A program made the translations under genes and the position numbers. 28,010 nt of DNA from a virus, in the IMG/VR virus record IMGVR_UViG_3300045999_000585, positions 1 to 28,010 of that record; one strand, written 5' to 3'. Below the pieces are notes generated by a model, which saw only the letters and a list, made by a program, of their open reading frames with translations, ran no database searches and was not told where the DNA came from. How positions within the stretch are numbered: the first letter of the stretch is position 1; every line of letters begins with the position of its first letter. Shown one piece after another: positions 1-28,010 of this stretch.

Positions 1-1218
1 TTGTCTCGTCATGTCAACATCTACAACACAGATCAGACAATGATGGAACGCGCCAACAACACCATCTGGCGTCCCCAACCCTATATCGCTCAGTCAATCA
101 ACAGCACGCCTGGTCAGAGCATCGCTGGCCAATACCAAGGCATGACACAGTTGGCCGTTCCAGCTAGCTTGAACTACAGCCAGACTGTGCCTTGGGAAAT
201 GACTGCCCTCGAATTGCGCGATGCGTTGCAAGAAGGCCGTCTGGGTGAGAGCGCCAAGCAAAAGCTGGCCTCTGACATCAACGTGGCCATCATGAGCTCT
301 GCCGCAAACCTCGGCTCTTTGGTTGTGCCTATCGGTGGCGCTGCTGGTGACTATGACGATGTCTCTTTGTGCGACACCATCATGAACGAGCAAGGCGTGC
401 CTGACTACGATCGTTTCATGGCTTTGTCTAGCCGTGACTACAACGGTCTGGCCGGTAACTTGTCTCAAGCCAGCCGTTCGTTCGGCAATGCCAAGTCTGA
501 CAAGGCATACGAGCGCAACTACGTTGGTATGGTCGCAGGCTTTGACACATACAAGATGGACTACGCAAACCGCTTGGCAGCTGCTGCTGGCACTAGCAAG
601 ACCATCGACACAAACGGCTCTAACACACAAGCGAACTACGCTCCTCAAGCCACTTCCACAGCTGTGGGCGGCCAGATCAACGTGGACAACCGCTTCCAGA
701 CCGTTACAGTGAACAGCACCACCGGCATTGCTGCTGGCGATGCATTCAAGATCGCTGAAGTCTACGCTGTGCACCACATCACTAAGCAAAGCACTGGTCA
801 GTTGAAGACTTTCCGTGTTGTGTCTGTTGACTCCGGCACTACCATGACCATCACGCCTCCAATCATCGGTGCTCAAACCATCGGTGGCACAGGTCCAACA
901 GACGCTCAGTTGCAGTACAAGAACGTGGAAGTTGCCATCGCAGCCGATGCAGCCGCCATCACCTTCTTGAACGCCAACGCAGCTTCTGTGAACGTGTTCT
1001 GGCAGCGTGACTCCTTGGAAATCTTGCCTGGCCGTTACGCAGTGCCCTCTGACGCTGGTGTCGCAGTGATGCGTGCCAGCACAGACCAAGGCATTGAGTT
1101 GGTCTTGCAAAAGTGGTACGACATCAACAGCATGACGATCAAGTATCGTATGGACACGCTGTTCGGTGTGGTTAACAAGAACCCCGAGATGTCTGGCATC
1201 TTGTTGTTCAACCAGTAA
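1..1218 (+). CDS. P22-like major capsid (coat) protein, 5' end cut
   Basis: This is the major head shell protein of a P22-type capsid. It matches my memory of P22 gp5 along its length: NTIW near residue 20, the segment VDNRFQTVT followed by TTGI in the middle, and NVFW in the C-terminal third. P22 gp5 is about 430 residues and carries about 40 residues before its NTIW motif, while only about 20 precede it here. The TTG at base 1 is therefore probably an internal codon and roughly 25-30 N-terminal residues lie outside the window. A strong terminator follows directly. The next structural genes are in P22 order, which supports the call. Confidence 0.9.
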   Translation: MSRHVNIYNTDQTMMERANNTIWRPQPYIAQSINSTPGQSIAGQYQGMTQLAVPASLNYSQTVPWEMTALELRDALQEGRLGESAKQKLASDINVAIMSSAANLGSLVVPIGGAAGDYDDVSLCDTIMNEQGVPDYDRFMALSSRDYNGLAGNLSQASRSFGNAKSDKAYERNYVGMVAGFDTYKMDYANRLAAAAGTSKTIDTNGSNTQANYAPQATSTAVGGQINVDNRFQTVTVNSTTGIAAGDAFKIAEVYAVHHITKQSTGQLKTFRVVSVDSGTTMTITPPIIGAQTIGGTGPTDAQLQYKNVEVAIAADAAAITFLNANAASVNVFWQRDSLEILPGRYAVPSDAGVAVMRASTDQGIELVLQKWYDINSMTIKYRMDTLFGVVNKNPEMSGILLFNQ

Positions 1219-1233
1219 TCTGGCCAAAAAACT

Positions 1234-1255
1234 GGGGGGCTTCGGCCCCCCTTTT
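1234..1255 (+). terminator. Rho-independent terminator after the coat gene
   Basis: A 7-bp GC-only stem (GGGGGGC and GCCCCCC) closes a TTCG tetraloop and is followed by TTTT; an A-rich stretch precedes it. It begins 15 bases after the coat stop codon. It probably ends most coat transcripts and so lowers expression of the downstream minor virion genes. Confidence 0.9.
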
Positions 1256-1271
1256 CCAATAGGAGATCACC

Positions 1272-1442
1272 ATGCCATTGACCAAAGGTTATTCAAGCAA
1301 ATCCATCGGCAAGAACATCAAGGCCGAGAAAAAAGCAGGCAAGCCAATGAAGCAGGCTGTGGCCATCGCATTGAATGTGGCGACCAAAGCAGCCAAGGCC
1401 GCAGGCAAGCCAAGCAAAGCGCCAAAGAAGGCCATGAAATGA
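1272..1442 (+). CDS. Small lysine-rich phage protein (56 aa)
   Basis: The ATG at 1272 follows an AGGAG site by 7 bases. The product starts MPLTKGYSSKSIGKNIKAE and carries the segment KPMKQAVAIALN, after which it is almost all Ala and Lys. Small proteins with this start and a KQAVAIAL core are common in marine and freshwater phages in my memory, but I know of no demonstrated function. The high positive charge would suit nucleic-acid contact inside the virion or cell; this is inference. Its stop overlaps the start of the next gene (ATG at 1439), so the two are probably co-translated. Confidence 0.75.
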   Translation: MPLTKGYSSKSIGKNIKAEKKAGKPMKQAVAIALNVATKAAKAAGKPSKAPKKAMK

Positions 1443-1615
1443 AGTCCGGCTTATATGCCAACATTCACGCCAAGCGTGAGCGCATTGCAGACCAGAAGGC
1501 CGCAGGCAAAACGCCTGAGCGCATGCGCAAGCCAGGCACAAAGGGCGCACCTACAGCCGCAGCTTTCAAAGCCGCAGCAAAAACAGCAAAGCCCATGAAA
1601 AGAAAGGCCAAATGA
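1439..1615 (+). CDS. Small basic phage protein (58 aa)
   Basis: The gene overlaps the stop of the preceding small gene by 4 bases and its own TGA overlaps the next ATG at 1612. The product starts MKSGLYANIHAKRERIA and then has MRKPGTKGAPTAAAFKAAAK, a pattern I recall from many marine phage small proteins encoded near head genes. It is short, strongly basic and has no cysteine or membrane segment. The function is unknown. Together with the gene before it this gives two neighbouring Lys-rich proteins just after the coat gene. Confidence 0.8.
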   Translation: MKSGLYANIHAKRERIADQKAAGKTPERMRKPGTKGAPTAAAFKAAAKTAKPMKRKAK

Positions 1616-1908
1616 TGGAGACCATCATTCTCACGCCAAGGTACGCAAAGAATAAAAAGCCTGTAAAGGTGCGCAAGCCATCCAAGCCCATCGACGGCAT
1701 CAACCATAGATTGATACGCGAGCAGGCCGAGGCAGCAGTCAAGGCCGCAGAAGCTCAGGCCATCGTGCCAGAGGACGATGCATTGCCAACCCGAGATGAA
1801 CTTGAGGCAAAGGCCACCGAATTAGGAATTCGCTTTGATGGTCGCACAAAAGACAAAAAACTGGGACAATTGATCCAAGACAGATTGTCTGAGAACACAG
1901 GAGAATGA
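1612..1908 (+). CDS. Hypothetical protein with SAP/HeH-like C-terminus (98 aa)
   Basis: The first 45 residues are basic. The C-terminal part, about residues 60-95, reads LPTRDELEAKATELGIRFDGR and then DKKLGQLIQDRL. This has the helix-extended-loop-helix look of SAP or HeH/LEM-type small domains, which in several phage proteins bind nucleic acid or sit in head-completion proteins. That assignment is by pattern only. The start ATG overlaps the upstream TGA (ATGA), and the gp4-like gene starts 1 base after its stop, so it belongs to the head-completion cluster. Confidence 0.7.
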   Translation: MMETIILTPRYAKNKKPVKVRKPSKPIDGINHRLIREQAEAAVKAAEAQAIVPEDDALPTRDELEAKATELGIRFDGRTKDKKLGQLIQDRLSENTGE

Positions 1909-1909
1909 C

Positions 1910-2392
1910 ATGGGATGGACAAAACGCCAATTCGTCGCACAGGCCTTCGAGGAAATTGGCCTAGCATCCTACGTCTTTGATCTGAGCCCAGAGCAGTTGC
2001 AGTCTGCCCTGCGCAGGCTGGACACCATGATCGCAGCATGGAACGCACTCGGCATTCGCTTGGGATACCCACTTCCATCAAGCCCCCAAGACAGCGATCT
2101 TGACGAAGAGACCAACGTGCCAGACAGCTCAAACGAGGCGATCTACACCAATCTGGCCATTAAATTGGCACCCAGCTATGGCAAGCAGGTCATGCCAGAC
2201 ACCAAGGCCACGGCCAAGGAGTCCTACAACACCCTGCTGTCGCGTGCGGCCATGCCAATGGAGCAACAACTCCCAAGCACCATGCCAGCAGGCGCAGGCA
2301 ACAAGCCTTGGCGCGTATACGACAATCCTTTCATCCGTCCACCTGTCGATCCAGTCTTGGCCGGTCAAGATGGCCCACTCGAATTCAACTGA
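1910..2392 (+). CDS. P22 gp4-like head-tail connector (tail accessory) protein
   Basis: The product is 160 residues, close to P22 gp4 (166). It starts MGWTKRQFVAQAFEEIGL, followed by a helix with LQSALRRLDTMIAAWNALGI and the central NEAIYTNLAIKLAP and GKQVMPDT, all typical of the P22 tail accessory factor family. Members form the ring that docks under the portal, close the packaged head and receive gp10. An AGGAG site lies 6 bases before the ATG. Its place between coat and gp10-like genes matches P22. Confidence 0.88.
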   Translation: MGWTKRQFVAQAFEEIGLASYVFDLSPEQLQSALRRLDTMIAAWNALGIRLGYPLPSSPQDSDLDEETNVPDSSNEAIYTNLAIKLAPSYGKQVMPDTKATAKESYNTLLSRAAMPMEQQLPSTMPAGAGNKPWRVYDNPFIRPPVDPVLAGQDGPLEFN

Positions 2393-2404
2393 GGAAACAC
2401 AATC

Positions 2405-2860
2405 ATGCCAACCATCAATCAACTATCAGGCATCAGCCAAGTCTCTGGCGGTGATCTGCTTCCGGTTTATGTCTCCAACAATGGCGATGCTCGCAAGGTT
2501 TCGATCACGCAACTGCTGCAATATTTTGAGCAGACCTTTGCAGCACCAACCGTGGCCACCAACCTGTACACACCAGGCACTGGCTTCAACATCACCGTTC
2601 CAACGCCTACCAGCGAACAGCAATGGATGGTCATTCAGCCTGCTGGCACTTTGGCCGCAGGCACAGTCACACTGCCATTGAACACTGGCGTGCCTGATGG
2701 CACTCAAGTGCTGGTGACAACCACACAGATCATCACTAGCTTTACGCTTGCAGCCAATGGCGCGGCCAATACCTTTGGTGCGCCAACAACATTGGCAGCC
2801 AATGCGTTCTTTACCATGCGCTTCTACCAAGCCACAAATTCGTGGTATCGCGTTGCTTAA
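2405..2860 (+). CDS. Phage structural protein with fibre-type N-terminus (151 aa)
   Basis: The N-terminal 45 residues contain LLPVYVSNNGDARKVSITQL, a motif seen at the start of many phage tail-fibre or head-decoration proteins. The rest is rich in Thr, Val, Ala and Gly with regular beta-strand spacing, ending in FTMRFYQATNSWYRV. No enzyme motif is visible. It lies between the gp4-like and gp10-like genes, which suggests a small virion surface protein, but the role is not shown. The fibre gene at 13188 has a similar N-terminus. Confidence 0.75.
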   Translation: MPTINQLSGISQVSGGDLLPVYVSNNGDARKVSITQLLQYFEQTFAAPTVATNLYTPGTGFNITVPTPTSEQQWMVIQPAGTLAAGTVTLPLNTGVPDGTQVLVTTTQIITSFTLAANGAANTFGAPTTLAANAFFTMRFYQATNSWYRVA

Positions 2861-2876
2861 TTTTTAGGAGAACACC

Positions 2877-3170
2877 ATGTCAGTCGTCAATCAATTCAGC
2901 CCACGCCTTGGCTCAAACCAAGTTGTCACGCCAGCGGCTTCATCTGCCGCAATCACCATCAACCAACAGGACAAAGCCGTCCGATTGGTCAACAGTGGTG
3001 CAAATATCTGCTATGTGCGCATTGGTGATGGCGCTGCAACTACAGCAGACATCCCTGTTCGCGCAAACAGCGAAATCATCATTCGCAAGTCAACAGAAGA
3101 CACTGCTCTGTCGCACATCTCAGCTTCTGGCACCACCTTGAATGTGGCCACAGGAGAAGGCGGCATCTAA
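2877..3170 (+). CDS. Small beta-rich virion protein (97 aa)
   Basis: A TAGGAG site precedes the ATG. The product is a compact all-beta looking protein with segments AVRLVNSGANICYVRIGDG and NSEIIIRKSTEDTALSHI. Proteins of this size and pattern are common between head and tail genes of short-tailed phages and may be decoration or collar proteins; I cannot assign a named family. Its stop overlaps the next start as TAATG. Confidence 0.7.
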   Translation: MSVVNQFSPRLGSNQVVTPAASSAAITINQQDKAVRLVNSGANICYVRIGDGAATTADIPVRANSEIIIRKSTEDTALSHISASGTTLNVATGEGGI

Positions 3171-3454
3171 TGGCCACCAAGGACTCAAGACTTGCTCGCG
3201 TTGGCGTGGAAGGCTACAACAAGCCCAAGCGCACGCCATCACATCCGACCAAAAGCCACGTTGTAGTGGCCAAGGCAGGTGACCAAGTGAAGACGATTCG
3301 CTTCGGTCAGCAGGGCGTGTCTGGGTCTCCAAAGAAGGAAGGCGAGTCTAAGGCAGACAAGACTCGTCGAGAATCATTCAAGGCCAGACACGCTGAGAAT
3401 ATTGCCAAAGGCAAAATGAGCGCAGCGTATTGGGCCAACAAGGTCAAGTGGTAA
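3170..3454 (+). CDS. Conserved basic phage protein (94 aa)
   Basis: The product carries the segments GVEGYNKPKRTPSHPTKSH, KTIRFGQQGVSG and, at the C-terminus, ARHAENIAKGKMSAAYWANK. I recall this exact layout (RTP.HP.KSH, IRFGQQGV, SAAYWA.KVKW) in a family widespread in marine and freshwater phages. The function is unknown. It is rich in Lys and Arg with no membrane segment. The start codon overlaps the preceding stop and the gp10-like gene begins 3 bases after its TAA, so it is co-expressed with virion genes. Confidence 0.85.
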   Translation: MATKDSRLARVGVEGYNKPKRTPSHPTKSHVVVAKAGDQVKTIRFGQQGVSGSPKKEGESKADKTRRESFKARHAENIAKGKMSAAYWANKVKW

Positions 3455-3457
3455 GCC

Positions 3458-4975
3458 ATGCAAATCCCAATCCTAAACGGCATCTACGCTGACAACACGC
3501 CAGAACTTCGCACCAGCTATCCTGTCAACATGATGCCGGTGCCAAAGAAGTCTGGCATCAGCAATGGATTCCTGCGTCCAGGCGATGGCATCGTGGCCAA
3601 TGGCACAGGACCAGGCACAGACCGTGGCGGCATTAACTGGAATGGAGTCTGCTATCGAGTCATGGGAACCAAACTGGTTTCGGTGGCCAGCAATGGCGCT
3701 GTGACGGTGCTAGGTGATGTCGGTGGACCAGCCACTGATCTTGTGACTCTCGACTACAGTTTCGACTTGCTTGGCATTGCATCAGGTGGCCGATTGTATT
3801 TTTGGGACCCAGTTGCATCAACACTAACGCAGAACACCGACCCAGACCTTGGTGTGGTGCTTGACTTCTGCTGGGTCGATGGCTACTTCATGACCACAGA
3901 CGGTGCAAACTTGGTCGTGACCGAGCTGTCCAATCCACTGGCTGTTAATCCATTAAAGTACGGCAGCTCAGAAGTTGACCCAGACCCTGTGGTTGCGCTT
4001 ATTAAGCTGCGCAACGAGGTCTATGCACTCAACAGCAACACCATTGAGGTGTTCGACAACGTGGGTGGTGAGCTTTTTCCATTCGCACGCATCGATGGAG
4101 CACAAGTCCAAAAGGGCGTATTGGGAACACATGCATGCTGCATCTTTATTGATCGCATTGCTTTCTTGGGTGGTGGCCGCAATGAAGCGCCATCCATTTA
4201 CATTGCAGCAGCGGCAACAACCCAGAAACTCAGCACGCAAGAGATTGACAATCTGCTCCTGCAATATACAGAAGCACAGCTGGTGCGCGTCCAACTAGAA
4301 GCACGCAACGACAAGAACCATCTGCACCTTTATGTACACCTACCAGACCGCACCATCGTCTATGACGCATCAGCATCAGAGGCATTGGGTGAGCCTGTCT
4401 GGTTTACGCTGGCAAGCACAACAGTTGGCTTTGCGCAATATCGCGCTCGCAACATGGTCTGGATTTATGACAAGTGGTTGGTTGGCGATCCACAATCAAG
4501 CGACATTGGATACTTTGTGCAAGACACTGGCCACCACTGGGGTCAACAAGTACGCTGGGAATTTGGAACGCTCATCGCCTACAACGAGGGCAATGGCGCG
4601 ATCTTTAACGAGTTGGAACTGGTTGCGCTAACTGGAAGCGTTGCACTAAGCACACCAGTTTTCAATGGCCTACTGAAAGAAGATGGGTTTTTTTTACTGC
4701 AAGAAAACAATGGATACATCCTGCTAGAACTTGATGCTCTAAATTCATTAACACCAACAAATCCACAGATCAGCACCAGCTATTCGTTGGATGGAAAATC
4801 ATGGAGTCAGGAAAAATTTATTTCAGTTGGAAGCATAGGAAATACATCCAAACGATTGGCATGGTTTCAACAGGGTCACATGCGCAACTGGCGCATCCAA
4901 AGATTCCGTGGAGACAGTAATGCCCATATTTCATTTGTTCGTCTTGAAGCCCAGATCGAGGCATTGGCATTCTGA
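3458..4975 (+). CDS. P22 gp10-like packaged-DNA stabilisation (tail hub) protein
   Basis: The 505-residue product starts MQIPILNGIYADNTPELRTS and has the early segment YPVNMMPVPKKSG, the signature start of the P22 gp10 family. P22 gp10 has 472 residues and forms the hexameric hub between the gp4 ring and the tail needle and also the tailspike platform. The body shows repeated beta-propeller-like strands. The C-terminal part, about residues 395-500, is beta-rich and ends in RNWRIQRFRGDSNAHISFV, as expected for this family. Its TGA overlaps the start of the fibre gene at 4975. Confidence 0.92.
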   Translation: MQIPILNGIYADNTPELRTSYPVNMMPVPKKSGISNGFLRPGDGIVANGTGPGTDRGGINWNGVCYRVMGTKLVSVASNGAVTVLGDVGGPATDLVTLDYSFDLLGIASGGRLYFWDPVASTLTQNTDPDLGVVLDFCWVDGYFMTTDGANLVVTELSNPLAVNPLKYGSSEVDPDPVVALIKLRNEVYALNSNTIEVFDNVGGELFPFARIDGAQVQKGVLGTHACCIFIDRIAFLGGGRNEAPSIYIAAAATTQKLSTQEIDNLLLQYTEAQLVRVQLEARNDKNHLHLYVHLPDRTIVYDASASEALGEPVWFTLASTTVGFAQYRARNMVWIYDKWLVGDPQSSDIGYFVQDTGHHWGQQVRWEFGTLIAYNEGNGAIFNELELVALTGSVALSTPVFNGLLKEDGFFLLQENNGYILLELDALNSLTPTNPQISTSYSLDGKSWSQEKFISVGSIGNTSKRLAWFQQGHMRNWRIQRFRGDSNAHISFVRLEAQIEALAF

Positions 4976-6933
4976 TGGCAACCTCACCAATATCCAGAAG
5001 ACTAAACTTGACGCGAGATCAGCTTGCGCAGTTTTTAACTGACCAGCAACAGATCAGACAGTTTGAACTGTTGTTTTCTGCCGTGGATGAACTTCAGGTC
5101 ATCATTGGAACAGACTTCGAGTATCAGGCAGACACGGCAGCGGCCACAGCAAACGAGGCATTGGCTCAACTAAGCGCATTGGCACAGGACACAGCAGTCG
5201 ATGACGCTGTGCTCAATGCCAAGGTGCAACAAGCCTTGGATGCTGTCGCTCAATTAGCTCGAACGCTTGAACTGATTGCAACTGCGCCAGCCATCGAAAA
5301 CAATAACTCGGTGGTGACTGACTATATCGACTTCAACACCACCACACCATCACCAGCCGTGAAAGTTGGCCGGATGCATTGGAATGGTGGTTACACGCTC
5401 AATCTTGAAATGACACCAAACGTCAATCAAGCCATTGGCGAGTCGCAGTATTACTACATCAAGGCCTCGGCAGCAATTGCCAAAGGCCAGCTGGTGATGT
5501 TCGATGGCTCGGTTGGTGCGTCTGGAGTGCTCAAGGGCAAGCCATCGACTGGCGTGACAAATGGACAGCTCATCATGGGCGTGGCCGCAGAAGCCATTGC
5601 AAACAATAATTTTGGCCTTGTCTCTAGCTTTGGACTGGTGCGAGGATTTAACACCACCGGCACACCTTACGGTGAAGTCTGGGCAGATGGTGACATTCTG
5701 TACTACAACCCATCATTTGCTGGTGGCCTGACAAAGAATTTGCCCCAAGCACCAACGCCTCACATTGTTGTTGCTGCGGTGGTTAATGCGGCCACAGCAG
5801 GGTCTGGCTCTGTTTTTGTCAGAGTTCAGGCCGAGCCATTGGTCAGTCAACTGTCTGATGTTTACGCGCCAACGCCTGCAAATAATGATGTGCTGATTTA
5901 TGACTCAGTTCAACAACGCTGGGAAAACGCTCCTATAAGCACCGCTGGCGCTGTCACATCAGTCACAGGAACATCGCCTGTCGTGTCGTCTGGTGGCTCT
6001 ACTCCAGCGATTAGTTTGGCTTCTGGATACGGTGACACTCAGAATCCCTACGCTGCCAAAACAGCCAACTATGTGCTGGCCGCGCCTAATGGCTCATCTG
6101 GTGCACCTACATTTAGGGCTTTGGTGGCCGCTGATATCCCTGCGCTTCCTTATGGGACTGGTACAGTTACTAGCGTCTCTGTCGTGTCGGCCAACGGCTT
6201 TGCTGGCACTGTTGCCACGGCCACGACAACGCCAGCAATCACGCTGACCACCACAATCACTGGTTTGCTCAAAGGCAATGGAACAGCAATTTCTGCTGCC
6301 ACATCGGGCACAGACTATGCGCCAGCCACAAGCGGAACATCAATTTTGTATGGCAACGGTGCTGGTGGGTTTAGCAACGTTACGATTGGTTCTGGTGTTA
6401 GTTTTGCTGCCGGTACGCTGTCGGCCACAGGCTCTGGCGGTACGGTTACATCCGTGGCCGCACTAACGCTTGGAACAACAGGAACGGACCTTTCTTCGAC
6501 TGTTGCCAATGGCACAACAACGCCAGTCATCACATTGAATGTGCCAACGGCCTCGGCAACAAATCGTGGCGCTTTAAGTTCGACTGACTGGTCTACATTC
6601 AACAGCAAGCAATCTGTCTCTGCACCAGTTACAAAAACTGCTGACTTCACAGTTGCAGCCACTGAGCTGTGGCTGATCAACAATAAGTCAGGCTCGACTT
6701 GCACAGTGACCTTGCCAACGCCATCAACCAACACAGGGCGCGTTTTGTACTTCCAAAACTACCAAGTTCAAACACTGGTATCAGCGTCATCAAATGTCGT
6801 TCCAATGGCTGGCGGTGCTGCTGGAACATCGATTCTCTTGGCAAGTTCAGGCGACTCTGCGACACTTGTGTCTGATGGCACAAACTGGCTGATGACACAA
6901 TACATCCCGAACAATATCCTACTTTTGGAGTAA
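4975..6933 (+). CDS. Long fibre-like protein in the tail-needle (gp26) position
   Basis: The 652-residue product is in the slot where P22 encodes its tail needle. Residues 1-40 are helical (RLNLTRDQLAQFLTDQQQ), residues about 55-120 are Ala/Gln-rich heptad-like helix, and about 130-300 form a beta-rich domain with GQLVMFDGSVG. From about residue 325 to 600 there are at least three repeats that begin with VTSV and end near TPAISL or TPVITL, separated by Ser/Thr/Gly-rich strands. Such repeats are usual in trimeric phage fibres. The C-terminus resembles many fibre tips. Whether it serves as needle, fibre or both is inference from position. Confidence 0.75.
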   Translation: MATSPISRRLNLTRDQLAQFLTDQQQIRQFELLFSAVDELQVIIGTDFEYQADTAAATANEALAQLSALAQDTAVDDAVLNAKVQQALDAVAQLARTLELIATAPAIENNNSVVTDYIDFNTTTPSPAVKVGRMHWNGGYTLNLEMTPNVNQAIGESQYYYIKASAAIAKGQLVMFDGSVGASGVLKGKPSTGVTNGQLIMGVAAEAIANNNFGLVSSFGLVRGFNTTGTPYGEVWADGDILYYNPSFAGGLTKNLPQAPTPHIVVAAVVNAATAGSGSVFVRVQAEPLVSQLSDVYAPTPANNDVLIYDSVQQRWENAPISTAGAVTSVTGTSPVVSSGGSTPAISLASGYGDTQNPYAAKTANYVLAAPNGSSGAPTFRALVAADIPALPYGTGTVTSVSVVSANGFAGTVATATTTPAITLTTTITGLLKGNGTAISAATSGTDYAPATSGTSILYGNGAGGFSNVTIGSGVSFAAGTLSATGSGGTVTSVAALTLGTTGTDLSSTVANGTTTPVITLNVPTASATNRGALSSTDWSTFNSKQSVSAPVTKTADFTVAATELWLINNKSGSTCTVTLPTPSTNTGRVLYFQNYQVQTLVSASSNVVPMAGGAAGTSILLASSGDSATLVSDGTNWLMTQYIPNNILLLE

Positions 6934-6936
6934 CCC

Positions 6937-7272
6937 ATGACCGTATCAATTAAGGTGCTGATCCCACCAAAACAGGCCGAATCAACTCAGACAACGCAGT
7001 ACACAGCGACAAACTGCAAGGCGATCATTGACAAGTTCACGATCACCAATACCAGCGCAGGCAATGTGACTATCAGCGTCAACTTGGTGACAAGTGGTGG
7101 GTCTGCTGGCGCATCAAACCTGATCATGGACACACGTGCCATTGCACCCGATGAGACCTACACCAGCCCTGAGCTGGTTGGTCAAGCATTGGAGTCTGGT
7201 AGCTTCATCAGCACCATTGCCAGCGCAGCCACATCACTGACAATCCGCGCATCTGGCCGCGAAATCACTTAA
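6937..7272 (+). CDS. Small conserved structural protein (111 aa)
   Basis: The product reads MTVSIKVLIPPKQAESTQTT at the start, then CKAIIDKFTITNTSAGNVTI and, at the end, FISTIASAATSLTIRASGRE. This beta-sandwich-like pattern is common in small phage proteins found beside fibre genes; I know no proven function. The gene begins 3 bases after the fibre stop and is followed by an AAGGAG site for the next gene, so it belongs to the same transcription unit. Confidence 0.75.
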   Translation: MTVSIKVLIPPKQAESTQTTQYTATNCKAIIDKFTITNTSAGNVTISVNLVTSGGSAGASNLIMDTRAIAPDETYTSPELVGQALESGSFISTIASAATSLTIRASGREIT

Positions 7273-7286
7273 TCAAGGAGAACAGC

Positions 7287-7688
7287 ATGGACAAATTTAT
7301 GATGATGCCAAAGGGTTTCATGGGTCTGCCGATGGAGGAAGAATTCATCACTACAGCAGAAAACAAGAAGAACACCCAGATCGCCATTGATGACTGGATG
7401 CTTGGCCCTGAGAACCCCAGCAACGAGCCAACGGCCAACAAGACCTACTGGATTGCTGTTGGCAAAGCCATGCAAGTGGACGAAAAAGAAGCTCGTCGTC
7501 GTCGATGCTCCAACTGCGAGTACTACGACAACAGCACCATGACACAGGCTAAGATGGAACGCATCCCTCGCAATGAGTGGGACACCGATGCTGGTTTCCG
7601 TGGTTACTGCACCAAATTTGAGTTCATCTGCCACGACCTGCGCGTCTGCCAGGCATGGGAAGAGCGTGAATTTGAAATGGAAGATTGA
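7287..7688 (+). CDS. Cysteine-rich phage protein (133 aa)
   Basis: An AAGGAG site lies before the ATG. The N-terminal 60 residues are Met-rich and without Cys. The C-terminal half has a pattern that suggests a metal or iron-sulphur site: RRCSNCEYYD (residues about 73-82), then GYCTKFEFICHDLRVCQAW near residues 109-127. That gives five cysteines with CxxC first and three spaced singly. I recall similar small proteins in other phages without a function. It sits among structural genes, so a virion or assembly role is possible. Confidence 0.75.
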   Translation: MDKFMMMPKGFMGLPMEEEFITTAENKKNTQIAIDDWMLGPENPSNEPTANKTYWIAVGKAMQVDEKEARRRRCSNCEYYDNSTMTQAKMERIPRNEWDTDAGFRGYCTKFEFICHDLRVCQAWEEREFEMED

Positions 7689-7766
7689 CCAAATGTCAAA
7701 ATGTGGGAAAATAGAGCCGCTGAGTCTATCGGGCCACCAGCAGCTCACCCTTAACAGGAGTTGCAC
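7689..7766 (+). promoter_or_regulatory. Untranslated leader with hairpin before the gp14-slot gene
   Basis: This 78-base gap is long for this gene-dense region. It holds a hairpin with arms at 7714-7722 (GAGCCGCTG) and 7738-7746 (CAGCAGCTC), 8 of 9 positions paired, around a 15-base loop that contains TATCGGGCC. An AGGAG site follows at 7756-7760, 6 bases before ATG 7767. No T run follows the hairpin, so it is not a simple terminator. A 25-codon open frame (7693-7770) also crosses it. Role unknown; a leader RNA structure is possible. Confidence 0.45.
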
Positions 7767-8216
7767 ATGATTGGTATCGAATGGCTCAAGGAGAACCTGC
7801 AAAGGGTTTTCATGTTGCCTGCGCCAGTCGTGGAATGGCTCATCATGGTCTACGATGCCATTCAGGTGTTTGACGATATTGCCGATGGCGATACAGTTGA
7901 GCGCAAAGACCTGAATGCGACCATCTGGAACACATTGGTGGGAATGCACCAGAATCAATTTTTTATTACAAACAGCCATCATCTCGTGCCATTGCTGGCA
8001 ACAGCAATCATGAAGTGGCAAGCCTCAGACCATGCCGAGCGTGCAGGTGATGCCGATGCCAGATCATTTGTCTGGCGTGCAGGCTACTATGACCTGATTT
8101 TGATGGCCGTATCGCTCACGCATGGCCCAGGCTTTGCCACAAAGAATGCACATCTGGTCATGGAGTTATATGGCGAGAAATTTGAAGACTACATGAAGGA
8201 GTTCGGCAATGCCTGA
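7767..8216 (+). CDS. Conserved phage protein in the gp14 position (149 aa)
   Basis: The start is placed at ATG 7767 because AGGAG ends 6 bases upstream; the TTG at 7761 would have no spacing. The product is mostly helical: IEWLKENLQRVF at the N-terminus, EWLIMVYDAIQVFDDIADGD, then LNATIWNTLVGMHQNQFFIT and a helix with FVWRAGYYDLILMAV. I recall relatives in other short-tailed phages without a proven role. In P22 the gene at this position (14) is a head-completion or ejection-related protein; a similar role here is position-based inference. It overlaps the next gene by 8 bases. Confidence 0.75.
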   Translation: MIGIEWLKENLQRVFMLPAPVVEWLIMVYDAIQVFDDIADGDTVERKDLNATIWNTLVGMHQNQFFITNSHHLVPLLATAIMKWQASDHAERAGDADARSFVWRAGYYDLILMAVSLTHGPGFATKNAHLVMELYGEKFEDYMKEFGNA

Positions 8217-8859
8217 TCCAGTCACAGCCCTAGTTGTTGGTGGAAGCCAACTCATCGGAAGTTCAATGCAGGCCAGCGCTGCCGAAGATGCAGCAGGCAT
8301 TCAAGCAGGTGCAGCAGGCCAAGGCATTGCAGAACAACGCAGGCAATTCGATGCTTTGCAAACATTACTCAAGCCTTACACCGAGGCAGGACTGCCAGCA
8401 CTCGAAGCACAACAAGCATTCCTTGGTCTGAAAGGACCAGAGGCCGAGCGTGCAGCTATCGAGCGCATTCAAGGTGGCGAGACATTCCAAGCACTTGCTA
8501 ACCAAGGCGAGGAAGCATTGCTCCAGCGTGCATCGGCCACTGGTGGCCTGCGTGGTGGAAACATTCAAGGCGCACTGGCACAGTTCCGTCCTCAGCTCTT
8601 GTCAAGCCTGATTGAGCAGCAATATGGCCGTTTGGGTGGCATGACGCAATTGGGTCAGCGATCTGCTGCTGGTGTTGGCGCTGCTGGCATGGAGACAGGC
8701 ACCAACGTGGCCAACTTGTTGTCTCAGCAAGGCGCAGCTCTGGCCGGTGGTGAACTTGGCCAAGCCAAGGCTTATGGCTCTCTCTTCAATCTGCCTGCTC
8801 AAATGCTGGGCTTCCAGTACGGTGCAGGCGGCAAGGCTGGCTTGGGCTTCGGGTTCTAA
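8209..8859 (+). CDS. P22 gp7-like DNA-ejection protein
   Basis: The 216-residue product is close in length to P22 gp7 (229). It starts MPDPVTALVVGGSQLIGSSM, a short hydrophobic segment, then a Gln/Ala-rich helical stretch with AEQRRQFDALQTLLKPYTEAG, a pattern I recall in many phage injection proteins. The C-terminal half is rich in Gly, Ala and Gln (GGLRGGNIQGALAQFRPQLL). P22 gp7 is packaged in the head and ejected with the DNA. An AAGGAG site lies 7 bases before the ATG, inside the preceding gene. Confidence 0.75.
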   Translation: MPDPVTALVVGGSQLIGSSMQASAAEDAAGIQAGAAGQGIAEQRRQFDALQTLLKPYTEAGLPALEAQQAFLGLKGPEAERAAIERIQGGETFQALANQGEEALLQRASATGGLRGGNIQGALAQFRPQLLSSLIEQQYGRLGGMTQLGQRSAAGVGAAGMETGTNVANLLSQQGAALAGGELGQAKAYGSLFNLPAQMLGFQYGAGGKAGLGFGF

Positions 8860-8871
8860 AAGGAAAACAAC

Positions 8872-10251
8872 ATGGCAGGCATAAACCCATTCCAAGCACC
8901 AATCAACTACGCAGTCGAAGTGCAAAGCCCATTTGAGGCAGCACTCGGTGGATTCAAACTTGGCGCAGCAGGTGCAGAAGCACAGGCTCAGGCGCAAGCA
9001 CGCGAGCAGGCAATGAAGGCACAGACAGAGCTGAAAACTCTGTTCACCAATCCAAATGCAACAGCCGCAGACTATGCACGTGTCACAGCTTTCTTGCCAA
9101 AAGATCAGGCTGAAAATGTGCGCAAGTCGTTTGACATGATGTCATCGTCTCAACAGCAAAACCGCTTGCAACAGTCTGGCCAAGTTTATGCAGCCCTTAA
9201 ATCTGGCCAACCTGATATTGCAAAAAACTTGCTCAAACAGCAAGCAGATGCATTCCGAAATTCAGGCCGTGAAGATGAAGCCAAGGCGACAGAAACATAT
9301 TTGCAATTGATCGACATGAACCCAACTGGCTCACAGGCTACTGTTGGATTGATGATGGCCACATTGCCTGGTGGCAAAGAATTGCTTGAAAACATCGATA
9401 AAACTTTGTCAACAACCAGAGCTGAAGCCAAAGCACCATCTGAATTGACTGAGGCCAGAGCAAAGGCTGACAAAGCCGTGGCAGATGCCATCACAGCTCA
9501 GGCTACTGCCAAAAACGCGCCAGAAAAGGCAGCCGCTGATGCTGCACTGGCAACTGCACAAGCACAAAAAGCGCAAGTTGAATCCAAGTTTGCAGAACAG
9601 AACATAATTGCAGACCTTAAAAAGAAAGCTGCTGATCTTGGTTTGACATCTGCACAAACTGGGTCTGCATTGGCACAAACCAAAAAACTTGGAATCGAAA
9701 GTCAAAAAGCCGCACTAGAGTTGGAAGCGCTCAAAGCTACTGGTGGAATGGACCCAGCCAAAACATTTGAGCAGGAAGACAAACTGCGCAAAGAATTCCA
9801 AGGACGCACTAAGGTATATGGTGAACTTGGAACCACGTTCAACAATATCCAATCTTCAGCAAGTGCAAAAACTGGCCCAGGCGATATTGCACTGATTACT
9901 GGATTCATGAAAATGCTCGATCCAGGCTCAGTGGTGCGTGAGACAGAATTTGCCACAGCACGCGATACAGCTGGTTTATACACACGACTTGAAAACAGTC
10001 TGAAAAAAGCAGAAAGCGGTCAATTCTTGCAGCCTAAACAGCGTGAAGAATTTGTCAATCTGGCCAGAGAGTATTACAAGTCAGCACAGAAAAAAGCAGA
10101 AGAAGACAAGAAAGCTCTTGGTGTAGTGGTTAAAAACTACCGACTCAATCCTGAAAACGTGTTCGGACCTGAGGCAACCACAACACCAGCACCAACTCCT
10201 GCTGGCGGTGCTCCTGCTGCTGGCCAGCGCAATGTGACGGTGAACTACTAA
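8872..10251 (+). CDS. Coiled-coil internal virion protein (gp20 position)
   Basis: The product has 459 residues (P22 gp20: 471). It starts MAGINPFQAPINYAVEVQSP. Residues about 35-60 and 175-300 are Ala/Gln/Lys/Glu-rich with heptad spacing and are likely long coiled coils. A C-terminal helical domain is followed by a Pro/Ala-rich tail. No enzyme motif is seen. Position between the gp7-like gene and a large internal protein, plus length and composition, make it the counterpart of the P22 ejection protein gp20. Sequence identity to gp20 itself is not visible to me. Confidence 0.7.
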   Translation: MAGINPFQAPINYAVEVQSPFEAALGGFKLGAAGAEAQAQAQAREQAMKAQTELKTLFTNPNATAADYARVTAFLPKDQAENVRKSFDMMSSSQQQNRLQQSGQVYAALKSGQPDIAKNLLKQQADAFRNSGREDEAKATETYLQLIDMNPTGSQATVGLMMATLPGGKELLENIDKTLSTTRAEAKAPSELTEARAKADKAVADAITAQATAKNAPEKAAADAALATAQAQKAQVESKFAEQNIIADLKKKAADLGLTSAQTGSALAQTKKLGIESQKAALELEALKATGGMDPAKTFEQEDKLRKEFQGRTKVYGELGTTFNNIQSSASAKTGPGDIALITGFMKMLDPGSVVRETEFATARDTAGLYTRLENSLKKAESGQFLQPKQREEFVNLAREYYKSAQKKAEEDKKALGVVVKNYRLNPENVFGPEATTTPAPTPAGGAPAAGQRNVTVNY

Positions 10252-10252
10252 T

Positions 10253-12667
10253 ATGGCCTATTCCATCACAACCAAAGATGGTATTACCATCAATAACATC
10301 CCTGATGATGTCGCACCAGATTCACCCGACCTAAAAGCTCGAGTTGCGGCAATTCGTGCTGGTGGTGGAGCAGCAGCTTTAGAAGCACCAGCGCCAGCAC
10401 CAGCACAATCAACTGGATTCTTGGCAGGCATTGCCGAGTCGATCACTGGCCGCGCACGCGCAACGCCTGAGACCCAAGCACTGCCTGAGTGGACGAGCAT
10501 GCCAGAACTCAATCAAATGAGCGTGGCATCGTTCAAGACTGCGCTTGGCACACTTCTGAGCAACCCCAAGGAAACGGTGCAGATTCTGCAATCTAACTTC
10601 CCTGGCGTTCAAGTTCGTCAAGACGCTAAGGGAAACTACTTACTGCGCTCGTCTGTTGATCAAAAGGAATATGCCATCCCACCAGGCTTCACAATGGGTG
10701 ACATTCCACGCGCAGTCGGTGGCATTGCAGCCTTCACACCAGCAGGCCGAGCCGCAACCATCCCTGGTGCAATCGTGGCTGGTGGCGCAACCCAAGCGGC
10801 CATCGAAGCAACTCAAGCTGGCACTGGTGGAAAGTTCGACACTGGTGAAGTTCTCATGGCTGGCGCTACAGGCCCAGCAGGACAGATTCTGCAACGTGTG
10901 GCACCTCCAGTTGTCCAAGCTGTCAAAAAGGGCGTACAGCGCGTCACAGGCAAAGCGCCAGCACCTTCTCCAGCAGCAGGCGCACCAGGCGCTCCAATGG
11001 GCACAGCAATGGCACCAGAAGCGCCTTCGACAGCTCCGGTGGCCGCAGCAATGCCAGAGACAGCACCAATCGCACCAGAGATTCCAGTCACACCAGCTGC
11101 ACCAGCAGTGGCACCAATCGTCGCAGAAGTGACAGAAGAAGAAGTTGGAAATCTGGTCAAGAAGGCATCTGGCACAGGCTTTGGCTCGGCTGGCGCACGC
11201 GACCGGCTGGCCGATCTTGCTCAAGTCAATGTGGCAGCCAAAGAAGCAGCCGACCGACTTGGCATCCAACTGCCTGCCGATGTATTCAGCGACAACCCAC
11301 AAGTCCGAGCAGCCGCAGGCCTGACCAGATCAGCCGCAGGTACTGAAGCCGAGGCCGCATGGCGCAACACCGTCACGCAGGCCGTGGACAAGGCTGACGA
11401 TGTGATCAAGCAATTCGATGCCACTTTTGTCGAAGGTGCAGTCGCACCAGGCGTGGTGTCGCAAAAGATCAAAGACTCGCTGACAGCGACTCGTTCAGAT
11501 CTCAATGCGCAGGCAAGCAAGGTCTACAACGCAGTCGACGAAGTCGTGCCAAAAACATCGGTGGTGGAACTGCCAAAGCTCAAAGCAACTCTTGACACTG
11601 TCAAGGCTGAGGTGGGCGAGAAAGGCATGTCAGCAGCCGAGCGAAACTTGGCCAAGATGATCGATGAAGGCAACATCACATATGGTCGACTTAAGCGCGA
11701 GAAAACCCTTATTGGCAACGCCATCAACAAGATGGAGTCACCTTACGGCAGCATGGCCGAGGCAGACCTAAAGCGCCTGTATGCGGCACTCGCTGACGAC
11801 CAACTGACAAACGTGGGCAACATCGGTGGCGAGGAACTGCGCCAGCAACTGCGTGCGGCCAACCTGCTGTACGCAAAAGAACGTGCATTGGGCAATCGAA
11901 TTGTGAATGCGTTTGGCCAAGACATCGAGGGCAGCGTGGCCAACAAGATGCGCACTGCCATCACAGGCGCTGCCAAGGGCGATGCAGGCGAGTTCAATCG
12001 CCTGCTCAAAACCGTCCCAGAAGACCTGCGAAAAGAAACTATTGCCACCGCACTGGCCTCCGTCACACGCTCGACCAGAGGCGCTGAAAAGGGTGGATTT
12101 GGATTCTCTGAGTTTGCCGACATTTATCCTAAGCTGAGAGCCAATCCGCCAGTCTACAAAACTATCGTGGACACACTTGGCAAAGACTCGGCAGATGTGC
12201 TACGCGACCTGTTCGAGGTCTCCAAGCGTGTCACAGAGGCCAGAGCCAATGTCTTGACCACCGGCAAGGCAAACCAAGCATTGCTGCAAGGCATGCAGGC
12301 CGAAAGCCTAATCGGTAAGGTCATGGAAAGCACACTGTCAAAGGGCGCATTGACTGGTGCAGCTGCAATGGGTGGTCCTATTGCAGCCGCAGCCACATCG
12401 ATAATTACTGGAGCTATGACTCAAGGCAACAAGGATTCACTCAAAGCAGCAGGAAAACTGTTCGCTGATGAAAACTTCCAAAAACTTGCCATTGAAGCCG
12501 CGACCAGAGGAACACCAAGTGAGGCTAGTATTCGTCGCACAGCCATGTCACAATCCTTCCAGAAATTCGCAGACGCAGCCAAACTGCCAAAAGCATTGGA
12601 CGCAAGGATTCAATGGTTGCAAACAGCAACCCAAGCCGAGCGACAATTCGACCAGGAGAACCAATAA
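10253..12667 (+). CDS. Large internal virion (DNA-ejection) protein, gp16 position
   Basis: The product has 804 residues against 609 for P22 gp16. The N-terminus reads MAYSITTKDGITINNIPDD, a start that I recall from large internal proteins of other phages. Residues about 150-200 are hydrophobic (IPRAVGGIAAFTPAGRAA) and about 235-295 form a Pro/Ala repeat linker. The C-terminal 450 residues are helical with an Ala/Gly-rich hydrophobic stretch (LTGAAAMGGPIAAAATSI) near residue 700. No lytic transglycosylase motif is seen. There is no good ribosome site before ATG 10253, which is 1 base after the previous stop, so it probably depends on coupling. Confidence 0.72.
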   Translation: MAYSITTKDGITINNIPDDVAPDSPDLKARVAAIRAGGGAAALEAPAPAPAQSTGFLAGIAESITGRARATPETQALPEWTSMPELNQMSVASFKTALGTLLSNPKETVQILQSNFPGVQVRQDAKGNYLLRSSVDQKEYAIPPGFTMGDIPRAVGGIAAFTPAGRAATIPGAIVAGGATQAAIEATQAGTGGKFDTGEVLMAGATGPAGQILQRVAPPVVQAVKKGVQRVTGKAPAPSPAAGAPGAPMGTAMAPEAPSTAPVAAAMPETAPIAPEIPVTPAAPAVAPIVAEVTEEEVGNLVKKASGTGFGSAGARDRLADLAQVNVAAKEAADRLGIQLPADVFSDNPQVRAAAGLTRSAAGTEAEAAWRNTVTQAVDKADDVIKQFDATFVEGAVAPGVVSQKIKDSLTATRSDLNAQASKVYNAVDEVVPKTSVVELPKLKATLDTVKAEVGEKGMSAAERNLAKMIDEGNITYGRLKREKTLIGNAINKMESPYGSMAEADLKRLYAALADDQLTNVGNIGGEELRQQLRAANLLYAKERALGNRIVNAFGQDIEGSVANKMRTAITGAAKGDAGEFNRLLKTVPEDLRKETIATALASVTRSTRGAEKGGFGFSEFADIYPKLRANPPVYKTIVDTLGKDSADVLRDLFEVSKRVTEARANVLTTGKANQALLQGMQAESLIGKVMESTLSKGALTGAAAMGGPIAAAATSIITGAMTQGNKDSLKAAGKLFADENFQKLAIEAATRGTPSEASIRRTAMSQSFQKFADAAKLPKALDARIQWLQTATQAERQFDQENQ

Positions 12668-13153
12668 ATGTCAGTACTCTCAATTCAACCACCGTATCCA
12701 GCATTTGCTGGCGCTGACGGTCAGCCGTTGGAAAACGGATATATCTGGATTGGCACTGCAAATTTGTCTCCCCAGACAAATCCGATCAACGTCTATTGGG
12801 ATGCGGCTCTGACAATTCCAGCAGCCCAGCCTATTCGTACATTGAATGGTTATCCAAGCTACCAAGGAACGCCATCACGCTTTTATGTTGGAAGTGACTA
12901 CAGCATCCAAGTGCTGAACTCCAAAGGCAGCGTTGTTTACACATCACTGAATGACAATCTTTCAGGACTTGGAACTATTGCATCAAATGCTACTGGCAAT
13001 GGTGTACAAACAGTTTTTCCATTGTCATCTGGGCCAAGCTCAATCTACATCAATGGCGTGTATCAAAATCAAAATACATACACATTTGTCAATGGTAATG
13101 TGACGTTTTCAGAAGCGCCACCACTTACTTCAGTGATCGAATTTTTGATTTAA
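12668..13153 (+). CDS. P22 tailspike-type head-binding adaptor protein (161 aa)
   Basis: Residues 1-105 match the head-binding domain of the P22 tailspike family: PYPAFAGADGQPLENGYIWI, then NPINVYWDAALTIPAAQPI and SDYSIQVLNSKGSVVYTS. In P22 this domain is fused to a beta-helix spike; here it stands alone. A second small domain, residues 112-161, reads NATGNGVQTVFPLSSGPSSI and YINGVYQNQNTYTF, a module found in other phage tail proteins. The ATG directly abuts the preceding TAA and an AGGAG lies in the end of the upstream gene. It probably anchors separate fibre or spike subunits to the tail hub; that is inference. Confidence 0.82.
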   Translation: MSVLSIQPPYPAFAGADGQPLENGYIWIGTANLSPQTNPINVYWDAALTIPAAQPIRTLNGYPSYQGTPSRFYVGSDYSIQVLNSKGSVVYTSLNDNLSGLGTIASNATGNGVQTVFPLSSGPSSIYINGVYQNQNTYTFVNGNVTFSEAPPLTSVIEFLI

Positions 13154-13187
13154 GTCTGCTAAAAAACATCAACTTAAAAGTTTAAAA

Positions 13188-13925
13188 ATGGCCAATACAA
13201 AAATTTCCGCACTAACGTCTTCTACTACCCCACTTGCTGGCACAGAAGTTTTACCAATTGTTCAATCAGGTGCAACGGTTAAAGTTGCAGTTAGTGATCT
13301 TACGGCTGGAAGAGCAGTGAGTGCTGCCTCTGTAGCTGTAACAGGTGGAACAGGTGGTCCAGGCATAATTTCAAAAAACGCAACTTCTGGTTTACAAATT
13401 CGTGGAGTAACTGGTTCAGGTTATGACCTTGAATTAACTAATAGCGGTGGTGCTACATCAATGACTGTGGCCACAGGAACTTATAAAACTAAGTTCTGGG
13501 ATGATGTCAGCACATTGGGTAATATTGTTATTAGTACATCTGGAAAAGGAATCGACTTTTCTGCCACATCAGGCACAGGCACAAGCGAGTTGTTGGCTGA
13601 CTATGAGGAAGGCACTTGGACACCAAACCAAGGGGCTGGCTTGACTGTTGTAGGTACATTTAGCTCGCAAGGCACATACACAAAAATTGGCCGCATGGTG
13701 TACATAACTGGACGAGTTACGGGTAGTACTTCCGTTGCAATAGCTGGGCCAGATTTTATTTGTACAAATCTTCCATTTTCAATTGGCGCTGCTAGTGTTG
13801 GCGCATCAAATACTGGAACATTAGCCCAGCCTGGCGAAGTGATTGCTTTTTCTGGAACTTCTTTGTACGGCACTACAACTGCTGCCGCTTCTTTTATTTA
13901 TTTCAGCGTTTCCTACCCTGTTTAA
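13188..13925 (+). CDS. Tail fibre / receptor-binding protein (245 aa)
   Basis: The N-terminus TKISALTSSTTPLAGTEVLP is a common phage fibre start. The middle is Ser/Thr/Gly-rich beta repeat. Residues about 135-180 (LLADYEEGTWTPNQGAG and YTKIGRMVYITGRV) match a C-terminal fibre domain I recall from many phages. The gene lies between the adaptor and the beta-helix spike. No clear Shine-Dalgarno is seen before ATG 13188; the 34-base gap is AT-rich and has only TAAAAG. Base composition from here to about 15800 is richer in A and T than the head genes, in keeping with exchange of host-range genes. Confidence 0.78.
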   Translation: MANTKISALTSSTTPLAGTEVLPIVQSGATVKVAVSDLTAGRAVSAASVAVTGGTGGPGIISKNATSGLQIRGVTGSGYDLELTNSGGATSMTVATGTYKTKFWDDVSTLGNIVISTSGKGIDFSATSGTGTSELLADYEEGTWTPNQGAGLTVVGTFSSQGTYTKIGRMVYITGRVTGSTSVAIAGPDFICTNLPFSIGAASVGASNTGTLAQPGEVIAFSGTSLYGTTTAAASFIYFSVSYPV

Positions 13926-13933
13926 GGTAAATC

Positions 13934-15808
13934 ATGGCACTCACAAAAGTTACCTACTCAATGATTCAGGACGCTGCTGTCAACGTCCAAGATTATGGCG
14001 CTTCATCCTCCGCAACAGCAACAGCAAACTTAGCAGCATTTAAGTTGGCTGTAGCAGCTACTCCAACTGGCGGCACTTTGTATGTGCCAGCAGACGCAGC
14101 AGAATATGTGATTGACACCAATGGTGGTGAGTCAGCCGCAATCGACATCAACAAACGCATGACTGTTTGGATTGATGGCACTGTCAAGTCTAACTTTGGC
14201 GCAATTCAATCAAACCCACCAACTATCTTTTTGGTATCTGGTGATGAGGTTTTGTTTACTGGTAACGGAATTGTTGAAGGTGATGGAGTCACCAATCAAG
14301 TAAATACTGGCACTGCGGCAACAGCACCAAGTTTGATCAAGGTTACTGGCGACTCGTTTAGCATGACTGGTTTGACTATTCGCAAACCTCACAAATATGG
14401 TTTGAATTTGTATGACGCTAAATACGCCAAGATCACAAATTGCAATTTTACTGGTGGCCCAACAGAATACCGAGACACTGCGTACTTTGCCATTAATTCT
14501 TACTATGGTGAAAAACACATCATTGCTGATAATCAGTTTTATCCAACTAGCGATGGTGGTATGTGTGTTCAATGTGTCTTTGTGAATAGCACAAACAATA
14601 TGTCTATTCAGGGAAACATTGCTGAAAAACCATATGAAAAATTGGCCTATGTTGTAAGTAGCAACAACATTATTTCTAACAACATAATTGTTGGAAACAC
14701 TGATTTTATTCCTGGCACAAACGCCAAAGGAACTATCGGCCCACCAATTCGCAACGATGGCATCAACAGCAAAGTAACAAATAACTTTATTTACTTCTGC
14801 GGTGGCGGTATTTCTGCAATTGGTGGTGGCAGCTTAGATGTTTCCAACAACACCATGTATTTGGTGGGTCAGGGTGGAATTGCCATTTTTAGCGGTAGCG
14901 TTGACTATGACTATTTGTCCATTCGAAACAACACAATGGTGTGCGGCAACTTGTCTGGTACTACAGTTAACAATGGAATTCTTGTTAGGCCAAATGTAGG
15001 CTCAAACTATTATTTGGATGTTTCTAACAATCAAGTAATTGGTTTTGCACCGCCAGACACAATTTCTAACGTTGTAGCATGGACTGCTAACACAGTTATT
15101 CCATACTATTCACTTATTAAACCTACTATAGGAAACGGATATATTTATTCAACTGTAGGCGGTGGTACGACAGGAAGCACTCAACCAACATGGCCTGTAA
15201 TTTCAGGTGCAACTATTGTTGATGGCACAGTTACATGGACAGCAATTCCAGTAGATAACACAGCTAGTGCTGGCATAAAGTTTGAATCACCAAATTCGAC
15301 TGCGTTTGAAAAGACTTTGATTTCTTACAACAACATCAATGGCTCAGACCAGCAATCATGTCGAATTGCTATTTGGACACAATACTTGCAAAACTCGATT
15401 GTTTCAAACAACATCATGGAGGCAAGTACTTATGGCATCCTTGAGCAAAACGGCTCAAACGTTCAGTATTTGTTCAACTATCTTGACACAACACCAGGCG
15501 CCAGCGTTGGAATATCCGGATTATCTGCAACTAGTTCTGGTCAAGGAAACAACTACAACACTGGAACACCTTTGACGGCCACAGTTACATTGACTGCGGG
15601 TGTTTCAACTGTGACAATTTCATCAACAGTTTTGGTTGCTTCATCTAACGCCAAAGTAATTGTTTCAGCAGTAAATGCTTCAGCGGCTTTGTATCTTGCA
15701 ACCAATGGTTTGTACGCAACTGTCACTTCTCCAAATGTGATTCTTACCTCTGGTAATGCAACCAACTTTGCTGGAACAGAGCAATTTAACGTACAAGTTA
15801 TTCAATAA
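13934..15808 (+). CDS. Beta-helix tailspike, pectate-lyase-like fold
   Basis: The 624-residue product starts MALTKVTYSMIQDAAVNVQD followed by YGASSSATATANLAAFKLAV, the start of the pectate lyase superfamily module used by phage tailspikes. Residues about 100-400 show repeated short strands with N-rich turns (MTGLTIRKPHKYGLNLYDA, ITNCNFTGG, ISNNIIVGN, VSNNTMYLVG, IRNNTMVCGN), typical of a right-handed parallel beta-helix. A small domain near 375-430 interrupts the helix before it resumes, and the C-terminal 70 residues are a Thr/Val-rich cap. It is likely to bind or degrade a host surface polysaccharide. Catalytic residues cannot be assigned by eye. Confidence 0.85.
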   Translation: MALTKVTYSMIQDAAVNVQDYGASSSATATANLAAFKLAVAATPTGGTLYVPADAAEYVIDTNGGESAAIDINKRMTVWIDGTVKSNFGAIQSNPPTIFLVSGDEVLFTGNGIVEGDGVTNQVNTGTAATAPSLIKVTGDSFSMTGLTIRKPHKYGLNLYDAKYAKITNCNFTGGPTEYRDTAYFAINSYYGEKHIIADNQFYPTSDGGMCVQCVFVNSTNNMSIQGNIAEKPYEKLAYVVSSNNIISNNIIVGNTDFIPGTNAKGTIGPPIRNDGINSKVTNNFIYFCGGGISAIGGGSLDVSNNTMYLVGQGGIAIFSGSVDYDYLSIRNNTMVCGNLSGTTVNNGILVRPNVGSNYYLDVSNNQVIGFAPPDTISNVVAWTANTVIPYYSLIKPTIGNGYIYSTVGGGTTGSTQPTWPVISGATIVDGTVTWTAIPVDNTASAGIKFESPNSTAFEKTLISYNNINGSDQQSCRIAIWTQYLQNSIVSNNIMEASTYGILEQNGSNVQYLFNYLDTTPGASVGISGLSATSSGQGNNYNTGTPLTATVTLTAGVSTVTISSTVLVASSNAKVIVSAVNASAALYLATNGLYATVTSPNVILTSGNATNFAGTEQFNVQVIQ

Positions 15809-15813
15809 CCGTA

Positions 15814-15859
15814 CCAGTCCGGATGACTGGAGCCTTAATGCCACGGTGGATTCCGTGGC
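15814..15859 (+). promoter_or_regulatory. Two tandem hairpins with GGA loops before the lysis cassette
   Basis: Hairpin 1 has a 6-bp stem (CCAGTC 15814-15819, GACTGG 15825-15830) and loop CGGAT. Hairpin 2 has a 7-bp stem (GCCACGG 15840-15846, CCGTGGC 15853-15859) and loop TGGATT. A third GGA is in the AAGGA ribosome site at 15867-15871, 6 bases before ATG 15878. No T run follows, so this is not an ordinary terminator. GGA in a hairpin loop plus GGA at the ribosome site is the arrangement that CsrA/RsmA proteins bind; that link is inference. Confidence 0.55.
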
Positions 15860-15877
15860 TGGAAACAAGGAAATGAT

Positions 15878-16129
15878 ATGTTGGAAAAAGTTATCTCTGT
15901 CGATCTGATTGAAGTTGTTGAAAATGGCACACTTCAAGTTCGCACAAAGACCGCTATCAAAGAAGATGGCGTAGAAATTAGCAGCCAATTTCATCGCCAT
16001 ACAGTTGCACCTGGCGCTGATTACAGCCAAGAAGATGCCAAAGTGCAAGCAATTGCCGCATCTATCCACACTCCTGAAGTTGTTGCTGCATACGAAGCTG
16101 CTCAACAAGCTGTCAACTTAATTGATTGA
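15878..16129 (+). CDS. Conserved phage protein after the tailspike gene (83 aa)
   Basis: The product starts MLEKVISVDLIEVVENGTLQ, followed by VRTKTAIKEDGVEI, FHRHTVAPGADYS and HTPEVVAAYEAAQ. I recall this family (ENG.(V/L)QVRT, FHRH.(V/L).PG.D) directly downstream of tail-fibre genes in many phages. No function is proven; a fibre chaperone or tail-associated role is a guess from position. AAGGA lies 6 bases before the ATG and two hairpins lie upstream. It is soluble, has no Cys, and probably starts the lysis transcription unit or ends the tail unit. Confidence 0.8.
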   Translation: MLEKVISVDLIEVVENGTLQVRTKTAIKEDGVEISSQFHRHTVAPGADYSQEDAKVQAIAASIHTPEVVAAYEAAQQAVNLID

Positions 16130-16152
16130 TAACAGTGTTGGAGACTGATGTT

Positions 16153-16365
16153 ATGGCAGAAAGCAACGAGATCGACCTTGTCAAATATGGCGTGCTCTGG
16201 CAAAAAGTTCAGGACATGGACAAAAAGATGGACAAGGTCGAGCGCCAGCTCGAAGAACTGGTGGCGCTGGCCAACAAAGGTCGTGGAGGCCTTTGGTTTG
16301 GCATGACTGTAGTCTCTGGCGCTTCTGCCGTGGTCGGTTACTTCCTAAGCTATTGGAAGCATTGA
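16153..16365 (+). CDS. XhlA-like small membrane protein, holin candidate (70 aa)
   Basis: ATG 16153 is chosen because GGAG lies 9 bases upstream; a TTG at 16126 that overlaps the previous stop is an alternative and would add nine residues. Residues 15-42 form a charged amphipathic helix (VQDMDKKMDKVERQLEEL) and residues 47-66 a single membrane segment (LWFGMTVVSGASAVVGYFL). A coiled-coil head followed by a C-terminal membrane helix is the layout of the XhlA family, which takes part in lysis with a holin. Position at the start of the lysis genes fits. The family assignment is by layout, not strong identity. Confidence 0.72.
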   Translation: MAESNEIDLVKYGVLWQKVQDMDKKMDKVERQLEELVALANKGRGGLWFGMTVVSGASAVVGYFLSYWKH

Positions 16366-16502
16366 AATATGTACTTGCGATGGTTTTAACACTATCGCAA
16401 GTCTCATCAACTGAATATAGATGCGTCCGATGGGCATGGACCGGTGATGTTTTTAATCGCAAAGTAGTATGCCTTGAGTGGAAAAAGGTAGAGCGAAAAT
16501 GA
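16362..16502 (+). CDS. Small exported protein of the lysis cassette (46 aa)
   Basis: A TTG start at 16362 overlaps the preceding TGA (TTGA) with GGAAG 2 bases upstream; ATG 16389 would be an internal alternative. Residues 1-16 (MKYVLAMVLTLSQVSS) look like a short signal sequence. The rest has EYRCVRWAWTGDVFNRKVVC with cysteines at 21 and 37, a spacing I recall in small phage proteins from lysis regions. A periplasmic, disulphide-linked product is likely. It has no lipobox, so it is not an Rz1-type spanin. Its TGA overlaps the next ATG. Confidence 0.68.
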   Translation: MKYVLAMVLTLSQVSSTEYRCVRWAWTGDVFNRKVVCLEWKKVERK

Positions 16503-16993
16503 TCGATCCAATTACAGCCCTAGCAGGATTACAAAGTGCAATCAGCGTAGTCAAAAAAGCCAGCAAGGTCGCAAACGATCTGGCTGGTTTGGCTCCATCT
16601 ATTGCCAAGATGTTTGATGCCAAAAGCGTGGCCACCAAAGCTATGGTGGAGGCAAAGCGCTCTGGCAATAAGTCAAACCTTGGCACAGCCTTACAAATTG
16701 AAATGGCGCTCGATGAGGCTAAGCGCTTCGAAGCTGAATTGATGATGCTATTTCAGGCCACTGGCCGCGCTGACGTATGGCAAAAAATCAAAGAGCGCCA
16801 GCAGCAAATGGACATCGAAGATGCTCATTTAGCCAGACAAGCCAAGGAAGAAGAAAAAAAACGCAAAGAAGATGAAGCCGAGCAAATGGCGTGGGCCATT
16901 GGCATTGTGGTGATCGTGATGCTCTTGGGCGCGGTCGGTTGGGGTATTGCTGAAATTCAAGACTTGTGCGCCAAGACAAGGTGTGGTCGGTGA
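16499..16993 (+). CDS. Tail-anchored membrane protein of the lysis region (164 aa)
   Basis: ATG 16499 overlaps the previous stop (ATGA); a GTG at 16478 is less likely. The N-terminus MIDPITALAGLQSAISVVKK leads into a helical domain to about residue 100 (KRFEAELMMLFQATGRADVW), then a highly charged helix (residues 105-130, many E and K), then one membrane segment at 131-150 (AWAIGIVVIVMLLGAVGWGI). Proteins with the DPITAL start and this layout are common in short-tailed phages near lysis genes. A spanin- or antiholin-like part is possible but not shown. A GTG start for the next gene overlaps its stop. Confidence 0.75.
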   Translation: MIDPITALAGLQSAISVVKKASKVANDLAGLAPSIAKMFDAKSVATKAMVEAKRSGNKSNLGTALQIEMALDEAKRFEAELMMLFQATGRADVWQKIKERQQQMDIEDAHLARQAKEEEKKRKEDEAEQMAWAIGIVVIVMLLGAVGWGIAEIQDLCAKTRCGR

Positions 16994-17139
16994 ATGAGTA
17001 CCAAAAGCAATTCGACCTCTTTCTCAAAATCTTTGTGCGCATTTGCATTGCTTGGTATGTCTTGGGCCTGCTCAAATTCTTGCCTGACGAGCTAGCCGAC
17101 AAGGTTGTCAATAAACTACTTGGGATGATTGGACTATGA
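16990..17139 (+). CDS. Very small membrane protein, possible holin (49 aa)
   Basis: A GTG start at 16990 overlaps the TGA of the upstream gene (GTGA) and AAGG lies about 8 bases before it. The product reads MNEYQKQFDLFLKIFVRICI then AWYVLGLLKFLPDELADKV; residues 11-32 make a single membrane segment with a short charged N-terminus. Its stop overlaps the next ATG at 17136. Size and position suit a small holin or holin modulator. The open frame and the double overlap are the evidence; no family is recognised. Confidence 0.62.
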   Translation: MNEYQKQFDLFLKIFVRICIAWYVLGLLKFLPDELADKVVNKLLGMIGL

Positions 17140-17747
17140 GTGAAGAAAAGCCAGCAGACATACTAAGCAAGGTGCTGTCATATGTGGATAGCCCATTCAA
17201 ACTGTTTGCGCTGATACTCATGGCGGTGTTTGCGTTTGCAGGATACTTTGTCTGGCAGAACCAAGAACTGCTGATGGGCGCATACAAAGAGTCCAAAAAG
17301 ATGCCAAGCATTGTTGAGGACAGAGTGGAGGATGCTGCTGCCCACTTGTTTAAAACCACCAACGCCACCGTTGTGGCCGTGTTCAAAGTAAACCCAATGT
17401 TTGGCACCAGAGTGCTGTACCGCGCTTACACCAAAGAAGGCCGAGACAAAACCAACGATGGGCTTGATGTTGGCCTGTTTACTCAGAACGCAGCCAACAA
17501 CGCTGATGTTGTCAGGCTGATGGCCAGCGAGATTCCTTGCGGTGAATACCGATCAGCGCAATCTGAGATGGGCCTGTGGTACATCGCCAAAGGTGTCACA
17601 TACACTTGCCGAATCAGCATCCCACCTGACCCGAATAGGTTTGTTGGCCAAATTACTGTTGGCTGGGATAATGAACCAACCGACATTCAGGTGGCAAGAA
17701 CCATGATGGAAATTGCAGCAACCATGCTTTCAAGGAGCAAACAATGA
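17136..17747 (+). CDS. Membrane-anchored protein of the lysis cassette (203 aa)
   Basis: Residues 22-40 form one membrane segment (KLFALILMAVFAFAGYFVW). The following domain, residues 60-200, has two cysteines (135 and 157) and is probably periplasmic: ATVVAVFKVNPMFGTRVLYR, NADVVRLMASEIPCGEY, GLWYIAKGVTYTCRISIPP. I recall this family beside holins of other phages but no function. The fold looks like a small sensor-type alpha/beta domain. The gene sits between stop/start overlaps on both sides (17136-17139 and 17744-17747), so it is firmly within the cassette. Confidence 0.75.
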   Translation: MSEEKPADILSKVLSYVDSPFKLFALILMAVFAFAGYFVWQNQELLMGAYKESKKMPSIVEDRVEDAAAHLFKTTNATVVAVFKVNPMFGTRVLYRAYTKEGRDKTNDGLDVGLFTQNAANNADVVRLMASEIPCGEYRSAQSEMGLWYIAKGVTYTCRISIPPDPNRFVGQITVGWDNEPTDIQVARTMMEIAATMLSRSKQ

Positions 17748-18154
17748 TCGCACTCGACGCACTTCTGAATGTGGGCGGCAAGCTCATCGACAAACTGATT
17801 CCTGACCCAGAGGCCAAGGCTAAAGCGCAACTGGAGTTGGCAAAGCTGGCGCAAGAGGGTGAGCTGGCAAAGATGGCCAACGACACCAAGTTGTTTGAGG
17901 TGGAGCAGCAGAACACCACAGACCGCTGGACAGCAGACATGGGGTCAGACTCTTGGCTGTCTAAAAATATTCGTCCTATGGCCCTAATAGCCATCTTCTT
18001 GGCCTACTTTATTTTCACAGCCATGTCAGCCTTTGGATACAACGCTCAGGAATCCTACGTTCAGTTGCTTGGCCAGTGGGGACAGATTATTTTCTTGGCT
18101 TACTTTGGTGGCCGCACCGTTGAGAAACTTGCAGACATGCGGAGCAAAAAATGA
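17744..18154 (+). CDS. 3TM-superfamily holin
   Basis: The 136-residue product starts with a hydrophobic amphipathic helix (MIALDALLNVGGKLIDKLIP), then a charged Ala/Leu/Lys helix (residues 22-55), then SDSWLSKNIRPMALIAIFLA and a second membrane segment near residues 108-122 (LGQWGQIIFLAYFGGRTVEK). The segment W..KNIRP.AL followed by YFGGR.VEK is typical of the 3TM holin family related to gene-transfer-agent holins. The protein would form the membrane lesion that frees the endolysin. AAGGAG precedes the ATG, and its stop overlaps the endolysin start at 18151. Confidence 0.85.
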   Translation: MIALDALLNVGGKLIDKLIPDPEAKAKAQLELAKLAQEGELAKMANDTKLFEVEQQNTTDRWTADMGSDSWLSKNIRPMALIAIFLAYFIFTAMSAFGYNAQESYVQLLGQWGQIIFLAYFGGRTVEKLADMRSKK

Positions 18155-18588
18155 ACCTCACACCTCACTTCACACTCGAAGAACTGACGGCCTCAGAGAC
18201 CGCAGAACGCAACGGCTGGGACAACAGCCCCAATGACACAGAGTTGGCCAATCTGACGCGCCTGGCAGACTTTCTAGAGCAAGTGAAGGTGGTACTGGGT
18301 GGCAAGCCGATCATGATCAGCTCAGGCCTGCGCACAAAGCTCGTCAATGATGCGGTTGGAAGCAAAGACTCCAGCCAGCATCGCACCGGCTGCGCTTGTG
18401 ACTTCAAGGTGCCAGGCATGACACCAGACGAGGTGGTGCGCAAGATCGTGGACAGCGGCATTGGCTACGACCAAGTGATTCGTGAGTTTGATCGCTGGAC
18501 CCACATCAGCATTTCAAATAGCGAAGACACCAGCCCACGCAAACAGGCGCTGATCATCGACAAAGCTGGCACCAGACCTTACGCATAA
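18151..18588 (+). CDS. Endolysin, M15-family zinc peptidase
   Basis: The 145-residue product is a single peptidase M15 domain. It starts with HFTLEELTASETAERNG, has ISSGLRTKLVNDAVGSKDSS, and the metal site is visible: H77 and D84 in QHRTGCACDF and H118 in WTHIS, with E112 a likely catalytic acid. Enzymes of this type cut the peptide cross-links of peptidoglycan (D-Ala-D-Ala or L-Ala-D-Glu type). There is no signal sequence, as expected for an endolysin released by the neighbouring holin. It is the last + strand gene of the late unit and its end overlaps the end of a minus-strand gene by 10 bases. Confidence 0.92.
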   Translation: MNLTPHFTLEELTASETAERNGWDNSPNDTELANLTRLADFLEQVKVVLGGKPIMISSGLRTKLVNDAVGSKDSSQHRTGCACDFKVPGMTPDEVVRKIVDSGIGYDQVIREFDRWTHISISNSEDTSPRKQALIIDKAGTRPYA

Positions 18589-18776
18589 GTGGCCACCATA
18601 ATCGCCACGAAAGCCATCCACAGCAAGCTAAAAATGGTGATCAACAGCCAATAAGAAAAGCGCCTGAGAAGGCGCTTAGATGTTGAAGGCTGCGAATCAC
18701 AAGAAATGCGAACAGGGCAATTACGGCCCTGTCTGCAATTACCGTATTCGTCGCAGCAGTTCAAGACGACCACCAT
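18579..18776 (-). CDS. Small cysteine-rich membrane protein (65 aa)
   Basis: This minus-strand frame reads LNCCDEYGNCRQGRNCPVR near its start, giving cysteines at 7, 8, 14, 20 and 26, then a basic stretch (SKRLLRRF) and a membrane segment at about 41-62 (YWLLITIFSLLWMAFVAIMV). I recall small phage proteins with C..YGNC.QGR(N/D)CP.R followed by a membrane helix. The start may be ATG 18776 or a TTG at 18764 that overlaps the stop of the gene above it. It converges on the endolysin gene and overlaps it by 10 bases. Confidence 0.7.
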   Translation of the reverse strand: MVVVLNCCDEYGNCRQGRNCPVRISCDSQPSTSKRLLRRFSYWLLITIFSLLWMAFVAIMVATYA

Positions 18777-18925
18777 GCCACCAAGATGACAGCCAAGCCA
18801 ACACCAATGCCAAAGGCAAGCACATAGCCAGCCACACGCTCCCAAAGCGGCTCTGTGCGGCCATAGCCTTGCACCCATGTGCAGTCTGCAAAATTACGTG
18901 GTGTTTGAAAGTTTGAGTTTTTCAC
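18761..18925 (-). CDS. Small membrane protein (54 aa), GTG start
   Basis: A perfect AAGGAG lies 6 bases before a GTG at 18925. The product begins MKNSNFQTPRNFADCTWVQG and ends in a membrane segment at residues 32-51 (AGYVLAFGIGVGLAVILVAW). The N-terminal TPR.(F/M)ADC.WV.GY is a pattern I recall from small phage and prophage proteins. A promoter-like sequence sits 35 bases upstream. Its stop overlaps the next gene, so the two small membrane proteins form a pair. The function is unknown; membrane location in early infection suggests superinfection exclusion or host membrane control, which is speculation. Confidence 0.75.
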   Translation of the reverse strand: MKNSNFQTPRNFADCTWVQGYGRTEPLWERVAGYVLAFGIGVGLAVILVAWWSS

Positions 18926-18959
18926 GATCAGCTCCTTGCTGGTTGGTTAATGTGCCCAC

Positions 18960-18990
18960 AGTATAGCACGAAGTCCCACAATCAATGCAA
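18960..18990 (-). promoter_or_regulatory. Candidate sigma-70 promoter for the small membrane-protein pair
   Basis: On the minus strand TGCTATACT gives a -10 hexamer TATACT (18965-18960) with an extended TGN element, and TTGCAT (18990-18985) lies 19 bases upstream as a weak -35. The -10 is 35 bases before the GTG start at 18925. A perfect palindrome sits directly upstream. Confidence 0.55.
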
Positions 18991-19007
18991 CTAGGGATAA
19001 ACCCTAG
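18991..19007. repeat. Perfect 6-bp-arm palindrome (CTAGGG-ATAAA-CCCTAG)
   Basis: The arms CTAGGG (18991-18996) and CCCTAG (19002-19007) flank a 5-base centre. It overlaps the TAG stop of the minus gene above it and adjoins the -35 region of the promoter below. There is no T run after it, so an operator or mRNA-end hairpin is more likely than a terminator. Confidence 0.55.
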
Positions 19008-19492
19008 ATCGATGTGATCTCCACATCATGCGGCCTGCGCTTGCCATCAAGTAGATCGTGCAGGCGCTTTTCAGTCAATCGGTGGCATCGATACATGGTG
19101 CGAGCAGGCAACATGTTCAGAAGCTCGGCATAGTCGCTCAGAATCGAGCGTACAGCCTGAATTCCGACCCCATCCATACGAATCGTGCCACCAGCCCTGT
19201 TTCGCTTGCCAGCGACCGCCAAAGCGGTAATTGCATCCATCAGCAAGCCACTGGAGTCCTCGCAGACTTTCATCTCGACCACCAGCGTCTCCATGAGGTT
19301 GATCGCATCGCTGACGACTCGCCAGTCGTCCGTGGTGGGCGCTGGCGCGGTCTCCATTGCATGCAGGCCTTGGTACATCATGGTGAGCTGGTGCGTGCGA
19401 AACTTCTCAGGCAACGGCTCGGTCGGACTGGCCATCATCTCGTCGAGGATGGTGTAGTGCCTTGGCCTTGGCTGTGGCTTGCGTTTTCGCAT
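19004..19492 (-). CDS. Conserved early phage protein (162 aa)
   Basis: ATG 19492 is chosen because GAGG lies 6 bases before it; a TTG five codons upstream has no site. The product starts with a basic segment RKRKPQPRPRHYTILDEMM, then helices including DDWRVVSDAINLMETLVVEM and a C-terminal basic helix YRCHRLTEKRLHDLL. I recall relatives in early regions of Burkholderiales phages and prophages, none with a known role. It has no membrane segment. The ATG overlaps the preceding stop by 1 base (TGATG), so it is translated as part of the minus-strand operon. Confidence 0.75.
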   Translation of the reverse strand: MRKRKPQPRPRHYTILDEMMASPTEPLPEKFRTHQLTMMYQGLHAMETAPAPTTDDWRVVSDAINLMETLVVEMKVCEDSSGLLMDAITALAVAGKRNRAGGTIRMDGVGIQAVRSILSDYAELLNMLPARTMYRCHRLTEKRLHDLLDGKRRPHDVEITSI

Positions 19493-19623
19493 CAATAACC
19501 TCGCCAAATGCGAACATCAACCAGCCACAGCGAGACAAAAAACTCGCCACCAGAAAAGCCAATGCCAAACACTGGCCACTTGTGCATCAACGTGTCGATG
19601 CTGATGTGAATCTGCTTTTTCAT
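19492..19623 (-). CDS. Very small protein of the early operon (43 aa)
   Basis: ATG 19623 overlaps the stop of the ribbon-helix-helix gene (ATGA), and its own TGA overlaps the next ATG. The product starts MKKQIHISIDTLMHKWPVFG and continues with a hydrophobic, aromatic stretch (IGFSGGEFFVSLWLVDVRIW). The frame lies exactly in the gap between two good genes, with both junctions overlapping, which is the main support. No family is recognised. Confidence 0.6.
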   Translation of the reverse strand: MKKQIHISIDTLMHKWPVFGIGFSGGEFFVSLWLVDVRIWRGY

Positions 19624-19787
19624 GCCTTGGTCTCCTGTGCTTGCTGGCGCTCCAATTCCATCTTGACGCAGTGCAGAATCTGAGCAGCCAAAGTGCGCGT
19701 GTTGCGCTCGGCCATCTTGCGCAGTTCGATCTCAATGTCGGCAGGCAGCCGAATGGTCATGTATCGGTCTTTAATCTTTGAGGTCAT
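19620..19787 (-). CDS. Arc-like ribbon-helix-helix DNA-binding protein (55 aa)
   Basis: The product begins MTSKIKDRYMTIRLPADIEI and continues ELRKMAERNTRTLAAQILHC. A beta-strand (YMTIRLP, residues 9-15), helix A (DIEIELRKMAERN) and helix B (TLAAQILHCVKMELER) make the Arc/MetJ fold; the strand residues would contact DNA as a dimer. Members act as small repressors in phages. AAGGA lies 8 bases before ATG 19787 and the ATG overlaps the VRR-NUC stop (ATGA). It could control the early promoter or the promoter at 18960-18990; the target is not shown. Confidence 0.8.
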   Translation of the reverse strand: MTSKIKDRYMTIRLPADIEIELRKMAERNTRTLAAQILHCVKMELERQQAQETKA

Positions 19788-20149
19788 AGTTTGTCCTTCT
19801 GTTCATTAAAAAAGGCCTGAAGTTTGCCCTTGGCATCATCAGCACCTTTTCCCACTATACAACAGAATCTCACACTTTCAAGATAGGCAATCCAGTCTTT
19901 CTGCTCGGCACTCAGACTGCCACCCTTGGTGCGCTTCATCTCCACCCAAAGCCCCCAGGCAGGGATGAAAAGATCAGGCACGCCACTGCTGACACCCTCA
20001 GCCTTCAATCGGCCAGCGGTGGCTGGACTGCGAGCGCCACCATTAGGAATGGCAAAGATGCGCACGCCTGGCCAAGTCTGGCGAAACCAGCGCACCAGCT
20101 CGCGCTGCTCCTCATGCTCGGTCGGTATGCGGTCGGTCAAAATGGGCAT
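19784..20149 (-). CDS. VRR-NUC domain nuclease (121 aa)
   Basis: The product is a single VRR-NUC (PD-(D/E)XK superfamily) domain: EHEEQRELVRWF at the start, IFAIPNGGARS at 31-41, LKAEGVSSGVPDLFIP at 48-63, and WVEMKRTKGGSLSAEQKDWI. D59, E70 and K72 are the expected metal-binding set, with Q83 following. Stand-alone phage VRR-NUC proteins are thought to be structure-specific DNA nucleases in replication or recombination. ATG 20149 has GGGAG upstream and lies inside the end of the preceding gene (13-base overlap). Confidence 0.9.
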   Translation of the reverse strand: MPILTDRIPTEHEEQRELVRWFRQTWPGVRIFAIPNGGARSPATAGRLKAEGVSSGVPDLFIPAWGLWVEMKRTKGGSLSAEQKDWIAYLESVRFCCIVGKGADDAKGKLQAFFNEQKDKL

Positions 20150-20331
20150 TCTGGCTCCCACTTAGGACACGCATCCACCTCGGCAGCAAACTCGGCTGGC
20201 GGTGTCATAAAGAACTCGGTGCACAGGCCATCTGTGCCGTACATCTCGCAGGTATGGCAGCACTTAGGTGGACCGGCTTTGATCCACTCACGATAGTCAA
20301 CCAAGAATTGTGGCTCTGGTGGTCGGCTCAT
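20137..20331 (-). CDS. Small cysteine-rich protein (64 aa)
   Basis: ATG 20331 follows AAGGGG by 6 bases and overlaps the stop of the upstream small gene. The product starts MSRPPEPQFLVDYREWIKAG and has cysteines in KCCHTCEMYGTDGLC and in DACPKWEPECPF at the end. The CxxC plus two later Cys suggests zinc binding. I recall similar phage proteins without a role. The open frame extends further upstream but no better start is seen. Confidence 0.75.
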   Translation of the reverse strand: MSRPPEPQFLVDYREWIKAGPPKCCHTCEMYGTDGLCTEFFMTPPAEFAAEVDACPKWEPECPF

Positions 20332-20480
20332 TTCAGACCCCTTTGCATGAGCTTCACCCAGCACCGAGCGCAATGCCACTTGGCACGCACCGTGACACCA
20401 CCAAGCGGATCAGCCTCACGACTGCACACATCACAAACCTTGAGCTTGTGCATCCTGCTCATTTGTTCTTCAACTGTCAT
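20328..20480 (-). CDS. Small zinc-ribbon-like protein (50 aa)
   Basis: ATG 20480 overlaps the helicase stop (ATGA), and AAGGAG lies 6 bases before it inside the helicase gene. The product reads MTVEEQMSRMHKLKVCDVCS and later WHCARCWVKLMQRGLK. The pair CDVC (16-19) and CARC (37-40) with an intervening 17 residues is a classic two-knuckle zinc ribbon. Its stop overlaps the next start. Function is unknown; a DNA or protein contact module for the neighbouring replication proteins is possible. Confidence 0.75.
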   Translation of the reverse strand: MTVEEQMSRMHKLKVCDVCSREADPLGGVTVRAKWHCARCWVKLMQRGLK

Positions 20481-22066
20481 TCCCAACTCCTTTTCATTAC
20501 CCTAAAAAACTTTCCGTCCTTGCGGTACTCAATCCACTCTGGTGGCGTGGCCTTGTTCATGTTCTGCACCATGTCCTCCAGCGTCTTCACATTCAGACCA
20601 CCAGGCACAATGCTGGCGCTGTTGGCAATACTCAGTAGCTGGCTCATTGCACGCTGGCCTGCATAGCCTTCATGCATGATTGGCAAATACTCGGTGATCG
20701 GTGTGTCGCTGAGGCCACCGTAGTAAGTAACGGCCAGCATCTCGATGCCAGAGGCCTTGCTGATGTGCTTGCGCCATGTCCAGCTCGTCACATCCAGCTC
20801 TTGGCCATCCAGCCCCATGATGTCGTCATTTCGCAACACCATCGATTTTTTTACTGGCTCAGGAAACTGCTCACCGCATGAAGGGCAAATCATCACCGAG
20901 ATGTGCACCAGCTCACCACAGTGATCGCACACCTTGACTGGTGCCTCGCCATTTCCATCGCCACCCTTCTTAGGCGGCTGCACATTGGTGATCGGACCAT
21001 GCGACTCGACCACACCAGCAAAGTCCAGCACCAAGCAATGATCGGTGTGGCTCTTGACCCTCATGCCACGGCCTGCCATCTGCACATACAAACTAGCGCT
21101 CATGGTCGGGCGCAGCATCACCACCAAATCGATGTCTGGATAGTCAAAACCAGTCGTCAGCACATTGGCATTGGTGAGTGCACGCACACGGCCAGCCTTG
21201 AAATCGGCCAACATGCGCTCGCGCTCTTTCTTTGGTGTCTCACCAGTCACACACTCAGCGGTCACACCATGCTGGCGCAGGACTTCGGCCACGTGCTCGG
21301 AATGCTTCACACCAGCACAAAAAAACAGCCACGCCTTGCGCTCACCGGCCAAGCTCATGACCTCATGCACCACAGCCTGATTCTTGTCGTCGGTATCCAC
21401 AGCAGCCTGCAACTCAGACTCGATGAACTCGCCACCACGCTTCTTCACGCCACTCACATCTAGCTTGGCCTTGGTGACCTTGGAGCGCAGCGTGGCCAAA
21501 TACTTCTTGAAGACCAGCTCCTCGATGCTGACAGGCGTGAGCAGATCGTCAAACAGCGCAGGCTTGTCGGTGATTAGGCCATGCCCCAAGCGGTAAGGCG
21601 TGGCAGTTAGGCCGATCACGCGCAGGTGCGGATTGATGGCCTTCAACTCGCCAAGCAGTTTGCGATAGCCACCCTCGTCCTTGTGGTTGACCAAGTGGCA
21701 CTCGTCGATGATCACCAGATCAATGTGGCCAAGCTCACGCGCCTTGGTGCGCACCGACTGGATGCCAGCAAACGTGATCGGCTCGCTCAAGTCTTTCTGG
21801 CCAATGCTGGCGCTGTAGATGCCCATCGGTGCACCAGGCCAATGCTGGCGCATCTTCTCGGCATTCTGCTCAATAAGCTCCTTGACATGGGTCAGCATGA
21901 GCACCCGAGTCTCTGGCCAGTTCTGCAAAGCATCCTTGCACAGCGCAGCCACGATGTGCGACTTGCCTGAGCCAGTCGGCAGCACCAGACAAGGATTGCC
22001 AGCATTGCCAGCCTCAAACCATCGGTACAGCTCGTCGATGGTGCGCTGTTGGTAGTCACGAAGCAT
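20477..22066 (-). CDS. DEAD/DEAH-type superfamily 2 DNA helicase (529 aa)
   Basis: The product starts LRDYQQRTIDELYRWFEAG, then Walker A PTGSGKS (30-36), motif II DECH (121-124), motif III TATP (154-157), and the second RecA-like domain with NANVLTTGFDYPDIDLVV and motif VI QMAGRGMR (329-336). A zinc knuckle follows (C380, C383, C394, C397: CDHCGE and CPSCGE), then a 130-residue C-terminal domain. This is the phage version of the SF2 helicases related to UvsW and RecQ-like enzymes; it probably unwinds replication or recombination forks. ATG 22066 directly abuts the stop of the overlapping frame at 22067 and lies inside the methyltransferase end. Confidence 0.92.
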   Translation of the reverse strand: MLRDYQQRTIDELYRWFEAGNAGNPCLVLPTGSGKSHIVAALCKDALQNWPETRVLMLTHVKELIEQNAEKMRQHWPGAPMGIYSASIGQKDLSEPITFAGIQSVRTKARELGHIDLVIIDECHLVNHKDEGGYRKLLGELKAINPHLRVIGLTATPYRLGHGLITDKPALFDDLLTPVSIEELVFKKYLATLRSKVTKAKLDVSGVKKRGGEFIESELQAAVDTDDKNQAVVHEVMSLAGERKAWLFFCAGVKHSEHVAEVLRQHGVTAECVTGETPKKERERMLADFKAGRVRALTNANVLTTGFDYPDIDLVVMLRPTMSASLYVQMAGRGMRVKSHTDHCLVLDFAGVVESHGPITNVQPPKKGGDGNGEAPVKVCDHCGELVHISVMICPSCGEQFPEPVKKSMVLRNDDIMGLDGQELDVTSWTWRKHISKASGIEMLAVTYYGGLSDTPITEYLPIMHEGYAGQRAMSQLLSIANSASIVPGGLNVKTLEDMVQNMNKATPPEWIEYRKDGKFFRVMKRSWE

Positions 22067-22979
22067 TCAAGATTCTCCATGCTGTTGCTGCGCACAATGG
22101 GACTTGTCCATTTCCAATGGCTTTAAGTCTGTCCATCCTAGCGGCCACCCCATTAGCCACTCGACCCACGTTGGGTTCAGTTGACCACTGTTCTGGTCTA
22201 CCGATTGACTCAACATAATTTGTTTTCCCTTGGCTACTCTTCGCTGAATAGATGGGTTGCTCATGTTTCCTCGATCTCTGTTGTCCGATGCCTGGGGAGT
22301 TGGAAACATTTTTTCCTTGGTTATGTATCCTATTGGTGGCCCTGTTCCCGACCATTCCACTTGTTCCGATAGGCATCCCGCACCCACTCCATTGCGTCCT
22401 ATTTTCTTGCGGTAATCCAATCTCTTTTCCATCGATTCTGCTGATCGAGTTGGTATATCTACCGTGCTTGGAGTTAGCCACAATCCAGATTCTTTCTCGT
22501 TTATGGTTTGCACCAACGTCGGCAGCAGATATAACTCCCCACCTACTGTCATACCCCATTGCGGTAAGGTCTGCAAGGACTCGTTCAAGTCCTCTAGAAG
22601 TGAGCATTGGACTGTTCTCCACGAATGCGTATCTTGGTCGAACCTCGCCAATAATCCGTGCCATTTCTCGCCACATTCCGCTACGTTCTCCGTCGATTCC
22701 TGCGCCTTTTCCTGCTGCGCTAATGTCTTGGCATGGAAAGCCTCCAGATACAACGTCAACAATTCCTCGCCACGGATTTCCATCAAAGGTTTGTACGTCA
22801 TCCCAAATTGGGAAAGTCGGGAGAAGACCATCATTTTGTCTGGCGCACAATACGCTTGCTGGGTACGGTTCCCATTCAACAGCACAGACTGTTCTCCATC
22901 CAAGAAGTTTCCCGCCAAGTATTCCTCCACCAGCGCCTGCGAATAAAGCCAGCTCATTTAATTCTCCTTGTTTGTTCAT
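22056..22979 (-). CDS. DNA cytosine-C5 methyltransferase (307 aa)
   Basis: The C5 methyltransferase motifs are in order: motif I FAGAGGG (13-19), motif IV GGFPCQD with catalytic C83, motif VI VENSP with E121, motif VIII HKRERIW (159-165), and motifs IX-X near RLKAIGNGQVP (284-294). The target-recognition region, about 170-275, is rich in N, S, G and Q. The enzyme methylates cytosines in a short site, which in phages usually protects DNA from host restriction. AGAGG lies 8 bases before ATG 22979. It overlaps the helicase start by 11 bases. A second long frame in the +1 frame overlaps almost the whole gene. Confidence 0.92.
   Translation of the reverse strand: MNKQGELNELALFAGAGGGILGGKLLGWRTVCAVEWEPYPASVLCARQNDGLLPTFPIWDDVQTFDGNPWRGIVDVVSGGFPCQDISAAGKGAGIDGERSGMWREMARIIGEVRPRYAFVENSPMLTSRGLERVLADLTAMGYDSRWGVISAADVGANHKRERIWIVANSKHGRYTNSISRIDGKEIGLPQENRTQWSGCGMPIGTSGMVGNRATNRIHNQGKNVSNSPGIGQQRSRKHEQPIYSAKSSQGKTNYVESIGRPEQWSTEPNVGRVANGVAARMDRLKAIGNGQVPLCAATAWRILNAS
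22067..22957 (-). CDS. Candidate overprinted gene inside the methyltransferase gene (296 aa)
   Basis: This +1-frame reading of the methyltransferase gene is open for 296 codons. It has its own AAGGAG 6 bases before ATG 22957, and its TGA is directly followed by the helicase ATG. Recognisable segments are HAKTLAQ (75-81), SWRTVQCSLLED (112-123), LPQWGM (131-136), ESGLWLTP (156-163), FPTPQASD (218-225) and NPTWVEWLMGWPLGW (261-275). I recall hypothetical phage proteins with this motif series near C5 methyltransferases. But each motif lies opposite a conserved methyltransferase motif (PCQ, ENS, ERIW, motif X), so the pattern could be a shadow. The first 70 residues resemble nothing. Translation is plausible, not shown. 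Confidence 0.5.
   Translation of the reverse strand: MSWLYSQALVEEYLAGNFLDGEQSVLLNGNRTQQAYCAPDKMMVFSRLSQFGMTYKPLMEIRGEELLTLYLEAFHAKTLAQQEKAQESTENVAECGEKWHGLLARFDQDTHSWRTVQCSLLEDLNESLQTLPQWGMTVGGELYLLPTLVQTINEKESGLWLTPSTVDIPTRSAESMEKRLDYRKKIGRNGVGAGCLSEQVEWSGTGPPIGYITKEKMFPTPQASDNRDRGNMSNPSIQRRVAKGKQIMLSQSVDQNSGQLNPTWVEWLMGWPLGWTDLKPLEMDKSHCAQQQHGES
22964..22969 (-). promoter_or_regulatory. Internal AAGGAG ribosome site for the overlapping frame
   Basis: The perfect AAGGAG lies within codons 4-6 of the methyltransferase gene and 6 bases before ATG 22957 of the overlapping frame. No start codon of the methyltransferase frame lies at a useful distance after it, so it can only serve the other frame. 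Confidence 0.6.
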
Positions 22980-23019
22980 CTCATAAACCTCTAATAAAAG
23001 TATTTACGCATCTCATAAA
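22977..23019. repeat. 11-bp direct repeat (minus strand TTTATGAGATG) between the methyltransferase genes
   Basis: The copies lie at 22977-22987 and 23009-23019 (CATCTCATAAA on the + strand), 32 bases apart. One contains the stop of the upstream methyltransferase gene and the other the start of the downstream one. A partial third copy (CTCATAAA) is at 23034-23041. Local duplication at a gene junction is likely. Confidence 0.6.
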
Positions 23020-24074
23020 TTTTTAAGCCATTGCTCATAAACTTTTAATGCGATCTGAGCTGTCATAACTGGTGGAACACTCATTCCAATCATGTAATGT
23101 GGTTTTTGTTTGCAAAAGTCATAGTCCTGTGGATAACTCCCAATGCTGCAAGCCTCTTGTTTGCTTGTGAACTTTGGTGCATCAAACAAAACAAGACTAT
23201 CTTCATGCGATGTGAGCGTTGTGGCCACTTTGTCTTTGTAGAGATAACTCTGGCTAAAATATTTGGTTTTACCTGTAAGCCTCTCGCAAGCCTCAAGCAT
23301 TGCCTTATCGCCATCTTGTCTAGCTTGCCAAATGGTTGTCATGTTTTCGCTAAGGTTGCGTCCTTCGCAATCTTGAATTTCTCCAAACACAATGGGTTTT
23401 TCATTGAATTCAAGTCTTAGCTTTGGAACCATCGTGAACATGTCCATAGATTCCAAGAATGGTTCTGCTAAGTCTTTGCGTAAAGCGACAAAGAAAACAC
23501 GCTCTCTACGTTGTGGAACACCCATAGTTGAACCATCAAGCAACCAATGCTGAACAATGTAGCCAGCCTCATCAAATGCCTCATAAATGCGTGAAACATA
23601 AGCTCTAGCCTCACCTAACAATAAACCTTTGACGTTTTCGGCAATTACAACCTTGGGTTGTAGTTTTTTAGCCAAATCAATGAAGTCAAAGAAAAGCGTA
23701 TCCAAAATCTGTTCGGCTTGTCCTTCACGAAACTTCTTCTCTTTTCCCCAATCATCCCCACGGTTTCCAGCCATTGAGAAACTTGAACAAGGTGGCGAAC
23801 CATCCAAAATGTCTAATTCGTAAAGTTCCTGTGGCAAATCATCACGTAACTTGAATTCTTGGATTGGCTCCAAATAAGCGTATTTTGGTTTGTGATTGGC
23901 TTTGTAAGCCTCAATCATTTTTGGATCAATTTCATTGCATCCAAGCACATCAAAGCCAGCCAATTTGTAGCCCATTGTTGAACCACCACCACAAGCAAAG
24001 CATGAAAACACCTTGCCTTTGTCTTTTGTGAAATTGGCTTGTGCCAAAGTCCATTTATATGGAAATTTATTCAT
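23013..24074 (-). CDS. Second DNA cytosine-C5 methyltransferase (353 aa)
   Basis: Motif I is CFACGGGSTMGYKLAGFD (25-42), motif IV GSPPCSSFS with catalytic C96, motif VI AENVKG with E146, and motif VIII QRRERVFFVAL (188-198). The C-terminus has a motif X-like segment (MIGMSVPPVM). It is clearly a different enzyme from the methyltransferase next to it and probably has another target site. The gene is visibly richer in A and T than the helicase and nuclease genes around it, which suggests later acquisition. The start overlaps the nuclease stop (ATGA); 33 bases with a direct repeat separate it from the next gene. Confidence 0.92.
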   Translation of the reverse strand: MNKFPYKWTLAQANFTKDKGKVFSCFACGGGSTMGYKLAGFDVLGCNEIDPKMIEAYKANHKPKYAYLEPIQEFKLRDDLPQELYELDILDGSPPCSSFSMAGNRGDDWGKEKKFREGQAEQILDTLFFDFIDLAKKLQPKVVIAENVKGLLLGEARAYVSRIYEAFDEAGYIVQHWLLDGSTMGVPQRRERVFFVALRKDLAEPFLESMDMFTMVPKLRLEFNEKPIVFGEIQDCEGRNLSENMTTIWQARQDGDKAMLEACERLTGKTKYFSQSYLYKDKVATTLTSHEDSLVLFDAPKFTSKQEACSIGSYPQDYDFCKQKPHYMIGMSVPPVMTAQIALKVYEQWLKNL

Positions 24075-25096
24075 CCCACAATCCTTCCACCAAAGTCCTT
24101 GCGCATCTCAGCGATCAAAGGATCACCACTGGCGCAGGCATCAGAATTGGCCAGCAATTCCTTGCTACCCCAAACGCCTTCCTGCTCAGGATCACCATTG
24201 GCCAGATTCACGCCATTGATCTCGTACACAGCCGTGAACTCATCAGGACCATCCTTGCGCTGCCAAGGCACTAGATCAGGATGCAGGACATGCGACTCGC
24301 AGCCAGTGCGCTGTGAATCCAAAGGAATCTCAGCATCCCACTTGGCGCAGTGCCAAGTCGAGTCAGGCATTGGTGTGGCCAAAGCGCAGGTGCGGCAATT
24401 CACATGCTTGGTGGTCTTGGACTGGTGGCAAAACTCATGCGCATCGCAGAACTTGCACTGATACCAGCTCGCATCTGAACTGATCGGCTCAGGCATTCGG
24501 TCACTCAAAGCAATGCGCTGGCCGCGAGCAATGGCCTTGCCTGCCACATCCTTGTCGAACTTCACGCGCTCGGTGTGGATGCGGTCATCATCCTTGCAGA
24601 CTGTCAAGTACAGCGCACGATCGATGCCAGTGCCGGCCATGTAGACCTGCATTTGCACAAAGTGCTCAGGCTTGGACTTCTCCACGCCATTCTTCTCCAG
24701 ATCGTCAAATGCTTTTTTGGATGCCGTCTTGAACTCGGCAATGTGCTTGGACTTGGGCGCATCTGGCACACCCTTGTCAATGATCGCATCGATGCTGCCA
24801 GAGACATGGCTTCCAAAGTCGACACGGTGCTGGGCAGACACCTTGCGCACATCGATGCCAATGGAGCGCAAGTCGCTGATGATGTTGGCCTCCTCTTGGT
24901 GGCCACGCCTGAATAAGCGCAAGATGCGACCAGGGAAGCTCGGCTGGACAGCCCAGCGGAAAGACAGCCACAGCCACCGATCACACACATGGCCAAGCGT
25001 ACTGGCGCCAAGGTGTGGGCGCGGCACCTCAGCAATGGCCTCATGGTGCTTGTCAATTAGCGTCTGAATGTTATGCTCTGACTCGGGAATCTTCAT
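24071..25096 (-). CDS. Cas4/RecB-like PD-(D/E)XK nuclease with probable Fe-S cluster (341 aa)
   Basis: The nuclease core is visible: GSIDAII with D103, HIAEFKTA with E121 and K123, and QMQVYM (148-153, the QxxxY motif). Cysteines C38 and C214, C217, C223 (YQCKFCDAHEFC) repeat the one-plus-three arrangement that binds a [4Fe-4S] cluster in Cas4 and AddB-type nucleases. A second group follows: C234, C237 (CRTC), C250 and C266. The likely role is a 5'-3' exonuclease in phage recombination or DNA end processing, together with the Sak4-like ATPase and DUF669 protein of this operon. AAGGAG lies 8 bases before ATG 25096. Confidence 0.85.
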   Translation of the reverse strand: MKIPESEHNIQTLIDKHHEAIAEVPRPHLGASTLGHVCDRWLWLSFRWAVQPSFPGRILRLFRRGHQEEANIISDLRSIGIDVRKVSAQHRVDFGSHVSGSIDAIIDKGVPDAPKSKHIAEFKTASKKAFDDLEKNGVEKSKPEHFVQMQVYMAGTGIDRALYLTVCKDDDRIHTERVKFDKDVAGKAIARGQRIALSDRMPEPISSDASWYQCKFCDAHEFCHQSKTTKHVNCRTCALATPMPDSTWHCAKWDAEIPLDSQRTGCESHVLHPDLVPWQRKDGPDEFTAVYEINGVNLANGDPEQEGVWGSKELLANSDACASGDPLIAEMRKDFGGRIVG

Positions 25097-25125
25097 GGGG
25101 TTCTCCTTTGTAGTTGCTACTTTAT

Positions 25126-25174
25126 GCCCAGGCTTCGGGTCGGGGGTTCCTAGCCGGCCTGGGCTTTTCTTTTC
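25126..25174 (+). terminator. Hairpin with T run, oriented as a + strand terminator
   Basis: An 8-bp perfect stem (GCCCAGGC 25126-25133, GCCTGGGC 25157-25164) with a 23-base loop is followed on the + strand by TTTTCTTTTC. On the minus strand, in the direction of the surrounding genes, no T run follows. It lies between the DUF669 and nuclease genes. It would stop antisense transcripts or act as an intergenic mRNA hairpin that changes expression of the genes on either side. Confidence 0.55.
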
Positions 25175-25660
25175 TTACTTCTTAGCCCAAGGTGGCGCAG
25201 CCTTAGCAGATGCAGGATTGCTTTGGGCTTGAGGAATGGCCGCAGCTGGCGCTGCACTGCCGGACACAGACTTGAAGCCCTTGACCTCATTGCTTGCACC
25301 GTACTGCGCGTCCTCTTTGACCTCCAGCTTGATGGCGATCTGGCCACCAATTAACTGATCGGTGTCGGTCACTTTGGCCAAGCCAATGGCACGCATGATG
25401 TCTCCGAGCTGCTGGCGACCAATCTCCTCGGCCTTGGGGTTGGCATTCTTGATGTTCAAGTTGCCAAACACCACACGACCTTGGTGGCTCGGGCCAGTGA
25501 TGTCGTAGCGCAGTTTGATGTACTGGCCGTTTCCTGCCTTGGTTGCCTTCAACTCAGACTGAGAGATGGTGGCGGTGTACCAGCCAGCAGGCAGAGGCTC
25601 AAAGTTGCCATTGCCTTGGGGCAGTTCGTTGACATTGAATTCTTCGTTTAAAAAAGCCAT
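25175..25660 (-). CDS. DUF669-family protein, probable ssDNA-binding protein (161 aa)
   Basis: The product starts MAFLNEEFNVNELPQGNGNF, followed by PLPAGWYTATISQSELKATK and GNGQYIKLRYDITGPSHQGR, the DUF669 signature, then a Pro/Ala-rich C-terminal tail ending PPWAKK. DUF669 proteins are encoded beside phage recombination genes and are thought to bind single-stranded DNA. AAGGAG lies 6 bases before ATG 25660, inside the end of the preceding gene. Confidence 0.85.
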   Translation of the reverse strand: MAFLNEEFNVNELPQGNGNFEPLPAGWYTATISQSELKATKAGNGQYIKLRYDITGPSHQGRVVFGNLNIKNANPKAEEIGRQQLGDIMRAIGLAKVTDTDQLIGGQIAIKLEVKEDAQYGASNEVKGFKSVSGSAAPAAAIPQAQSNPASAKAAPPWAKK

Positions 25661-25663
25661 GAT

Positions 25664-26068
25664 TTACTCCTTGGGGATAATTTTGAAAGATGGGCGGCCA
25701 GGCTTGGCCGTGATTGCACCGGCAAGCGGTTTGGTGATGGACTCATCTGCTGCCTTCCAGATGGCCATGTTGATCTCAGGCTTCCAGCGGAACAGCTTGG
25801 CCAAGTGATCGGTCAGACCAAACTCAGCGGCAAGCTCTTGCACCTTGTCTCCGTCGACCTTACGGTCGATGCGGCCAACGATCTTGATCTCGAATCGACC
25901 AGGCTCAACGGTCTCTGTGCCTTCAAGGTTTTCGGCAATAGTTGCCAGCTTCTTGATGTGGTCTTCAATATCGCGTCGATCCGCTGTCGCATCTTCTTCC
26001 TGCTTCTTAGCAGCCAACCACATGCTGGCCAGCTCATTCATGTCATTGGGCAAAGTCTTGGCGCTCAT
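25664..26068 (-). CDS. Conserved early phage protein of unknown function (134 aa)
   Basis: The product starts MSAKTLPNDMNELASMWLAA, then a charged helix (KKQEEDATADRRDIEDHIKK), a short beta region with GRFEIKIVGRIDRKVDGDKV, and LFRWKPEINMAIWKAADESI followed by a basic tail. This helix-then-beta layout is found in small proteins beside phage recombination ATPases; I do not know a function. Start and stop overlap or adjoin its neighbours (26065-26068; 3 bases before the DUF669 gene), so it is part of the recombination set. Confidence 0.78.
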   Translation of the reverse strand: MSAKTLPNDMNELASMWLAAKKQEEDATADRRDIEDHIKKLATIAENLEGTETVEPGRFEIKIVGRIDRKVDGDKVQELAAEFGLTDHLAKLFRWKPEINMAIWKAADESITKPLAGAITAKPGRPSFKIIPKE

Positions 26069-26742
26069 GCTTTGCCTCCGATCTTGGCAATGATTGCACC
26101 CAGATCAGGCGCTTCCCAAGCCTCCAACTTGCCAGAGCGATCCTTGGCCAACCAAAGGCCATCAGAGTCGCACATCAAAGCACGCTGGGTCACGCCTTCG
26201 GCATCACGCTCAACACGCAGCGCCAACACTTCATCAAAGAAGTAAGGCAGACCTTGTGTCAGGCTCTTGCCTGGCATGCCTGGGTTGTAGAGCATCTTGC
26301 CCATCTCATCGGTGGACTTCTCCAGCTTGGCCGACATGTAGACATGCTTGCCAGGAAGATCGCGGAAGGCGCGAATCAACTCCTGCATGGTGCTGTTCAT
26401 CTCGCCATACGCTGCGCGGCCATCCTTGGACTTCTTCATCTCATGGGACAACACCACCTCAGCCACCTCGCTAATTGAGTCAAGCGCCACCGACTGAAAG
26501 CCTGCGGCCTCCTTGCTGTCTCTGGCCCATGTGAAGGCCTCGCGCAAGTCGTCCATCGAGGCGATCTCGATGTAAGGCAGGTCAGCGTCCTGAATGGACA
26601 ACAGGCCACCCTCGGCACTAAGAACGATCACATTGGGCAGGGTCTTGACCAGCGTGGTCTTACCAGCACCGGCTTGGCCGTACACCAACAACTTCACTCC
26701 ATTGGCAGACAAGCTGCCGGTCGATTTCAAATTGATAGCCAT
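26065..26742 (-). CDS. RecA-fold ATPase, Sak4-like recombination protein (225 aa)
   Basis: Walker A is GQAGAGKTT (22-30), Walker B is VALDS with D88, and VYMSAKLEK near residue 135 fits the following strand. Size and layout match the AAA_24 / Sak4-like phage ATPases, single-domain RecA relatives that help single-strand annealing with a partner SSB; the DUF669 protein nearby would be that partner. The start at ATG 26742 has AGGAG 9 bases upstream and faces the control region, so this is the first gene of the minus-strand early operon. Confidence 0.88.
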   Translation of the reverse strand: MAINLKSTGSLSANGVKLLVYGQAGAGKTTLVKTLPNVIVLSAEGGLLSIQDADLPYIEIASMDDLREAFTWARDSKEAAGFQSVALDSISEVAEVVLSHEMKKSKDGRAAYGEMNSTMQELIRAFRDLPGKHVYMSAKLEKSTDEMGKMLYNPGMPGKSLTQGLPYFFDEVLALRVERDAEGVTQRALMCDSDGLWLAKDRSGKLEAWEAPDLGAIIAKIGGKA

Positions 26743-26864
26743 TTGGCTCTCCTATTTTTTGCACCTCCGTCTGGAAATCAGTTCGAGGTGTGACGTAACT
26801 ATAAACCATTTTTTAGTGTAATATCCACACATCGCAATAAATATTTTCAACAAAGGAAAAAAAC
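26743..26864. promoter_or_regulatory. Divergent early control region
   Basis: This AT-rich gap separates the minus-strand early operon from the + strand HTH and primase genes, so it must hold both promoters. It contains an inverted repeat CACCTC (26762-26767) and GAGGTG (26785-26790). On the minus strand TTGAAA (26850-26845) with a weak GATATT 19 bases later is a possible promoter. No + strand promoter is convincing. Ribosome sites lie at both ends (AGGAG for the ATPase, AAAGGA for the HTH gene). Confidence 0.6.
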
Positions 26865-27050
26865 ATGATGACCCTAGAGCAGATACGAGACGCGCTCTCC
26901 GATCGAATGCCAGTCAAGGTGGCAGAAGCCACTGGCGTGCACTACAACACCATCCGTCAAGTGCGCGACAACCCCAACGCAAATCCAACCCACAAAGTCC
27001 TGCTGGCGCTGTCCAACTACTTGGAAAGCCGCAAGGTGACGCATGGCTGA
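26865..27050 (+). CDS. Small HTH regulator-like protein (61 aa)
   Basis: AAAGGA lies 7 bases before the first of two ATG codons. The product starts MMTLEQIRDALSDRMPVKVA and has EATGVHYNTIRQVRDNPNAN, a helix-turn-helix: helix 2 near PVKVAEATG and recognition helix HYNTIRQVRD, as in XRE/Cro-like proteins. Such small proteins are frequent at divergent phage control regions and could bind the inverted repeat upstream. It overlaps the primase start by 8 bases. Confidence 0.82.
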   Translation: MMTLEQIRDALSDRMPVKVAEATGVHYNTIRQVRDNPNANPTHKVLLALSNYLESRKVTHG

Positions 27051-28010
27051 CCTCTCAAAAGTCCTTGGTGGACCTTGGGCACCACCACCCGAAAAACTCG
27101 TCGCACCACCAGAGGCGCAGCTCATCGATGCAATGCGTGCGGCAGGGCTTGAGCCACCAGAGGAAATCCTCATGGATGGCAAGATTCACCGATTCAAATC
27201 TGGCACCAAAGGCGCACCTGGCCACGGTGACAAGCCAGGCTGGTATCTGGTGTTTGGTGATGGCATCCCAGCCGGTCGGTTTGGATGCTGGCGAGCAGGC
27301 ATGGAAGTGACATGGCGTGCAGACGTAGGACGAAAACTCACGCAGACCGAGGAAATGTCACACGCCAAGCGACTGGCCGAGGCCAAAGCCCTGCGAGACG
27401 CAGCACTCGAGCGCCAGCACCAAGTGGCCAGCGACACGGTCGAGAAAATATGGACAGGCGCACAGGCAGCACTTCCAGATCATCCATACTTGGCCAAGAA
27501 GGGTATTCAAACGCATGGCGCAAGGGCAACAGGAGACGGTCGACTGGTGCTGCCACTCTATGACGAAGACGGAACTCTGGCCACCTTGCAGTACATCGAC
27601 CACGAAGGCGGCAAACTCTACCACCCAGGCGGTCAGACAGGCGGCAAATTCTGGATGGTAGGCTCACTAGATGAGCCTGGCACACTGTTCGTGGCCGAGG
27701 GCTTCGCAACGGCAGCCACCATCCATGAAACCACCGACAGGCCAGTCGTGGTGGCCTACAGCGCCAGCAATCTGGTGCCGGTCACTGGCACACTCAGGGA
27801 AATGTATGGAGCAACTCAAGACATCGTGATCGTCGCAGACCATGACCAAAGCGGTGTCGGCCAACGCTACGCAGAACAGGCCAGTGCCAAGTACGGTGCA
27901 CGCATGGTGATGCCTCCGATACTCGGTGATGCCAACGATTATGCACAGGCTGGCCACGATCTGGCAGGTCTACTGATGCCAATCAAAGACGACTGGCTCA
28001 TCCCAGCTGA
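27043..28010 (+). CDS. Toprim-domain primase, 3' end cut (at least 322 aa)
   Basis: ATG 27043 lies inside the HTH gene, with AAGG about 6 bases upstream, and the frame is open to the window end. Residues 1-140 hold an unassigned N-terminal region with GWYLVFGDGIPAGRFGCW. The Toprim domain starts near residue 165: VAEG with E219, then IVADHDQSG with D266 and D268, and DANDY at 296-300, the expected metal-binding set. It matches the Toprim_3 primase type of phages and plasmids. A helicase domain may follow beyond 28010. No N-terminal zinc finger is seen. Confidence 0.88.
   Translation, partial: MADLSKVLGGPWAPPPEKLVAPPEAQLIDAMRAAGLEPPEEILMDGKIHRFKSGTKGAPGHGDKPGWYLVFGDGIPAGRFGCWRAGMEVTWRADVGRKLTQTEEMSHAKRLAEAKALRDAALERQHQVASDTVEKIWTGAQAALPDHPYLAKKGIQTHGARATGDGRLVLPLYDEDGTLATLQYIDHEGGKLYHPGGQTGGKFWMVGSLDEPGTLFVAEGFATAATIHETTDRPVVVAYSASNLVPVTGTLREMYGATQDIVIVADHDQSGVGQRYAEQASAKYGARMVMPPILGDANDYAQAGHDLAGLLMPIKDDWLIPA

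Follow-up and report, generated by a model that had tools for sequence, protein, structure and literature searches.

Except in small viruses, long overlapping genes on the same strand are considered rare, and annotation tools do not permit such overlaps. The locus described here raises the question of whether one stretch of DNA encodes two proteins of nearly equal length and, if so, what the second protein does. In the window (the whole 28,010-nucleotide stretch of viral DNA that was analyzed), a C5-cytosine DNA methyltransferase gene (alpha, frame 0) contains a second open reading frame (beta, +1 frame; Table 1). A preliminary description of this DNA had proposed that both frames are translated, with the caution that the +1 motifs might be shadows of methyltransferase motifs. 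Its coordinates, the AAGGAG-N6-ATG arrangement, the TGA abutting the helicase ATG and the run of 296 open codons are all correct in the sequence. Furthermore, the +1 frame is, as it had stated, the longest nested open reading frame on the same strand in the window, and the motifs that it listed (SWRT, LPQWGM, GLWLTP, FPTP and WVEWLMGWPLGW) are all found in the +1 protein.

Table 1. Features of the methyltransferase locus in the window
Feature	Position	Strand	Basis
Alpha, C5-cytosine DNA methyltransferase, frame 0, 307 aa	22056..22979	-	PF00145, phrog_363, M.HhaI profile
Beta, +1 open reading frame, 296 aa, 891 bases, ATG start, TGA stop	22067..22957	-	
AAGGAG, Shine-Dalgarno-like, 6 nt 5' of beta ATG	22964..22969	-	sequence
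AGAGG, weaker Shine-Dalgarno-like, 8 nt 5' of alpha ATG	22988..22992	-	sequence
Alpha motif IV, PCQ with catalytic Cys, residues 82-84	22728..22736	-	invariant in methyltransferase alignment
Variable region, alpha residues ~168-257, beta TP-motif part	22209..22478	-	dN/dS, stop shuffles
Beta LNPTWVEWLMGWPLGWTDL, motif IX equivalent, beta residues 260-278	22124..22180	-	
Alpha motif X, GNGQVP, residues 289-294	22098..22115	-	sequence, relatives' alignment
DEAD/ResIII-type helicase, downstream	20477..22066	-	profile matches

The beta TGA (22069-22067) directly adjoins the helicase ATG (22066), and the alpha stop codon lies 11 nt within the helicase gene. The start codons of alpha and beta are 22 nt apart in the window, and each has its own Shine-Dalgarno-like site. 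In this geometry, each wobble base of frame 0 doubles as the second base of a +1 codon, which is the most constrained one. Alpha matches PF00145 (E 2.1e-31, residues 11-203) and phrog_363 (E 2.9e-68). Beta matches phrog_1008 (E 3.2e-26); this family is labelled DNA methyltransferase, and the label is silent on the second-frame reading of its members. It should be mentioned that another C5 methyltransferase gene (23013-24074, minus strand; 353 aa; PF00145, E 1.1e-44) is located immediately upstream in the same operon.

Viral contigs were scanned independently with the +1 protein and then with the methyltransferase, and many relatives were obtained with the methyltransferase query alone. Among 111 distinct viral loci, a single one failed to keep the +1 frame open from end to end; the +2 frame contained about 20 stops in each. 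Identity was ~45-75% for the +1 protein and ~55-74% for the methyltransferase, and one near-identical viral locus (L081) showed 98% identity in the +1 protein. Frequent stops in relatives had been named beforehand as an observation that would count against dual coding, and both frames were intact in 109 of the 111 loci. The exceptions were L045, with one +1 stop, and L054, with one frame-0 stop. No viral locus other than L045 (2501-3372) has its +1 frame interrupted, and the methyltransferase of L045 is intact.

To extend the comparison, bacterial genomes were scanned with the +1 profile, which yielded 375 relatives, of which 80 were kept. These 80 loci came from Proteobacteria, Verrucomicrobia, Planctomycetes, Acidobacteria and others. 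The methyltransferase was present at the identical one-base offset in 80 of 80 bacterial loci and in five phage loci; among these 85 loci, there was no +1 relative without a methyltransferase. In the loci examined, the predicted beta chain always accompanies alpha. Six bacterial loci (L182, L188, L190, L194, L217 and L229) have one frame-0 stop each, with the +1 frame still open. Some loci, viral and bacterial, have lost a single frame in this way, although sequencing errors may account for these stops.

A second, distant branch, of the E. coli phage K1ind2 type, was retrieved with the K1ind2 methyltransferase alone. In this branch, the longest +1 run had a mean of 295 codons as compared with 128 expected, and 35 of 38 genes gave P<0.01. 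A motif IX-like sequence, LNPxxSxWLMGY, was found in the +1 frame only. Phage N15 gp58 and Rhodobacter phage RcJoli behave likewise. Six further matches were found in a sample of 149 Enterobacteriaceae genomes, and all were of the second-branch type. By eye, no obvious restriction gene was seen beside these six.

The start sites are conserved as well. Loss of the internal ATG and Shine-Dalgarno-like site in relatives had likewise been put forward as evidence that would count against dual coding. The +1 ATG was kept in all 109 intact loci, and a Shine-Dalgarno-like site lay within 18 nt 5' of it in 144 of 184 contexts. Among 184 sequences, 144 place the methyltransferase start 4 nt 5' of the +1 ATG (NTGAATG or similar), so that one Shine-Dalgarno site could serve both chains; overall, the two starts are usually 4-5 nt apart. 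In another lineage, the order of the starts is reversed (ATGTCATGG). For the Asn codon that overlaps the beta ATG, 105 of 105 genes use AAT, as compared with 46% AAT elsewhere in the same genes; the genes are related and this figure is indicative only.

We then consider selection on the two frames. When the synonymous codons of the window gene were shuffled 20,000 times, leaving the encoded methyltransferase and its codon usage unchanged, the +1 frame acquired a mean of 6.2 stops and was never open. In 107 genes, shuffling of frame 0 synonymous codons gave an expectation of ~614 stops in the +1 frame (364 + 251); none was observed. The reverse shuffle, of +1 synonymous codons in the 107 genes, gave ~1,125 expected frame-0 stops, and again none was observed. 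For the variable region, ~398 frame-0 stops were expected by shuffle and none was observed. At the fourfold sites of codons 1-160, 0.71 were identical versus 0.41 in flanking genes of the same phage pairs, the flanking proteins being more diverged; in 86 comparisons matched for protein identity, the values were 0.81 and 0.69 (flanking), respectively. The dN/dS values for frame 0 and the +1 frame were 0.18 and 0.59 in codons 1-160 (motifs I-VIII), 1.03 and 0.42 in the variable region (codons 161-250), and 0.42 and 0.34 at the end (codons 251-290), all from simple pairwise counts of close pairs, without a tree, among related sequences that are not independent. With dN/dS at 1.03 for frame 0 and 0.42 for the +1 frame, it is the +1 frame that is under selection in the central part of the gene, and frame 0 need only stay open there. 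Thus, the overlap is real and strongly conserved and, as judged from stop and substitution patterns, both frames are protein-coding and under purifying selection. The excess constraint that the preliminary description had asked about is present in synonymous shuffles, fourfold sites and dN/dS alike. Since none of the three contrary observations that it had set beforehand was made, its idea of dual coding is supported.

What, then, is the beta protein? The alpha profile matches M.HhaI over motifs I-VIII only. Alpha carries the PF00145 motif set, namely I, IV (PCQ), VI (ENx), VIII and X, in one chain; the role of the PCQ cysteine as the catalytic residue of C5 methyltransferases is established. 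The motif X pattern is in frame 0 in 102 of 107 genes. The alpha chain does not also carry motif IX and a recognition domain: the corresponding region is neutral and no motif IX is recognizable. A motif IX-like pattern was found in frame 0 in none of 107 genes and in the +1 frame in 85 of 107. In beta, one to several TP motifs precede LNPTWVEWLMGWPLGWTDL near the C-terminus, and the motif IX equivalent of its relatives is LNPxWVEWLMGWPxGWTDL. When the +1 protein profile was compared with the recognition/motif IX region of actinophage enzymes by hhalign, the probability was 97.3% (E 2.3e-11) with an actinophage profile of four sequences only.

In some actinophages, these parts are found in other arrangements. 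In mycobacteriophage ShiLan gp70, motif VIII is followed, within a single frame, by TP motifs, EWMMGWPAGWVTE and motif X, and Peaches gp76 has TP motifs, EWMMGW and motif X in one frame. The Peaches enzyme is split side by side into gp77 followed by gp76, and in Ryadel the second gene begins 209 nt inside the first. On the basis of the alignment with the single-chain actinophage enzymes, we read the C-terminal half of beta as the recognition/motif IX part. In ShiLan gp70 and SchottB gp4 (L252 802-1971, L251 955-2025), the first TP motifs are read in the +1 frame, whereas motif IX is read in frame 0; these mixed frames are either the remnant of a fusion by frameshift or a third architecture that is still in use. 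At beta residues ~150-250, relatives have 1 to 6 TP motifs and the count tracks protein length (r 0.64). This varying number suggests a modular recognition region.

Other searches returned less. No family for the +1 protein was found in Pfam, NCBIfam or PADLOC, and a PDB sequence search with the +1 profile gave no match. The AlphaFold model of beta is poor (mean pLDDT 58.5), being fair only at residues ~170-190 and 220-280, and Foldseek with this low-confidence model gave no match. The alpha model is also poor (pLDDT 51.7), and the pLDDT of its variable region was set aside as evidence; Foldseek matches of the alpha model include M.HhaI and M.HaeIII.

We consider it very likely, from the motif distribution and the selection patterns, that the locus encodes one heterodimeric C5-cytosine DNA methyltransferase composed of alpha from frame 0 and beta from the +1 frame. 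Ribosomes initiating at the neighboring start codons would produce both chains, which would fold together. Alpha would provide AdoMet binding and chemistry (motifs I-VIII and X), and beta would provide the small site-recognizing domain (the TP-motif region and the motif IX equivalent). The segment of alpha under the beta recognition region would be a mere linker between motif VIII and motif X; this role would explain why frame 0 is kept open yet is neutral there. Phage DNA would then be methylated at a site set by beta, probably giving protection from host restriction. A broader proposal is also probable: in a large phage and prophage clade, old enough to span many bacterial phyla and at least two distant methyltransferase branches, the target recognition domain (TRD) and motif IX are carried by a second, near-full-length frame, and the alpha counterpart is a neutral open linker. 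The preliminary description had held no function for beta; its dual coding stands, and the recognition/motif IX assignment of the C-terminal half is new here.

Among other explanations, the one that survives best is that the +1 frame encodes an independent protein, such as an anti-restriction factor or a regulator, whose overlap with the methyltransferase is fortuitous and whose likeness to motif IX is incidental. We judge this to be improbable. The conserved N-terminal half of beta (residues 1-150; +1 dN/dS mildly below 1, 0.59-0.71), for which profile searches of Pfam, NCBIfam and PADLOC gave no homologue, would agree with it, as would the six loci in which one stop interrupts the methyltransferase but the +1 frame stays open. 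However, a separate function does not account for the lack of motif IX in frame 0, for the hhalign match to the recognition/motif IX region of single-chain enzymes or for the side-by-side split in Peaches, and none of the 85 loci has a +1 relative that stands without a methyltransferase. Programmed frameshifting, from frame 0 to the +1 frame after motif VIII and back before motif X to give a single chain, is very improbable: two shifts would be needed per protein, beta has a start codon and a Shine-Dalgarno site of its own, the codon across this ATG is exclusively AAT, the +1 frame is kept open and conserved even ahead of motif VIII, from the gene start onward, which would be needless if the shift came only after that motif, and no slippery site was noticed in a casual inspection, although the functional pieces do alternate between the frames along the gene and ShiLan and SchottB do mix frames inside one gene. 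Finally, it is scarcely credible that the +1 frame is non-coding and simply mirrors conserved methyltransferase motifs and codon bias, and that the database proteins are annotation errors, because the position of its motifs opposite PCQ, ENS, ERIW and X and the label hypothetical on annotated +1 proteins are outweighed by the absence of +1 stops against the shuffled expectation with protein and codon usage fixed, the constraint at fourfold sites, the homology to in-frame actinophage proteins and the like behavior of the K1ind2 branch, and the caution about shadows is rejected since in the variable region it is frame 0 that is neutral and the +1 frame that is constrained.

The proposed heterodimer may be compared with known systems. 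M.EcoHK31I (YGGCCR; Lee, Kam and Shaw 1995, cited in PMC3404938) is a two-polypeptide C5 methyltransferase, with motifs I-VIII and X and the predicted TRD placed in the large chain and motif IX in the small chain (PMC3404938). The proposed enzyme is like M.EcoHK31I in that motif IX is on the second chain and alpha has motifs I-VIII and X, a likeness by motif layout. The small chain of M.EcoHK31I is reportedly read from another frame inside the large gene, and its length is said to be 176 aa. In contrast, beta is nearly as long as alpha here (296 versus 307 aa) and starts within a few codons of it. Unlike in M.EcoHK31I, the TRD would not be in the large chain, and the recognition region is apparently in beta. 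The family is found in phages and prophages, and no linked restriction enzyme was noticed in a casual inspection. M.AquI is a split C5 methyltransferase with motif X in the small chain and genes side by side (PMC3404938). M.AquI also has catalytic and recognition parts on separate chains, and Peaches gp77/gp76 resembles its layout; unlike it, the locus here has motif X in alpha and completely overlapping genes, an arrangement other than the AquI type. In the ShiLan phage methylase gene, an out-of-frame HNH element is an inserted homing endonuclease (PMC11855218). This too is a hidden open reading frame in another frame of a phage methylase gene, whereas the second frame here extends along the methylase gene proper and its product resembles a part of the enzyme. 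As judged from motif layout, M.EcoHK31I is the precedent for the proposed enzyme, which would differ in having a beta about as long as alpha that also has the recognition region.

In the literature on dual-coding methyltransferases, we found nothing beyond mentions of EcoHK31I and AquI and the unrelated ShiLan HNH insert, and two overlapping-gene surveys contained no DNA-methylase case. No report of the phage-wide arrangement was found in the open-access literature; subscription papers were mostly outside this scope, and novelty is judged accordingly. Hundreds of sequences from phages and bacteria have this layout, and annotation usually records one protein. In Pseudomonas phage phPA-G (L161 3001-3729) and mycobacteriophage XFactor (L257 1378-2106), the +1 protein is a 'hypothetical protein' and the methyltransferase frame is missing. 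Both frames are annotated in Paenibacillus phage Diva ('g49 internal gene'; L163 2641-3345) and E. coli phage K1ind2 ('Mte8-like protein'; L245 1370-2167). The worry about mis-annotation in the preliminary description was partly justified: one frame is usually recorded, and sometimes this is the +1 frame as hypothetical, with the methyltransferase left out. Because the loci are mostly half-annotated, databases would be without one subunit of many methyltransferases, and any specificity predicted from just the catalytic chain would be based on a neutral linker. About 300 dual-coding codons are conserved across phages and prophages of many phyla; if the proposed reading is true, few overlapping gene pairs on one strand in phages and bacteria would be as long or as widespread. 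The locus would allow a direct test of how twin start codons yield two chains, and could serve as a natural scaffold for a split methyltransferase.

An antisense open reading frame of 244 codons (22252-22986, plus strand) lies over the methyltransferase gene in the window. The antisense frames of relatives are also low in stops, perhaps as a by-product of dual coding.
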